Shown: piece after piece, positions 1 to 64,000 of the stretch
Numbering within the stretch: position 1 is the first letter of the stretch
Layout: each line of letters starts with the position of its first letter
Source: Chloroflexota bacterium
GTDB taxonomy: Bacteria > Chloroflexota > UBA11872
Length of the DNA: 64,000 nt
Direction of reading: 5' to 3'
Assembly (NCBI GenBank): GCA_022820025.1
Contig: JAJEGF010000004.1
Span: forward strand, 1-64,000
Program-made: the position numbers and the translations under genes
The notes under the pieces: generated by a model
The model's database searches: none
What the model was told of the DNA's origin: nothing
What the model saw: only the letters and a program-made list of their open reading frames with translations

Positions 1-224
1 CAGGAGAGGCCTTTGCGTAACCGGGGGTTGGTTGCGCGGAAGACCCTCACCCCAACCCTCTCCCACGGGGAGAGGGAGAAAGAGCCGCCCTGCATTTGAG
101 GGCGCGGGGCGTTTTGCAACGGCCACTCATGAGCCTGAGTCCGCCACGACCGGCGGGGAGGGGGGCGGGGGCCCGCCTCCGCGCGGCATAGGCAATTCAG
201 CGCCTCGCGCATCAATTGCCCGGC

Positions 225-1610
225 CTAGTCGTCCTCGCCGTCGTACTCCTCGGGCATGAGGACGAACTCGGGGTAGGCCTCGATGCGGAGTTCGCCGGCG
301 TCCTGGCCGAGTTGTTCGACCTGTTGCGACACGCGCGAGCCGATGGTCATTTCCAGCAGCTTCCAGAGGCCGAAGGAAACGATGAACACAAAGGCGCCGA
401 TGGCCAGGATGCCGATCAATTGCACGTGGAACGTGCCACCAGCGGCGATGCAGACGGCGAGGGTTCCCCAGATACCGGCGAACAGGTGCACGGGAACCGC
501 GCCGACCACGTCGTCCTGCCGCAGCTTCTCCAGCAGCTTCATCCCGGCCACGCAGATCACGCCGCCGATGGCGCCGATGATGATCGCCCAGTAGTGATCG
601 ACGATATCGGGGCCGGCGGTGATGGACACGAGTCCGGCCAGGGCGCCGTTCAATCCACCCAACACGTCGGTTCGTCCGAAAATCGGCCGCGACGCCACCA
701 GGGCAGCCATAGCGCCGGCCGCGGCGGCGAGGTTGGTGTTGACCAGCACGTGGCTCATGGCAATGGCGTCGGACGCGCTGCCCAGCGCCAGCTGGGAGCC
801 GCCGTTGAAACCGAACCACCCGAGCCAGAGGATGAAGACGCCGAGCGTGACCATCAGGACGTTTGACGGCGGCGTGGCCCGGGCCGTGCCGTCCTTCTTG
901 AACTTCCCGAGCCGAGGACCGACGACGAGGATGCCGGCGAGCGCGGCCCAGCCACCGGTGCTGTGCACGATGGTGGAGCCGGCGAAGTCCTGGAATCCAA
1001 GGTCGTACAGCCAGCCTTCGCCCCAGGTCCAGGCACCGACGATGGGGTAGATGATGGCGGTGAGGATCAAGACGAACAGGAAGAAGGACCACAGCTTGAC
1101 CCGCTCGGCCAGGGCGCCGGACACGATGGAGGCGGCCGCCGCCACAAAGACCATCTGGAAGAACCAGTCGGACATGGTGGAGTAGGCGTTTTCGCCGGCG
1201 AGCACGGCCGCCGCATCGCCCTCGCCGTTGACCAGGGCGATCTCTTCAGCCGACGGTCCGTAGAAGAGCTTGAACGATCCGATGAAATTGCCGATGAGAT
1301 CGCCGTACATCAGGTTGTAGCCGATGATGAAGTAGGCCAATCCGGCAATCGAGTACAGGCCGATGTTCTTCAGACAGATCATGGAGGCGTTCTTGGTCCG
1401 CACGGACCCGGCCTCCAGCATGGCGAAGCCGGCGCTCATCCACATGACCAGCGCGCCCCAGACGAGGAACGCAAAGGTGTTGAGAACGTAGACGGCCTCG
1501 GCTTCCACGCCTTGCGCCTGCGCCACGGCCGGCCGTGCCAGGAAGATGCCGAGGGTCGCGGCCGCCGCCAGCAATAGAAGGTTGCGTCGGCGCTGTCCAA
1601 ACAGGTGCAT
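225..1610 (-). CDS. amt: Ammonium transporter (Amt family) with N-terminal signal
   Basis: ORF protein has Amt signatures (LNTFAFLVWGALVMWMSAGFAMLEAGSVRTKN..., DFAGSTIVHSTGGWAALAG). Internal ATG at 1610 (MHLFGQRRRNLLLL) is a better start than 1940. Confidence 0.95.
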   Translation of the reverse strand: MHLFGQRRRNLLLLAAAATLGIFLARPAVAQAQGVEAEAVYVLNTFAFLVWGALVMWMSAGFAMLEAGSVRTKNASMICLKNIGLYSIAGLAYFIIGYNLMYGDLIGNFIGSFKLFYGPSAEEIALVNGEGDAAAVLAGENAYSTMSDWFFQMVFVAAAASIVSGALAERVKLWSFFLFVLILTAIIYPIVGAWTWGEGWLYDLGFQDFAGSTIVHSTGGWAALAGILVVGPRLGKFKKDGTARATPPSNVLMVTLGVFILWLGWFGFNGGSQLALGSASDAIAMSHVLVNTNLAAAAGAMAALVASRPIFGRTDVLGGLNGALAGLVSITAGPDIVDHYWAIIIGAIGGVICVAGMKLLEKLRQDDVVGAVPVHLFAGIWGTLAVCIAAGGTFHVQLIGILAIGAFVFIVSFGLWKLLEMTIGSRVSQQVEQLGQDAGELRIEAYPEFVLMPEEYDGEDD

Positions 1611-1955
1611 GATTGCGGTCACGGCTACTCCCCTCGATGAGTCCACAGCGATTAGCCCAGCTCGCGAGGTGAGGGTACCGAGCGCCGGGATTTTTTCCCA
1701 ACTCCGAAGGATTGCGGGGTCGAATGAAGCGTGGGATTGCCTGCTTGTTGTTGCGGGCCGAGGCCGCGAAATCTCGTGGGCGGTGATCGCCCTCATTCGG
1801 CGACGGCCTCGTGTGCGGAGGGATGCCCACGGCTCCCAGCCAGCCAGGATCCTAGAAATACGTCGACCTCGATCACATTGGGCGCCAGCCCGCCGTGTAC
1901 GGGTCAGCCGGGCTGACCGGTCATTTGGGCCGGCCACCAAGGCGTATTCAGCCGC

Positions 1956-3536
1956 CTAGCGGGGGCGGAGGCGGGAGAGGCGGGTGGTGAGCTCGGTGAG
2001 TTCCTGGCTGGCGAGGAGCCAGGCGACGGTGAGGTAGGCGAGGACGGCGGCGGCGAGGTAGACCGCGAGGAGCAGGGCGGAGTCGAGGCCGATGGGGCCG
2101 TCGGTCCAGGTGGTGACGCGGAGGACGGCGACGACGAGGCCCATCATGGCGGTGGCGACGACGGCGGTGGCCGCGACGGATAGTTCGGCGCGGCCGATGG
2201 ACATCCCGCCGCGCCGGTGCAGGACAACGCCAAGAATGACGGCTTCAACCAGGACGCCAATTGACAGGCCAAGTGCGATACCGCCGATGCCGAACCACTG
2301 GGCCAGGAACCAGGACAGCAGCATGTGGAAGGCCAGGGACGCCGCGGCGATGGCGACGGGGGTGCGAGTGTCCTGCATGGCAAAGAAGCCGCGGACGAGG
2401 ATTTCGACGGCGGCGTGGCCGGCCAGCCCGAGGGCGAAGAAGCGGAGGGCGACGGCGGTGATCTCGGTGGCGTGGGCATCGAAGGCGCCGCGCTGAAAGA
2501 GGACGGCGACGAGGGGTTCGGCCAGGATCGCGAGAACGACTGCGGCGGGCAGGTTGAGGAAGACGATGTGGCGGGCGACGCCGCTGACGCGGGCGGCGAA
2601 GAGTTGGCGGTCGCCACCGGCCCAGCGGCCGGCAAGCTCCGGCAGGGCGGCTTCACCGAGGGCCATGCCGAAGACGCCGAGCGGCAGCAGCATCAGCAGA
2701 AAGCCGTTGTTGAGGGCCGCGACCGCTGAGGGCCCTTGCAGCGAGGCGAGGATGTTGACGTAGATGAGGCTGGCCTGGAGGACGGCGACGCCGAGAAGGC
2801 GGGGCAGCATGAGGACGATCACGCGCCGGACATCGGGGTTGGCGAGGCCCCAGGTGAATCGGAAGCGGCCCCAGGAGGCCAGACCGGGGGCCTGAACGGC
2901 CAGATGCAATACCGCGCCGATGAGGGTGCCCCAGACGAGGCCGCGGAGTCCGAAGGCCCGGGCCAGGATCAAGGCACCGATGATGATGCCGACGTTGTAA
3001 AGGAGCGGACTGATGGCCGGGGGGACAAAGCGTCGCTCGGCCTGGAGGGCGGCCTTAGCCAGGGCGCTGAGTCCGAGCAGGACCGGGGAGAGCATGAGCC
3101 AGCGGGAGGCATCGACGGCCAGGTCGTGGGTGCCGGACTCGAAACCGGGGGCGATGGCGGTCATGAGCGGCTCGGCGATGAGGGCGCCGAGCGCGGCGAA
3201 CGCGGCGGTGGCGAGGAAGACAAGGGTGGCGACACCGCTGAGGAGTTGGCGCAAGGCTTCGGGGTCGCCGCGGGATTTGACCTCGGCGTAGACGGGGATG
3301 ACGGCCGATAGCAGGGCGCCGCCGGCGAGCAGCATGAAGATTGTGTCGGGTATGCGGAAGGCGGCGTACCAGGCGTCGGCTTCAGGGCCGACGCCGAATT
3401 GGGCGTTGATGGCGGCCTGGCGGACGAAGCCCAGGAGGCGGCTGAGGGCGATGGAGGCGAGGACGATGCCGGCGGCGGCGGCGATGCCACCGCCGAGGCC
3501 GTCGGTTGTGTCGGGGCGTGGAGGGTCTGAGGTCAC
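1956..3536 (-). CDS. murJ: Lipid II flippase MurJ/MviN family
   Basis: 526 aa polytopic protein; SRLLGFVRQAAINAQFGVGPEADAWYAAFRIPDTIF is typical of MurJ. Confidence 0.93.
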   Translation of the reverse strand: MTSDPPRPDTTDGLGGGIAAAAGIVLASIALSRLLGFVRQAAINAQFGVGPEADAWYAAFRIPDTIFMLLAGGALLSAVIPVYAEVKSRGDPEALRQLLSGVATLVFLATAAFAALGALIAEPLMTAIAPGFESGTHDLAVDASRWLMLSPVLLGLSALAKAALQAERRFVPPAISPLLYNVGIIIGALILARAFGLRGLVWGTLIGAVLHLAVQAPGLASWGRFRFTWGLANPDVRRVIVLMLPRLLGVAVLQASLIYVNILASLQGPSAVAALNNGFLLMLLPLGVFGMALGEAALPELAGRWAGGDRQLFAARVSGVARHIVFLNLPAAVVLAILAEPLVAVLFQRGAFDAHATEITAVALRFFALGLAGHAAVEILVRGFFAMQDTRTPVAIAAASLAFHMLLSWFLAQWFGIGGIALGLSIGVLVEAVILGVVLHRRGGMSIGRAELSVAATAVVATAMMGLVVAVLRVTTWTDGPIGLDSALLLAVYLAAAVLAYLTVAWLLASQELTELTTRLSRLRPR

Positions 3537-3612
3537 TGCGTGTGTCCGGTCGAGTTTTGGATGGCCTTGCGTCGCGCAAAGCAGAGACTCTTACTCCGAC
3601 CGCCTCTCAGAG

Positions 3613-3887
3613 GCGACGTTCGCGTAACCCAAAGGTGGTTGCCCGGAAGACCCCTCACCGATTTCGGCCGAAGACGCCCGAATCTGCCTCTCCCCCTGGA
3701 GAGGGTGAAGAGCCGGGCGCCCCCACGAGTGACCGTTGCACAGCCCGGGGGTGGGTGCCCGAAGGACCCTTCACCGATCGCCGGCGGGGCCGGCGGCATC
3801 CCTCGGCGAACTCGGGACTGGTGCTGCCGCTCCCCCAGGAGTGACGTTTGCCTAACCCGAGGGTGGGTGCCCGGAAGACCCTCACCC
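3613..3887. repeat. Three diverged copies of a ~47 bp motif at ~112-116 bp spacing; a related copy lies at the window start (about 10-52)
   Basis: Copies at 3613 (gcgacgttcgcgtaacccaaaggtggttgcccggaagacccctcacc), 3729 (gtgaccgttgcacagcccgggggtgggtgcccgaaggacccttcacc) and 3841 (gtgacgtttgcctaacccgagggtgggtgcccggaagaccctcaccc); related to tttgcgtaaccgggggttggttgcgcggaagaccctcacccc at the window start. Confidence 0.8.
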
Positions 3888-4196
3888 GGCCGGAAGGAGT
3901 GAGTGAAGAGGAGTGAGAGGTGAGAGCAGAGGGAGCAAGCGGCGTGTGCAAGGGCCTTCAGTGGGAGCGGGAGAAAGAGCGGATGCGGCATTGAGGGCGC
4001 GGGGCGTTGTGCCGCAGTCACTTCGCGGAGAGGGAAAAGACTGCGGACCTGCTGGGAGAGGGTAGGCGTGGAACTTGGAGCCGCACCTTGGGTTGACGTG
4101 CAGGGGAGGCCTGGGACGGGGCTAAGATTGTTTGCAATGCCATCTGTGTGGGCAGCCGGGTGCCGGTTGTCGCACAGCACACCCGAAGACTTTTCC

Positions 4197-5498
4197 GTGC
4201 CGCCAAATTTCACGCCGGAAAACCTGGAGATCGTGTTTCTCTCATTCGAGGGACCGGATCAACCCTACTCGCAGGCGGGAGGCCTGGGGGTGCGGGTGGC
4301 GCAGTTCACGCGGTCGCTGGCGCGGCAGGGGTTCAACACGCACCTGATATTTGTGGGGGACCCCGAACGGCCCGGATACGAGGTGCAAGAGGACGGGCGA
4401 CTGCATTTGCACCGATGGTGCCAGTGGCTCAGTGAACATCACCGGGGCGGGGTGTACGAAGCCGAGATCGAGAAAGTTCATGATTTCCAGGACTCGGTGC
4501 CTGCTCACGTGACGTTCGAGATCGCGACGCCAGCGGTGGCGGAGGGGCGCACGGTGGTGGTGATGGCGGAGGAGTGGCATACGGCCGACGCGCTTTCGCG
4601 GCTGAGCGACTCCCTGCATTTCAACGGGATTCGCCAGAACTGCGTGCTGGTTTGGAACGCGAATAACGACATGTCGCTCAACCGCATGAATTGGGACCGG
4701 ATTGGCTACGTGGCGGACTTTGCGGCGGTGTCAAAGTACGTCAAGCACCAGATGTGGGACTGCGGGGTCAACCCGGTGGTAATTCCGAACGGGGTGCCCG
4801 AGGAGCGACTGGTGCCGGTGGATCCGGACGCGGTGGCGGCGTTTCGGCGGGCGATGGACTGCGACCTGTGGTTCTTCAAGATTGGCCGGACGGACCCGGA
4901 TAAGGGATGGCTGGAGGCCGTGGAGGCCGTCCACCGGCTGCGCGATCAGGGTGTCAACGCCCGGCTGGTGATCAAGCCGGGCGCGTATGAGGCGCATGGC
5001 GACGAGGTTTATCGGCACATGGTGTGGCGAGGGCTGGATCGCGCCGAGGTGGCGACCGAGGACCGCTCGGTGGCGGGGATTGCCACGGCGCTGGGCGCGG
5101 CGCCGGAGGCGGCGGTGCTGGACCTGCGGTTCTTCGTGCCGGACGAAATCCTGCCGGTCTTCTACGCCGCGGCGGACGGGACGCTGGCCAACAGCGGGTA
5201 CGAGCCGTTTGGTCTGGTGGGGCTGGAGGCGATGGCCGCAGGCGGGATCGCGTACGTGGGGTCCACGGGCGAGGACTATGCACGGCCACTGCAGAACTGC
5301 GTGGTGCTGGACGACGCGGCGGATCCGGACGAGATCGTGCGGTTTGCGTTGCAGTTGAAGGACGATGCGGCGCTGAATGCGTCGATCCGGGCTGGCGCGC
5401 GACGCGCGGCGGAGCTGTTTACCTGGGAAGCCGTGACACCGATATTCCTGACCCGGATGCGCCACCTGGCGGCCGGGCAGGACGTGGTGGTCGGTTAG
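4197..5498 (+). CDS. Glycosyltransferase, GT4/glycogen-synthase-like
   Basis: EIVFLSFEGPDQPYSQAGGLGVRVAQFTRSLARQGFNTHLIF N-terminus; C-terminal NSGYEPFGLVGLEAMAAGGIAYVGSTGEDY. Start uncertain (ORF opens at 4068). Confidence 0.85.
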   Translation: MPPNFTPENLEIVFLSFEGPDQPYSQAGGLGVRVAQFTRSLARQGFNTHLIFVGDPERPGYEVQEDGRLHLHRWCQWLSEHHRGGVYEAEIEKVHDFQDSVPAHVTFEIATPAVAEGRTVVVMAEEWHTADALSRLSDSLHFNGIRQNCVLVWNANNDMSLNRMNWDRIGYVADFAAVSKYVKHQMWDCGVNPVVIPNGVPEERLVPVDPDAVAAFRRAMDCDLWFFKIGRTDPDKGWLEAVEAVHRLRDQGVNARLVIKPGAYEAHGDEVYRHMVWRGLDRAEVATEDRSVAGIATALGAAPEAAVLDLRFFVPDEILPVFYAAADGTLANSGYEPFGLVGLEAMAAGGIAYVGSTGEDYARPLQNCVVLDDAADPDEIVRFALQLKDDAALNASIRAGARRAAELFTWEAVTPIFLTRMRHLAAGQDVVVG

Positions 5499-5561
5499 CA
5501 TTCGGGGAGCGCCAGCCGGCCGCCCCACCCCCACGATCGCGCACGTCCAATCGCCGACACC

Positions 5562-6749
5562 CTGGTTATCTATACGCTGATTCACCAGCCGCGACGGGTG
5601 CGTATTCCGGCGGTTCCGATTCCGCACGGGGCGGACGCGGCGACGATCGAAGCGGCGCTGTTCGACGACGAGTTGAACCAGTTCTACTTCGAGAAGGTGG
5701 CGCGCTGGTGCTACCGGCCGGCGATCAAGCTGTGGCGAGAGTTGCTGGACCGGGGGTTGGCGCTGGGGCTGGGGATTCCGTTGTCGACGCTGCCGCAGTT
5801 CGAGACGTGGGACCCAGAGCTGCTGGGTGAACTAAAGGCCCTGCTGGGTCATGCGAACTGCGAGCCGGTGGCGACGGAGCCGAATCATGCGGTGAGCATG
5901 CTGCTAGACCTGCCGCTGTTTGCGCGGGGAATGGAGCGGTCGGCCACCGGCCTGGAAGAGCTTTGCGGGCAGCGGCCGCGGGTGGCGGACACGACCGAGA
6001 TGCTGATGTCGTCGGACATTGCGCGGTCGCTGGCCCGAACGGGGTTCGAAGCCGGGTTCGTGGATGGGCGGCCGTGGATCATGGAGTGGCGGAGCGCGGC
6101 GCACCTGTACAAGGAACGGGGCGGTCTGCCGCTGCTGGCCCGGCACTTCGACCTGAGCGACGACGTGGGGTACCGGTTCTCGAACCAGGGCTGGGACGGC
6201 TGGCCGCTGACGGCGGACCGCTACGCGGACTGGATTGCTTCAACGCCCGGGGACCTGGTGACGCTGGCCTGGGACTTCGAGACGTTTGGCGAGCATCACA
6301 ACGTGGACACGGGGATATTCGAGTTCCTGGACGCGCTGCCGGACGAGCTGGCGAAGCGCGGGGTGCGCTGCCTGACGCCGAGTGGGGCGGTGGATGCCCT
6401 TGGCGGCGGCGCGCATGAGCTGCCGCTGTCGCCGTTTCCGGCCACGTGGGCGGGGCAGCACGGGGGGTTGGAGTTCTTCCTGGGGAACCATGCGCAGCAG
6501 GCGGTGTTCCGGCTGATGACGGCGGCGTATGGGACGGCGCAATTGACGGAGGATCCAGCGCTGATCGACCTGGCGTACCTGCTGTTGCAGTCGGACAACC
6601 TGCACTGGTTGCAGTGGGTCGGACGGGAAGGCTCGGAGGCGGACGTTTCGGCCTATTTCACCCCAGGCGAGTGGATGTGGTTGGGGGCGGACCGGTTGCT
6701 GTGGGAGCACCAGCGGGTGTACATCAACTTTATCGACGCGATCAGCTAG
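5562..6749 (+). CDS. Glycoside hydrolase family 57 (alpha-amylase/amylopullulanase-like)
   Basis: LVIYTLIHQPRRVRIP ... TLAWDFETFGEHHNVDTGIFEFLDALP. The ATG/GTG/TTG ORF opens at 5598, but the conserved N-terminus extends to a CTG at 5562. Confidence 0.85.
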   Translation: MVIYTLIHQPRRVRIPAVPIPHGADAATIEAALFDDELNQFYFEKVARWCYRPAIKLWRELLDRGLALGLGIPLSTLPQFETWDPELLGELKALLGHANCEPVATEPNHAVSMLLDLPLFARGMERSATGLEELCGQRPRVADTTEMLMSSDIARSLARTGFEAGFVDGRPWIMEWRSAAHLYKERGGLPLLARHFDLSDDVGYRFSNQGWDGWPLTADRYADWIASTPGDLVTLAWDFETFGEHHNVDTGIFEFLDALPDELAKRGVRCLTPSGAVDALGGGAHELPLSPFPATWAGQHGGLEFFLGNHAQQAVFRLMTAAYGTAQLTEDPALIDLAYLLLQSDNLHWLQWVGREGSEADVSAYFTPGEWMWLGADRLLWEHQRVYINFIDAIS

Positions 6750-6759
6750 CGAGGTCGGA

Positions 6760-7566
6760 ATGGACGAGGTTTACCTGGGGCCGACGCAGACGACCGTGCC
6801 GAAGATCGGGCTGGGGACGGCCCGGTATTTCGGCGGGCGGGGCGTGCTGGTGAAAGGGCTGGCGGCGGGGCTGCGGCTGATCGACACGGCGGAGTCGTAC
6901 AACGCACGGGGCGACGAACCCGGGCAAGCCGAGTTGCTGGTCGGGAAGGAGCTTGCGGGGCACTGGGATCAGACGTTTATCGCCTCCAAGATCTCGCCGC
7001 GGAACCTGGCGGCGGCCGACGTACCAGTGCATGCGCGGGCGAGTGCGCAACGGCTGGGCGTGGAGGTGATCGATCTCTACCAGATTCACGGGCCGAATCC
7101 TTCGATCCCGATTGGCGAGTCGATTGGGGCGCTGGAGCGGCTGGTGGACGAGGGGCTGATCCGGTTCATCGGGGTCAGCAACTTCTCGGCGGATCAGTTG
7201 AAGGCGGCGCAGGATGCGGCGCGGCGGTATCCGATCGTGTCGAACCAGATCCGGTACAACCTGTTCGAGCGGGACGTGGCGGACGACGTGCTGGCGTACT
7301 GCCAAGAGACGCAGGTGACGGTGATTGCACATACGCCGCTGGCGCTGGCGGACTTTGACGGTCACGCGGGGTCGGGGGTGTTGCACGAGGTGAGCCGCAG
7401 CACCGGTCGGACCCCGGCGCAGGTGATGTTGAATTGGCTGGTGGCGCAAGACGGGGTGATTGCGATTCCGAAGACCGACCGGCCGGAGCGGGTGGCGGAG
7501 CTGGCCGGATCGGTGGGCTGGGACCTGGATGCGGAGCAGCGCCGAGCGTTGGATGCTTGCGCCTAG
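6760..7566 (+). CDS. Aldo/keto reductase
   Basis: KIGLGTARYFGG...RLIDTAESYNARGDEPGQAELLVGKEL; VIDLYQIHGPNP; GVSNFSADQL. Confidence 0.92.
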   Translation: MDEVYLGPTQTTVPKIGLGTARYFGGRGVLVKGLAAGLRLIDTAESYNARGDEPGQAELLVGKELAGHWDQTFIASKISPRNLAAADVPVHARASAQRLGVEVIDLYQIHGPNPSIPIGESIGALERLVDEGLIRFIGVSNFSADQLKAAQDAARRYPIVSNQIRYNLFERDVADDVLAYCQETQVTVIAHTPLALADFDGHAGSGVLHEVSRSTGRTPAQVMLNWLVAQDGVIAIPKTDRPERVAELAGSVGWDLDAEQRRALDACA

Positions 7567-7593
7567 CGCAATCCGCTGAGCCATAGGACGGAA

Positions 7594-8805
7594 TTGACCT
7601 CAATGCGGATTGCGATGGTGGTCTGGGAGTACCCGCCGCACGTGGTGGGCGGGCTGGGGACGTACTCCGGCGCGATGGCGCCGGCGCTCCGGGCGGCGGG
7701 ACACGACGTGCAGGTGTTTGCGGCGCTGCGGGACGGTGACGCGCCGGCTCCGCAGCCGGACACGCATTGGGCGCGCCAGTTGGACCTGAGCCCGACGTAC
7801 CTGGGGGTCTACAACCAGGAGGCGTCGAGCTGGGGGGCGTTCTTCGGGGAGTTGTACTCGACGAACATTCTCTGGGCCGACGCGGTGCGGGCGGAGCACG
7901 ACAGGGAACCGTTTGACGTAATCGCGGTGCATGACTGGCTGGGGGCGCCGGCGGGGTTGACGCTGGCGCGGCACGTGGACGCGCCGATCGTGCTGCACGT
8001 GCACAGCGCCGAGTGGGGACGGCAGCCGGGCGGGCCTTCGCCGATCGTGTCGCGGTGGGAGACTGCGGCGGGCCGGGCGGCGGCCGCGACGATCACGGTG
8101 AGCCAGGCGATGGTGCGGGACCTGATCGCGCACGGCTGGGACGCGGAGCGGGTGCACGGCGTGTGGAATGGGGTGGACACGGAGAAGTTCTCGCCGGACG
8201 CGCCGGGCGGGCGGGAGCTACGGGCGCGGTACGGGTTGCCTGTCGATGCGCCGGTGGTGTTTTTCATTGGCCGGTTGACCGGAGTGAAGGGTGCGCAGCC
8301 GCTGGTGGAGGCCTGGCCGCAGGTGGTGGCGCGGCACCCGGAGGCCCGGCTGGTGGCCCTGGGGACGGGCGATCAGGACGAGGAGATTCGGGGGCTGGTG
8401 GCGGGGCTAGAGATCGACGACTCGGTCACGCTGCGGACGGAGTGGGTTTCGGAGACCGAGCGTATTGCCCATTTCGCGGCGGCCGACCTGGTGGTGTTGC
8501 CATCAACCTACGAGCCGTTTGGGATCGTGTGCCTGGAGGCGATGGCCTGTGGGAAGCCCGTGGTGGTTGGGGCACGGGGCGTGGTTGGCTTTCGTGAGCA
8601 GGTGCTGAATTACGGCCCGAATCAGTGTGGGGTGCATGTGAATGGGGCGGATGCGGCGGACATTGCGTGGGGGATCGCTGAGGCGCTGCGCGACCAGGAA
8701 CGGATGCGGCGCTGGGGCGAGAACGGGCGGCGGCGGGCGGTGGAGACGTTTACCTGGGAGAGGTGTGCGGCAAGGACGGTGGAGGTGTACGGGCGGGTCG
8801 TATAG
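7594..8805 (+). CDS. Glycosyltransferase family 4 (glycogen/starch-synthase-like)
   Basis: MRIAMVVWEYPPHVVGGLGTYSGAMAPAL; VFFIGRLTGVKGAQPLVEAW; PSTYEPFGIVCLEAMACGKPVVVGARGVVGFREQV. Confidence 0.92.
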   Translation: MTSMRIAMVVWEYPPHVVGGLGTYSGAMAPALRAAGHDVQVFAALRDGDAPAPQPDTHWARQLDLSPTYLGVYNQEASSWGAFFGELYSTNILWADAVRAEHDREPFDVIAVHDWLGAPAGLTLARHVDAPIVLHVHSAEWGRQPGGPSPIVSRWETAAGRAAAATITVSQAMVRDLIAHGWDAERVHGVWNGVDTEKFSPDAPGGRELRARYGLPVDAPVVFFIGRLTGVKGAQPLVEAWPQVVARHPEARLVALGTGDQDEEIRGLVAGLEIDDSVTLRTEWVSETERIAHFAAADLVVLPSTYEPFGIVCLEAMACGKPVVVGARGVVGFREQVLNYGPNQCGVHVNGADAADIAWGIAEALRDQERMRRWGENGRRRAVETFTWERCAARTVEVYGRVV

Positions 8806-8852
8806 ATGGTGGCGCTGCGCGGGACTACGTTGCTCGTCGGCGTTGACTCGGA

Positions 8853-9089
8853 CTAGAACGAAGACGGCGGGTCGTCGCGCTCGGAGACAGCAGTCAGCGA
8901 TATGCGGATCAGACCGCTTGCCAGGCGGACCTGGGTCAAGGCGTCCACGTTCGCCTCAAGTGCGCGAATCTCAGTGCGCAGGTCTCGGATGTCGGACTTC
9001 AGCCAGGCCAGCGTCCCGCCCACGACGGCCAATTGCAGAGGTAGCACGATGCCGGCGATGGCCAGCAGATCGGCGGTTTCGAGGGTCAG
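8853..9089 (-). CDS. Small membrane-anchored coiled-coil protein
   Basis: TLETADLLAIAGIVLPLQLAVVGGTLAWLKSDIRDLRTEIRALEANVDALTQ. A candidate CTG start at 9089 overlaps the upstream TGA (CTGA); the canonical-start ORF opens at 9047. Confidence 0.55.
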   Translation of the reverse strand: MTLETADLLAIAGIVLPLQLAVVGGTLAWLKSDIRDLRTEIRALEANVDALTQVRLASGLIRISLTAVSERDDPPSSF

Positions 9090-9571
9090 GGAGCAGGCTC
9101 GCGGGCGACCGGCTCAGGAACCGGACCTCCGAGACGGGCCAGGGCCTGCGCCATTTCGTACTGGCGCTCTTCCATCCTATCGAGGCGCGTGTCCATCCTG
9201 TCGAAGCGGGCGTCCATTCCGTCAAGGCGGACATCCATCCTGTCGAGGCGGACATCCATCCTGTCGAGGCGGGCATCAATGCCATCGAGGCGGACATCAA
9301 TGCCGTCGAGGCGGGCGTCAATGCCGTCGAGGCGGGCGTCAACGCTGTCGAAGCGAGCATTGATGGCGTCGAAGCGCGCATCCAACTCAGCCCGTAGACC
9401 GCGCAAGGCCAAAGCCTGCTCGGCGCGCAGATCGCGAAGGGCCTCAGCCTGCTGCTGGGCCATGAATTCGAGACGGGCGTTAAGGCTGCGCCAGATGGCG
9501 ACAGCCAAGCCAGCCAATCCAACAAACAGGGCCCCGCCCGTGCCCAGAATCGTCCACGCTTCGGCGCTCAT
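9086..9571 (-). CDS. Membrane-anchored protein with near-perfect 7-residue tandem repeats (coiled coil)
   Basis: MSAEAWTILGTGGALFVGLAGLAVAIWRSL... then (RLDGIDA/RLDRMDV)n; ATG at 9571 rather than the ORF start at 10489, which lies antisense to the AAA gene. Confidence 0.75.
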   Translation of the reverse strand: MSAEAWTILGTGGALFVGLAGLAVAIWRSLNARLEFMAQQQAEALRDLRAEQALALRGLRAELDARFDAINARFDSVDARLDGIDARLDGIDVRLDGIDARLDRMDVRLDRMDVRLDGMDARFDRMDTRLDRMEERQYEMAQALARLGGPVPEPVAREPAP

Positions 9572-9724
9572 GCGGCGACGCTCCGGCGGGGTCGGGCATC
9601 GGATCCAACGTATCACACGCACTAGACCTATCGCCCTGTCTTGACACTTTCGACACCACGAAGGCTGCAAGCCAAGCCCGGGGTTAGCCGGGCGCGCGCC
9701 TAGAATGCGGGCGGCGCGTGGTGG

Positions 9725-12007
9725 ATGAGCCTGGTGATGCAGAGTTTTCTGAGGTCCCTGTTTGGCGCGGAGGATGCGGTCGAGGGTCGTGGCGGCCCGG
9801 CGGGCGATGGGCGCGCGGTGTTTGGGGAGCACATCGTGCTCGAAGACTCGGCGCTCGCGATCCTGGGGGAGCGGTTTGCGCGGCGGGACCTGGGAACGGG
9901 GCGGTTTCGGGCCGTGCCGGCGGAGGTTCGGGAGGAGCTGGGCGGATTCGGGGACGAGGCGCCGGATGCGTCGCGGCTGGTGCCGACGCGGGACGAGGTG
10001 TTCATTCGGATTACAGCCTCGATGGCGGAGATTTTGCAGCGGATGGCGCAAATCGAGGCGAATCCGCACCTGCGGACCTTTGTGCTGCTGACCGGGCCGA
10101 CGGGCTGCGGCAAGACAACGATGGTCAAGACGTATTGCCACCTGGCCAATGAGCCGTGCGTTGAACTGACGTTCAGCGGCGATACGACGCTGGCGGACTT
10201 TTTTCAGCGGACGGAGGTCGTGCGGGGCGATACGGGGCAGTCGACGGTGGCGGCGTTGGGGCCGGCGGTGCAGGCGATGTTGCACGGGCACAAGCTGCTG
10301 ATCAACGAGATCAACATGCTGCCGCCGGACCTGGTGAGCGCGCTGACGCAGGCGATGGATACGGGGCGGCTGGTGATCTCGGGCACTGACCTGGGGAACA
10401 TCGAGATCGAGGTGCATGAGCAGTTCGGGGTGTTTGCGACGGCCAATCCGAATTACGTGGGGGCCGCGGAGATCGGGCGGGCGCTGCAACGGCGGTTCGG
10501 CTGGGGGCTGGGGGCGATTCCGATGGGATTTCTGCCGCCGGAGGAGGAGGCCGACGCGGTGGCCTTCGAGTTCGGGCGGCTGGAACTGGCGGAGGCCTTG
10601 GACTTGAGGGCCAATCCTTCAATCGTGGAGCGGCTGGTGGGGGTGGCGAGCCAGTTGCGCGGGCACGCCGAGTTGGGCGGGGCCATGCGGGACCGGATTT
10701 CGACTCGCTCGCTGGTTCACTGGCTGGCGCTGGGGCACGCGACGGGACTGCCGCTGGCGGAGATCGGGGCGCAGGCGGTGCTGTCGATCGCGCCGGACGA
10801 CCTGATGCAGCCGGTGGCGGAGACGACGCGGCAGGCGCTGGGTCGGGCGGTGGCTTCGACGGCCTATCCCGAGGAACTACAACAGGCCCTGTTGGATATC
10901 GAACGACCGGATGCGGGCGCGGCTATCCCGCTGCCACCGCCTATGCCAGCAGCCGAGTCCCCGGCGGTCGATGACGGATCCGGGGCATCGCTGGATCTGT
11001 CCGATGGACGGACGGTGCGAATTCGAGCTCGGGCCGACCGACCGCCAGTCGTCGAAACCACGAACAGTGTCAACGGTGCGTCAACGGACGAACTGCGGCG
11101 GGCACTGAGAACGGAGTACGGATTGAACCTAGCGTCGTCGCTGGGACACGTTCCGCCGACCAGCAGCGTGCTGCCGTGTCTGACGGCGTCCAGCTGGCAG
11201 GCGTTGCGGCTGACGCAGGGGGCGCTGGTTGCGGGGCGGCCGGTGTTCCTGCGAGGGCCGACGGGCTGCGGGAAGTCGGCAATGGCGCGGACGCTGGCGC
11301 ACCTGTGGAATCTGCCGGCAGTCGAGTTCAGCCTTACTGGCGAGACCAGCAAGACGGACCTGACGGCGGCGCGGCGGCTGACGGGTGGGGCAACCTCGTG
11401 GTCGATCCAGGGATTCCTGGAGGCGGCCAGCGAGGGGCTGTTCGTGATCGTGAATGAGTACAACCTGGCGTATCCGGACGTGCACTCGATCATCAACGGG
11501 CTGTTCGACAAGGGCGGCCGGCTGCTGCTGCCGGACGGGCGGGTGGTGCACGCGCATCCGGACTTCCGGCTGGTGGCGACGGGGTTTGCCGAGGGTCCGG
11601 GCGTGAAGCCGCTGAACGAGGCGGTGGAGAACCGATTTGGGGCGGTGATCCGGATGGAGTATCCGCCGCTTGAGGAAGAGGCGGCGATCCTAGCGTTCGT
11701 GGCCGACGAGGCGATCGATCCGGCGTTGCTGCATTCGGCGGCGGAGCTGGCTGGTACGGGGCGCGCGATCCTGTCGGGCGCGTGGGACCGGGACGCGCGT
11801 CACCCGCTGAACGACGTGCCGGCGGACCTGGCCGGGGCGGCGGCCGAGCGGGTGAGCCTAACGACGGCCGAACTGGTGACCAGCGCGCGGGCGGGGGACG
11901 ATTCGTCCACGTTTGTGCGCTGGTTGCGGCGGGGGGTGCTGGACGGAGCCGGGGACGACATTCGCGCGGTGCTGGAAGCGACGCTGGCCGGCTATGGCCT
12001 GGTCTGA
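9725..12007 (+). CDS. Tandem AAA+ ATPase (MoxR/midasin-like, two AAA modules)
   Basis: Two P-loops: LLTGPTGCGKTTMVKTYCHL and LRGPTGCGKSAMARTLAHL; Walker B regions KLLINEINML and LFVIVNEYNLA; sensor-like VFATANPNY. Confidence 0.88.
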   Translation: MSLVMQSFLRSLFGAEDAVEGRGGPAGDGRAVFGEHIVLEDSALAILGERFARRDLGTGRFRAVPAEVREELGGFGDEAPDASRLVPTRDEVFIRITASMAEILQRMAQIEANPHLRTFVLLTGPTGCGKTTMVKTYCHLANEPCVELTFSGDTTLADFFQRTEVVRGDTGQSTVAALGPAVQAMLHGHKLLINEINMLPPDLVSALTQAMDTGRLVISGTDLGNIEIEVHEQFGVFATANPNYVGAAEIGRALQRRFGWGLGAIPMGFLPPEEEADAVAFEFGRLELAEALDLRANPSIVERLVGVASQLRGHAELGGAMRDRISTRSLVHWLALGHATGLPLAEIGAQAVLSIAPDDLMQPVAETTRQALGRAVASTAYPEELQQALLDIERPDAGAAIPLPPPMPAAESPAVDDGSGASLDLSDGRTVRIRARADRPPVVETTNSVNGASTDELRRALRTEYGLNLASSLGHVPPTSSVLPCLTASSWQALRLTQGALVAGRPVFLRGPTGCGKSAMARTLAHLWNLPAVEFSLTGETSKTDLTAARRLTGGATSWSIQGFLEAASEGLFVIVNEYNLAYPDVHSIINGLFDKGGRLLLPDGRVVHAHPDFRLVATGFAEGPGVKPLNEAVENRFGAVIRMEYPPLEEEAAILAFVADEAIDPALLHSAAELAGTGRAILSGAWDRDARHPLNDVPADLAGAAAERVSLTTAELVTSARAGDDSSTFVRWLRRGVLDGAGDDIRAVLEATLAGYGLV

Positions 12008-13952
12008 CGAAACGCGGATGACGACCGAACAGTTCGAGCTGGCCGGCGGACTGATCCTGAACGACCTGCCGGTGCGCCTTGAGGCCGGAGCGTGGTGGGC
12101 GTACCGACCGGCACAGGCAGTGGTGGACTATCCGCGCGCGCTGCTCTCGGAGTGGCCGCCTGAGCTCATGGTGGCGGGGCTGGCGCATGAGGCCGCCGAG
12201 GTGCGCTTTACCGGGAAGGCCGGGGCGATGGCGACGGCACGCTGGATCGAGCTTCACGCCGACGCCGCGGTATCGGCCGCGGCGCTGACGCTGCTGGTGA
12301 ACGTGGTCAACGACATGCGGGTGAACCGTCTGCACATGGCCCGGTACCCGGGCATCGGGCGGCTGTTCAAGCGGCTCTACGGGCGTGGGGTGGAGTTGGA
12401 GCCGATGAGCGATATGCAGGGCATCCGCGACACCGGCGGCGTGCCGCTGCACCACCAGTTCCTAGACGCGCACATTCATGCCTGGACGGAGCGGCAGTGG
12501 CCCGGCAGCCGAACGGCGCCGGCGTTGGATCGGCCGGCCGCGGCGGCGTTCGAGGCGACGCTGGAGGCGGTTGAGCGAGCGGCTGGCCGCGCCCAGGTTT
12601 CGGGGTTGCTGGACGAGCTGTCGGACGCCGTGCTGCCCACGTACCGCACGCTGGTGATGGCCGAACAGGAGGCGCGGCGGCAGGCGGCCGAACGAGCGCG
12701 TCCCAAGACCCGCGCGCCGGACGACAGTGATCCGGGCGAGACCCTGGAGGACGAGTCCGAGACGGCGAGTGAACGGGAACCAGGCGCTTTGGCCGGCACG
12801 GAAGGCGCCAGCGCCGAGAGTGACGAACCGGCCGAACGGGAACAGGAGATGCCGGAAGGGATGGCTCAGCCGCTGCAAAGCAGAAGACGGGACGGGGCGC
12901 CCGAGGCGCCGGCCGACCGCAGCCCGGCGTCGATAACCCAGGGACAGCGGCGGCGGTGGAGCCGGCGGCAGGTGCGGGACCGGGTCCTGAGTTCAACCGG
13001 AGAGTCCTGGCATCCGGGGCTGATTTCGTACCTGCGGAAGGGTCGCGGACCACAGGTCGATTACGAGGCGTATGACTACCTGGCGGCGGTGCGCAAGCTG
13101 GATCCGCTGATCCGGGAGTCGATTCACGGCAGCGGGAGACGGCGCGGGCTGGCGGAGATCATGGACCGGCGGCGGCATGGGGCGGTAGATCCGTGGCGGC
13201 GTCCAAGGAAGCAGCGGCGGGGAGATACGGGCGAGATCGACCTAGAACATCCCGAGCGTTTAGTCACCGATCCAGCCTCGGCATTTCTGCGCGGGGTGCG
13301 GGTGGCACGGGAAGACCGGCAGCGAGATTTCGCCAGCGCCATCTTGCTCGACATCAGCGGCAGCATGGTGCAGCGGGGGTTTCCGACCAAAAAGTTCGAC
13401 CGGCTGGTGGAAGCGGCGGTGATCTTCATCGAGATCCACGAGCGGCTGCGGATTCCGTATGCGGTGCTGAGCTTCAGCACGGAGGCAGTGGTGCACTGGC
13501 GATTCGAGCAGAGTGTCTGGACGGCGGCCGGGATTCCCTCGGAGGCGGCCTACCGTCCACGCGATCACAGCCAGATCGTCCGGACCATCTACACGCTGGA
13601 CCACCGCGAGACCGACGACGCGGGGGCGATGCGGCGGGCGTTGACGCACATCCAGCCGCAGGCCGGGTTGAAGAGCGTGATCGTGATTACCGATGGGATC
13701 AGCAGCGATCCGGCGCGGCTGCGCCGCGTGCTGACGGACCTGGATCGACGCAACCGCAATGGACCAGGGGGACAGGCGACAAAGGTGCTGGCGTTCGGGG
13801 TGGGGGTGCTGCGCACCGAGTTCGAACGCGCGTACATGCCGCGAATCGACGGTCGGCCGCTGGGCGCGTGTTTCGGCGAAATCGTGCACGATAGCCAACT
13901 GCTGCCGACCCTGATCCGGAACGCGGTCGACCAGCGGATCCGCGCGGCGTAG
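11994..13952 (+). CDS. VWA (MIDAS) domain protein with acidic linker, CobT/midasin-C-like
   Basis: ILLDISGSMVQRGF (DxSGS), VIVITDGISSD; acidic stretch DDSDPGETLEDESETASEREPGALAGTEGASAESDEPAERE. Start 11994 overlaps the AAA gene; 12018 is the alternative. Confidence 0.85.
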   Translation: MAWSDETRMTTEQFELAGGLILNDLPVRLEAGAWWAYRPAQAVVDYPRALLSEWPPELMVAGLAHEAAEVRFTGKAGAMATARWIELHADAAVSAAALTLLVNVVNDMRVNRLHMARYPGIGRLFKRLYGRGVELEPMSDMQGIRDTGGVPLHHQFLDAHIHAWTERQWPGSRTAPALDRPAAAAFEATLEAVERAAGRAQVSGLLDELSDAVLPTYRTLVMAEQEARRQAAERARPKTRAPDDSDPGETLEDESETASEREPGALAGTEGASAESDEPAEREQEMPEGMAQPLQSRRRDGAPEAPADRSPASITQGQRRRWSRRQVRDRVLSSTGESWHPGLISYLRKGRGPQVDYEAYDYLAAVRKLDPLIRESIHGSGRRRGLAEIMDRRRHGAVDPWRRPRKQRRGDTGEIDLEHPERLVTDPASAFLRGVRVAREDRQRDFASAILLDISGSMVQRGFPTKKFDRLVEAAVIFIEIHERLRIPYAVLSFSTEAVVHWRFEQSVWTAAGIPSEAAYRPRDHSQIVRTIYTLDHRETDDAGAMRRALTHIQPQAGLKSVIVITDGISSDPARLRRVLTDLDRRNRNGPGGQATKVLAFGVGVLRTEFERAYMPRIDGRPLGACFGEIVHDSQLLPTLIRNAVDQRIRAA

Positions 13953-14096
13953 CTGCTGGAGGCACGATCGTCAAACCCGAGACCGTACCAGTGATGAACA
14001 TCGCGAAGTTTCCGCCAAATCGAGAATCATCGTCGCCGGCTGCCAATACCAGCGGACAGGCTTTGCCCTGCCCGCGCATCAAGTCAGGAGCTTGAA

Positions 14097-14951
14097 GTGC
14101 TACGCCAAGGCCGTCCCGAAGACCCACACCACACCCAGGTTGCCGTGCGGGCACTGATCAACGCGGGCTATGCGCCGCATGAGGCAGGGCGAGCGTTCGT
14201 GAGCTATCGCACCCGCATGCGCGAGGCGACCGCCGGCTGGCCGGCCGTCCTGTTTGCCGGATTCCTTGTCGGTGCGCTCCCGGGCCTTGTTTTACTGTTT
14301 ACCGGGGCGCCTCCGGCCGCCGTGCTGCTGTGCGCGGGGGGTATTGGACTCGCAGCCGTTGAGCGCTGGCGCTGGCAGCGCGCAGGGGTGCACCGACAGT
14401 TCACAATCCAAGCCGAGGGTCAGCAATACCTCTTGCTCCAGGGGCTGCTCTGGGTCGTACTGCTGGTTCTACTGGCAGTCACGCAATGGGCGCAAGCGGG
14501 CGCCGTCATCGGGCTCGGCATCGCCCTGGGACTCCCGCTCAGCTTCGTCTTTCGGTACTACTTCTACCGGAGTTACCCAACGGCGCTCGCCATCGTGAGC
14601 AACACACCGGCCGGGGCGGACGCCCGCGCAATCATCGAGCACGAAATCGCCGCCTCGCACTCGGACGGTGGTCAGGACTGGGAGACAGCGCGAGTCAATC
14701 AGACGCTTACCAGGCAACGGGCCAAGACCGGCGTGAATGCCCGAGTCCGCATGCGGCTGGCCGTCTTCGTGGGCAGCCTGGCGGCCTGGTGGTTCCTGGC
14801 GCGCTGGTGGGTCTGGCAAGGGGCGCCGGAGGGTAGCGCCTCGCTCGTGCCATTCAGCGGCAACGTCGGTGTCGACATCGTGGGCATCGTCGTCGGATCG
14901 CTGATTGGCCTGGGCGTCGTCCGGTTCTATGCGCGCTTCATCGAAGCGTGA
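14097..14951 (+). CDS. Multi-pass membrane protein of unknown function (paralog 1)
   Basis: RPEDPHHTQVAVRALINAGYAPHEAGRAFVSYRTRMREA...; clear paralog of 15133-16044. Confidence 0.75.
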   Translation: MLRQGRPEDPHHTQVAVRALINAGYAPHEAGRAFVSYRTRMREATAGWPAVLFAGFLVGALPGLVLLFTGAPPAAVLLCAGGIGLAAVERWRWQRAGVHRQFTIQAEGQQYLLLQGLLWVVLLVLLAVTQWAQAGAVIGLGIALGLPLSFVFRYYFYRSYPTALAIVSNTPAGADARAIIEHEIAASHSDGGQDWETARVNQTLTRQRAKTGVNARVRMRLAVFVGSLAAWWFLARWWVWQGAPEGSASLVPFSGNVGVDIVGIVVGSLIGLGVVRFYARFIEA

Positions 14952-14966
14952 GGCAGGGCATGCCGC

Positions 14967-15076
14967 CTAGTCTTCGGCCAGGCTGACGCGATCCAGGACC
15001 TCGCGGTTCCAGACGTATTCGGACATCCGGTGCATTGGTCGGGCCGGCTGATTAGTTCACCCGCCGGTGCGCACGC
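14967..15076 (-). pseudogene. Internally deleted remnant of the adjacent D-2-hydroxyacid dehydrogenase gene
   Basis: 14967-15030 matches 16060-16123 (about 55 identical bases, then 2 mismatches); 15031-15076 matches 16631-16676 with 5 mismatches; the intervening ~507 bp are missing. Confidence 0.9.
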
Positions 15077-15132
15077 CGCCGTCGGTCGCTGACCTGTCGA
15101 AGAGCCAAGTGTGGATTATTCTGAGGGCAGCA

Positions 15133-16044
15133 ATGTTGAATCGCCTGCGACCGGGGCGCCCGGAAGACCCGCAGCACACCCAGCACGCGGTGAGGGCCTT
15201 GATTAGCGCCGGTTACGCATCGCACGAAGCCGGCCGCGTGTTCGTGCGCTACCGCACCCATCTGCGAGCGGCCATTGCGTCGTGGGCAGCCACAGCGATC
15301 GCCGGGTTCCTCACGGCTTTGATTCCGGCCCTGGTCTTGGTGGTCCTCGGGGCGGCGACGACCGGGTTGCTGCTGTGCGTGTTTGGCATCGGCCTGGCCG
15401 CCATCGAGCGCTGGCGCTGGCGGCGGGAGCGCGTGCACAAAGAGTTCAGTGTCCAGCCCCGCGATCAGCAGTACTTCCTTCACCAGGGAGTTCTATGGAT
15501 AGCCCTGCTGGCGGCGCAGGCGTTACTGCGGCCTGAGCACGCTGGCGCAATTGTCGGCCTTGGGCTTGTGTTCGGCCTGCCGCTCAGTTTTGTATTTCGC
15601 TCCTACTTCTATCGAAGCTATCCCAAGCTCCTGGCGATCGTGAGCAACGCGCCCACCGGGGAGGTGGCACGGGACATCGTGGAGGGGGAGATCGCAGCGA
15701 GCGATGAGATTAGCCTCAGAGCCAAGCAGCGGAGCGACTCTGAACCTGGCGCGCCGGGATGGGCACGCACGTTTGGTCGACGGCGGCACGTTGGCATATT
15801 TCTCTCAGGGCTCGTTGGTTGGTGGATCCTCGTTCGCTGGGCTGGGTCCCAGGCCGTCGGCATGGGAGAGGCTCAGGGCCCGATCGCCATGCTCAATCAC
15901 GACCCGCGCATTTGGGACTCGGACAACGCCGAGCTACTTGCGCCGTTCAGCGGCGACATCCTGGTCAATGTGATCGGGGTGGCGACCGGCGCAATGGTCG
16001 GCTATGGCGTGCTGTCGTTTTACCGCCGCTTTATCGAGTACTGA
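15133..16044 (+). CDS. Multi-pass membrane protein of unknown function (paralog 2)
   Basis: MLNRLRPGRPEDPQHTQHAVRALISAGYASHEAGRVFVRYRTHLRAA...; paralog of 14097-14951. Confidence 0.75.
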   Translation: MLNRLRPGRPEDPQHTQHAVRALISAGYASHEAGRVFVRYRTHLRAAIASWAATAIAGFLTALIPALVLVVLGAATTGLLLCVFGIGLAAIERWRWRRERVHKEFSVQPRDQQYFLHQGVLWIALLAAQALLRPEHAGAIVGLGLVFGLPLSFVFRSYFYRSYPKLLAIVSNAPTGEVARDIVEGEIAASDEISLRAKQRSDSEPGAPGWARTFGRRRHVGIFLSGLVGWWILVRWAGSQAVGMGEAQGPIAMLNHDPRIWDSDNAELLAPFSGDILVNVIGVATGAMVGYGVLSFYRRFIEY

Positions 16045-16059
16045 CTCGGTGCCCGGCCT

Positions 16060-17058
16060 CTAGTCTTCGGCCAGGCTGACGCGATCCAGGACCTCGCGGT
16101 TCCAGACGTATTCCGGCATCCGGCCCTGGAGGACGCGGACGACGGAGAGGGCCGCGCGGCGTTCCAGTTCCAGCAGCGATTCCTCGGAGAGGAAAGCCGC
16201 GTGCGGCGTCACTATGGCTCGCTCCAAGCCGATCAGCGGGTGGTTGGGGGGCGGGGGTTCCTGTTCGAGGACGTCGATTCCGGCGCCGGCGATCCAGCCT
16301 TTGTCGATGGCACGGGCCAAGGCGTACTCGTCGATCAGCGGTCCACGCGCGGTGTTGATGATGTAGGTAGTTGGCTTCATGGCGCGGAGTTCGGGTTCGC
16401 CGATGGTGTGGTGCGTTTCCGGGGTGAGCGGGGCGTGGACGGAGATGAAGTCTGATTCGGTCACCAGGCGGTCTTTGTCGACCAGTTCGGCGCCGATGTC
16501 GGCTACGCGGTCGGCCGTGATGTACGGATCGTGGACGAGGATCCTGAGCCCGTGCGGAATGGCGCGTTGCGCGAGGGCGAAGCCGATGCGGCCGTAGCCG
16601 AGGATTCCGAGCACGCGGCCGCGCATGCGATGCATGGGTCGGGCCGGCTGGTTGGTCCACTCGCCGGTGCGCACGCTGCGGTCCAGCACTGAAATGCCGC
16701 GGGCCTGGGCCATCAGCAGGGCCATGGCGTGGTCGGCGACTTCCTCGTAGCCGTAGTCGGGCACGAAGGTGACGGGAATATCCAGCGAGGTGCAGGTGTC
16801 GACGTCGATGTTGTCGGTGCCGACGCCGTAGCGACCAACGACGCGCAGACGCGGCGACGCGCGGACGACGCGCTCGGTGACCTTGGCAAAGCAGGTGAGG
16901 ATGCCGGTGACGTCAGCGGCCAGTTCAGTGAGGCGGTCTTCGTCGCCGGCGTCGGCTTCAACGACCTCGGCGTCGAGCTCGGCCAGAACCTCGCGCTCGG
17001 GGTCAGTGGAAGGCCAGACGTAATCGGTAATCAGAATCTTGTGCCGGTCGGCCACGAC
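16060..17058 (-). CDS. D-2-hydroxyacid dehydrogenase (phosphoglycerate dehydrogenase/CtBP-like)
   Basis: GILGYGRIGFALAQRAIPHGLRILVHDPYI; INTARGPLIDEYALARAI; VTPHAAFLSEES. ORF opens at 17154; homology begins around VVADRHKILITDYVW. Confidence 0.93.
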   Translation of the reverse strand, partial: VVADRHKILITDYVWPSTDPEREVLAELDAEVVEADAGDEDRLTELAADVTGILTCFAKVTERVVRASPRLRVVGRYGVGTDNIDVDTCTSLDIPVTFVPDYGYEEVADHAMALLMAQARGISVLDRSVRTGEWTNQPARPMHRMRGRVLGILGYGRIGFALAQRAIPHGLRILVHDPYITADRVADIGAELVDKDRLVTESDFISVHAPLTPETHHTIGEPELRAMKPTTYIINTARGPLIDEYALARAIDKGWIAGAGIDVLEQEPPPPNHPLIGLERAIVTPHAAFLSEESLLELERRAALSVVRVLQGRMPEYVWNREVLDRVSLAED

Positions 17059-17188
17059 GTCGACTCCCCAACAAACGAATGGGCGGCGCGGCGAGCTTAG
17101 GGAGCGCCGAAAACCGGTGTCAACGCGGCACGCGTCGTCCGGCAACTGCGACAATGGACCGGGCGCTTCGAGTAATGGGGCTCACGCC

Positions 17189-19156
17189 ATGCCGCGCGAC
17201 CTGGCCCTGGGCAACGGATCGTTTCTGGTCAACTTCGACTCGCGCTACCGCGTGCGCGACATCTACTACCCGCGCGTTGGCTCCGAGAACCAGACCGGCG
17301 GGCGCGCCTGCCGATTTGGGGTGGGCGTGGACGGGCAGTTCTCGTGGATCAGCAACGACGAGTGGTCGCGAGAGTTGGACTATGCCGACAACACGCTGGT
17401 CACCGACGTTCGTCTGCGGAACCCGCGCCTCGGCGTCGAACTGGTCTGCGCCGACTCGGTGGACTTTGACCGCCCGATCTACGTGCGCCGGGTCGCGCTT
17501 CGGAACCTCGCCGACCGCGAACGCACGTTCACGCTGTACTTCCACGCCGACTTCTGGTTGGAGCGGGACGGCATCGGCGACACGGCCTATTTCGATCCGT
17601 GGACCGAGGGCATCGTGCACTACAAGCGCAACGTGAACTTCCTGTGCAACGCGCAGGTTGGCGACAAGGTTGGATTTGACGAGTACAGCGTCGGGGGCAA
17701 ATCCGAGGACGCCTCGCAGGGGACGTGGCTGGACGCCGAGGACGGACGCCTGGAAGGCAACCCCATCGCCCAGGGGCAGGTGGACAGTATTGGCTCCGTA
17801 CGCGTCACGGTTGCGGGCGGCGGCGAGGGCACGGCGCACTACTGGATCGTGGCCTCGGATGACTTTTTCCGGGCGAAGGACCACAACGACACGGTGGTCG
17901 AACGGACGCCGGAGAGCTTTATCCAGCGGACGAGCGACTACTGGTCGTACTGGGTCACGCGGGATCCGACCGACCTCTGGCCGCTGGAACCGGCCAGCCG
18001 CGACCTGTACCGCCGAAGCATGCTGGTGGTGCGCACGCAGATCGACGACGGCGGCGCGATCATCGCGGCGAACGACAGCGACATCCTGCAGTTCGGGCGC
18101 GATACCTACAGCTACATGTGGCCGCGGGATGGGGCGCTGGTGGCCGAAGCGCTGATCGGGGCCAACCAGCGCGAACTGGCCGGCCGCTTCTTCCAATTCT
18201 GCCGGCGCGCCCTGCAGCCGGGCGGCTTCATGCTGCACAAGTACCACCCAGACGGCTCGCCGGGCAGCAGCTGGCACCCGTGGGCGGACGCCAACCGGCA
18301 GCGCGTGCTGCCGATCCAGGAAGACGAAACGGCGCTGGTGCTGTGGGCGCTGCGCCTCTACAACCAGCGATTCATGGATACCGAGTTCATCCGCGGCGTC
18401 TACGCCCCACTGATCAAGGCGTCGGCGGATTTCATGGTGCGCTATCGCCACGAGCCCAGCGGCCTGCCGGCGGCCTCGTGGGACCTGTGGGAAGAACGCC
18501 TGGGCATTCATACGTTCACCGTTGCCTCGGTTTGGGCCGGACTGGAAGCGGCGGCGGAGTTTGCCGAGGGGTTTGGGGAATTGGATACGGCCTCGCGCTA
18601 TCGAACGGCGGCGTCCGAGATGCGGGCGGCGACGCTGGAGCACCTGTACAGCGAGGAGCACGGACGGTTTCTCCGACGGGTTGAGGTGAACGAAAACGGC
18701 TCGCTGACGCCGGACCTGAACATCGACGCCAGCGTGCACGGCGTCTGGCGGTTCGGCATGTTTGACGCAGGCGACTCACGCGTGCGGTCAACCATGGAGA
18801 GCGTGCGCGACGAACTGACCGTGAAAACCCATGTGGGCGGCGTGGCGCGCTACCAGAACGACTACTACCACCAGGTCAGCGACGACATTGGGAATGTGCC
18901 TGGCAATCCGTGGTTCATCTGCACGCTCTGGCTGGCGCAGTGGTACGTGGCGCTGGCGGAGTCGGAGGCCGATTTGACGCCGGCTCGCGACATCCTGGCC
19001 TGGGTGGCGGACCGCGCGCTGCCGAGCGGCACGCTGGCCGAGCAGGTCCACCCGTACTCGGGCGCGCCGCTGAGCGTGAGCCCGCTGACGTGGAGTCACG
19101 CGGAGTTTGCGACGACGGTGCAGAAGTACGCGGCAAAGGCCGCGCAGATCGCCTAG
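17189..19156 (+). CDS. Glycoside hydrolase family 15 (glucoamylase/glucodextranase-like)
   Basis: MPRDLALGNGSFLVNFDSRYRVRDIYYPRVGSENQTGG; YSYMWPRDGALVAEALI; AEQVHPYSGAPLSVSPLTWSHAEF. Confidence 0.9.
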   Translation: MPRDLALGNGSFLVNFDSRYRVRDIYYPRVGSENQTGGRACRFGVGVDGQFSWISNDEWSRELDYADNTLVTDVRLRNPRLGVELVCADSVDFDRPIYVRRVALRNLADRERTFTLYFHADFWLERDGIGDTAYFDPWTEGIVHYKRNVNFLCNAQVGDKVGFDEYSVGGKSEDASQGTWLDAEDGRLEGNPIAQGQVDSIGSVRVTVAGGGEGTAHYWIVASDDFFRAKDHNDTVVERTPESFIQRTSDYWSYWVTRDPTDLWPLEPASRDLYRRSMLVVRTQIDDGGAIIAANDSDILQFGRDTYSYMWPRDGALVAEALIGANQRELAGRFFQFCRRALQPGGFMLHKYHPDGSPGSSWHPWADANRQRVLPIQEDETALVLWALRLYNQRFMDTEFIRGVYAPLIKASADFMVRYRHEPSGLPAASWDLWEERLGIHTFTVASVWAGLEAAAEFAEGFGELDTASRYRTAASEMRAATLEHLYSEEHGRFLRRVEVNENGSLTPDLNIDASVHGVWRFGMFDAGDSRVRSTMESVRDELTVKTHVGGVARYQNDYYHQVSDDIGNVPGNPWFICTLWLAQWYVALAESEADLTPARDILAWVADRALPSGTLAEQVHPYSGAPLSVSPLTWSHAEFATTVQKYAAKAAQIA

Positions 19157-19214
19157 CCGCCGCAGGGCGGCGAGACTGCTAAGGTCAGCCTGGCAACCCG
19201 TTAGCCCATCCCCA

Positions 19215-19592
19215 ATGCCGCGACCCATCAGAATCACCGTTGGCGACGTTGCGATGCATGGCGAGTTACTCGATACGCCGACGGCCGACGCCATCTGGGA
19301 CGCGCTGCCGATTGCGCGGACGGTGAACACCTGGGGGCACGAGTTTTATTTCGACATTGGCGTGCAGGCCGAGCAGGAACCGGACGCTTCGGACGTGGTC
19401 GAGGTCGGCGACCTGGCCTACTGGCCGCCGGGGTTGGCGTTCTGCGTGTTTTTCGGCCGGACGCCGGCCAGCCAGGGGAACGAAGTTCGCGCGGCGAGCC
19501 CGGTGAATGTGGTGGGGCGCATCGACGATCCGCCCATTGACGCCCTGCGCCGGGTTCGCACAGGCACGGCAATTCGGATCGAGGCAGCCTGA
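19215..19592 (+). CDS. Cyclophilin-like fold protein (TM1367-type)
   Basis: TPTADAIWDALPIARTVNTWGHEFYFDIG...VVEVGDLAYWPPGLAFCVFFGRTPAS. Confidence 0.75.
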   Translation: MPRPIRITVGDVAMHGELLDTPTADAIWDALPIARTVNTWGHEFYFDIGVQAEQEPDASDVVEVGDLAYWPPGLAFCVFFGRTPASQGNEVRAASPVNVVGRIDDPPIDALRRVRTGTAIRIEAA

Positions 19593-19635
19593 GCGACACG
19601 GTCATTCACGAGTGGAGCAGCACTGCGACTTGACC

Positions 19636-19655
19636 GTTCGTTTATTGTCCGGTAC
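19636..19655 (+). promoter_or_regulatory. Candidate LexA operator upstream of lexA
   Basis: GTTCGTTTATTGTCCGGTAC: GTTC-N7-GTCC; shares GTnCGTnTnTTGTnCGGTA with the dinB upstream site. Confidence 0.5.
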
Positions 19656-19745
19656 CTTTGCATTACTGCCCGAGATTCCAGGTGCGACTTGCGGCACGGG
19701 CCTCGCGAGTGCCGGCACTGGAACAGCGCGTAAGGACGGCTTGCG

Positions 19746-20345
19746 ATGGGCGATCCGCTGACGAAGCGCCAACACCGTGTGTTGCAGACCATCGAGCGGT
19801 TCGTGCAGGACGAGGGCTATACGCCGAGCGTGCGCGAGATTGGCGCCGTGCTCGAACTCGCGCCGGCTACCGTGCAGCAGCACCTGGAGGTGCTGGAGCG
19901 CAAGGGGTATATCCGGCGCTCGGGCCAGTCGCACGGAATCGAAATCCTGAGCGGGGGAATGCCGGGCGGGGTGGTGAATGTTCCGATCGTGGGCGAAATC
20001 GCCGCCGGCGCCCCGATCGACGCCTACGAAGAGCGGCTGGACACGATTGCCGTGACGGCGGACATGTCGCCGGACGGCACCGCGTATGCGCTCCGTGTGC
20101 GCGGCGACAGCATGGTGGAGGACCACATCTGCGATGGCGATATCGTGATCGTGGATCCGGTCGAGACGGTTCGCGACGGCGAGATCGGCGTGGCGATGCT
20201 GGACGACGGCTCGGTAACGCTGAAACGCATCTTCCGAGAGGACACCCGGGTTCGACTGCAACCGGCTAACGCCGAGATGGCGCCGATCTACGCCGACGAT
20301 GTCCGAGTTCGCGGGCGGGTGACCTCGATCATGCGGCGGCTCTGA
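19746..20345 (+). CDS. lexA: LexA repressor
   Basis: LTKRQHRVLQTIERFVQDEGYTPSVREIGAVLEL; VPIVGEIAAGAPI; LRVRGDSMVEDHICDGDIVIV. Confidence 0.96.
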   Translation: MGDPLTKRQHRVLQTIERFVQDEGYTPSVREIGAVLELAPATVQQHLEVLERKGYIRRSGQSHGIEILSGGMPGGVVNVPIVGEIAAGAPIDAYEERLDTIAVTADMSPDGTAYALRVRGDSMVEDHICDGDIVIVDPVETVRDGEIGVAMLDDGSVTLKRIFREDTRVRLQPANAEMAPIYADDVRVRGRVTSIMRRL

Positions 20346-20358
20346 CCCGGCGACGCGC

Positions 20359-21072
20359 GTGGCGGACATCCAGGATCGCCGCGACGACATAGCGGACCTG
20401 GTTGTGGCAGGCGCCGTTGATGCGGCCGCGCAGTGCGCCCTGCTGGCGGTCGACGCCGCCGCGCCGAGCCCTGAAGCCCGCTTGTCAGCATTGCACCTGA
20501 CCAGCCTGGGGGTGCGCTACGCGGCCGAAGGCAATACCTCGGCGGCGCGCGAGGCGTTTGACCTGGCACTGGACACGGCGACCGGAGAATCGGGTACCGA
20601 TGATTTGCGGCCACGGCTCTATCGCAATGTGGCTGCCGCGCTGGACGCCGCCGGCCACCATGGCGCCGCCGCGCGTTGCCTGGAAGACGCCGTGGAGCAT
20701 GGCGCCGACGGCGCGGCCGTGTGGCAGGCCCTGGGCCGGGCGCGACTGAGATCCGGCGACGCGCCGGGCGCGCTGGACGCGCTGAACCACGCCCAGCGGC
20801 TGAGTCCTTCGGCCGCCGTCACCGCCGACCGCGTGCTGGCGGAGCTGGTGGTTCAACCCTCGCCGCAAGCGGCGCGGCAGGCCCTGGCCCGCCTGGAAGC
20901 CAGCCGGCCGGAGCAAGCCTCGGTTCGCTGGGATTTTGCCCTGGCGCGCGCGCATCAGATCGCCGGCGACTCCGCCAAAGCCACGGCCGCATTCCTCCGC
21001 GTGCTGGAACACGCGGACGGTGAGCTAGGGGCGCAGGAGTTGGCGCAGGCACGCAGCGCCCTCGCGAGGTAA
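20359..21072 (+). CDS. TPR-like repeat protein
   Basis: Alanine-rich helical repeats (EGNTSAAREAFDLALDTATG; AARCLEDAVEHGADGAAVWQALGRARLRSGDAPGALDALNHAQRL). Confidence 0.65.
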   Translation: MADIQDRRDDIADLVVAGAVDAAAQCALLAVDAAAPSPEARLSALHLTSLGVRYAAEGNTSAAREAFDLALDTATGESGTDDLRPRLYRNVAAALDAAGHHGAAARCLEDAVEHGADGAAVWQALGRARLRSGDAPGALDALNHAQRLSPSAAVTADRVLAELVVQPSPQAARQALARLEASRPEQASVRWDFALARAHQIAGDSAKATAAFLRVLEHADGELGAQELAQARSALAR

Positions 21073-21137
21073 CCCGCAGCCGCCGCACTCGCCATTCGAC
21101 GATGGTGGGGTACTGAGACGCCGACGATGGCTCGCGT

Positions 21138-21174
21138 GTTCGTCTTTTGTCTGTACGTCTTTTGTACGGTATAC
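21138..21174 (+). promoter_or_regulatory. Two overlapping candidate LexA operators upstream of dinB
   Basis: gTTCGTCTTTTGTctGTACGTCTTTTGTACGGTATAC: GTTC-N7-GTCT and GTAC-N7-GTAC, with direct repeat CGTCTTTTGT at 15 bp spacing. Confidence 0.5.
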
Positions 21175-21181
21175 TCAGGGC

Positions 21182-22435
21182 ATGGACGCGACTGGACCCA
21201 GTATCCGGGCTTGCAGCCGGCTGCCCGCTGCGTGGCGTAAGCAGCGGGTGATCATGCACGCGGATATGGACGCGTTCTATGCGTCCGTTGAGCAGCGCGA
21301 ACGACCGGACCTGAAGGGTCGCCCCGTCATCGTGGGCGGCCCGCGGGATGCGCGCGGCGTGGTGGCGGCCGCCTCCTATGAGGCACGGGCCTATGGCGTC
21401 CGGTCGGCCATGCCGCTGCGGCAGGCGGCGCGGCTCTGCCCGCACGCCGAGTTCGTCGCCGGACGCATGCGGCTGTATTCCGACGTTTCGCAGGAGGTGA
21501 TGCGCGTTCTTGGGACGTATACGCCGCTGGTTGAGCCGCTTTCGCTGGACGAAGCGTTTCTGGACGTCACGGGCTGCGAGCGCCGATTCGGAACGCCGCC
21601 CGAGATTGCCGAGCACGTGCGGGACGCGGTGCGCACCGCGGTTGACCTTCCGATTTCCGTTGGTATTGCGACCAACAAGTCAATCGCCAAGATCGCCTCG
21701 ACCCTGGCCAAGCCCGACGGGCGCCGCATCGTGCCCCCCGGATCCGAGCAGGACTTTCTTGACCCGCTGCCCGTGCGCATGATCTGGGGCATCGGTCCGA
21801 AGAGCGAAGCCCGCCTGGCCGCCCGCGGCATTCGCACGATTGGCGAACTGTCACGCCACGATCCGGCGCGAATGCGCGGCCTGCGCAAACCGACGACGCT
21901 CGCGCGCGGCATCGATCCTCGCGACGTGGAGCGAGACCGAACGGCCAAGTCCGTGGGCAACGAGGTGACGTTCAGCCACGACACCGGGGACCTTGCACTG
22001 GTTCTGCGCTACCTGCGACAGCTCGCCGACCACGTGGCGCGGCGGCTGCGTGCGAAGCGGCTGGCAGGACGAACCGTGGTTCTGAAGCTGCGTTACGCCG
22101 ACTTCGGAACCATCACGCGACAGGTCACGCTGCGCAAGGCGACCGACCAGACTCACGCCATTTTTGGCGCCATCCGGGAACTTCTCGGACGGGAAGCACG
22201 TGGTCAGGACGTTTTCAGATTGGTCGGGGTTCACGTGACGGGCATTGAGCCCGCCTCGACGCGACAGCTTTCGCTCATTTCACGGACCGAACGCGATCCC
22301 CGCCCGCTGGAGATTGCCATGGACCAGATTCGCTCGCGCTTCGGCGATGCGGTGATTACGCATGCCGCTCTGCTGGGATCGAGCGCCCGCATGGACCGGG
22401 AGCGCTACGCCTGGCGGGAGGATGTCCTGGGATGA
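21182..22435 (+). CDS. dinB: DNA polymerase IV (Y-family)
   Basis: VIMHADMDAFYASVEQRERPDLKGRPVIVGG; PLSLDEAFLDVTG; ISVGIATNKSIAKIAST. Confidence 0.96.
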   Translation: MDATGPSIRACSRLPAAWRKQRVIMHADMDAFYASVEQRERPDLKGRPVIVGGPRDARGVVAAASYEARAYGVRSAMPLRQAARLCPHAEFVAGRMRLYSDVSQEVMRVLGTYTPLVEPLSLDEAFLDVTGCERRFGTPPEIAEHVRDAVRTAVDLPISVGIATNKSIAKIASTLAKPDGRRIVPPGSEQDFLDPLPVRMIWGIGPKSEARLAARGIRTIGELSRHDPARMRGLRKPTTLARGIDPRDVERDRTAKSVGNEVTFSHDTGDLALVLRYLRQLADHVARRLRAKRLAGRTVVLKLRYADFGTITRQVTLRKATDQTHAIFGAIRELLGREARGQDVFRLVGVHVTGIEPASTRQLSLISRTERDPRPLEIAMDQIRSRFGDAVITHAALLGSSARMDRERYAWREDVLG

Positions 22436-22498
22436 GGCGTCGCGTTGGCCGGTTGCGAAACGTTCATAAGCCAATCGTTGCCTGGAAAGGAGCGTCCA

Positions 22499-23056
22499 AT
22501 GTCGCGACTGCCCGATCAGTTTGGTGACCTGCTGCGCCTTGAAGCGGCCAGCGGTCACGCCACGGCGGAGGCCGGCAGAACCGGAACGTTCGGGAGCCGA
22601 ATGGCGATGGCCAGGCTTGGCCGCCTGTACCGATACGCTCTTCGACATCCGGCTGCCGGTCGGGATCAGGTGCTTCGGGACGTGGCCCGCCAGACGTTGC
22701 GTCACGGCGCGTCGCACATACTGGGCCGCCGAACGCGCGAGGCGCGGCTCTTCGTCAGTTGGGGCCATCAAGTTCATCGTGAGGTGTTCGCGGCGCGCGC
22801 CGGCGTTCAGTTTCAGCCGGGGCGCGCCCCGCACGAACTCGTGGCGACCTGGAAGTTCACGTTTCCGGTTGTCGATCTGGTCCTCAGAGACCTGCATCGG
22901 CGGATGCGCGACCACACCCTGGTCATTGAAGACGGGTCCCGCCGATACGTGCATGACGGATGCGGTATCCGGTTGGAATCGAGGAGTTCGCGCACCGTCC
23001 TGGGACCGTCGCGACAGCTTGGTGAACGCACGCCGCCGCTCTTCGTCTCAACGTAG
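22499..23056 (+). CDS. Hypothetical protein in the SOS region
   Basis: Open frame MSRLPDQFGDLLRLEAASGHATAEAG... downstream of dinB on the same strand; AAAGGAG-like SD just upstream (ggaaaggagcgtccaatg). Confidence 0.6.
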   Translation: MSRLPDQFGDLLRLEAASGHATAEAGRTGTFGSRMAMARLGRLYRYALRHPAAGRDQVLRDVARQTLRHGASHILGRRTREARLFVSWGHQVHREVFAARAGVQFQPGRAPHELVATWKFTFPVVDLVLRDLHRRMRDHTLVIEDGSRRYVHDGCGIRLESRSSRTVLGPSRQLGERTPPLFVST

Positions 23057-23190
23057 ACGGCCGCCGTATATGGCGCCAGCGTCCGGGAGGTCGGCCGCGG
23101 CGACGCGCCGCCAGGGTGATACCATCTCGGGCGTCAGGCCGTGCGGATTGTGCGGCCTGCGTCACGGGGGGCAAGGATGAGCTTGTCTCC

Positions 23191-24288
23191 GTGCGCATCG
23201 TTCGCTCTCTGCAGGGTCGCGCCCGTCTCGCCATAGCCGCGGGCTTTCAGCTTGGCGCGCGCCCGGCAGCGCTCCCGCCCGTACAGCGCGACCGCTTTCG
23301 TGCGCTCACGCACCAAGCGTTCGCGGACGTCCTTGAGCAGTCGACCCGCGCGGGATGCCAGGGGATTGTTTTCGGTCAGGGCCTGTTTGCCGAAACGCCG
23401 CCGTCACTCGAAGACGCGCGGGCCGCGATGGCTCCGCTCGGAATCGCGCGGCGTAGGGGAATGACGGTCGTAGCGATCAGTGACCCGTCACGCCAAGTTT
23501 CGGACGGCACGGATTTCCTGGCAGACGTCGGTCTCGTCGACGCGCTGCTGACCGCACATGGCCCCGGGGCTGTCGTGGCGCCGGTCGCCGACCTTCAGAT
23601 CGGCCTGGTGACTGGCGGCGCCTTGGCTGCTGGCGGCGACGCGGATTTGGTCATCGAGATTTCCACCGGTGAGAGCCAAAGCGCCGGACGCTCGTTGCCT
23701 GCCGGTTCCGCCGACTTGGTTGTCGATACCGGCGCTGATCGTGCCCCGCCCGATCGCCTCGACGATGTTCCCATCGTTGCGACGGGGTGGGCCGGCCCTT
23801 CGCTTGACGGGCGCGCGGAGCCCGGCTTTGTGATCCTGGATATCGACCCGGCGGCTGGCGCGACGCCTTCGTTCGTGCCGACGGAAGTTCTGCGGCCCGC
23901 CCGGCTTTCGTTCGCTTCGCCGCGTTCGGGCAGCGAGGTGGCGAGCTTGATTGCGCCGGCATTGGGCACGGCCGGCATCCTGGACGTTGAGCTGCACGGT
24001 CAGATGTCGCGCGCCGCCTGGCACGAACTCGATCCGCCGCGCCTGGTTGAACAGGCGGCCTCGGCGGGCACGCTGCTGCGTTTTGCCATTGACGAATTGC
24101 ACGTTGCCGACTCCCAACACCACGCCAGCGCCTCGACCCGAACATCCTTCCTGGTCAATGCCAGGCGCGTCAGCGACCGACTCCTGGCCTCGGCTGACGA
24201 TGACAGCGAGCGAGCGTTGGTCGCTGCCGCGCGGGCGCACGTGGCCGAGGTTGCGCGACGCCGCGAACCGACGAAGGCCGTGACGTGA
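23191..24288 (+). CDS. YhaO/SbcD-like metallophosphoesterase-fold protein with degenerate active-site motifs
   Basis: LAIAAGFQLGARPAALPPVQRDRFRALTHQAFADVLEQSTRAGCQGIVFGQGLFAETPPSLEDARAAMAPLGIARRRGMTVVAISDPS aligns by eye to the YhaO N-terminus, but DxH, GDxxD and GNHD are absent. Confidence 0.55.
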   Translation: MRIVRSLQGRARLAIAAGFQLGARPAALPPVQRDRFRALTHQAFADVLEQSTRAGCQGIVFGQGLFAETPPSLEDARAAMAPLGIARRRGMTVVAISDPSRQVSDGTDFLADVGLVDALLTAHGPGAVVAPVADLQIGLVTGGALAAGGDADLVIEISTGESQSAGRSLPAGSADLVVDTGADRAPPDRLDDVPIVATGWAGPSLDGRAEPGFVILDIDPAAGATPSFVPTEVLRPARLSFASPRSGSEVASLIAPALGTAGILDVELHGQMSRAAWHELDPPRLVEQAASAGTLLRFAIDELHVADSQHHASASTRTSFLVNARRVSDRLLASADDDSERALVAAARAHVAEVARRREPTKAVT

Positions 24289-27272
24289 TCTTTCTCGAGC
24301 GATTGGTCGCCCATCACGTGGGCGAGATTGAGGACGCGGATATCGCCTTTCTGCCGCGCGGCCGTCATCTCATCGAGGCGACGCCCGAGGCGGCGGCAAC
24401 GCTTAGCGCCGCGCTGCGTTGCGCGCTTTTTGGCGACGTGGCGCCAGGGTTTGGCCAGCGAGAGGGTGCGCTGGTGGGTGCGTCTATCGTCGCCGGCGGC
24501 GCGGCCTATGCCATCGAGCGGCGAATCGCGCCGAACGGTCGGCTCACGACGTTGCTGGCACGAGGCGGGCCGTCGGGCCTGGTGCCGGTTGCGGGCGGCG
24601 AGCGCATCGAACGCGAATTGGAGCGCGTGCTCGGCGCCGACATGGAAGCACTAGCCGCGCTTATCTGGCCCCCGCACGACCTGGAGCCGTTGACGGGCCG
24701 GTTGCGCGACGTTGTTCGCGCCTGGCTCGGCTCACGACGAATGAATGTGCTGGCCGCCAGCGTGGAGGTGAGCCGGGATCTGGAGGAAGCCGAGCGCCTG
24801 GCGTCGCTGCACGTCGCGCTGGCCAAGGCGGCCGAGGCCAACAACGCGGCCGCCGCCGAGGTTCAGCGGCTTGCGTACGTGCGCAGGCGCGACCGGGCCG
24901 CCCGCGCGGTTCATCAGCTTGAGGAGGCCGAACGGCTTGTCGCCGAGGCCGAGGATGAGCGTCTGCGCATGCTGACCGCGGCCCAGGGACTTGAACGTCA
25001 TGTCGAACAGGCCGAGCGCGCCCTGGCGCTGGCGCACCTGCTGGACCATCGAGACTCCGCGATGCGGCGGCACGAGGCAGCGCGGACTCGGCGAGTCGAG
25101 TACGAGACGCAGGCTGCTGAACTGGTCAACGTGCGCTCCACGTTGACGACAAGCGAACGGCGATTGACAACGCTGGACCGCGGATTGGCCGCGTATGACC
25201 GAGCGGACGCCGCCGCTGCGGCCGCAAAGCAGGCACGGAATGCAAGTTCGTCCATCGGCGAGGACGTGGCCGCTCTGGAACGCGCACGGCAGGAGCTCTC
25301 GGCCAGCCGGAGCAAGGCCGAACGCCTGGCCGCCCAGGCAAAGCGCACGCGAACGCTCAGTGACCGGGCACGCGACGAATCCCACCTGCCAGCGGCGCAT
25401 CGCCTCTGGCGCGTGTGGCTGGAGCATGCGAATGACAACGACGACAACGCGGACCGGGCCGAGAGCGAAGCGGCAACGCTCCACGATCAGCTGAACACCC
25501 TGGAGGCGGCGGTCCGCACCCAGGAGCAGGATGCCCGGCTGCGGGCGAGTTGGCGGCGGTTGGCTGCCGGTAGTGCGGTGGCTGGCCTTGGCGCGGGCGT
25601 GGTTGGGCTCCTGGCCGTCGCTCCGCTGGCGCCGCTGGGCCTCTCCGTGGGCCTCGTCGGCACACTGGCCGGCATCTGGCTGACCCTGGCGGAACGTGGC
25701 AGCGGCGATAGCGTGGACGAGTTGGAGCGCGAACTGGACACCGTGGCCCGTGCGCTTCGGCAGACGGAACAGCGAAGGCAGGCTGCCGCCGACGCACGGA
25801 ATGTGCGCGTTCGCATCGAGAACCAGCTCGAGCAACTGGGACTGGAAGTCCCAACCGACGCGCAGCGGGCCCTGGTGCTCCGCGACAGCGCCACGGCTCG
25901 TTTGCGCCAACTGGCCGACGGCGACGGTCGACGTGAGTCGCAAGAGCTCCGCCAGGAAGCCGCGACCGCGTCACAGGCAGCCGAGGATGCCGCGCGGGAG
26001 GTTCGGCGTTTGGAGGCGCGCGTGGCGACCTTGCATCGCCGTGACCCTGAACAGCAGCAGGTCGCTGCGGCGGCCGAGCGACGCACACAACTGGAGCGAG
26101 CGGCCAGCGCCCGGCGGGCGGCGGAACGCCTGGCCGGCGAACTGCAGATCGGGACGTCGCGGGAAGCCATTGAACAGTCGCGACGTAACACGTTGCGAGA
26201 GGTTCAGGATCTGCAGCAGCAGTTGAGCGGCGCCGCGGATCTGGAACTCAAGCGGCAGGTCGCCTTGCGGGACGAGACTCGAGTTAACGACGAACTTGCC
26301 GCGTTGGTCGCCGAGATATCGGCGCGGTTCGACGAACAATCCGAACGTGCGCCGGATCGGGCGAGGGCCGTGCAGATTGCGCAGATCGCGGCCGTCGTCG
26401 CCCAGGTTGGCGGCGACCGAGCCCACAGCGCCGCGCGCGGCGCGGCCCAGCGCGGCCGCACCGTCCACGCGGCTTCGAGGCGACACTCGACCGATCTGGC
26501 GGCGGCTCTGCGGGCGCTGGCGGTTGACTGCGACGCCGATCCAACGTCGGCCGAAGCGCGAGCCGCCATCCCGGACCTGGACGCCGACCCGATCGGAGCC
26601 GAAGAGATTCGCCGCTCGCTGCGTCGGGCGCGCGAGGCGGCGCGCCGGACCGAGACACGCGTGCAGACGCTGGAACTGCGGGCCGGCGTGGAGTGCACAG
26701 ACATTGACCCCGACGATGCCCACGACCGCCTTGACCGAGCCTTGCGTGCGCGCAGGATTCGCGAGATCGGCCAGACCATTGTGCGCGGCGCCCTGGACGC
26801 CTCGCTGGAGAGCTTGCCGGCCTCAATCGAGCACGAGTTGCGGAGCATCCTGCCGGCCGCCACCGCCGGCCGCTTCTGGGACGCCCGCTGCGGTGAGAGT
26901 CTTTGCGTGGAAGTCTGGGACCCGCGAGCAGCCGCGTGGCGAGCGCCGGTCGACCTGGATGGCCGGAGCCGCGAGCACGTGGAGCGGGCATTTGCGCTGG
27001 CCTTCGCGGTTGCCGGTCCGCCGCTGGACGCGACGGACTTGCCGGCCTTTATCTGGCTGGAACAGTCGGCGACGGATCACGATGGCGAGATCCTGCAAGC
27101 CGTGGCGGCGGCTGCCAGCCTGGGCGGAGCGGCGCAGCGCTATCCGCAGGTTATTGCCACCGGACAGTCGATCAGGCCCGGCCTCGGCCGATTCGATCGC
27201 GTGACTTCCCTGACGGACGGGCACGCTTCTGACGCAGCGACGACCATCAGCGGCATCCGTGAGGCCGGGTAA
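24285..27272 (+). CDS. YhaN/SbcC-like long coiled-coil protein with central hydrophobic segment; no canonical Walker A
   Basis: IAFLPRGRHLIEATPEAAATLSAALRCALFGD sits where the GPNEAGKST P-loop is expected; long Arg/Glu/Ala coiled coil; central hydrophobic stretch LAAGSAVAGLGAGVVGLLAVAPLAPLGLSVGLVGTLAGIWLTL; C-terminal LDGRSREHVERAFALAFAV and LPAFIWLEQSATDHDGEIL in signature and Walker B positions. Confidence 0.65.
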   Translation: MIFLERLVAHHVGEIEDADIAFLPRGRHLIEATPEAAATLSAALRCALFGDVAPGFGQREGALVGASIVAGGAAYAIERRIAPNGRLTTLLARGGPSGLVPVAGGERIERELERVLGADMEALAALIWPPHDLEPLTGRLRDVVRAWLGSRRMNVLAASVEVSRDLEEAERLASLHVALAKAAEANNAAAAEVQRLAYVRRRDRAARAVHQLEEAERLVAEAEDERLRMLTAAQGLERHVEQAERALALAHLLDHRDSAMRRHEAARTRRVEYETQAAELVNVRSTLTTSERRLTTLDRGLAAYDRADAAAAAAKQARNASSSIGEDVAALERARQELSASRSKAERLAAQAKRTRTLSDRARDESHLPAAHRLWRVWLEHANDNDDNADRAESEAATLHDQLNTLEAAVRTQEQDARLRASWRRLAAGSAVAGLGAGVVGLLAVAPLAPLGLSVGLVGTLAGIWLTLAERGSGDSVDELERELDTVARALRQTEQRRQAAADARNVRVRIENQLEQLGLEVPTDAQRALVLRDSATARLRQLADGDGRRESQELRQEAATASQAAEDAAREVRRLEARVATLHRRDPEQQQVAAAAERRTQLERAASARRAAERLAGELQIGTSREAIEQSRRNTLREVQDLQQQLSGAADLELKRQVALRDETRVNDELAALVAEISARFDEQSERAPDRARAVQIAQIAAVVAQVGGDRAHSAARGAAQRGRTVHAASRRHSTDLAAALRALAVDCDADPTSAEARAAIPDLDADPIGAEEIRRSLRRAREAARRTETRVQTLELRAGVECTDIDPDDAHDRLDRALRARRIREIGQTIVRGALDASLESLPASIEHELRSILPAATAGRFWDARCGESLCVEVWDPRAAAWRAPVDLDGRSREHVERAFALAFAVAGPPLDATDLPAFIWLEQSATDHDGEILQAVAAAASLGGAAQRYPQVIATGQSIRPGLGRFDRVTSLTDGHASDAATTISGIREAG

Positions 27273-28027
27273 TGCTCGCATCGGAGACCAACGACCGCGT
27301 GTCGCAGCAACCCATCGCCCGCCGTCGACCTCGCGGGGAACGCCGCTCGCCGGCGCTCAATCGACCCGGTGACCGCAGGGCGCCTGACGCCAGGGTCTCG
27401 CGCCGCAGGTCGACGTCGAATGACCTGGACAGCGCGGATTCCAGGCAAGCCATTCAGATACGACGCGACGACGTCACCCGGCAGTCGAAAGCGGCGGCCA
27501 AATCGCCCACACGGCGAACGCATCGTCCGAAGCGCCCGCGAGTCGCCGCCGCCGCACGCAGTGCAGGCGATCCCGACAGCCAGCTGCAGTTGACGTTAGA
27601 CCTCAGCGACCCGGAGCCACGCGGCTACGAGGCCTCCGCCGCGGCACCGCGCGAGCGGATTGACGCCACTCGGTGGCTCTGGCTGGCCATGGGCATGGGC
27701 ACGGCGGCCTGCCTCCTCCTCTTGGGTTTCCAACTTGTCTTCACAGATCCCGCGCACGGGCTCAATGTCCTGGCCGTGGTGGTCACCATGTCCTTCGGCG
27801 CGCTGTTCGCCACGTGGACGTTCGAGTACTGGCTGCGGCGCGGCGCCGCCACGCCGCCGAAGGTTCGAACGTGGGCGCTCACCCGGCACGCCGTTCTCGT
27901 GTCCGTGGGCGTGGCCGCCATGGCCGTAAGCGCCCTGAATCGCACCGCGAGCTTCGGTCTGCTGCTCCTGGTGATCTTGACGCTGATCGTGGCCGACATC
28001 GTGCTGCGCCGGCTGCGCATCCGGTAG
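27272..28027 (+). CDS. Integral membrane protein with long basic, disordered N-terminus
   Basis: N-terminal ~120 aa rich in Arg/Ser/Pro, then about four hydrophobic segments; ATG overlaps the upstream TAA (TAATG). Confidence 0.7.
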   Translation: MLASETNDRVSQQPIARRRPRGERRSPALNRPGDRRAPDARVSRRRSTSNDLDSADSRQAIQIRRDDVTRQSKAAAKSPTRRTHRPKRPRVAAAARSAGDPDSQLQLTLDLSDPEPRGYEASAAAPRERIDATRWLWLAMGMGTAACLLLLGFQLVFTDPAHGLNVLAVVVTMSFGALFATWTFEYWLRRGAATPPKVRTWALTRHAVLVSVGVAAMAVSALNRTASFGLLLLVILTLIVADIVLRRLRIR

Positions 28028-28803
28028 TGCGCGGTGAGAGGTCAGACGATCCCTACGCGCGAATAGCCGACCTGTACGAGGCCGAGCACCGCGGCTGGAC
28101 CGATGATCTGGATCTGTACCGCGCGCTGGCGGCGCGCGCCGGCGGTCCAGTGTTGGAACTGGGCTGCGGCTCGGGCCGTGTGGCCATCGCCCTGGCCGAG
28201 GCCGGGCACATCGTTCATGGCGTCGACACGTCGGAGGCCATGCTGGCTATTGCGCACACGAATCTGGGCTCGCGCCGATTGCCGGTGAGTTTCAGACGTG
28301 GCGATATGAGGCACGCCAGCGGTCACGCCGAGTTCGGCCTGGCGTTCTGCGCGCTTGACGGACTCCTTCACCTGCAATCCGCGGCTGACGTTCACGACAC
28401 ACTGCGCGCCGCCCACCACGCTCTTCGGCCGGGCGGGTTGCTGGCCGTCGACGTCGTCAACCCGTCACCCGACCGGCTGGCGATGCGTGACGGTGTGGTT
28501 CGGCACCAGTCGACCTTTGCCGGGCCGGGGGACGCGGAGATCACGCACTTCGTGTCCTGGGAAATCGATCCCGACGCTCAGACCATCGATACGGCGCACT
28601 TCTACGACGCGCTGAGCGACGACGGAGCGGTGCGCCGGCGCACAACGGCGTTCCGGCTGCGCTACCTGGAACGGGACGAGCTGGAAGCCGCACTGCAAAC
28701 CGCCGGGTTTGACCGCCCGGAGGTGTATGGGAACGCCCAACTCGATCCCTTCGAGCCCGACAGCGACCGCATGATTCTCGTCGCAACCAAGTCCACCGCG
28801 TAG
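28027..28803 (+). CDS. SAM-dependent class I methyltransferase
   Basis: Frame of ORF 27673..28803; GTG at 28027 overlaps the upstream TAG. ARIADLYEAEH...GGPVLELGCGSGRVAIALAEAGHIVHGVDTSEAML. Confidence 0.9.
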   Translation: MRGERSDDPYARIADLYEAEHRGWTDDLDLYRALAARAGGPVLELGCGSGRVAIALAEAGHIVHGVDTSEAMLAIAHTNLGSRRLPVSFRRGDMRHASGHAEFGLAFCALDGLLHLQSAADVHDTLRAAHHALRPGGLLAVDVVNPSPDRLAMRDGVVRHQSTFAGPGDAEITHFVSWEIDPDAQTIDTAHFYDALSDDGAVRRRTTAFRLRYLERDELEAALQTAGFDRPEVYGNAQLDPFEPDSDRMILVATKSTA

Positions 28804-28806
28804 GCG

Positions 28807-29754
28807 CTAGAACGACCAGCGCCCGACAGGTCCGTTGCGACGACGCCAGGCAACGTAGGCGCCCTGGTCGCCGACCAGTCGTATCGTTGAGGCGATTGGC
28901 GCCAGACCCAGGTTCAGCAGCCGACGCAGCAAAACGCCGTCGGCCAGGGCGAGGTCAACGTCGAGCGACGACAGGCCTCGAACCAACGCCGAGCGCGCGG
29001 CCGCACGCATCCAGGCATCAATATCGTGGTTCAGCGGAACGCCAGCCATCACAAGCCGAAGGTCCAACGACCCGCCAGCGCCAGGTATCAACGGATCCGG
29101 GTCGCAGAGCAACTTGACATCAGGCCCGATCAACACGTAGCTCGCCGATGAATGCGGCTGAGATTTGACCCTGGCCACAAGTGTCGGTTCACGGCCTCGC
29201 GTGTGGTCGTCCAGGTCCGAGCCGGCGACTTCTCGCCAGCTGTTCGGCTCGAATGGCGCACAGAGATCCGAAGCCGCGCCCCGCAAGCGCACCGTGAGAT
29301 CGGCAGGCCGAAAGCCGCGGCGTGCATACATCCCGGCGGCGCGCACCGCCGTCGGCGCGACCTCCATCCCAGTGACCGGACGGCCACTGGCCGCCAGGAA
29401 CTCGACCGCGTGATCCGTCAACGCGGCACCCACACCGGCGCCCCGGAAGTTTGGCTCGACCCCCAGGCCAGCAAACCAGGCCGCTTCAGGCTCGACCACG
29501 GCAAACACGGCGCCAACCGGGCCGTAACCTCGGACCTCGGCAATCCACGCCGCCGCGGCATTCTGACGCCACCGGCGAATTCGGCCCGCAGACAGCGGCA
29601 GGTCGGGAGCGCCGGCTGCCGCAACTGCTCCGCTATCGCGCGTCCCATAAGCCGCGCGCAGCAGGTGAGCCGCCGCTTCGGCGTCATCGTCGCGCATTGG
29701 ACGCACGTTCACCGGCGCGTTTGGATTCGAGTCAGCCACGATAGAATTCGGCAA
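28807..29754 (-). CDS. GNAT family N-acetyltransferase
   Basis: VRPMRDDDAEAAAHLLRAAY; WFAGLGVEPNFRGAGVGAALTDHAVEFL. Confidence 0.8.
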   Translation of the reverse strand: MPNSIVADSNPNAPVNVRPMRDDDAEAAAHLLRAAYGTRDSGAVAAAGAPDLPLSAGRIRRWRQNAAAAWIAEVRGYGPVGAVFAVVEPEAAWFAGLGVEPNFRGAGVGAALTDHAVEFLAASGRPVTGMEVAPTAVRAAGMYARRGFRPADLTVRLRGAASDLCAPFEPNSWREVAGSDLDDHTRGREPTLVARVKSQPHSSASYVLIGPDVKLLCDPDPLIPGAGGSLDLRLVMAGVPLNHDIDAWMRAAARSALVRGLSSLDVDLALADGVLLRRLLNLGLAPIASTIRLVGDQGAYVAWRRRNGPVGRWSF

Positions 29755-29804
29755 GCGACCCTCCGTCAGCCGCAGTCTGTCCCCCGAAACGAATTGCCAC
29801 GCCC

Positions 29805-30992
29805 ATGACCACCATGCCTCATCCCGATCTGGCCGGCGCCATGAGCCGGCTCGGCACCGAAACCGCGTTTTCCGTCCTGGCCCGAGCCAAGGCCCTGGAA
29901 CGCGAAGGCCGCGACATCATCCACCTCGAGATCGGCGAGCCTGACTTTGACACCCCGGCCAATATCATCGAAGCCGCCAAGCGGGCGCTGGACAACGGCT
30001 TCACGCACTACGTGCCGTCGGCCGGAATCCCGGAGGCCCGCGAGGCCATCGCCGCCGACGTCGCAGAATCCCGCGGAATCGATGTCGCGCCCGAGCAAGT
30101 CGTCATTACGCCGGGCGCCAAGCCGATCATGTACTTCGGGATTACGGCGCTGTGCGGTCCGGGAGACGAAGTGCTGTATCCGGATCCCGGGTTTCCGATC
30201 TACGAGTCGGTCATCCGATTCGTGGGAGCCACCCCAGTGCCGCTGGCGCTGCGGCCCGAGAACCAGTTTCGGCTGGATCTGGACGAGTTGAAGGCCAAGC
30301 TCTCCGACCGAACGAAGCTGCTGATTCTCAACTCACCACAGAACCCCACGGGCGGCGTTCTGCCGCCGGAGGACATTTGCGCGATCGCGGATCTGGTTGC
30401 GGACCGGCCGTTGCATGTCCTCAGCGACGAGATCTACGGACGCATCATGTATGGCGAGATCGAGCACGCCTCAATTGCGGCCTGCCCGGGCATGGCCGAC
30501 AAAACAATGATCCTGGACGGATTCTCCAAGACGTACGCCATGACCGGCTGGCGGCTTGGCTATGGGGTGATGAACGCGGGCCTGGCGGAAGCCGTGGCTC
30601 AACTGCAGACCAACTGCACCAGCTGCACCGCCGCATTCATCCAGATGGCGGGGGTCGAAGCGCTGACCGGGCCGCAGGAGGCCGTGGACGGCTTCGTGGC
30701 GGAGTTCCAGCGGCGACGTGACGTGATCGTGGATGGCCTGAACAGCCTGGAGGGCGTGGATTGCCAGCGTCCGGCGGGCGCGTTCTATGTGTTTCCCCAA
30801 CTCAGCGGGTTCAAAATCAGCACTGACGAGATCGCGGACCGGCTGCTGAACGAGGCGGGCGTCGCGGTGCTGGCGGGAACGGCTTTTGGGACCGTGGGCG
30901 CCGATTCGCTGCGATTGTCGTTCGCGAACTCGGTGGAGAACCTGGAGCGCGCCGTGGAGCGGATGCGTCCAGTCCTGGCCGCCGCGCGCTAA
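29805..30992 (+). CDS. Pyridoxal-phosphate aminotransferase (class I/II, aspartate aminotransferase-like)
   Basis: IIHLEIGEPDFDTPANI; LNSPQNPTGGVL; LDGFSKTYAMTGWRLGYG. Confidence 0.95.
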   Translation: MTTMPHPDLAGAMSRLGTETAFSVLARAKALEREGRDIIHLEIGEPDFDTPANIIEAAKRALDNGFTHYVPSAGIPEAREAIAADVAESRGIDVAPEQVVITPGAKPIMYFGITALCGPGDEVLYPDPGFPIYESVIRFVGATPVPLALRPENQFRLDLDELKAKLSDRTKLLILNSPQNPTGGVLPPEDICAIADLVADRPLHVLSDEIYGRIMYGEIEHASIAACPGMADKTMILDGFSKTYAMTGWRLGYGVMNAGLAEAVAQLQTNCTSCTAAFIQMAGVEALTGPQEAVDGFVAEFQRRRDVIVDGLNSLEGVDCQRPAGAFYVFPQLSGFKISTDEIADRLLNEAGVAVLAGTAFGTVGADSLRLSFANSVENLERAVERMRPVLAAAR

Positions 30993-31004
30993 GTCCAGGT
31001 CCGC

Positions 31005-31346
31005 CTAGATCTGTTCGACCCGGTCGAGGTCGAACATGAACATGGTGGCGCCGCCCACCTGAACTTCGACCGGGAACGGCAGCCGCGCTTCGCCTGAATC
31101 CTGGGCCGACTGCATCGGGTTTACGATCTGCATACGGGTCGTGGCGTTGCGTCGCACGATCCCGAGCAAGTCGCCGATGCGATCGTCATCCACGCCGATG
31201 ATGAAGGTCGTATTGCCCTCGCGCAGGAATCCGCCCGCCGTGGGCACGCGGGTGAAGCGGAATCCGCCGGAGACGAGCGAATCAGCCAGGACGTCGGCGT
31301 CCGGCTCCTGCACGATTCCGAAGAAGAGCTTCAGCGGGGGAACCAA
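31005..31346 (-). CDS. Cyclic-di-AMP receptor, PII-like (DarA/PstA/YaaQ family)
   Basis: LKLFFGIVQEPDADVLADSLVSGGFRFTRVPTAGGFLREGNTTFIIGVDDDRIGDLLGIV; adjacent to tmk, as in Firmicutes. Confidence 0.85.
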   Translation of the reverse strand: MVPPLKLFFGIVQEPDADVLADSLVSGGFRFTRVPTAGGFLREGNTTFIIGVDDDRIGDLLGIVRRNATTRMQIVNPMQSAQDSGEARLPFPVEVQVGGATMFMFDLDRVEQI

Positions 31347-31373
31347 TCAAGCGAGGCGTGCGGCGCCGGCAGC

Positions 31374-32087
31374 TTACGCGATGCTGAGTGGGAGAAGTCG
31401 TTGCACGGGCGCCGTGACGTGCCGCAGGTCGCGGGCGTCCACTTCGGATTGGACGCGACCCAGGATTTCCGCGGCAATCTCCCGGGGGGGCTGCAATCCG
31501 TCCACCACCAGCCAGCGATCAGGGTCGTCCGCCGCCTGGTCCAGGTAGGAATCGCGAACACGGCGGTGGAAGGCCAGGCCGTGCCAGTTGATGCCGCCGG
31601 CCTTTTCCCAGTCCGTATTGCGGTGGCTGAGGCTGCGCTTGAGCCCGTCCTCGACGTCAATGTCGAGCAGCACGGTAACGTCGGGTGTGACACCCTGAAT
31701 CGCAAACGACGTCAAGTTCTCGAGATCGCGGCGTCGCAGACGAAAACCGCCACCCTGGTAGGCGCGGGTTGAGGCAAAAAACCGGTCGCAGATCACCACG
31801 CCGCCGCGTTCGAGGTGCGGACGAATCCGTTCGGTCACGTGTTGCGAGCGGGCGGCCGACATCAGCAGCGCCTGCACGCGCGGCTCCACGGCTTGCATGT
31901 CCTGCTCCTGGAGCAAGACGCGGCGTAGCCGTTCACCCAGCGAGGTGCCGCCCGGCTCTCGGGTCAGGTCCACATCAAGCGCCTGTTGACGGAGGGCATC
32001 TCCAAGCAATTGGGCCTGGGTGGTCTTGCCGCTGCCCTCGGGACCTTCAAGAACGATGAAAAGCCCGGTCGGGTTGTCGTCAATCAT
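31374..32087 (-). CDS. tmk: Thymidylate kinase
   Basis: LFIVLEGPEGSGKTTQAQLLGDAL; REPGGTSLGERLR; CDRFFASTRAYQGGG. Confidence 0.94.
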   Translation of the reverse strand: MIDDNPTGLFIVLEGPEGSGKTTQAQLLGDALRQQALDVDLTREPGGTSLGERLRRVLLQEQDMQAVEPRVQALLMSAARSQHVTERIRPHLERGGVVICDRFFASTRAYQGGGFRLRRRDLENLTSFAIQGVTPDVTVLLDIDVEDGLKRSLSHRNTDWEKAGGINWHGLAFHRRVRDSYLDQAADDPDRWLVVDGLQPPREIAAEILGRVQSEVDARDLRHVTAPVQRLLPLSIA

Positions 32088-33577
32088 GCGAGCCTCGGGC
32101 GCGTACTGACGGGGGTGCGCAGATGCTGGCGGGGCGCGCCGTTGCCGCGTGCGCCGGCGTTGGCCTGCGCGGGCTGTTTAGGCGGCGGCTCATCAGGGCG
32201 TTCCATGTCGAGAAGTGTCGACAGGCAGGCCTCCATCTGCGTCACCGTGTTGTTCCGGAGCACATACACCGGCAGGCCGCGGGCTTCGGCGTCGCGCAAT
32301 ACGCGGGCGCGCTTGCGGTGAAAGCTGCGGAGGGTCACAACAACATCGGCCTGGGCCAGGTGCCGCACCAGGCGAATCGCGTCGGTTGCACTATTGGCGA
32401 TCGCGTGCTCCATTCGGCTACGGCTGACGCCGAAGGGAAACACCTGCAAGCGGCCGTCGTCCACGCGCGCGTCGCCGGCGTCCACCGGTTCCGACAGGGC
32501 GCCCTCAACGCTCACGCGAGCCTCGGCATTCGTATCGCGCAGCACCCGACCGTCCGCCAGCCGCATCCGCGATTCCGCCCGCACGGCGCCACCGCGCAGG
32601 ATGGCGTCCACGGACCCGGCAACGTTGTTGTGAATCACAAAGGCATCGCGCGAGTGCAACTCGATCAGCGTGTCGAAGGTTGGCGGCGACCGGCGCTCCA
32701 GCACGGTCTTCTGGGTACGGCGCCGCCGCGCCTCGTCGTCGCTCAGGGTTACGGATTCGACGCCGCCAACCAGATCGCTCAGCAACGGATTGAGCAGCAC
32801 GTTGTCCAGTGTCTGGCCGTGCGCGGTGGCGATGAGGCGCACGCCGCGCTCGGCGATAGTACGGGCGGCCTCGGCTTCGAGTTCCGTTCCGATTTCATCC
32901 ACGACGATGACCTCGGGCATGTGGTTCTCCACGGCTTCGATCATTACCCGGTGCTGGCGGTCCGGGGCGGCGACTTGCATGCGCCGGGCGCGGCCGATGC
33001 CGGGGTGGGGAACATCGCCGTCGCCGCCGATTTCGTTCGAGGTGTCGACGATTACCACGCGGGCGCCGTGATCGTTTGCCAGCACGCGGGCCATCTCACG
33101 AAGCATGGTGGTCTTGCCCACGCCGGGCGGGCCGAGGAGCAGCAGGCTGTGGTCACCGGCGACGATGTCGCGGACAATCGCGGTGGTGCCGTACAGAGCT
33201 CGTCCGCGCCGAACGGTCAGCCCGACGACTCGACCCGATCGGTTTCTGATGGCGGAGAACCGGTGGAGGGTCCCCGGAACTCCGGCGCGGTTATCGTCGG
33301 TGAATTCGCCAATGGCTTCCACGACTGCCGCGATGTGGTCGGCTTCGACGTGCCAGGGCAGGAGGCGCTCGGATCCATCGCTGAGGCGAATCTCGGGCAC
33401 TCGACCAAGATCGAGCACGATCTCGACGACCTCGGTCCAGCCGGATACGGTGCGGAGGTCGTCCTGCAGTTTGACCGGCAGCGCCGCAACCAGGTCCCTC
33501 AGTTCGTCGTCATCCCCGGATTGAATATGCGGCGCGTCGACGGCCCTGGGCGGCTGGAGGAGGTCCGGGGTTGCCAC
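32084..33577 (-). CDS. SpoIIIAA/Ycf45-like AAA ATPase with C-terminal nucleic-acid-binding region
   Basis: LLLLGPPGVGKTTMLREMARVLANDHGARVVIVDTSNEIGGDGDVPHPGIGRARRMQV; MPEVIVVDEIGTELEAEAARTIAERGVRLIATAHG. 4 bp overlap with tmk. Confidence 0.88.
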   Translation of the reverse strand: MATPDLLQPPRAVDAPHIQSGDDDELRDLVAALPVKLQDDLRTVSGWTEVVEIVLDLGRVPEIRLSDGSERLLPWHVEADHIAAVVEAIGEFTDDNRAGVPGTLHRFSAIRNRSGRVVGLTVRRGRALYGTTAIVRDIVAGDHSLLLLGPPGVGKTTMLREMARVLANDHGARVVIVDTSNEIGGDGDVPHPGIGRARRMQVAAPDRQHRVMIEAVENHMPEVIVVDEIGTELEAEAARTIAERGVRLIATAHGQTLDNVLLNPLLSDLVGGVESVTLSDDEARRRRTQKTVLERRSPPTFDTLIELHSRDAFVIHNNVAGSVDAILRGGAVRAESRMRLADGRVLRDTNAEARVSVEGALSEPVDAGDARVDDGRLQVFPFGVSRSRMEHAIANSATDAIRLVRHLAQADVVVTLRSFHRKRARVLRDAEARGLPVYVLRNNTVTQMEACLSTLLDMERPDEPPPKQPAQANAGARGNGAPRQHLRTPVSTRPRLA

Positions 33578-33583
33578 GCCGGC

Positions 33584-34567
33584 CTAGCTCGTCGCCCGGT
33601 CGAGGGCCTGCGCGGGCACTTCAGCCGCGATTCGCACGGTCATGTGTTTGACCAGCAGTTCGCGTTCCTCGGTCTTGGCAAAGCCCTCATCCTGCACTGC
33701 GCGGCGCAGCGCGTCTTCGTGCGCATGCACAACGACCCGGACCGGCAGACGTCCGGAGTCCATCAGTAGCCAGACCGCGTAGCCGAGCAGCGGGCGCGTA
33801 CGTGCAGCGCAACGCGGATGGACCATCAGGGCGGCGGTGTGGCGACCGCGGGTGCCCGGATGCACGCGCAGCCAGCCGTCAAGGCCTCGCTCACCGTCGA
33901 CAACAAATTCCTGGGGCGACCGGCCGCCGCCGAGCAGCGGCAGCCGACGCCGCGGAACCGACGGACGCTCTCCACCCGGCGACTCCGCCAGCTGCAGCGC
34001 CGCGGGCGTGATGGTGCGGTAGAGCTGGGAGATGTCCCAGGCGTCCGCCTGTTCGGCGGGTCGCAGACCGGCAATCGGCCCCGGATCGGCGACCGGACCC
34101 GGACGTCGCGTGTACACGTCCTCGCTGACGGCGCCAACGAAGCCCACGCGTCCAAAGACCTCTCGAAATCGGCTGGCGCGAGGCACACGGGCAAATACGC
34201 TCACATACCCGCGAGACGCCGCGTCCACCGTCAGCCGCTCAAGCAAGGCGGCACAGGCCGCGAGTTCAGCCGAATCCGGCACTACATCGTCGGCGGACAG
34301 GGCAATGGTGAGCACGGAGACATTGGCCCGGCGTCGATCGGGCACGAATTCCGCCAGCGCGAAGCCGACCATCGATTCATCTGTCCAGGCGGCATACCCC
34401 CGCATGTCCGGCACGAGCCCCGGGACGGTGGCCGCCAGGGCCATGAAGGCCGGGGGCGTGGGTCCGGCAACCGGCGCCACGTGTTCACGCGGACTGGTAC
34501 CGAGGATGAAGTTGCGCGCCAGCGCCGGCGCGTGCCACGGGCGAAGCCGCGAGACGCCGGGCATCAC
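33584..34567 (-). CDS. GNAT-like N-acetyltransferase
   Basis: YVSVFARVPRASRFREVFGRVGFVGAVSEDVYTRR; weak GNAT-like character overall. Confidence 0.5.
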   Translation of the reverse strand: MMPGVSRLRPWHAPALARNFILGTSPREHVAPVAGPTPPAFMALAATVPGLVPDMRGYAAWTDESMVGFALAEFVPDRRRANVSVLTIALSADDVVPDSAELAACAALLERLTVDAASRGYVSVFARVPRASRFREVFGRVGFVGAVSEDVYTRRPGPVADPGPIAGLRPAEQADAWDISQLYRTITPAALQLAESPGGERPSVPRRRLPLLGGGRSPQEFVVDGERGLDGWLRVHPGTRGRHTAALMVHPRCAARTRPLLGYAVWLLMDSGRLPVRVVVHAHEDALRRAVQDEGFAKTEERELLVKHMTVRIAAEVPAQALDRATS

Positions 34568-35142
34568 GCGTGCCTGGCCATCTCGACGAAGCCGGCGTGC
34601 AACCGCGTGTCTCCGGTGAGTTCAGGATGGAAGGACGTTCCGAAGAGACGACCGTGCCGCACCGCCACGATCGTTCCATCGTCCAATCGGCTCAGCACCT
34701 GCACGCCCGGTCCCACCGCGCGGACGACCGGCGCCCGGATGAAGACCGCGTGGAAGGGACCGCCACTGATGCCTTCGATCTCAAGGTCGGTTTCAAAGCT
34801 GTCGGTCTGACGGCCAAACGCGTTCCGCTCGACTGTTATGTCAAGCAGATTGAGCAGGGGCTGGCGGCGGCCAACATCTCGCGCCATGAGAATCAGGCCG
34901 GCGCAGGTGCCCCAGATTGGCTTTCCGGCCTCGGCCAGAGCTTGGATGGGCCCGCGGAGCGCATAGCGTTCCATCAGCTTGCCGATGGTGGTGCTCTCCC
35001 CGCCGGGGATGATCAACCCCGCGATGCCGTCCATGTCGGACCGCTGCCGCACTTCAACGGGTTCGGCGTCAAGCCTGCCGAGCATGGCGCCATGTTCGGC
35101 AAAATCGCCTTGAAGCGCGAGGACGCCGATGCGAACGCTCAC
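34564..35142 (-). CDS. pdxT: Pyridoxal 5'-phosphate synthase glutaminase subunit
   Basis: IGVLALQGDFAEHGAMLGRL; GLIIPGGESTTIGKLM; WGTCAGLILMA. Confidence 0.95.
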   Translation of the reverse strand: MSVRIGVLALQGDFAEHGAMLGRLDAEPVEVRQRSDMDGIAGLIIPGGESTTIGKLMERYALRGPIQALAEAGKPIWGTCAGLILMARDVGRRQPLLNLLDITVERNAFGRQTDSFETDLEIEGISGGPFHAVFIRAPVVRAVGPGVQVLSRLDDGTIVAVRHGRLFGTSFHPELTGDTRLHAGFVEMARHA

Positions 35143-35157
35143 GCGTACCTCGCGTCG

Positions 35158-36057
35158 TTACCACCCGCGGCCGGCAAGCATCTCCTCGGGCTGAAGCGAG
35201 CTGTTGGCTATGCCGACCATGGGCTCACCGAGATTTCGCGAGACCTCGGCCACGAGCGCCGAGTCCTCGAAGTTCGTAGTGGCTTCCACGATCGCCCGGG
35301 CGCGTAGCGCCGGGTCGCCGGACTTGAAGATTCCGCTGCCGACGAAGTTGCCGTCCGATCCCAGCCGCATCATGAGCGCGGCGTCGGCCGGCGTGGCGAT
35401 GCCGCCGGCGGCGAAGTTGACGACCGGCATGCGGCCAAGTTCGGCGGCCTCCTCCACCAGGTTCAGCGGGGCCTGAATCTCCTTGGCGTAGGCGTATAGC
35501 TCGTCCGGGCGCATGTGTTGAATCTGGCGCAACTCGGACATGACGCGCCGCATGTGGCGAACGGCCTCGACAACATCGCCGGTACCGGCCTCTCCCTTGG
35601 TGCGAACCATGGCCGCGCCCTCGCCGATGCGTCGCAGCGCCTCGCCCAGGTTGCGACAGCCGCAGACGAAGGGAACGTCAAAGCCTGCCTTGGCGACGTG
35701 GTGCTCCTCGTCGGCGGGCGTCAGGACTTCGGACTCGTCGATGTAGTCAACGCCGAGCGACTGAAGGACCTCAGCTTCCACGAAGTGGCCTATCCGGCAC
35801 TTGGCCATCACGGGGATCGTGACGGCGGCCTGGATTTCCAGGATCTTCTCCGGGTCCGCCATGCGGGCCACGCCGCCGTCCGCGCGGATGTCGGCAGGGA
35901 CGCGCTCCAGCGCCATGACCGCGGCGGCGCCAGCGTCTTCCGCAATGCTGGCCTGCTCGGCGGTGACGACATCCATGATGACGCCGCCCTTGAGCATTTG
36001 CGCCAGGCCGCGCTTGACGGTTTCGGTGTTCTTGCTGACCGCGCCGTTGGAACTCAT
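35158..36057 (-). CDS. pdxS: Pyridoxal 5'-phosphate synthase synthase subunit
   Basis: [61 protein letters not shown]. Confidence 0.97.
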
Positions 36058-36128
36058 AGCTACCCCGGACAGAGATCTCCAACACTGAGACTCTTAGCCC
36101 ATAGTCTAGCGTGAGCCGTCCGCAGGTC

Positions 36129-37502
36129 CTATACGGGCTGAGCCGCCTGAACCAGTTCTGCCAGGGGCGTGTCGAGCGGGGCGTGCAGCGCGCCACGGAG
36201 AGCGGCTTCGGCAAGATCCGAATCCACCGGAACAGCGGCGGATTGAAACTTCTCCACGAGTTCCGCATCGCTCAACGGCCGCCTTGGATCGCCGCGCGGG
36301 TCTTCGACGCGCACGGTTCGAGCCTCGCCGCCGGCGAACTCGACCTTGAGCACGCAGCCCCAGCGCTGCGGATAGGCGGCATCCAGCGTTGGGTCGCTGG
36401 CAACCTCGATGCAATCGGCGACACGCAGCACCTCGGGATCCCAGAGATGCGGCTCGCCGAAACTCGCCAGCGTCGGCCGGCCGTGGACCAGGGCCTGCGC
36501 GGCCCCGTAGTACACGCTGAACTGGGCGTCCACGCGGTTGGCGGGACGACGCTTCGGTTCGGGCGGATCGGCGACGATCTCGCCGCCGCCGGGAAGGACG
36601 CTCACAGTGACACGGCGCAGTTGGTCGGGTTGAAAGCCGTTGGCGGCGCGTAGCTCACGACAGGCGTCGATTACGGGATGAATGTAGCGACAGCAGGGGT
36701 AGGGCTTGATGGCGACGTCGAGCAGGGCCGGATGGTCGGGATCCAGCGCACTCAGGAGCTCGGGTCGCGGGTCGTTGCTGAAGGCCTCCAGCAGCCCGTA
36801 GGTCCCGGTGAGGGCGTCGATGGGGCCGACGACGCCGGCCGCGGCCAGGTCGGCGGCCACGATTCCGGCATGCGCGGCCCAGCCAGCGTTCAGCCGCTTG
36901 CCGTCGCTGCCGTTCTGGACGTAGGCCATCGATCCGGCGGCCAGGCCAGCAGCCAGGCCCAGGGCCTGGTGAATGCCGTCGGCATCCAACCCACCCGCGT
37001 GCGCGACGGCAACCGCGGCGCCCAGGGCGCCGGCGACCCCGGTCGGGTGAAATCCGCGTGCATACGTGGCGGGCGCGTAGAGCGCGTCCCCGACCCGCAT
37101 GGTTGCCTCGTATCCGCCGACGCCGGCCGCCAGCAGATTGCCAAGCGTCCCCTCGCCGCGTTCAACGGCCGCCATGGCGGCAGGCCAGACCACGACGCCG
37201 GGGTGCAGCGAGGACTCGTTGGTTACGTCGTCAAGTTCCAGCGCGTGGGCGGCCATCCCATTGGCCAGCGCCGCCGCAGGCGCCGGCGCCCGTTCACGCA
37301 GGTGGACCGAGGCCTCGCCGTCGCCGGGCTGCACGGCGTAGGTCGCGACGCGCTTGGACACGGCAAGGTCGCTGCCACCGATCAGCACGCCGAAGTAGTC
37401 GAGCAGCAGGCCGCGGGCGCGCGCTTCAACTTCCGGCTGCAGAGTGTCGGGTGAAACTGCGGCGGCAAACTCGGCGAGATGGCGTGAGGGGTTACTCGTC
37501 AT
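36129..37502 (-). CDS. MmgE/PrpD family protein
   Basis: GLLLDYFGVLIGGSDLAVSKRV; NGMAAHALELDDVTNESSLHPGVVVWPAAMA. Confidence 0.9.
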   Translation of the reverse strand: MTSNPSRHLAEFAAAVSPDTLQPEVEARARGLLLDYFGVLIGGSDLAVSKRVATYAVQPGDGEASVHLRERAPAPAAALANGMAAHALELDDVTNESSLHPGVVVWPAAMAAVERGEGTLGNLLAAGVGGYEATMRVGDALYAPATYARGFHPTGVAGALGAAVAVAHAGGLDADGIHQALGLAAGLAAGSMAYVQNGSDGKRLNAGWAAHAGIVAADLAAAGVVGPIDALTGTYGLLEAFSNDPRPELLSALDPDHPALLDVAIKPYPCCRYIHPVIDACRELRAANGFQPDQLRRVTVSVLPGGGEIVADPPEPKRRPANRVDAQFSVYYGAAQALVHGRPTLASFGEPHLWDPEVLRVADCIEVASDPTLDAAYPQRWGCVLKVEFAGGEARTVRVEDPRGDPRRPLSDAELVEKFQSAAVPVDSDLAEAALRGALHAPLDTPLAELVQAAQPV

Positions 37503-37531
37503 GTCGATGATTCCGCAGCGCCCGGCCCCGC

Positions 37532-38086
37532 CATGATGCCAAGACGCAGCCAGGCCGTGTCAGACGGCTGCCGGTGCCTCAATCGTTCGGGCTGCGCGGC
37601 GCCGCCCGCTGCCACAGCAGACGCCCCGAACGCGATTTCCCATGGATGACCATTGGCGGGGTCGTCAAGAGGAGCTCATCACCTTCCAGGTGAATGTATC
37701 TGACCTGCTCGGTCCCAACGCGATTGGGATAGAAGGCTGTCTCGATTCTGTGAACGACGCGGTCTCCCAGGAATTCATACGCGCCGCCGTAGGAAATGAA
37801 GGTGCCTGCCGCCGCCAGCTTCTCCTCGTCGGTGCCACCCAGAATGTCGTCCGAGGCGAAGTTTCTCCGGCCGGCGGCCATGATCAAGACCGACATGTAG
37901 CCATCGGGCGTGTACATGATGAATCCCGACGCGTCCTTGCCCAACGGGTATGACACCTCGTCCCCCGCGTGGGCCTCGTAGGTAACAAGTCGCCAGGCGC
38001 CGATCAGCGGATTCGGCTCCATGGCTCCTTCTCCATTGACGCGAACTGAAGTCATGATGCCAATCCGCAGCTAGGCGGTGTCAGCC
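37532..38086. repeat. ~34 bp direct repeats flanking the lipocalin-like gene
   Basis: 37532 catgatgccaagacgcagccaggccgtgtcagac vs 38053 catgatgccaatccgcagctaggcggtgtcagcc, 29/34 identical. Confidence 0.75.
37579..38022 (-). CDS. Lipocalin-like domain protein
   Basis: NPLIGAWRLVTYEAHAGDEVSYPLGKDASGFIMYTPDGYMSVLI; ORF opens at 38055. Confidence 0.75.
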   Translation of the reverse strand: MEPNPLIGAWRLVTYEAHAGDEVSYPLGKDASGFIMYTPDGYMSVLIMAAGRRNFASDDILGGTDEEKLAAAGTFISYGGAYEFLGDRVVHRIETAFYPNRVGTEQVRYIHLEGDELLLTTPPMVIHGKSRSGRLLWQRAAPRSPND

Positions 38087-38844
38087 AGCAACGCGTCCAG
38101 CAGCCGCTGCTTGTGGGCGGCAAACGCCGGCGTACCGCGCACGGCGCGCGTGCGGGGCCTGGGCAAGCCGACGGGCAGGTCAAGCTGAATGCTGCCGGGG
38201 CGTCGGGTCATCACGTAGACGCGGTCCGAGAGCCAGAGGGCTTCTTCCACATCGTGCGTGACAAACAGCACAGCCGCCTCTAGGCGCTCCCAGATTTCGA
38301 GCAGCCACTCCTGGAGCGCCGCGCGCGTGAGCGCATCCAGGGCGCCGAACGGCTCGTCCAGCAGCAGGATGTCCCGGTCGAGCAGGACAGTGCGCAGTAG
38401 GGCCGCGCGTTGCCGCATGCCGCCGGAGAGGGTGTGGGGCAGCGCGTCGGCAAAGCCATCGAGCCCAAAGGACGGCAGCAGTGACTGCGCACGCGTGCGC
38501 GCCGCGGCGCGGTCGCCGCCGCCGACCTCCGCCCCGAGCGTGGCGTTGTCCAGCAGCGAGCGCCAGGGCAACAGCAAATCGCGCTGCGGCATATAGGCGA
38601 CCTGCCCGGGCGTACCGTCAGCCTCGGTCTCGATTTCAATCGCGCCGTCCGTCGGCTCCTCAAGCCCCGCGATCAGTCCCAGCAGCGTGCTCTTCCCACA
38701 TCCGCTGGGACCGACCAGGGAGACGAACTCCCGGCGGCCGACCTCCAGGCTGACGTTGCGCAACGCCTGGACCGAGTGCCCGCCATTGGCCGGGTAAGCC
38801 TTGGACACGCCGGACAGCCGCAAGACCGGCGGTCCAACGGACAT
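38071..38844 (-). CDS. ABC transporter ATP-binding protein (thiamine-precursor/ThiZ-type; nitrate/sulfonate/taurine ATPase family)
   Basis: VGPSGCGKSTLLGLIAGLEEPTDG; LSGGMRQRAALLRTVLLDRDILLLDEPFGALDALTR; operon led by TPP riboswitch. Confidence 0.9.
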   Translation of the reverse strand: MSVGPPVLRLSGVSKAYPANGGHSVQALRNVSLEVGRREFVSLVGPSGCGKSTLLGLIAGLEEPTDGAIEIETEADGTPGQVAYMPQRDLLLPWRSLLDNATLGAEVGGGDRAAARTRAQSLLPSFGLDGFADALPHTLSGGMRQRAALLRTVLLDRDILLLDEPFGALDALTRAALQEWLLEIWERLEAAVLFVTHDVEEALWLSDRVYVMTRRPGSIQLDLPVGLPRPRTRAVRGTPAFAAHKQRLLDALLADTA

Positions 38845-38850
38845 TGGCCT

Positions 38851-39843
38851 CTAGCTGTCCCGGATAAAGCTGTTGTCCATGGCGTCCGAGGTATTGATCA
38901 CGCGCGACTGCAAGCCGCGCTCGACCATCCAGTTCGAGTAGGCGTCCCAGACCGCCTGGGACTGGTCGCCCCAGCGGTCGGCGTCCTCGGCGTAGCGGGG
39001 GCTCAACCACGGCTGGCTGAGGCGCACGAGGTCGGCGTTGATGCCTTCCGCGTTGGCGATCAGGATTTCAGCCGCATCCTCGGGGTACTTGATCGCGTAC
39101 TCGTAGCCCCGCTTCACCGCCCGTGTCCAGCGCTTCACGACGTCAGGCCGGTCGGCAATCAACTGTTCGCCGGTGACGTACACCGGCGTGTAGTAGTCCG
39201 GCACGCAGTCCAAATCGGTCATCCGCACGAAGTTCAACTCGATGCCGCGTAACTGGGCCTCGACGCCGGTCCATCCTTCGAAGATCCAGACAAAGTCAAC
39301 GTCGCCCCGCTCCCAGGCCACGAACGGGTCGGTGAAACCGATGTCTACAAACTCGATGGCATTCACGTCGGCGCCGTCGCACTCCATGAGCGAGGTGAGC
39401 ACCTGGCGTTCGACGTCGGAGCCGAAGGCTCCGTACTTCTTGCCCTCGAAGTCCTTGGGCCGGCGAATGCGCCGGTCGACCGGCGAGGCGAAGCCGGACG
39501 TGTTGTGCTGGATGACCGCTGCGATGGAGACCACCGGCACGTCCTCGACACGCGCCAACGTCACGGCTTCCTGGTAGCTGACGCCAAAGCTGGCCGCGCC
39601 CGAGCCCACGGCGGCCTCGACGCCGGCGGTGCCAGGCTCGACGATCGTGACGTCGAGCTCTTCTTCCGCGAAGTAGCCCAAGGCCTGCGCCACGTAGAGC
39701 CCGGTGTGGTTGGTGTTGGGCACCCAATCGAGCATGACGGTGACGCTGGCCGGGCCGGACGATGCTTCGCCGCAGGCGCTGAGCAGCGGAATCGCCGCCG
39801 CCGCGCCAAGCGCGCCCAGGGCGCGCCGTCGTGTGAGCTTCAT
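38851..39843 (-). CDS. ABC transporter substrate-binding protein, NMT1/THI5-like (ThiY-type)
   Basis: MKLTRRRALGALGAAAAIPLLSACGEASSGPASVTVMLDWVPNTNHTGLYVAQALGYFAEEELDVTIVEPG; internal start within ORF 38851..40746. Confidence 0.93.
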   Translation of the reverse strand: MKLTRRRALGALGAAAAIPLLSACGEASSGPASVTVMLDWVPNTNHTGLYVAQALGYFAEEELDVTIVEPGTAGVEAAVGSGAASFGVSYQEAVTLARVEDVPVVSIAAVIQHNTSGFASPVDRRIRRPKDFEGKKYGAFGSDVERQVLTSLMECDGADVNAIEFVDIGFTDPFVAWERGDVDFVWIFEGWTGVEAQLRGIELNFVRMTDLDCVPDYYTPVYVTGEQLIADRPDVVKRWTRAVKRGYEYAIKYPEDAAEILIANAEGINADLVRLSQPWLSPRYAEDADRWGDQSQAVWDAYSNWMVERGLQSRVINTSDAMDNSFIRDS

Positions 39844-40616
39844 GTCTGGGCCTCCTCCGTTCGAACGTAGATCCAGGGCGCAATCCAGCGCCCGACGACA
39901 TCGACTGCAAGAAACAGGGCAACGCTCAAGACCGCGATGATCGCGATGACCGCGAACACGCGCGCCGTCTGGAAGGAACTGGACGCGCGCAGCATGTAGA
40001 GGCCGAGCCCCTGGCTGGCGCCGACCCACTCGCCGATCACGGCGGCGATCACGCTGTAGCTGGCGGCAATCTTCATGCCGCTCAGCAGGGACGGAATCGC
40101 CGACGGCAGCTTTACTTTGCTGAAGACTTGCCGACGGCTCCCGCCCATCGACCGCACAAGCGCCTGCATATCGGGGTCGGCATTGCGCAGACCGCCCGCC
40201 AGGCTGACCGCGATTGGGAAGAAGCACGCAAGGGCGACGATCAGGATCTTGGGCGTGATGCCGAAGCCGAACCAGATGGCCAGCAGCGGCGCCAGGGCGA
40301 AGATTGGGATCGTCTGCGAAGTCACCAGCAGCGGCGACAGTGCGCGTCGGGCCAGGCCCGACTGATCGATGAGCGCGGCCACCAGGAACGCCAGCAGCAG
40401 GGCCGCGACGTAGCCAATGGCGGCTTCCAGCAGGGTGCGGGCGGTGTGCGGGGCGAGCTGCGGGAGCGACTGGACGAACTCGACCACGATGACGGTCGGA
40501 CTCGGCAGCAACCACTCGGGCACGGCGGCCAGCCGAGTGACCAGCTCCCACACGCCAACCAGCGCCGCCAGCACGCTCAGCGCCGGGGCTATCCGTGCAA
40601 CGCGATGTGTGTTCAA
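39840..40616 (-). CDS. ABC transporter permease (ThiX-type)
   Basis: LLPSPTVIVVEFVQSLPQLAPHTARTLLEAAIGYVAALLLAFLVAALI; IFALAPLLAIWFGFGITPKILIVALACFFPI; 4 bp overlap with the SBP gene. Confidence 0.93.
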   Translation of the reverse strand: MNTHRVARIAPALSVLAALVGVWELVTRLAAVPEWLLPSPTVIVVEFVQSLPQLAPHTARTLLEAAIGYVAALLLAFLVAALIDQSGLARRALSPLLVTSQTIPIFALAPLLAIWFGFGITPKILIVALACFFPIAVSLAGGLRNADPDMQALVRSMGGSRRQVFSKVKLPSAIPSLLSGMKIAASYSVIAAVIGEWVGASQGLGLYMLRASSSFQTARVFAVIAIIAVLSVALFLAVDVVGRWIAPWIYVRTEEAQT

Positions 40617-40918
40617 GCGGCGGTTTGCTTGCGGAAGGGCGCGACGCGTTCACGCATTGTCTGCAGGCCGGTCGGCCGCTCCAGCAAGCGGATGTTGGTC
40701 TGGATCGCATCCGGGCCCTTGGCGATGGCCGCGCGGTGGGCGCCAATGGCGACCTGCATCAGTTCGGCGGCGTCATCGCCTTCGATGGTGGTTTCCAGCG
40801 AACCGACTTCGTACTCGAGTCCGGCCGCCTGGATGTGCGCGATGGCCGCGTTGATCGGCTCCAGATCGTCGCAGCCTTCGAGCGACTGCACTTGAATCCC
40901 CAGGGTTGCTCGTGGCAT
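40613..40918 (-). CDS. Thiamine-binding protein family (MTH1187/YkoF-like)
   Basis: IQVQSLEGCDDLEPINAAIAHIQAAGLEYEVGSLETTIEGDDAAELMQVAIGAHRAA; internal ATG at 40918 with GAGGAGG SD. Confidence 0.8.
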   Translation of the reverse strand: MPRATLGIQVQSLEGCDDLEPINAAIAHIQAAGLEYEVGSLETTIEGDDAAELMQVAIGAHRAAIAKGPDAIQTNIRLLERPTGLQTMRERVAPFRKQTAA

Positions 40919-40943
40919 CGCCATCCTCCTCAAGAACGACGAA

Positions 40944-40972
40944 ATCCGCGGGTTGCCGTGCAACCTGCGGAT
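40944..40972 (-). terminator. Strong hairpin between TPP aptamer and first gene (candidate expression platform)
   Basis: ATCCGCAGGTTGC-ACG-GCAACCCGCGGAT on the minus strand, near-perfect stem followed by TTTCGTCGTTC. Confidence 0.5.
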
Positions 40973-40983
40973 CTGCGCGAGCC

Positions 40984-41078
40984 TGCTCCCTACGCTGGCA
41001 TTACCCAGATCAGGTTCCACGGGTCGGCGACGGCTCCGGTCGCCTTCTCAGCCGGGCTTGCCCCCGGCTCCCCCACGA
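40984..41078 (-). promoter_or_regulatory. TPP riboswitch (THI element)
   Basis: Minus strand GGGGGAGCCGGGGGCAAGCCCGGCTGAGAAGGCGACCGGAGCCGTCGCCGACCCGTGGAACCTGATCTGGGTAATGCCAGCGTAGGGA contains the conserved GGCTGAGA, GACCC and GAACCTGATCTGGGTAATGCCAGCGTAGGGA. Confidence 0.96.
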
Positions 41079-41152
41079 TTCAGTTGTTGAGGCTCGTCGA
41101 AACGCGAGCCGTTGCTTTATGCACCTAACGCTCGCATGCGCGAATCGGGGTG

Positions 41153-41818
41153 TCAATTGTCGGCCGAGCCGTGCTCGTGCACGAGCAGCAACAGGCCCGA
41201 TCCGACTTCCAACATCGCCGCTGAACCGGTGAGTTCGTTGCTGACGCCGAGGCTCGTTCCGACCTGGAGGCTGCGGCCGTCAAGCTCGTAAGCAAGCCCC
41301 TGGGATTGGAGGTCGAGCGCGGGCCCGTCCACGGCCAGCAGCGTGACGATGTCACCGGCGCGGCCATGTATCTCGGCTCGATCGGTCACCAGCCGAACCT
41401 CGCGACGTCCGTCGGCAAGCACCACCGCGCGGTCACGCCAGCTCGGGTTGGCAAGCAACATGACGGTCGCCAGCTCGTGGTCGAGGCGGGCGCCGCCGAA
41501 GGCGCCGACCACAATGACTCGATCAGGATCAACTTCCAGGCCGGCCCGCAGAGCTAGCTCCGCGTCGGTGGCGTCCTTGGCGGTGGGAAAGCGACGAACT
41601 TCGACATCCGGGTTGGCCGCTTCCGCTTCGGCGAACCCTCGCGCGCCAAGCGAGTCACCATCGCCCACGATGACATCACAGATGCCCCCGGCTTCGGTAA
41701 CAGCCCGGGCCCCACCGTCGGCGGCGACGACTCGATCCGCCGCAGCCAGTTGCCGAGCGAGAAACGCCGAGTCGATGTCGCCGTTCAGCACCACCAGCAC
41801 CGTCAGGCCGGAGCCCAC
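41153..41818 (-). CDS. thiN: Thiamine pyrophosphokinase
   Basis: VVLNGDIDSAFLARQLAAADRVVAADGGARAVTEAGGICDVIVGDGDSLG; FPTAKDATDAELALRAGLE. Confidence 0.9.
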   Translation of the reverse strand: MGSGLTVLVVLNGDIDSAFLARQLAAADRVVAADGGARAVTEAGGICDVIVGDGDSLGARGFAEAEAANPDVEVRRFPTAKDATDAELALRAGLEVDPDRVIVVGAFGGARLDHELATVMLLANPSWRDRAVVLADGRREVRLVTDRAEIHGRAGDIVTLLAVDGPALDLQSQGLAYELDGRSLQVGTSLGVSNELTGSAAMLEVGSGLLLLVHEHGSADN

Positions 41819-41833
41819 GCGACGCCCTCCGGT

Positions 41834-44032
41834 CTATAGATCCGTTCGGTAGAGGTAGCGGATGTCCCAGAGCCCAAACAGGGTAGGCGTGAGATTCCCG
41901 AACACGTTGCGGACCGCGGTGAGGCGCTCCGAGTGCGAGGTGTAAGCAACCGGCGCATGCTCAGCGGCAATTTCCTGCGCCTCGTGGTAGAGCCGAATCC
42001 GCTCCTCATGATCCAGTTCCTGGCTGGCCCGGATAAAGAGCGAATCGATTTCGGCTTCCCAGGTCGTCGCGGGCTCGGACTGGTTCGGGTTCCAGAGGTG
42101 CAGCGACTCGCTGCTATGCCAGAACGAGATGCTGAAGTGCGGCTCGGAACTGCCGCCGAAGCCAATCAGGATCGATTCCCACTCGTAGCTGCTGGTCAGT
42201 TGGTCCACGATCTCACCGAACTCGATCACGCTGATATCGGCCTGAATGCCAATCTCCGTCAGACCGGCCTGGATGATCTCCAGCACTCGGAGGCGAAGAT
42301 CATTGCCGGCGTTGGTGGCCATGGTGAACCTGATGTTGTTGCCGGCGTAATCCTCGCGAATTCCATCGCCGTCCTCATCCATCCAACCGAGGCCGTCGAG
42401 AATGGCGTTGGCTCTCTCGATGTCGTACTCGTAGCGACGGACATCGGGATTATGGAAATCGCCAGCGGCCGGGCTGACAAAGGCCCACTGCGGGTAGCCC
42501 AGCCCGTGCTGGACGTCACTGATTATCGCGGCCTTGTCCACCGCATGGACCACGGCCTGGCGGAAGCGAGTGTTCTCGAACCAGCGCAGTTTTTCGGGCG
42601 CGAGGAACGGCTCACCGGTCTCGGCGTTGCTCCCCGGGTTCATGTTGAAGGCCAGGAATGTCGAACCGAAGGTGGGTCCGCGGCTGTAAAGCGTGAAGTT
42701 CTCAGAGTCCTGCACCGGCTCGAGGGTCGCGAACTCCTCGCCCAAAACGCCGTGAACGTCCGTCTCACCTGATCGGAACTTGGGGAGCTCGTCGGCCAGG
42801 CCGTCCACCACCAGGTACCTGACCTCGTCCAGGTACGGGAGACGGTTGCCCGCGCTGTCGGTCATCCAGTAGCTCGGGTTGCGCTTGAGGACGATGAGGC
42901 TGTCCGGCTCGAGAGTCTCGAGAGTGAAGGGGCCGGTGCCGATGATCTCGGCGGGGTCGGTCTCGATGTCCCACACCGAGTTGAACGTCCCGTCGTCCAC
43001 GTACGGCTCAAGGATGTGTTTCGGATAGATGGCGGTGCCCATGGAGCGGAGGAACGGTGCGAATGGCACCGGCAGCACGAATTGGACGGTGTAGTCGTCG
43101 ATTGTGGTGACCGTCATGCGCTCTTCGCGCCACTCCGCGGTCTCCGCGTCGAAGACCCGAAACGCGAATGACGCGCGGCTACCGGTGGGGATGTCGTCGT
43201 TGTAAATGATCTGATTGAACGTAAAGTCCACGTCGGCGGCGGTGAACGGCTGGCCGTCGTGCCAGGTCACATCACGACGCAACTGGAACGTCCAAGTCAA
43301 TCCGTCATCGAAGTGCTCCCAGGATTGCGCGAGACTCGGCTCGACCTGGTTGTTCAGCCAGGACGTTTCGGTAAGACCTTCGAAGAGATACCCAAGGATT
43401 CCGGTTGACGACGAGTCGTTGGCCAGCGCCAGATTCAAGGTCAGCGGAGCGCCGATCGTGGAGTAGGTCACGCTTCCGCCCGGTGTGCCAACGGCGTACT
43501 CGAAGGCCTCGGCGTTGGCTTGCAACTCGGCCACGGTGGCGCTGCGTAGCGCGGAAACTGTTGCTGCCCCGGCGGATGCACGCAGTGGTGTGGTGGCGTA
43601 CGCCCATATCTCGTCGGTCTGATCGCTGTCCGCGCCGAATGTCTGAACGAGCGGTCCGGGCAGATCGCTGTCCGACACCTTGTATGAGGTGAATACCACC
43701 AGTGACTCGTGCGTGGCGAGGTCGCCCAGCGGTAGCGGCGGATTGCCTGCGTAGTTGTCGATAGGCCGATTCGTTGCGTACGGGTAGTGCAGCAGAAACA
43801 AACCGGTCAGCTCGGTACCGCCGGTGTTGGACACGCGCACTCGACAAGACACCGTGTCGCCGGGCATCGCCGACTGGCTGTCGCAGGCGGCGCTGACCGC
43901 CAGGGCCGGGATCTCGGAGTGCGACGCGGATGCGTTTGACGGGCCGACGACCAAGGCAGCCGCCGCGGCCAGAACCGCCAGGATGACGGCAAAGCGAGTC
44001 GAACGGAAGGGCTTTACGCGGGCAGCAAACAT
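41834..44032 (-). CDS. Oligopeptide-type ABC substrate-binding protein (SBP family 5) with N-terminal beta-domain
   Basis: Signal peptide; GAPLTLNLALANDSSSTGILGYLFEGLTE...EHFDDGLTWTFQLRRDVTWHDGQPFTAADVDFTFN. Confidence 0.93.
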   Translation of the reverse strand: MFAARVKPFRSTRFAVILAVLAAAAALVVGPSNASASHSEIPALAVSAACDSQSAMPGDTVSCRVRVSNTGGTELTGLFLLHYPYATNRPIDNYAGNPPLPLGDLATHESLVVFTSYKVSDSDLPGPLVQTFGADSDQTDEIWAYATTPLRASAGAATVSALRSATVAELQANAEAFEYAVGTPGGSVTYSTIGAPLTLNLALANDSSSTGILGYLFEGLTETSWLNNQVEPSLAQSWEHFDDGLTWTFQLRRDVTWHDGQPFTAADVDFTFNQIIYNDDIPTGSRASFAFRVFDAETAEWREERMTVTTIDDYTVQFVLPVPFAPFLRSMGTAIYPKHILEPYVDDGTFNSVWDIETDPAEIIGTGPFTLETLEPDSLIVLKRNPSYWMTDSAGNRLPYLDEVRYLVVDGLADELPKFRSGETDVHGVLGEEFATLEPVQDSENFTLYSRGPTFGSTFLAFNMNPGSNAETGEPFLAPEKLRWFENTRFRQAVVHAVDKAAIISDVQHGLGYPQWAFVSPAAGDFHNPDVRRYEYDIERANAILDGLGWMDEDGDGIREDYAGNNIRFTMATNAGNDLRLRVLEIIQAGLTEIGIQADISVIEFGEIVDQLTSSYEWESILIGFGGSSEPHFSISFWHSSESLHLWNPNQSEPATTWEAEIDSLFIRASQELDHEERIRLYHEAQEIAAEHAPVAYTSHSERLTAVRNVFGNLTPTLFGLWDIRYLYRTDL

Positions 44033-44178
44033 CCCTGGGTCAACTGCTCCCGATCAGTACCGGCGACAACGTCACGCATCGGCCAATCACTGTCAAGCTC
44101 GGCCCTTTCGGCAAGCCGGAGCGAAGGGGGAGCGGTTTCCGGCCAGCGTCTCCAGTGCGCTCTTCGCAAGCGTCCGAT

Positions 44179-46686
44179 CTACAGGTCGGTTCGGTAGAGG
44201 TACCGGACATCCCAGAGCCCGAACAGGGTGGGCGTGAGGTTTCCGAAGACGTTGCGGACCGCCGTGATCCGCTCCGCGTGCGTCGTGTAGATGACGGGAA
44301 GGTTGTCGGCGGCAATTTCCTGGGCCCGGTGGTAGCGCCGGACCCGCCGCTCGTGGTCCAGCTCCTGGCTGCCTTCGACGAAGAGCCGGTCGATCTCGGC
44401 CTCCCAGGAGGTTGCGGGGGTGACCTGATTCGGGTTCCAGAGATGCAGGGCTTCGCTGCTGTGCCAGAAGCCAATACTGAAGTGCGGCTCGGCGCCGCCG
44501 CCAAAGCCAATAACCACGGCTTCCCAATCGTGGGTGTTGGTCAACTGGTCGACCAGGTCGCCGAACGGAATCGACACGACGTCGGCCTGGACCCCGATTC
44601 GGGCGAGACCTTCGTGGACGATCCGCTGCACCTCGCGACGCACCGTGTTTTCGTCCGCGTTTGTCGCCAGCGTGAACGCGAGCGCGTTTCCGGCGTAGTC
44701 CTCGCGGACGCCATCGCCGTCGCTATCCATCCAGCCGAGGCCGTCCAGGATGGCGTTGGCTCTATCGATGTCGAAGTCGTATTGCCGAACGTCGGGGTTG
44801 TGAAAGTCGCCGGCGGCGGGGCTAATGAAGGCCCACTGCGGGTAGCCCAAGCCGTGCTGCACGCCATCGATAATGCTGTCCTTGTCGATCGCGTGCGCGA
44901 CGGCCTGGCGAAACCTGGTGTTCTCGAACCAGCGCAGCTTGTCGGGGTCCAGGAACGGCTCACCGGCTTCAGCATCCCTGCCGGGGTTCATGTTGAAGGC
45001 CAGGAACGTTGAGCCGAAGGTGGGACCGCGTCTGAAGATCGTGAAGTCCTCAGCCTCCTGCAACGGATCGAGCGTCGCGAATTCCTCGCCCAGGACGCCG
45101 TGGGCGTCCGTTTCGCCCGATCGGAACTTCGTGAGTTCGGATTCCAAGTCCTCGACGATGATGTACATGACTTCGTCCAGATACGGGAGCGAAGTGCCTT
45201 CGCTGTCCTTCAGCCAGTAGCGCGGGTTGCGCTGCAGGACAAGGCTCGCTCCGGGAACGTAGCTCGCGATCGTGAAGGGTCCGGTACCGACGATTTCAGC
45301 AGGATCGGTCTCGATCTCCCAGGTCTCCGCAAACGTGCCGTCATTCACGGACTGCTCAAGGATGTGCTTGGGATAGATGGCCGTTCCCATGGCACGCAGG
45401 AATGGCGCAAAGGGCACCGGCAGGACAAACCGCACCGTGTAGTAATCGATCGCGGTGATCGTCATCCGCTCTTCGGTCCACTCGCCGCTTTCGGCGTCGA
45501 GTACCCGGAAGTTGAACGGCGCGCGATCTCCGGTGTCGATGTCGTCGTTATAGATGATCCGGTTGAAGGTAAAGGCAACGTCCTGGGCCGAGAACAGCTG
45601 TCCGTCGTGCCACCGGACATCGCGGCGCAAATGGAATGTCCAGGTCAGGCCGTCGTCGGAGCGTTCCCAGGATTCCGCCAGTCGCGGCTCGACCTCGTTG
45701 GTCAACCACGAGGTTTGGGTGAGACCTTCGAAGAGGTAGCCGAGGATGCCGGATGAGGACGAATCGTTCGCAAGGGCCGGATTCAAGGTCAGAGGCTCGC
45801 CGATGGTGGCGTAGGTGATGCTTCCGCCCGGCGTTCCCACGGTGTAGTCGAACGCCTCGGCATTGGCTCGCAACTCGGCGACGGTCGAGCTGGCAGGACT
45901 GTCCGACGATGGGCGCTCCTGTGATTGGCTCGGCGTAGCCGCGGGCGTCGGACTGGGTATAGCCGCTGGGGTGGGGCTGGGGGTAGCCGCTGGGGTCGGA
46001 CTGGGTGTGGACGCGGACGTGGGGCCGGGCGTGGCCACAGGCGTGGGGCTGGGCGTAGCCACGGGCGTCGGGCTGGGTGTGGCCACGGGGGTCGGGCTGG
46101 GTGTGGCCACGGGCGTCGGACTGGGCGTGGCGACCGGCGTCGGGCTAGGTGTGGCCGCTGGCGTCGGACTGGGCGTGGCCACGGGTGTGGGGCTGGGTGT
46201 GGCGATGAGTGTGGGTTCCGGCTGCGGAAACAGGGGCGGCGGCGCAACCAGTGGTACCGGAACGTAGATCCACTCGGCGTCCGTCTGGTCGCTGGTGGTT
46301 CCGAATACTTGGGTTAGGGGTCCCGGGTAATCGGCCATGGACAGCGTGAAGGACGTTTCGACAATCTTTGACTCGTGGGTAGCTAAGTCACCCAGCGCCT
46401 GCTTCTTGCCCTCAACCGGAAGGTATCCACGGAACGTGTAGTGAAGCAGGAAGACGTTGGTCAGGTCGGTCCCGCCTACATTGGCAATCGTGACTCGGCA
46501 GGTCACGGTGTCGCCCAGCACCAGCGGTTCGGTACCGCAAGAGGCATCAACCTCCAGACGCGGAGGATCATCGTGCAACGCCCCAGCGCTCAAGGGGCCT
46601 AACGCAAAGGCCGCCGCTACAGCCACGACTGCCGCGATGACGGCAAGCCGGGGCAATCGAAAGCGAGCGAGGCGGGGGACTTTCAA
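44179..46686 (-). CDS. Paralogous oligopeptide-type ABC substrate-binding protein with expanded Pro/Thr/Ser linker
   Basis: Same architecture as 41834-44032 plus (PSPTPVAT)n linker; ESWERSDDGLTWTFHLRRDVRWHDGQLFSAQDVAFTFN. Confidence 0.94.
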   Translation of the reverse strand: MKVPRLARFRLPRLAVIAAVVAVAAAFALGPLSAGALHDDPPRLEVDASCGTEPLVLGDTVTCRVTIANVGGTDLTNVFLLHYTFRGYLPVEGKKQALGDLATHESKIVETSFTLSMADYPGPLTQVFGTTSDQTDAEWIYVPVPLVAPPPLFPQPEPTLIATPSPTPVATPSPTPAATPSPTPVATPSPTPVATPSPTPVATPSPTPVATPSPTPVATPGPTSASTPSPTPAATPSPTPAAIPSPTPAATPSQSQERPSSDSPASSTVAELRANAEAFDYTVGTPGGSITYATIGEPLTLNPALANDSSSSGILGYLFEGLTQTSWLTNEVEPRLAESWERSDDGLTWTFHLRRDVRWHDGQLFSAQDVAFTFNRIIYNDDIDTGDRAPFNFRVLDAESGEWTEERMTITAIDYYTVRFVLPVPFAPFLRAMGTAIYPKHILEQSVNDGTFAETWEIETDPAEIVGTGPFTIASYVPGASLVLQRNPRYWLKDSEGTSLPYLDEVMYIIVEDLESELTKFRSGETDAHGVLGEEFATLDPLQEAEDFTIFRRGPTFGSTFLAFNMNPGRDAEAGEPFLDPDKLRWFENTRFRQAVAHAIDKDSIIDGVQHGLGYPQWAFISPAAGDFHNPDVRQYDFDIDRANAILDGLGWMDSDGDGVREDYAGNALAFTLATNADENTVRREVQRIVHEGLARIGVQADVVSIPFGDLVDQLTNTHDWEAVVIGFGGGAEPHFSIGFWHSSEALHLWNPNQVTPATSWEAEIDRLFVEGSQELDHERRVRRYHRAQEIAADNLPVIYTTHAERITAVRNVFGNLTPTLFGLWDVRYLYRTDL
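45935..46210 (-). repeat. In-frame tandem 18-21 bp coding repeat (SPTPVAT/SPTPAAT units)
   Basis: Repeated gggctgggtgtggccacgggcgtcgg-like units, encoding ATPSPTPVATPSPTP... on the minus strand. Confidence 0.9.
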
Positions 46687-46775
46687 CTAGCTGCTCAGCC
46701 CGTTACCAACCGCAGTGTTTACAAGAGTAACGTACGCTTCGCGTCAGTCAATATCAGTTGGGTTAGCCCATCTCC

Positions 46776-47127
46776 TCAGGCGAAGCGGTCCGGGCCGAAA
46801 CGTCTGACGAGTGGATCCAGGCGGTCGTCGCATACGGGGTCGGCCACGAGTTCGGCAGTCACCGGCGCAAGGTCTAGGCCCTTGGTGAAGTAGCCGGTGG
46901 CGACGATGAGTCCCTCCACGGGCGACGGGCCGATGACCGGGAAGCCATCGGCCGACTGGGGACGGAAGCCCATCCAGGTTTCAACGATCTCGGCGTTCGT
47001 GAGTCCGGGGACGAGGGCGGCGGCAGCGCCGCGGACCTGCCGGATGGCGCCGGCGTCGATGTGGGCGTCGAACCCCACGTCTTCCTGCGGGGCGCCCAGC
47101 GCGACGCGTCCGTCGGCACGCGACTCG
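46776..47127 (-). pseudogene. 3' fragment of a ThiO-like FAD oxidase (paralog of 47720-48814)
   Basis: SRADGRVALGAPQEDVGFDAHIDAGAIRQVRGAAAALVPGLTNAEIVETWMGFRPQSADGFPVIGPS... closely matches the C-terminal ~120 aa of the downstream gene; homology ends at ~47127. Confidence 0.88.
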
Positions 47128-47206
47128 CCATGAGGACTTGCCGAACCGTCCTCAGAACGCCCCGGCGTCGAGCCTGCGGCCGTGTTGAACGACGACTGCC
47201 CCGGAC

Positions 47207-47542
47207 TTATACCCTCTCGGCTTCCGAAGACTCGGCTGCGTCGCGCTCCTTGATTTCCGACGACTCCGTCAAGCCGTTCTCGCCGAATTCCGACGATTCG
47301 GTTTTGCCATTCTCCGGCGGCGGTCTGTTGGTACCAACGTTCTGGCGGACGCGACTCACCGCGCCTGTGGCGGTGGCGCCCGTCGTTCGCGCCGCCCGTT
47401 TGGTGGTCGCCTGAACTCGGCTAGCCCCCGCCTTCGCCCAGGCCGCGAGCGGCCGGCCGGCCTCCAGGGCTTTTCGATTGAATCGGACGATGACCGCACC
47501 GGCAACCAGCAGTGCCGCAGAGATTCCAAGGAGCTTTTTCAT
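47207..47542 (-). CDS. Small single-pass membrane protein with acidic Ser/Glu C-terminus
   Basis: MKKLLGISAALLVAGAVIVRFNRKALEAG...TESSEFGENGLTESSEIKERDAAESSEAERV; internal ATG at 47542. Confidence 0.6.
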   Translation of the reverse strand: MKKLLGISAALLVAGAVIVRFNRKALEAGRPLAAWAKAGASRVQATTKRAARTTGATATGAVSRVRQNVGTNRPPPENGKTESSEFGENGLTESSEIKERDAAESSEAERV

Positions 47543-47719
47543 CGCATACCTCCACGCAATACAGCAGCCAATCAAGGCTCTAGCTAGGTGTCATGATCCT
47601 GGCGCCAAAAACGCACGCGGACTGACGCCTACCAGGGGCCGGTCGCCCTGCTCAGGATCGAGCCATGGGTTCGGCCGATTGATCAATGGTACACGCCGGA
47701 GCGGAGACTAAGCCCGGGT

Positions 47720-48814
47720 TCAGTTAAAGCGAATCGGTCCGAAGGGCACCAGCAGCGGGTCAAGCCGACCGTCGCATACGAGGTCGGCGACGAGTTCGGC
47801 CGTCACGGGCGCCAGGGCGATGCCCTTGGTGAAGTGCCCGGTGGCGACGACGAGTCCCTCGACAGCCGTCGGGCCGATGACCGGGAATCCGTCGGCTGAC
47901 TGGGGGCGGAAACCCATCCAGGTCTCCACGATCTCGGCATCGGAAAGTCCGGGAACGAGGGCGGCGGCATCGCCGTGGACCTGCCGGATGGCGTCGGCGT
48001 CGATGTGGGCGTCGAATCCCACGTCCTCCTGCGTGGCGCCCAGCGCGACGCGTCCGTCGGCGCGCGACACGATGACGCCCTCAGGGAAGTTAACGGCTCG
48101 ACGCGGTCCCTCGGCGCGCACGGCGCACATCTGCCCCTTGCAGGGACGCACGGGCAGCCGGAAGCCCGGCGCCAGGCCGGCGCACCAGGCGCCGGCGGCC
48201 AGGATCACCGCGGAGGCGGCGATAGACCGGTCGCGCAGGCCGACGCCCGCGGCGCGGCCGCCGGTGACCTGGATAGAGGTGGCGGGTGAGTCCGTCAATA
48301 CCTCGACGCCAGCCGACCGAACGGCCTGCTCCAGGGCTGCGGCGAGCGGGCGCGGATCCAGCGAGGCGTCGGCCGGGAACAGCGCCGCCGCTTCAACGGG
48401 ACCGGTACACGACGGTTCCAGCGCGCGGAGTTCCCACGGTGTCAGGCGTTCGGCCGGGTATCCGGCGTCCGTCAGCCACGACACTCTCGACGTGAGTTCC
48501 GTGACGTCTTCGTCGGTGCGCGCGACGGCGAGGATGCCGTCGGCACACCAACCCACGGCATCGGCCCCAACCTGTTCCAGGAATTCCGGATAGGCCGCGA
48601 GCGAGCGGCGCAGCAGGTCGAACAGGGGTCCGGGGCCGGCCCCGTACTGGTGGGCGGCAATGATCCCCGCGGCGGCCCAGGTGGACTCGCGCGCCGGCCG
48701 CCCGCGCTCGATCAGGGTGACGCGCAGGCCGCGTTCTCGCAGTTCCCAGGCGCAGGCCAGGCCAACGATGCCGCCGCCCACGACGGCGACGTCAGCGGTG
48801 TGTCCGTCACTCAC
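47720..48814 (-). CDS. FAD-dependent glycine/D-amino-acid oxidase (ThiO-like)
   Basis: VAVVGGGIVGLACAWELRERGLRVTLIERGRPARESTWAAAGIIA; GFRPQSADGFPVIGP. Confidence 0.9.
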   Translation of the reverse strand: MSDGHTADVAVVGGGIVGLACAWELRERGLRVTLIERGRPARESTWAAAGIIAAHQYGAGPGPLFDLLRRSLAAYPEFLEQVGADAVGWCADGILAVARTDEDVTELTSRVSWLTDAGYPAERLTPWELRALEPSCTGPVEAAALFPADASLDPRPLAAALEQAVRSAGVEVLTDSPATSIQVTGGRAAGVGLRDRSIAASAVILAAGAWCAGLAPGFRLPVRPCKGQMCAVRAEGPRRAVNFPEGVIVSRADGRVALGATQEDVGFDAHIDADAIRQVHGDAAALVPGLSDAEIVETWMGFRPQSADGFPVIGPTAVEGLVVATGHFTKGIALAPVTAELVADLVCDGRLDPLLVPFGPIRFN

Positions 48815-48847
48815 CGCCTTGCCGATCCGGTGCGGGTCAGTCTCCGA

Positions 48848-49642
48848 CTAGGCCCCGTCCACGGCGGCGCGCAGCGCTTCGCCGTTCTGGGCCCACCAGC
48901 TGGAGAGGATGCCGATGTCGGTGCCGATCGAGAAGTGCGTCACGCCCATGTCCAGGTAGCGCTTGGCGTGGTCGGGCGAGCCGATTTCGGCGCGCGGCTG
49001 AATGCCCATGCCGAGCGCGGTCTTGATGACGTAGGCCTCGGCTTCGCGAACCTCAGGGGAGCCGCCCTGGCCCGGCTTGTCGATGCTCATGGCGTAGTCG
49101 GTGGGACCGAACTGGACCATGTCCACGCCGCCGACGCCAATGACGTTTTCAAGATTCCGGACGGCTTCGTCCTTCTCGATCATCAGCATCACCACGGCTT
49201 GTTCCAGCGCGTCGACGAATGCTTGGCTGCCGCCCTCGCGTACGTAGCCGGTGTCGCGGCGCGACCCCGCGCCATGCTTACCGCCGGTGGACGGGGTGCT
49301 GGCCCGGACCGCCTGCACGCATTCGCGCGCTTCCTCGGGCGTTCGCACGTCCGCAAACAGGAGGTTCTGGATTCCCGAGCCGATGGCTCGAACGGTCAGG
49401 TAGGTCCGCGGCTCCTGCTCGATCTTCATCATGCCGCTGAAGTTGTCGAAGAGATCGATGGCGCGCCCGATGTTCTCCAGCGCGTACAGGTCGTAGGGCG
49501 CGTACTCGGCGACGAATTCCACGTAGTCGTACTGCCCGGTCTGGCCGACCAGTTCAACGATCGCGGGCCAGGAGATGAGGACGTGGGTGCTGTAGCTGGG
49601 CTGGCCGGCGTCCAGCAGTTCGCGAAGACGGTTAGGGCGCAT
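48848..49642 (-). CDS. HpcH/HpaI aldolase/citrate lyase family protein
   Basis: LALENIGRAIDLFDN..., MLMIEKDEAVRNLENVIGVGGVDMVQFGPTDYAMSI; THFSIGTDIGILSSWW. Confidence 0.88.
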   Translation of the reverse strand: MRPNRLRELLDAGQPSYSTHVLISWPAIVELVGQTGQYDYVEFVAEYAPYDLYALENIGRAIDLFDNFSGMMKIEQEPRTYLTVRAIGSGIQNLLFADVRTPEEARECVQAVRASTPSTGGKHGAGSRRDTGYVREGGSQAFVDALEQAVVMLMIEKDEAVRNLENVIGVGGVDMVQFGPTDYAMSIDKPGQGGSPEVREAEAYVIKTALGMGIQPRAEIGSPDHAKRYLDMGVTHFSIGTDIGILSSWWAQNGEALRAAVDGA

Positions 49643-49720
49643 GAGGACTTACCAGTTAGGTGTCGGCTGCGGCGCAGTGTTTCACACCGCCGCAGGCCGC
49701 GTCTCAGCCGGCTGCCGCGC

Positions 49721-50872
49721 TCAGGTCACCAGGTACTCGCGCAGACCGTCCCAGTTGACGTGCATGCCAAGGCCGGGGCCTTGCGGGAGACGAACCGTGC
49801 CGCGCTCGGTCAGTTCCAGCTTCTCGTGGAACATGACCTCGTTCAGACCGGCCACGTTGGGGTTGTAGTACTCCAGGATCAGCGGCATGGGGAAGGCCGC
49901 CAGCAGGTGAATGTGGATCTCCTGCAAGCCGTGGGGCGCAATCGGAATCTCGTAGGCCGCCGCCAGGGCCGCGACTCTCCGGTATTCCGTGATGCCGCCG
50001 AGCACCATCGCGTCGGGATTCAGGATGTCCACGGCGCCGGTTTCCAGGAGTTCGCGGAAGCCCCAGCGGGTGTACTCGTTCTCGCCCGCGGCGACCGGCA
50101 CCGTCGACGAACGGGCCGTCGCGGCGCTGCCGCGCATATTGTCGGGTGAAACCGGCTCCTCGAACCAGAAGGCGTCGTATTCCTCGAGGATGCGAGCCAT
50201 GCGAACCGCGTCCGCCTGCACGTAGGCGTTGTTGGCGTCCACCAGCAGGTCAATGTCGGGGCCGATGGCGTCGCGAACGGCGCGGATGCGGACCTCGTCT
50301 TGGCGAAGCGGGACCGCGCCGATCTTCATCTTGACGGCGTTGGCGCCCTGCTCCACGTAACTGAGCATCTCGTCCTGCAACTCGGCCAGGCCCTTGCCCT
50401 CGGCGTAGTAACCGCCGGCGATGTAGGCGCGCACCTCGTCCGTGAATCCGCCCAGCACCTGGTAGAGCGGGCACTCAAAGGACTTGGCCACGATGTCCCA
50501 CAGCGCGATGTCAATGGCCGAAATAGCCCTGGTCGTCAGACCCTTACGGCCGAAAATCTTGGGCTGGTAGAGCGATTCCCAGATGCGCTCGACGTTGCGC
50601 GGGTCCTCGCCGACCAGCGCCTGCCGCATGTCGTTGACGGTGGCGATGGTGGCGTCACCCTGCGCCGTCGCGGCGATGCCGCCCGCGCCGCAGATCCCAA
50701 AGCCTTCCAGACCGTCGTCAGTCGATATCCGCACCACCACGTTCTTGGATGCGGTGTAGGTGTATTTCCCGTTGCTGATCGGGGTGTCGTACGGCTTGGC
50801 GTATAGCTCGGCGGTGACGTCAGTGATCTTCACGCGGCGGCTCGCAGTGGCTGAAAGGTCGGGCCGCAGCAA
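49721..50872 (-). CDS. Mandelate racemase/muconate lactonizing enzyme (enolase superfamily)
   Basis: MKIGAVPLRQDEVRIRAVRDAIGPDIDLLVDANNAYVQADAVRMARILEEYDAFWFEEPVSPDN. Confidence 0.93.
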   Translation of the reverse strand: MLRPDLSATASRRVKITDVTAELYAKPYDTPISNGKYTYTASKNVVVRISTDDGLEGFGICGAGGIAATAQGDATIATVNDMRQALVGEDPRNVERIWESLYQPKIFGRKGLTTRAISAIDIALWDIVAKSFECPLYQVLGGFTDEVRAYIAGGYYAEGKGLAELQDEMLSYVEQGANAVKMKIGAVPLRQDEVRIRAVRDAIGPDIDLLVDANNAYVQADAVRMARILEEYDAFWFEEPVSPDNMRGSAATARSSTVPVAAGENEYTRWGFRELLETGAVDILNPDAMVLGGITEYRRVAALAAAYEIPIAPHGLQEIHIHLLAAFPMPLILEYYNPNVAGLNEVMFHEKLELTERGTVRLPQGPGLGMHVNWDGLREYLVT

Positions 50873-50897
50873 ACCACGGCGACGGGCGCGCGGTCAA

Positions 50898-51755
50898 TCA
50901 CTGGCGGGCGACGCTTGGCTGGTCCACAACCATGAACGAAGTTTCAGCCGCCACGGCGCCGTCCACGGTGATCGCAACCGAGTGTTTGCCAAGGCAGTTG
51001 GTCTCGTCCACGTAGAACGCAAAGTACCCGCGCCGCAGCGCCTGTTGCGGACCAGTCTCGAATTCGCCGCCGCAACTGCCGGAACTCCAGCGGAAGCCAA
51101 GGCGCGCGCCCTCGCGCACATCGCGAAACTCGACGCTGATAAATATACGGTCGTCGAGTCCAAACACTTCCGACACGTCCTGCGGTCGCTGCAAACCATC
51201 CACGGTCAGCGCGGTGGCGACGCGGCCGATGTTCGCGCGCAGTGGAGTGGGCGTCCGCGCAGGAGTCGGCGGCGGTGCCACCGGCGGCTGGGTGACCGTC
51301 GGCGACGCCGCGGGAGCCGCCGTGGTTGGGCCAGGCGACGGTGAGGGCGATGCGACCGACGGAGCGGTGGGCGACGGACTTGGCGAAGGCGATAGCGCCG
51401 TCCCGGTCGCCGTGGGCGGCGGTCCGGCCGGCGGCGCTGTCGGCGGGGGCGTTGCCAGTGGCGGCGTGGGAGTCGTCGCCGGGACCGCCGCAGCCGTGGG
51501 CGTAAAGGTTGACGCAACGCGCGGAGCAGCGGCCAGGGATGCGGCCGTCGGCGCGGACGAACTCGCTGCGACAGTTGGCGCCGGGCTCTCGGACACCGGC
51601 GGCGCACGTGTGGGTACCGTCACGCTCGGCGTCTCCGCGACGTCGCCATTGCACGCCGCTATCGAAGCAAATGCCAGCCCCAGGCACACGTAGAGAAGCG
51701 CCGCCCTCGCGCGGGACCTCGCTGGTGTTGTGCAGCGTTGCACGCTGGTCCTCAT
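50898..51755 (-). CDS. Lipoprotein with long Pro/Thr/Ser/Ala linker and C-terminal beta-type domain
   Basis: Lipobox-like LAFASIAAC; TAPPAGPPPTATGTALSPSPSPSPTAPSVASPSPSPGP; C-terminal GRVATALTVDGLQRPQDVSEVFGLDDRIFISVEFRD. Confidence 0.7.
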   Translation of the reverse strand: MRTSVQRCTTPARSRARAALLYVCLGLAFASIAACNGDVAETPSVTVPTRAPPVSESPAPTVAASSSAPTAASLAAAPRVASTFTPTAAAVPATTPTPPLATPPPTAPPAGPPPTATGTALSPSPSPSPTAPSVASPSPSPGPTTAAPAASPTVTQPPVAPPPTPARTPTPLRANIGRVATALTVDGLQRPQDVSEVFGLDDRIFISVEFRDVREGARLGFRWSSGSCGGEFETGPQQALRRGYFAFYVDETNCLGKHSVAITVDGAVAAETSFMVVDQPSVARQ

Positions 51756-51912
51756 CAGTCGCCGCAGCCTATTTGGAGTCGCAGACTCGGATTAATCCAA
51801 GTAGCCAAAACGCTTGCTAAGCGTGCGTTGAGTCTAACAACGGCAGGCTCCAACTCTTTGGTCACTATGAGACCGCAGCAGACTGTCGCGGCGTTACGCG
51901 CGTCGCCCGGAA

Positions 51913-52896
51913 CTATCGTCCGTTGAGCGCCTCGTGCAGGCGGGTCAATACCTGCTCGGTCGCAATGTCGAGCGGCGCGTCCACGGTGGCGCCCGCCGCC
52001 AGGGCGTGGCCGCCGCCGCCGAAGGCTGCCGCCACCCGGTCGATCCGCGGCCCCTGTGAACGCAAACTCACGCGCGTACGCGACGCATCGATTTCGTAGA
52101 ACACGGCCACCGCCACCGCGTCGGCGACATCCTGGAGAGCGTTGGGAATGCCCTGCGAATCGGCAATGCGCGCACCCACATCCGCCGCCATCCGCTCGCT
52201 GACTTGCGTCCAGACCACGCGGCCGTCTTCTGACCGCACCGCCGCCGCCAGCGCGGCGCCCAGTAAGCGCGTGGCTTCGAATGTGCGTACGTTGAGCACC
52301 CGGCGCGGGATATCCGCCGTGGCGCCGCCCAGCGCTTGCAGGGCGGCAGCCGCTCGCAACGTGCGCGGACCCGTCTCCTTCGTCTGAAATCCGAGCGTGT
52401 CGGCTACCAACCCGGCCTGCAGCGCGATCGCGCCATCGCGCGAAATGCCGCCGCCCAGCGTGCTCAACAGCATCCAGATCACTTCCGCCGCGGCGGCGGC
52501 GTCCGAGACCACGTAGTTCACGTCGCCATAGCGGTCGTTGGTGACGTGGTGGTCAATGTTCACGATCGGACGAATCGCGCGCAGCGCCGTTCGGACGTCC
52601 TCGTCGGCGCTCAGAAGGCGCATGCTGGCCGTGTCGACGGAGAAGAGGACATCGAACGGTCGGGCGTCCGGCGGCGACGACAGCAATTCTGTTGTCAGCG
52701 CGTGAAATCGCTCAGTCCCCGGGATTGAGGCCATCACCGCATCAATGTTCTCGGGCTGACTGACCGCCAACACCGGTGAGGCGCCCAACGCCTCGAGAAT
52801 CGCCGCCAACCCAAGGGCTGAACCAAGGCTGTCGGGGTCCGGGTTTCGATGCGAGACAATGAGGGGACGCCTGGCTCGCCGAATGAGCGCCACCAC
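51913..52896 (-). CDS. nrnA: DHH/DHHA1 phosphoesterase, NrnA-like oligoribonuclease/pAp phosphatase
   Basis: LIVSHRNPDPDSLGSALGLAAIL; NIDHHVTNDRYGDVNYV; FGGGGHALAAGATV. Confidence 0.92.
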   Translation of the reverse strand: MVALIRRARRPLIVSHRNPDPDSLGSALGLAAILEALGASPVLAVSQPENIDAVMASIPGTERFHALTTELLSSPPDARPFDVLFSVDTASMRLLSADEDVRTALRAIRPIVNIDHHVTNDRYGDVNYVVSDAAAAAEVIWMLLSTLGGGISRDGAIALQAGLVADTLGFQTKETGPRTLRAAAALQALGGATADIPRRVLNVRTFEATRLLGAALAAAVRSEDGRVVWTQVSERMAADVGARIADSQGIPNALQDVADAVAVAVFYEIDASRTRVSLRSQGPRIDRVAAAFGGGGHALAAGATVDAPLDIATEQVLTRLHEALNGR

Positions 52897-53088
52897 CGCG
52901 CCGCGAACGTCAGGCTGGCGGGATGCGTCGCGGATGGCTGAGAGTCCTTGGGCGTGGGAGCACGGTCTGCGCCCATCTTATCGGCGCGGTCGGCCATTTC
53001 GGGACCCGGTGTTCCAGCAAGTCGCTTTCGCGTGCTAGGTTCGGGGGAGCGAGCGGAAATCTGTTTCCAATAGTCGCTGGGGGAACGC

Positions 53089-53556
53089 ATGAGCGCGGTT
53101 GAAACGGGCGAACGCATTGGCCTGCCGCAGGACAAGCCACCGGCCGAGCGGATGTCGCTGCCGATGGCCGCCCCGCCGTCTCCGGAGCCGGCCGCCGCGA
53201 TATCCCTGTCGCAGCGTGCCGCCCGAGCCTTTCGCGAGATCCTGGAAGGCAAGGGCGAGTCCTACGGCGCGCTCAAGGTTGCCGTTATGGGCGGCGGCTG
53301 CGCCGGAAACCAGTACGCCATGGCCATCGCCCGCGCCCCGGAACCCACCGACATCGTGCTGGAGTCTCGCGGCGTGGACATCTTCGTCGACAGTTCCAGC
53401 GCCCACATGATGGTCGGCGCCGAAATCGACTTCATCGACAGCATGATGGGCCGGGGTTTCACGGTCAGGAACCCGAGCGCGGAGCAAACCTGCGGCTGCG
53501 GCAGTTCCTTCAACACCAACGGCAGCGGCGTGAAGCCGGGAGGCTGCACCGCCTGA
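53089..53556 (+). CDS. Iron-sulfur cluster assembly/insertion protein (HesB/IscA/ErpA family)
   Basis: ISLSQRAARAFREILEGKGE...LKVAVMGGGCAGNQYAM; GFTVRNPSAEQTCGCGSSF. Confidence 0.92.
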   Translation: MSAVETGERIGLPQDKPPAERMSLPMAAPPSPEPAAAISLSQRAARAFREILEGKGESYGALKVAVMGGGCAGNQYAMAIARAPEPTDIVLESRGVDIFVDSSSAHMMVGAEIDFIDSMMGRGFTVRNPSAEQTCGCGSSFNTNGSGVKPGGCTA

Positions 53557-53569
53557 GCAGCGGCTTCGC

Positions 53570-55066
53570 TCAGCCGCCGTAACCCAGTTCGGCCAGCGCC
53601 TCGCGCGCGGCTGCGGCCTCGTCCCACGGCTCTTCCCGGTGGGCGAACTGAATGGACTGTTCGTGGCCTTTGCCGGCCAGCACGACGGTGTCGCCCGCAC
53701 GGGCCAGGTCGAACGCTCGAGCAATGGCCTCACGACGGTCGTGAATCGTTTCGAAGCGCGCGCCGCCAGGGGTGCTTCCGGCAATCACCGCGCGCGCAAT
53801 GTCCTCGGGGCGTTCTCGTCGCGGGTCCTCGTTGGTGACGATCGCCAGATCCGCGCCCTCCGAAGCGGCGCGGCCCAGCAGCGGGCGCTTCTCCGCGTCC
53901 TGGTCTCCCGCGCTGCCAAAGACCGCCAGCACCCGGCCGGAGGTGAATGCCCGAACCTCCGCCAGGCAAGCGGTCAGCGCCGCCGGCGTGTGGGCGAAGT
54001 CCACGATCACGTGAAACGGCTGGCCCAACTGAATGGTCTCCATGCGACCCTTGACGGGAGCGAACGAGGCCAGCCGGCCCACACCTGCCGACAGGTCTCC
54101 CGTGATACTGCCCACGCACGCCATGGCGGCCGCCACGTTGGAGACGTTCCAGCGACCGCGCAGGCGCGTCCGCGCTTCCCAATGGCCCCACGGCGATGAG
54201 CCCGCGACCACCAAGCCCTCAGGCGTGACGCCGGCGTAGCGCGCCGGCACGTCGGCCGGATTCATTTCGCCGAAGGTCAAGACGTCAACCGGGCACCCGT
54301 CGGCAAAGCCAGCCGTTACCGGATCGTCGGCATTGAGCAGCGCGACCTTGCCGCGTCCGTCATCCGGACCCTGTGCCAGCAGGTCCAACAGCCGACGCTT
54401 GGCCGCGCGATAAGCCTCCAGCGTGCCGTGCAGATCGAGGTGCTCATGGGTCACGTTGGTTATGACGGCCCGGTCGAAGGCGAAGCCGTCGACGCGCGCC
54501 AGTTCCAGGGCATGGGACGCCACTTCCACGACGGCCCAGGCGTCGCCCTCCCGAACCATTTGAGCCAGGAGCCGGGCCACGGTGGGGGCTTCCGGGGTCG
54601 TCAGCCGGCTGGCCTTCGCCAGGTCCACGCCGCCGGCCCGCGTGTTGACGGTCGTGAGTTCGCCGACTCCGCCGACGTAGGCGCCCAGCATCCAGGCGAT
54701 CAGTCGCGAGGTGCTGGTCTTGCCGTCCGTGCCCGTGACGCCCACGAGTCCCAACTCTCGATCCGGCTCGCCCCAAAACCGGCGGGACAGGCTGGCCAGG
54801 GCCACGCGGCCGTCAGGCACGATCGCCAGGCCAACGCGGGGAGGCGTCTCGACCGGGCGTTCCGCGACGATCGCCGCCGCCCCGGCGGCCAACGCGGCAG
54901 GTGCGTAGTCGTGGCCGTCGACCCGGAACCCTTGTCGGCAGACGAAGCACGATCCCGGCCTCACGTCCCTGGAATCAAGCGCAATGTCGCGAATGCGGGC
55001 GCCGGACGCGCGTATCGGCTGCGCGCCTGGCAGGCCCGCGATCAGCTCGTCAAAGGTCGGATGCAC
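53570..55066 (-). CDS. murE: UDP-N-acetylmuramyl-tripeptide synthetase
   Basis: LGLVGVTGTDGKTSTSRLIAWML; ITNVTHEHLDLHGTLEAYRAAKRRL; VIVDFAHTPAALTACL. Confidence 0.93.
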   Translation of the reverse strand: MHPTFDELIAGLPGAQPIRASGARIRDIALDSRDVRPGSCFVCRQGFRVDGHDYAPAALAAGAAAIVAERPVETPPRVGLAIVPDGRVALASLSRRFWGEPDRELGLVGVTGTDGKTSTSRLIAWMLGAYVGGVGELTTVNTRAGGVDLAKASRLTTPEAPTVARLLAQMVREGDAWAVVEVASHALELARVDGFAFDRAVITNVTHEHLDLHGTLEAYRAAKRRLLDLLAQGPDDGRGKVALLNADDPVTAGFADGCPVDVLTFGEMNPADVPARYAGVTPEGLVVAGSSPWGHWEARTRLRGRWNVSNVAAAMACVGSITGDLSAGVGRLASFAPVKGRMETIQLGQPFHVIVDFAHTPAALTACLAEVRAFTSGRVLAVFGSAGDQDAEKRPLLGRAASEGADLAIVTNEDPRRERPEDIARAVIAGSTPGGARFETIHDRREAIARAFDLARAGDTVVLAGKGHEQSIQFAHREEPWDEAAAAREALAELGYGG

Positions 55067-55076
55067 CTGCCTGGCC

Positions 55077-56120
55077 TCAGCCTTGCGGCTGTCCGCGCCG
55101 GCGCTGGAGCGCGGTGCGCGCGCGCAACACCCCCGAGGTCAGCACCCACGAGCGGACGCGTTGCAGCGAAAGGTCGTATGTACCCGGGTAGTCCACCAGC
55201 CGCGGGTTGAAGCCCAGCTTGAAGCGATGCACGCCGGCCATCGGGTCATGCGGATCGTCCGGATCGGCCATCCCCCAGAGGTCATAGCGTCGGCAGCCGC
55301 GTTCCCGCGCCCACTGCATGGCCGCCCACTGCGTGGCGTGCGGGGCCATGCGCCCGCGTTCGGCGTCCGACGACGCGCCATACAGATACACCGCCTCGGG
55401 ACCGAACGCGACGGCCATGAGCGCCGCCAGGGCGCGGCCCTCGTAGCGGGCCACGAAGAGCGCGGCATCATCGCCGAAAGTTTGCGCCACGTCGCGGTAA
55501 TAGGACGCCGCATGCACGGCAAACCCCTGGCGCTCCGCCGTGGCGGTGGTCATTTCATAGAACGCGTCGAAGCCGGCCTCGCTCGACTCCGCCACGACCT
55601 CCACGCCTCGCCGCCCAGCCAGCCGGATGTTGTAGCGCATTTTTGACTTGAACAAGCCCAATAGCTCGGAGTCATCCGCCGCCAAATCCACGACGGCCGT
55701 CCGCGGAATCTGCACAAAGGCCTCGGTCTTGCGAAACCCCAGTGCCTCCAGCACGGCCGCGTGCCGGGCGTGCACGGGCTCGACCCGCAGCAGCGATGCC
55801 CCGAGGCGCCGCGCTTCCGCGGAGGCCGCCTCGATCAGGATCCGAGCGTCCGCGTCCGATTCCGCCAGCGGACCGCGTGGAACGTAGGCCAACCCGACCG
55901 ACGGTCCCAGCGGCGGAACCCGGCGCGTTCGAGTCAAAAGCTGCACGCCCCCGCGCGGCGCATCGGCGTCACCCACGGCCAGCCGCGCCACCCGCCAGCC
56001 GTAGCGCGCCTTCAGGTCGCCCCAGGAACCGGATTGCAGCAGGGTCGCGCCCGGGTGCGCGGCGGCGAACCGATTCCACTGGCGAGCGCTCGATACGGAC
56101 CAGACCGGCGACACGGCTAC
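55077..56120 (-). CDS. FemAB-like peptidyltransferase (lipid II:glycine glycyltransferase family)
   Basis: LLQSGSWGDLKARYGWRVARLAV; LFKSKMRYNIRLAGRRGVEVV; YDLWGMADPDDPHDPMAGVHRFKLGFNPRLVDYPGTYDL. Confidence 0.9.
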   Translation of the reverse strand, partial: VAVSPVWSVSSARQWNRFAAAHPGATLLQSGSWGDLKARYGWRVARLAVGDADAPRGGVQLLTRTRRVPPLGPSVGLAYVPRGPLAESDADARILIEAASAEARRLGASLLRVEPVHARHAAVLEALGFRKTEAFVQIPRTAVVDLAADDSELLGLFKSKMRYNIRLAGRRGVEVVAESSEAGFDAFYEMTTATAERQGFAVHAASYYRDVAQTFGDDAALFVARYEGRALAALMAVAFGPEAVYLYGASSDAERGRMAPHATQWAAMQWARERGCRRYDLWGMADPDDPHDPMAGVHRFKLGFNPRLVDYPGTYDLSLQRVRSWVLTSGVLRARTALQRRRGQPQG

Positions 56121-56824
56121 ACCCGGGTCGCCGTATGCAGGGCCACGCTGCCAAGCCCCAGGCGATGCACGCGCACGTCGGCGAACCCGGCCTGGGCGAT
56201 CACGGCCGCCAATGCCTCCGCGCTCACGAATTCGTCGACCGATTGCGGCAGCCATGAATAGGCGCTGGCGTGCCGGCTCACCAGCCGCCCCAGCAGCGGC
56301 ACCCAGCGATTGAAGTAGAGGCGAAACAGCGCGCGCGGCAGCGGCTGCCGCATCGGCGTCATTTCCAGGATCACCAGACGCCCGCCGGGACGCAGCACCC
56401 GCGCCATGGCCGCGAAGATCTCCGGCAACCCGTCCACGTTGCGCAGCAGGAATCCGCTGATCACGGCATCCACGGATGCATCCGCCAGCGGCGGGCGGAA
56501 CGCATCGCCCAGGACGAATCTCGCGGTTTGGCCGGCCTTGGCCTCGCCGGCGCGCCGCCTGGCAATCCGGAGCATTCCCCCCGCGAAGTCCAGGCCGACG
56601 ATCTCGGATCCGGCGCCGCCGTGGCGAGCCAGCGCCAACGCCAGGTCGCCGGTTCCGGTTCCCACGTCCAGCACCACGCGCGGCTGAACCGCCAGGACCT
56701 CCCGGACCGCGCGCCGCCGCCAGCCGAGATGCATGCCGAAGCTCATCAGGAAGTTGAGCAGGTCGTAGCGCGGCGCAATGGCGTCGAACATCGGCCGCAC
56801 CCAGGGGGCCTTGCGCGCTGGCAC
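56117..56824 (-). CDS. UbiE/MenG quinone C-methyltransferase
   Basis: VRPMFDAIAPRYDLLNFLMSFGMHLGWRRRAV; VLDVGTGTGDLALALARHGGAGSEIVGLDFAGGML. Confidence 0.93.
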   Translation of the reverse strand: MPARKAPWVRPMFDAIAPRYDLLNFLMSFGMHLGWRRRAVREVLAVQPRVVLDVGTGTGDLALALARHGGAGSEIVGLDFAGGMLRIARRRAGEAKAGQTARFVLGDAFRPPLADASVDAVISGFLLRNVDGLPEIFAAMARVLRPGGRLVILEMTPMRQPLPRALFRLYFNRWVPLLGRLVSRHASAYSWLPQSVDEFVSAEALAAVIAQAGFADVRVHRLGLGSVALHTATRV

Positions 56825-56841
56825 GGCGTCAGCCGCGAGAC

Positions 56842-57891
56842 CTACGTGTGGCGATCGGTCGCGTAGGTGACGAGATCGGCCAGGGCGTCGAAGGCCGGGT
56901 CTGGCGGCAGCCGGGTCAGCGCGGCCCGCGCCCGGTCCGCATACCCCTCGGCCACCGCGCGCGCCGCGTCCACGGCGCCCGACGCTCGCAGCGTCTCGAT
57001 CGCGTCGGCGGACTCGGCCTCGGACAGCCCCTCGCCCTCGGCCAGCCGCCGCATCACGGGCGTTGGCTGGTCGGCCGCATCCAGGTATTCGACCACCGGC
57101 AGGGTGAGCAACCCGGCCCGCAGGTCGCCGCCCACCGGCTTGCCCGTCTCCTGGGATACGCCCGCAATGTCCAGCACGTCGTCCGTGACCTGGAAGGCCA
57201 TGCCCAGCGACCAGCCAACGTCGTGCAGAGCCTCGGCCTCGTCGTCCGGCGCGTCGGCCAGCACCGCCGTCGCGTCGCAGGCCAGGGCAATCAGCGCGGC
57301 CGTCTTGCCGCCGATCTTCTCCAGGTACTGCCGGCGCGTGGCCTCGGCGTCGCCGTTGAAACTCGGGAAGACGAATTCGCTACGCGACATCTCGTGGATG
57401 GTGTCGGCGAATTGCCGCACGATCTTGGGGCGGTTGAGCCGAGCGACCAGGTCCGCCGCGCTGGCAAAGAGATAGTCGCCGGCCAGGACCGCGACCTTGG
57501 TGGACCAGGCCGCGTGGACCGACGGCTGGCCGCGCCGCGAATCCGCCTCGTCCACGATGTCGTCGTGTACCAGCGTGGCGCTGTGGAGCACCTCGGTGCC
57601 CGCCGCCAGCAGGACGACTTCCTCGCGATCCACGCCGTAGGCCTGGCCGATCAGGAGGGCAATGGCCGGACGCAAGCGCTTGCCCTGGCTCCCCAGCACC
57701 GACGCCAGCACGCCTTGCAGCATGGGGAGTTGGCTATCCGCGACGCAGCGGTCCAACTCGGCCTCGACGTGTACCTGGCCCATCTGCACCGGGGCCAGGA
57801 TTTCCGCGAGATCGCGCGGCGGACGGCGGTCCGTTACGGCAGAGGAGCGCACCGAAACAGCTCCCGAGCGTTGTGCGTCGTGGTGGCGCAA
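56842..57891 (-). CDS. Polyprenyl diphosphate synthase
   Basis: GKRLRPAIALLIGQAYG; ATLVHDDIVDEADSRRGQPSVH; AFQVTDDVLDIAG. Start may be internal. Confidence 0.93.
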   Translation of the reverse strand: MRHHDAQRSGAVSVRSSAVTDRRPPRDLAEILAPVQMGQVHVEAELDRCVADSQLPMLQGVLASVLGSQGKRLRPAIALLIGQAYGVDREEVVLLAAGTEVLHSATLVHDDIVDEADSRRGQPSVHAAWSTKVAVLAGDYLFASAADLVARLNRPKIVRQFADTIHEMSRSEFVFPSFNGDAEATRRQYLEKIGGKTAALIALACDATAVLADAPDDEAEALHDVGWSLGMAFQVTDDVLDIAGVSQETGKPVGGDLRAGLLTLPVVEYLDAADQPTPVMRRLAEGEGLSEAESADAIETLRASGAVDAARAVAEGYADRARAALTRLPPDPAFDALADLVTYATDRHT

Positions 57892-58604
57892 AGCGAGGAT
57901 ACCGACACGTTTCGCACAGCCGCGACCACGGCGGCGGTATGCGGCAGGTAGGCCGGCTCGTTGCGGCGCCCGCGCTTCGGCGTTGGCGCCAGGTAGGGCG
58001 CGTCGGTCTCGATCAGCAGCCGGTCGGCTGGAACCTCGGCCGCCGCCGCCCGCACGTCGTCGGCTTTCTTGAACGTCACGATGCCCGAGAACGAAATGTG
58101 GAGTCCAAGGTCCACGAATCGCTGCACGGACTCGGGCGGTCCCGTGAAGCTGTGCATGACCCCGCCCGCGGAGCCCAACTCCTCGCCCAGGACGCGCTCG
58201 ACGTCGTCCAGGCTCTCGCGCTGATGGATCACGATCGGCAGGTCCAGATCCGCCGCCAGCCGGCAGTGGGCTCGAAACGCGCGCTCTTGCAGCGCCGGCG
58301 GCTGGTGATCGCGGTAGAAGTCGAGGCCGGTTTCGCCGATGGCCTTGACGTCGTTGACCTTGGCCAGTTCATGTAGAGCCGCAACCGTGGTCGAGTCGAA
58401 CCCGCCACAGTCGTGCGGATGTACGCCCACCGTGGCGTACCAGCCGGGAAAGTCCTGGCCAATCGCGATAGCCCGCTTGCTTGTGGCCAGATCGGTCGCC
58501 ACCACCAGCGTCTCGGACACACCGGCGCTTCGGGCGCGTTCGTGGATGGCATCCAGGTCGTCGGCAAACCCCGAATCGGCCAGGTGGGCGTGACTGTCGA
58601 ACAG
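57834..58604 (-). CDS. tatD: TatD family deoxyribonuclease
   Basis: LFDSHAHLADSGFADDLDAIHERARSAGVSETLVVATD...VGVHPHDCGGF; AIGETGLDFYRDHQPPALQE. The N-terminal metal motif lies upstream of the first canonical start (58520); CTG at 58604. Confidence 0.88.
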   Translation of the reverse strand: MFDSHAHLADSGFADDLDAIHERARSAGVSETLVVATDLATSKRAIAIGQDFPGWYATVGVHPHDCGGFDSTTVAALHELAKVNDVKAIGETGLDFYRDHQPPALQERAFRAHCRLAADLDLPIVIHQRESLDDVERVLGEELGSAGGVMHSFTGPPESVQRFVDLGLHISFSGIVTFKKADDVRAAAAEVPADRLLIETDAPYLAPTPKRGRRNEPAYLPHTAAVVAAVRNVSVSSLCATTTHNARELFRCAPLP

Positions 58605-58609
58605 CCGGA

Positions 58610-60133
58610 CTATCCGTCCAGGCGCGGGAACAGCGGCGGACCGCCGGGCACGTGCTGGCCGGCTTCGATCACGCCGGCGTCGTCGCCCCAGGCCGCCGGC
58701 CGCCCCACGATTCCCAGCTGCACTTCGATGGCGTCAGCCGTCTGCGGAATTGCCGGACGCACCATGGTGGCAATGCGCGGCAGCGCGTCCATCAGCATCG
58801 CCAGCACCGTCCGCAGGCGCGGCTGTTGCGCCTCGTCCCGCGCCAGTCGCCAGGGTTCCGTCCGTTCGATGTACTGGTTCACCGCCGTGATGTAGCGCCA
58901 GACGGCGGCCAGCGCCAGGTGAAAGCGCCAGTTCTCGTATTGGTGGGCCGCCACGTCCCAGGCCGTCTGCTCGGCCGCGCGCAATTCGGACTCCTGGCTG
59001 GTGAAGTCGGTCAACTCAGGTGCAATGCCGTCCAGGTAGCGGTGCAGCATGGAGGTGCTGCGCAGCACCAGGTTGCCCAGGTCGTTGCCAAGATCGTGCT
59101 GATAGCGCCGCGCCATGCCTTCCCAGGTGAAGTCGCCGTCGCGCTCGTAGGCCACCTCCCGCAGCAGGAAATAGCGCAGCGCATCCGAACCGAACCGTTC
59201 CACCACCTCCGCCGGCCGCACCACGTGCCCGCCGCTCTGGCTCAACTCCTCGCCGGCGAAGTTGACCCAGCCGTGCACGCAGACCTGCCGTGGCACTTCC
59301 AGTCCGGCAGCCATGAGCATGGCCGGCCAGTAGATCGCGTGGAAGCGCACGATGTCCTTCCCGACGACATGTACGTCCGCGGGCCAGCGCTTCGCGAACA
59401 GGTCGTCGCCGCCGCGCTGCCCGAATCCGATGCCCGTGATGTAGTTGATCAGCGCGTCGAACCAGACGTAGATGACATGGTCCGGGTCGTTCGGCAGCGG
59501 CAAGCCCCAGCCGCCGGTGGCACGCGAGATGCTGAAGTCCTTCAGTCCCTGCCGTAGGAACCCCAGCATTTCGTTGCGCCGCGATTCGGGCCAGACGAAG
59601 TCCGGACGCTGTTCGTAGAGTTCCAGCAGCGGCTCCTGATAACGGGAGAGGGCGAAGAAGTAGTTGTCCTCCTCCACCCACTCGGGCGGGACGCGATGCG
59701 TCGGACAACACCCGTCCACGAGTTCCTCATCGCCGTAAAAGGCCTCGCAGCGGACGCAGTACCAGCCCTCGTACCGACCCTTGTAGATATCGCCGTTGTC
59801 GAATACCCGCTGGTAAAAGGCCTGCACCGTCTGCAGGTGCCGCGGTTCGGTCGTGCGCACGAAGTCGTCGAACTCCACGCCGACCAGGTCCCAGGCCGCC
59901 TGAAAGCGAACCGCCGCCTGATCCACGTACGTCTGGGTGTCAATCCCTTCGTCGCGGGCCGAACGGCTGACCCGTTGACTGTTCTCGTCCAGACCGCCCA
60001 GGAAAAACACGTCCTGGCCACGCAGCCGGCGATACCGCGCCATGGCGTCGGCCGTGATCATCTCGAACGAGTGCCCGACGTGCGGCTCGCCGCTGGGATA
60101 GGGAATGGACGTGGTCAGGTAGTAACGGGACAC
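58610..60133 (-). CDS. metG: Methionyl-tRNA synthetase
   Basis: YYLTTSIPYPSGEPHVGHSFEMITADAMARYRRLRGQDVFFLGGLDENSQRV; VHGWVNFAGEELSQSGGHVV. Confidence 0.96.
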   Translation of the reverse strand: MSRYYLTTSIPYPSGEPHVGHSFEMITADAMARYRRLRGQDVFFLGGLDENSQRVSRSARDEGIDTQTYVDQAAVRFQAAWDLVGVEFDDFVRTTEPRHLQTVQAFYQRVFDNGDIYKGRYEGWYCVRCEAFYGDEELVDGCCPTHRVPPEWVEEDNYFFALSRYQEPLLELYEQRPDFVWPESRRNEMLGFLRQGLKDFSISRATGGWGLPLPNDPDHVIYVWFDALINYITGIGFGQRGGDDLFAKRWPADVHVVGKDIVRFHAIYWPAMLMAAGLEVPRQVCVHGWVNFAGEELSQSGGHVVRPAEVVERFGSDALRYFLLREVAYERDGDFTWEGMARRYQHDLGNDLGNLVLRSTSMLHRYLDGIAPELTDFTSQESELRAAEQTAWDVAAHQYENWRFHLALAAVWRYITAVNQYIERTEPWRLARDEAQQPRLRTVLAMLMDALPRIATMVRPAIPQTADAIEVQLGIVGRPAAWGDDAGVIEAGQHVPGGPPLFPRLDG

Positions 60134-60169
60134 GGCTGATAGGTGACCGGGGTGGAGCGGTGCGCGATT

Positions 60170-61015
60170 CTACGCGCTGTCGGCGTGCGGCTCGCGCAAC
60201 TCCCGTGCGATTCGGTAGACATCTTCCCTGGGCAGATCCAGGGCGCGCGCCACGGCCCCGGCCGCCTTACCCGGACGCATTCCAGCTTCCAGACGGCTAC
60301 GCAACTGCGCTTCTACCGTTGCCCGGTCAATCGTGGGCGCCTCGGCGACGCCGCCGACGTCAACCACCACCGTGAGCTCCCCACGCGCGCCCACGACGGA
60401 CACGTAGTTGGCAATCTCCGCCAGCGTTGATTCGCGAATCTCCTCATGGAGCTTGGTCAGTTCTCGGCACATGGCCGCGGGGACGTCTCCCAGCCACGCC
60501 TCCAATTCGGACAGCCGGTCGGTCACACCGTGGGGGGACAGGTAGATCACCAGCGTCCGCGCCGTGTCGGCGGCGCGTCGTACCAGGCGTTCCCGCCGAA
60601 CCCGTCGTTCCGGAAGAAATGCCAGGAAGGCCACCGGCTGGCGCGCGAACGACACGACGGATAGCGCCGTGGTCAGCGCCGAGGGTCCCGGAATAGGACT
60701 GATTGGCAGCCCTTCAGCCCGCACGCGCGCCAGCAGGTCCGGCCCCGGATCGGAAACGCCCGGCGTGCCCGCGTCCACGATCAGCGCCACGTCGCCGGCG
60801 CGCAAGCGCTCGATGATGGCGTCCTCTCGACTTTCGGGGCTGTCCTCGCGGTAGGTAATCACCTTGGGAGTGCTGCCCACATGCCCCAGCAACTTGCGGG
60901 CGCGCTGGACATCCTCGGCCACCACAACGTCCACCGAACGCAGCACCCGAGCCGCCCGAAACGTCAGGTCTTCCAGGTTGCCTATCGGCGTCGCGACCAC
61001 AAACAGCGTTCCCAT
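60170..61015 (-). CDS. rsmI: 16S rRNA (cytidine(1402)-2'-O)-methyltransferase
   Basis: MGTLFVVATPIGNLEDLTFRAARVLRSVDVVVAEDVQRARKLLGH; DAGTPGVSDPG; IPGPSALTTALSV. Confidence 0.95.
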   Translation of the reverse strand: MGTLFVVATPIGNLEDLTFRAARVLRSVDVVVAEDVQRARKLLGHVGSTPKVITYREDSPESREDAIIERLRAGDVALIVDAGTPGVSDPGPDLLARVRAEGLPISPIPGPSALTTALSVVSFARQPVAFLAFLPERRVRRERLVRRAADTARTLVIYLSPHGVTDRLSELEAWLGDVPAAMCRELTKLHEEIRESTLAEIANYVSVVGARGELTVVVDVGGVAEAPTIDRATVEAQLRSRLEAGMRPGKAAGAVARALDLPREDVYRIARELREPHADSA

Positions 61016-61060
61016 GCGGCGAGTCTACGCAGCGGGACGTGCGACCGGTCGAAATGGCAA

Positions 61061-61097
61061 GGGGCCGGGCCTGGACGGAGGTCCAGAGCCCGGCCCC
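61061..61097. terminator. Strong GC-rich hairpin downstream of the secreted glycosidase-like gene
   Basis: ggggccgggcctggac-ggag-gtccagagcccggcccc, near-perfect stem with a one-base bulge. Confidence 0.7.
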
Positions 61098-61112
61098 TGT
61101 ACGTACTCTCGC

Positions 61113-63047
61113 CTACTTGGGCATCGCCCTGATGGCGTCGTACGCCGGACGCGGCGAGAGATCGGGCCGCAGGATGCCGAAGGCCCACTTCTCGTCGGTG
61201 TTTGGCACAACCTGCTGGAAGTTCAGGTTCCACATGATCATGTGGGTGACGTACGGGCTTTCAGCCCGGACCTTGGCGAAGGACCGCGCAAGGAACGCCG
61301 CCTGATCGGCTTCCGAGTTGCAGCGCGCGTACTCGTACCCCGCGGCTGGCGCGGCTGGCCCGCCCGGTCCGTGAATCGTGGCCCAGCCGAACTCGGTGAA
61401 CCAGACGGTCTTCTCGGGGTGCCCGCGAGCCGCCATCAGGTTGTACAGCTCCTTGTAGCGGTCAAAGAAGAAGCTGGGGTGATTGGTCCAACCGCCCCCG
61501 CACTTGGCGTTGCTGTTGTGCGCCGCCTCGTTAAGCCAGTCATCCGGAGCATTGGGGCCGCCGTTCGGGTGCACACCCAGCGCTTCGAAATAGTTGAAGA
61601 CCTCACCGTTGTTGTGGTCGAAGACGCGCTGCAGGTAGATAGCGTCGTCAATGCCCACGTTGTTGTTGAACACACCCGTCGGGGTCGGCGCGCCAAGGAT
61701 GACGATCGCGTTGGGATCCGACTCCTTCACGCCCCGGTAACCGTTCTTGACCAGGTCAACGAACTGTCCGTACGAGGCGTTCGAAAACGTGCCCCACTCC
61801 AGCGAGAGGTTCTCCTCGTTCCAGATCTCATACGCCTGAACGCGGCCCTTGTAGCGGGCGGCGATCTCACGCATGAAATCGCGCAGCTTCGTCGGGTCGG
61901 CGGGTCGCCCGTGTCCGGTGCCCCGCTTGCTCGCTTCGGCCTTATAGAAGTCCGGTGACTTCACGACGCTCAGCAGGATATTCAGCCCCTTGGCGTTCAT
62001 CGTGTTCACCAGGCGATCCGTCGGACCCCAGTTGAAGATGCCGGGGCGGTTCTCCACTTCCTCCCATGGAATCTGCTGCTTGACCCAGTTCAGACCGGCG
62101 GCCTTGACGATATCCGCCAGCCGGCCGTCTTCATTAAGGCGATATTCGCCCTGAATGCCAAAGCCGGTCAGCCCGCGGGGAAGGACGCGCGGTGCGGGTA
62201 TCGAGCCAACCGTCGTCGGACGGGTTCTCGGCGTGGTGTCCGGCGCTTCAGTCGGCGCCGGGGTCGCCTGCGGAGCTGTCCTCGGCGGGGCCGTCGCCGC
62301 GCGACCGCCAGCCTCGGCCGCGGTAATCGGCGGCTTGGCCGCGTTGGGAATGATCACGTTGCTGAGCTTCTTCACCTTGTCCGGCACGTTCTGCCGACCC
62401 ACCGCCCCGATTGACGTCCCGGTCGCGGGCACGTTCCAGACCTCGAACACGATGCGCTGCGCGCGCAGCAACTGCAGTCCCTGCGGGTTGCCATTGACTT
62501 CGCGTTCCTCGTAGCGGATCGGCAGCCCGTAGAGGTTCAGCCAGTTGGGATCGGCCAGGAACTCGGCCCTGATCTTGGGATTCGCGTCCAGCAGCGCCAG
62601 GTGGTTGCGGACGATCACCGCGAAGTCAGTCACGCCCCGGTCCGCGGCCAGAACCTGGTGCGGCGGCACGTTGGGCAGGTCAACGTTGGGATAGCGGTTG
62701 GCCAGCGCGTCCAGCGTGTTGTACCAGTTCATGCGCCGGTTCGTTGAATCCCATTGCAGGATCACCTTCTGGAAGGCCTGCAACGTGAACGGACCCTCCA
62801 CCCAGCGGCCACTGATCGGGTAACCCAGGGCCTGGAGGTCCTTGTCTCGAATGAAGTCCCACATCGGGACCCCGCCGGCGTTGGTCACGGCGTAGCCATC
62901 GTCGTCCCGATTGGGCGTGTCACCACCCGTCGCGGTAAACAAGCATCCGTCGTTCAGGGGAATGCCATCGCATTCAAAGGCATGAACCGGAGCGGCCATG
63001 GCCAACACGACCAGCAACACGACCACACCAACGACTAGCTTGCGCAT
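61113..63047 (-). CDS. Secreted glycoside-hydrolase-fold (TIM-barrel) protein with N-terminal Chloroflexi-type secreted module
   Basis: Signal peptide MRKLVVGVVVLLVVLAMAAPVHA; ALGYPISGRWVEGPFTLQAFQKVILQW; barrel motifs WVKQQIPWEEVENRPGIFNW, VQAYEIWNEENLSLEWG, KTVWFTEFGWATIHG. Confidence 0.8.
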   Translation of the reverse strand: MRKLVVGVVVLLVVLAMAAPVHAFECDGIPLNDGCLFTATGGDTPNRDDDGYAVTNAGGVPMWDFIRDKDLQALGYPISGRWVEGPFTLQAFQKVILQWDSTNRRMNWYNTLDALANRYPNVDLPNVPPHQVLAADRGVTDFAVIVRNHLALLDANPKIRAEFLADPNWLNLYGLPIRYEEREVNGNPQGLQLLRAQRIVFEVWNVPATGTSIGAVGRQNVPDKVKKLSNVIIPNAAKPPITAAEAGGRAATAPPRTAPQATPAPTEAPDTTPRTRPTTVGSIPAPRVLPRGLTGFGIQGEYRLNEDGRLADIVKAAGLNWVKQQIPWEEVENRPGIFNWGPTDRLVNTMNAKGLNILLSVVKSPDFYKAEASKRGTGHGRPADPTKLRDFMREIAARYKGRVQAYEIWNEENLSLEWGTFSNASYGQFVDLVKNGYRGVKESDPNAIVILGAPTPTGVFNNNVGIDDAIYLQRVFDHNNGEVFNYFEALGVHPNGGPNAPDDWLNEAAHNSNAKCGGGWTNHPSFFFDRYKELYNLMAARGHPEKTVWFTEFGWATIHGPGGPAAPAAGYEYARCNSEADQAAFLARSFAKVRAESPYVTHMIMWNLNFQQVVPNTDEKWAFGILRPDLSPRPAYDAIRAMPK

Positions 63048-63219
63048 CTTGACTCCCTGGGCGACGACCGGCGGCAAGGCTTTGAGGTTGCGCCGCCACG
63101 TGTATCAACGGTCGGGCATCCAGTCTGTTACGTAACCTTCACCGGCGCAACACCCGCGCGCCGCGCATGCCCGGTCGGCACGCACCGGCAGATGCGAATC
63201 CTCGACCCGACGACGGTAT

Positions 63220-63939
63220 CTAGTTCGAGTGGAAGTGCGTCCGGATGACGTGGTTCAGCAAGTCCGCGGTGCACTCGGCACAGTAAATCGTGCGGGTTTC
63301 GTGTTCTTCGCGCGCAAAGGCAAGCAATTGCCCCACGTCGGCGGCAAAGCGCAGCGCGCAACGGTTCAGGCACACCGTGCGGCCCAGGGCCAGTTCCACG
63401 TTTGACTCACGGTTGGCGGCGGGGAGCTCCAGCACTTGGCCGAAGGCGTTGATGGCCAGCCGCCGCAAGGCTGTCTGCCGCTCCGACGCCTGCCGTATCG
63501 CGCGCAGGCGGTGCACCGACATCACCGCGGCCAGGTCCGGCCGGCAACTGGCGAACACATGCGGATCGCTCTGCGGCGAAATGTTGTGCTCCGGCGCGTC
63601 CCGCAGGTCCTGGTCCAGGATGGCCACGTCATAGTGCGGTCCGGCCTGCTGCCACGGCTCCTGCTCGAACGTCCGGATGTAGCGCGGTCCCACAATCTGT
63701 CCGCTCTCCACGTCCAGGCTCTGTTCCACGTACCACAGCGTGCTCCAGTAGGGGGACCCGCGCGGCAGTTGCGGGATCACCCAGGTCCCGAACGGCCGCA
63801 GCTGGCCGCGCTCCACGCTGAACCCGGCGCGCTGGCCCAGCACCAGCGCCACCTCCTGCACGTGCGCAATCGTGGAGACCACGGTCTCCGCTTCCCAGCT
63901 CTCCACCCCCGGCGTCCATTGAAACGATATGGACTTCAT
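63220..63939 (-). CDS. Archaemetzincin-like (M54-related) protein lacking the HExxH catalytic motif
   Basis: YDVAILDQDLRD...AAVMSVHRLRAI...RRLAINAFGQVLEL...CLNRCALRF...IYCAECTADLL resembles archaemetzincin order, with NAFGQ in place of HELGH. Confidence 0.5.
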   Translation of the reverse strand: MKSISFQWTPGVESWEAETVVSTIAHVQEVALVLGQRAGFSVERGQLRPFGTWVIPQLPRGSPYWSTLWYVEQSLDVESGQIVGPRYIRTFEQEPWQQAGPHYDVAILDQDLRDAPEHNISPQSDPHVFASCRPDLAAVMSVHRLRAIRQASERQTALRRLAINAFGQVLELPAANRESNVELALGRTVCLNRCALRFAADVGQLLAFAREEHETRTIYCAECTADLLNHVIRTHFHSN

Positions 63940-64000
63940 CGTTCGGGTCGGTGGACGGCGCCTGGCCGCCGGGCCGCGCGTGTTTGCTTCGCCTCGTTCA

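Follow-up and report, generated by a model that had tools for sequence, protein, structure and literature searches.

The stretch of 64,000 nucleotides analysed here (the window; contig 74 of genome G000, a Chloroflexota MAG) carries, downstream of lexA and dinB, a cassette of four genes, the first two of which resemble a nuclease–ATPase pair but lack its catalytic motifs. The locus raises the question whether this pair is decaying, is still enzymatic in some other way, or has been retained for a different function together with the two genes that follow it.

Architecture and conservation of the cassette

All cassette features lie on the forward strand. An SbcD/Mre11-like pseudonuclease (23191–24288; 365 aa, GTG start, TGA stop) is followed by an SbcC/Rad50-like pseudo-ATPase with a long coiled coil (24285–27272; 995 aa, GTG start, TAA stop), a membrane protein, MEM (27272–28027; 251 aa, ATG start, TAG stop), and a SAM-dependent methyltransferase, MTase (28027–28803; 258 aa, GTG start, TAG stop). 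In the ORF calls and the sequence, consecutive genes are joined by GTGA (24285–24288), TAATG (27270–27274) and TAGTG (28025–28029), so the four overlapping ORFs of an earlier note on this DNA had been placed correctly to the base. The long intact frames of about 366 and 995 aa reported there were found as 365 and 995 aa, without internal stops in relatives. The SbcD-like start at 23191 is also that of the homologues in the alignment, although an ORF begun at 23116 would be longer. The uncharacterised upstream ORF of the earlier note is a conserved 185-aa frame (orf185, 22499–23056) that separates dinB from the cassette and matches DUF4130 weakly (0.003; 1.4e-7 in a sister-genus homologue).

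Relatives were grouped into the family of the window (f1; two genera, 19 genomes), its sister family f2 and the outgroup families f3 and f5. The whole cassette is intact in all 19 f1 genomes with order and strand kept, and the gene order also holds in four f2 genomes. Since the 4-nt overlap of the SbcD-like and SbcC-like genes is found at 18 of 18 measurable f1 loci, while the MEM and MTase junctions overlap at nearly all loci (exceptions G001 and G002), the translational-type overlap in the cassette is not chance. In G002 short gaps replace the overlaps; in G001, 939 nt lie between SbcC and MEM (L057 6929–7870). The SbcC-like gene is present as a single copy in each f1 genome, and its products are 31–96% identical and free of internal stops. 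Complete f1 copies vary little in length, from 994 to 1005 aa for the SbcC-like and from 365 to 376 aa for the SbcD-like protein. The downstream neighbours in f1, named from reading their sequences, are AAT, a 113-aa protein, tmk and an R3H-type gene.

Four of the five f2 genomes carry the cassette, which in two of them is truncated at a contig end; AAT is adjacent there as well, and tmk and R3H are adjacent in two genomes. Within the order, 23 of 24 genomes have the MEM family, against none of the 17 others in the class, and an orthologue of the cassette MTase is found in 22 of the 24 (the G005 contig ends before it, and G019 has no cassette). The 96%-complete f2 genome G019 (L100) is without MEM, cassette or cassette MTase orthologue and keeps a YhaO/YhaN-like pair.

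Homology of the pair and loss of catalytic motifs

No Pfam or NCBIfam family was assigned to the SbcD-like protein, the SbcC-like protein or MEM. In profile comparisons, the SbcD-like protein matched intact MPE nucleases with an hhalign probability of 98.5 over 309 columns, and an f1-only profile of the SbcC-like protein matched intact YhaN/SbcC with a probability of 98.4 in the C-terminal head only. With mixed profiles including sister-family and outgroup members, the best PDB matches of the SbcD-like protein were Mre11 (3.8e-11), and with a mixed profile the top PDB match of the SbcC-like protein was Rad50 3qf7 (1.1e-14); the homology of its N-terminal head leans on the f2 sequences. The AlphaFold models, built on alignments of five close sequences, are poor (pLDDT 42 and 51), so that fold retention rests on the profiles. 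Foldseek placed Mre11/SbcD at places 1–15 and Rad50 at place 1 with these low-confidence models, all at E values above 0.001, and serves as support only. The low-confidence SbcC-like model predicts helices at residues 167–860 with a break at 426–453, and the protein may have a bipartite head joined by a long antiparallel coiled coil. The likeness to Mre11/SbcD and Rad50/SbcC that the earlier note had read from the sequence was thus recovered, and the cassette pair are remote homologues of these proteins.

The note had described the two proteins more specifically as an apparent YhaO/YhaN pseudoenzyme pair. The remote homology without motifs stands, but the clade does not: in a maximum-likelihood tree, in which the program flagged long branches, the f1, f2 and third-type SbcD sequences are united (100/99) against YhaO and SbcD. 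The third type comprises the intact pairs of f3 and f5, and in a phylum-wide sample of 251 genomes, 25 have homologues of its nuclease. The YhaO/YhaN label was rejected on account of this third clade and of the genome's own intact YhaO/YhaN on contig 10, where YhaN keeps GPNESGKS. Since G000 also has an intact SbcD/SbcC pair on contig 34, general nuclease functions are covered elsewhere in the genome.

The claim that both proteins lack catalytic motifs proved correct throughout the family. All 19 f1 SbcC-like proteins have a deletion at the Walker A lysine column of the alignment; in the window, the former Walker A site (24378–24401) reads ATPEAA-AT against GxxxxGKST and the former Walker B site (27045–27068) AFIWLEQS against GFLFLDEP. 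No Walker B LDE, signature or H-loop was found in the f1 motif columns. In all 18 f1 SbcD-like proteins the motif set DxH/GD/GNHD/GHxH is absent, MPE motif III (GNHD) is deleted and zero or one of eight metal ligands (motifs DxH, GD, GNH, H, GHxH) is left. The residues at the former catalytic sites vary freely.

The f2 proteins are degraded in part. Walker A is kept (GPNEAGKSS, GAQDNGKSS) in the two SbcC-like members having that region, with LDD for LDE, no H-loop and a degenerate signature, and the f2 SbcD-like proteins have GN for GD, GDGD or GDKD for GNHD, no GHxH and one to two of the eight nuclease ligands. Among nine outgroup genomes of f3 and f5, DxH, GD, GNHD and GHxH are present in nine of nine third-type SbcD proteins, the single-histidine pattern finding no match in two f5 sequences. 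Walker A, Walker B and the H-loop histidine were reported by pattern in eight outgroup SbcC ORFs and the signature in seven of these. Outgroup G040 illustrates the intact state, with TADNHLN, CGDLFDT, GGNHDSP, LTHSSIEG and LGHVHA in SbcD and GRNEAGKST, FSGGTQDQ, FLFLDEP and LLISHSQ in SbcC. Catalysis was lost stepwise, from intact outgroups through f2, which keeps Walker A, to f1, where Walker A is deleted too, and a conversion to pseudoenzymes is well supported at the level of sequence.

Selection, membrane features and the methyltransferase

Pairwise dN/dS was calculated by the Nei–Gojobori method for pairs with usable dS (one near-identical pair, dS 0.01–0.02, was unusable). The values are 0.18–0.33 for the SbcD-like gene, 0.18–0.28 for the SbcC-like gene and 0.18–0.26 for the MTase; for MEM they are 0.24–0.36, with 0.83 in one very close pair. 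Among neighbours dinB gave 0.11–0.20 and lexA up to 0.07, and intact paralogues in the same genomes gave 0.11–0.27. Selection on the SbcD-like and SbcC-like genes is purifying and in the range of the intact MTase, and both lack stops and frameshifts, in agreement with the view that they are not in simple decay. An isolated decaying copy is ruled out by the 19 intact f1 genomes together with dN/dS in the purifying range. Homologues are neither rare nor frameshifted in f1. Sister taxa with intact motifs beside one decaying copy, which the earlier note had considered as an outcome, were not found in full: f2 is partly degraded, and full degradation is fixed across the 19 f1 genomes.

The position of the strongest constraint differs between the intact and the degenerate SbcC proteins. 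Between f3 and f5, the heads of intact third-type SbcC are 41–78% identical and the coils 18–29%, while between the f1 genera the heads of the SbcC-like protein fall to 32% and the regions flanking the apex hairpin reach 48–59%. The flank before the apex (25335–25418, residues 351–378) is the most conserved part of the protein with 59%, and the flank after it (25797–25964, residues 505–560) has 48%. Conservation has moved from the ATPase head to the flanks of the apex hairpin, and this shift is the best sign of repurposing as opposed to decay.

By hydropathy, a hydrophobic hairpin lies at the coiled-coil apex of the SbcC-like protein (25557–25694, residues 425–470), and one such stretch at about residues 420–470 is found in all 19 f1 proteins. 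It also occurs in f2 G020 and G023, in intact f5 pairs and in G000's own YhaN. Hydropathy gave no hairpin for f2 G021 or for most of the f3 outgroup genomes tested, so that anchoring in the membrane is not a universal trait. In MEM, about four TM segments lie from residue 135 onward, and the N-terminus is rich in Arg in genus g1. The membrane tether of the earlier note finds support in the apex hairpin beside a 4-TM partner, but not as a general property of the cassette.

The MTase matches Pfam PF13649 (1e-18) with an intact SAM-binding motif, LELGCGSGR. The third-type pairs of f3 (L145, L150, L152) are followed by a conserved TIM-barrel isomerase-like ORF and an MTase with a zinc-ribbon-like N-terminus. 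Because an MTase lies beside these intact pairs, the third-type pair and a methyltransferase may have become associated before the cassette arose. A reading as an anti-phage defence system was dropped, as PADLOC gives it no support: its models of known defence systems matched none of the SbcD-like protein, the SbcC-like protein and MEM, and the MTase matched only the methyltransferase part of mad2.

A scaffold reading and its alternatives

Since catalytic residues were lost while selection persists, the machine seems to have turned into a non-enzymatic scaffold. The best reading, to which we give about an even chance, is a membrane-anchored pseudo-Mre11–Rad50 scaffold working with the 4-TM protein and the MTase. 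We propose that the ancestor was a third, catalytically complete Mre11–Rad50-like nuclease–ATPase pair of the class, which would have been converted stepwise to a pseudoenzyme complex. The SbcC-like protein would have kept head remnants, its long coiled coil and, at the apex, a hairpin likely inserted in the membrane, and the SbcD-like protein a degenerate phosphoesterase domain. The pair and the 4-TM protein would likely make up a scaffold, anchored in the membrane and independent of ATP, by which the intact MTase is positioned or regulated, possibly on DNA or envelope targets. The sequences show homology, motif loss and its order, conservation, purifying selection, synteny and the shift of conservation to the hairpin flanks; we infer complex formation, membrane insertion, the absence of ATP binding and cleavage, and MTase coupling. 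The link of the MTase to the SMC-like pair is suggested by gene order only. The broader statement, that an Mre11–Rad50-type machine was repurposed as a nucleotide-independent, membrane-anchored MTase scaffold and that living intermediates show the order of loss, is tentative and has clearly less than an even chance.

With the intact third type of f3 and f5 the cassette shares the gene order, overlapping or adjacent genes for an MPE and an ABC/coiled-coil protein, and the SbcD tree position. It differs in having no metal-ligand or ATPase motifs, in the additional 4-TM protein and a different MTase, and in the length of SbcC (995 aa compared to 1121–1293 aa in complete outgroup copies). With YhaO/YhaN it shares the four-base overlap and the hydrophobic apex hairpin, as seen in the genome's own YhaN, but the clade differs. 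In B. subtilis its counterpart is SbcE, an SMC-like protein that is reported to act in DSB repair and competence (cited in PMC4205851). When MRN acts in signalling as an ATM activator, Mre11 nuclease and ATP hydrolysis are dispensable and the coiled coils are needed (PMC3642328); Rad50 ATP binding is still required there, whereas the SbcC-like protein has no P-loop.

A search of open-access papers found no pseudo-SbcCD and no earlier Mre11–Rad50-type complex with two inactive halves that are yet conserved together. Inactivated phosphoesterase subunits are already known. Dpb2 of DNA polymerase epsilon is an inactivated calcineurin-like phosphoesterase subunit (PMC7308368) and, like the cassette protein, retains the dead fold structurally, but it is a eukaryotic polymerase subunit without a Rad50-like partner. 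Since active ancestor type, intermediate and inactive form all survive among relatives, a structural role without cutting or ATP cycling could be shown, and the system could show how a two-enzyme machine becomes a scaffold. The cassette spans about 5.6 kb of DNA and is directly testable by expression.

The main rival, which we consider rather unlikely, is that the pair acts as a regulatory pseudo-subunit: it would enter hetero-oligomers with SbcCD or YhaO/YhaN, both intact in the same cell, and hold them back or direct them to targets. Two intact pairs do coexist in the genome, SMC-like coiled-coil proteins often dimerise, and a LexA-box-like motif before intact sbcD and not before the pseudo pair would fit a constant modulator. 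However, the pseudo pair forms a separate clade with divergent coils, and its strongest constraint flanks the apex, not the head. That the pair is still enzymatic with non-canonical active sites, using another nucleotide or other metal ligands, is improbable: the frames are constrained and new chemistry would escape motif searches, but the Walker A lysine and GNHD are deleted in every f1 member and the former sites vary freely. It is most improbable that the pair are relics drifting in an operon retained for the MTase. Both evolve faster than lexA or the adjoining aminotransferase, but the low dN/dS, the steady lengths and the open frames of all 19 genomes, in which even copies with 31% identity have no internal stop or frameshift, argue for constraint.

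It is also quite improbable that the cassette is a DNA-damage module induced by the SOS response under common control with lexA and dinB, the neighbours that the earlier note had pointed out. In most of f1 the cassette directly follows dinB and orf185 on one strand, and read-through is possible. In upstream alignments, a LexA-box-like motif, GTTCGNNNNTTGTNCGGTA, inferred by comparison and thus putative, precedes lexA (14 of 14) and dinB (15 of 15) across the family, at 19636–19654 and 21153–21171 of the window, but no copy was found before orf185 or the SbcD-like start of the cassette. The DNA flanking the f2 cassettes yielded no homologue of lexA or dinB. The SOS neighbourhood is secondary for these two reasons, and the claim holds for position only. 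In the whole genome, 11 sites matched the motif with at most one mismatch, compared to 2 for the reversed control. These sites precede genes that we take, from our own reading of the translations, to be intact sbcD, radical-SAM, DUF72-like, IrrE/ImmA-like peptidase, mutS and helicase-like genes. The motif outlines a putative SOS regulon of this lineage (G000 contigs 34, 36, 54, 55, 62, 91 and others). GC skew is strongly positive (about 0.2) across the 10 kb at positions 2001–12000, which sets them apart from the remainder of the window.
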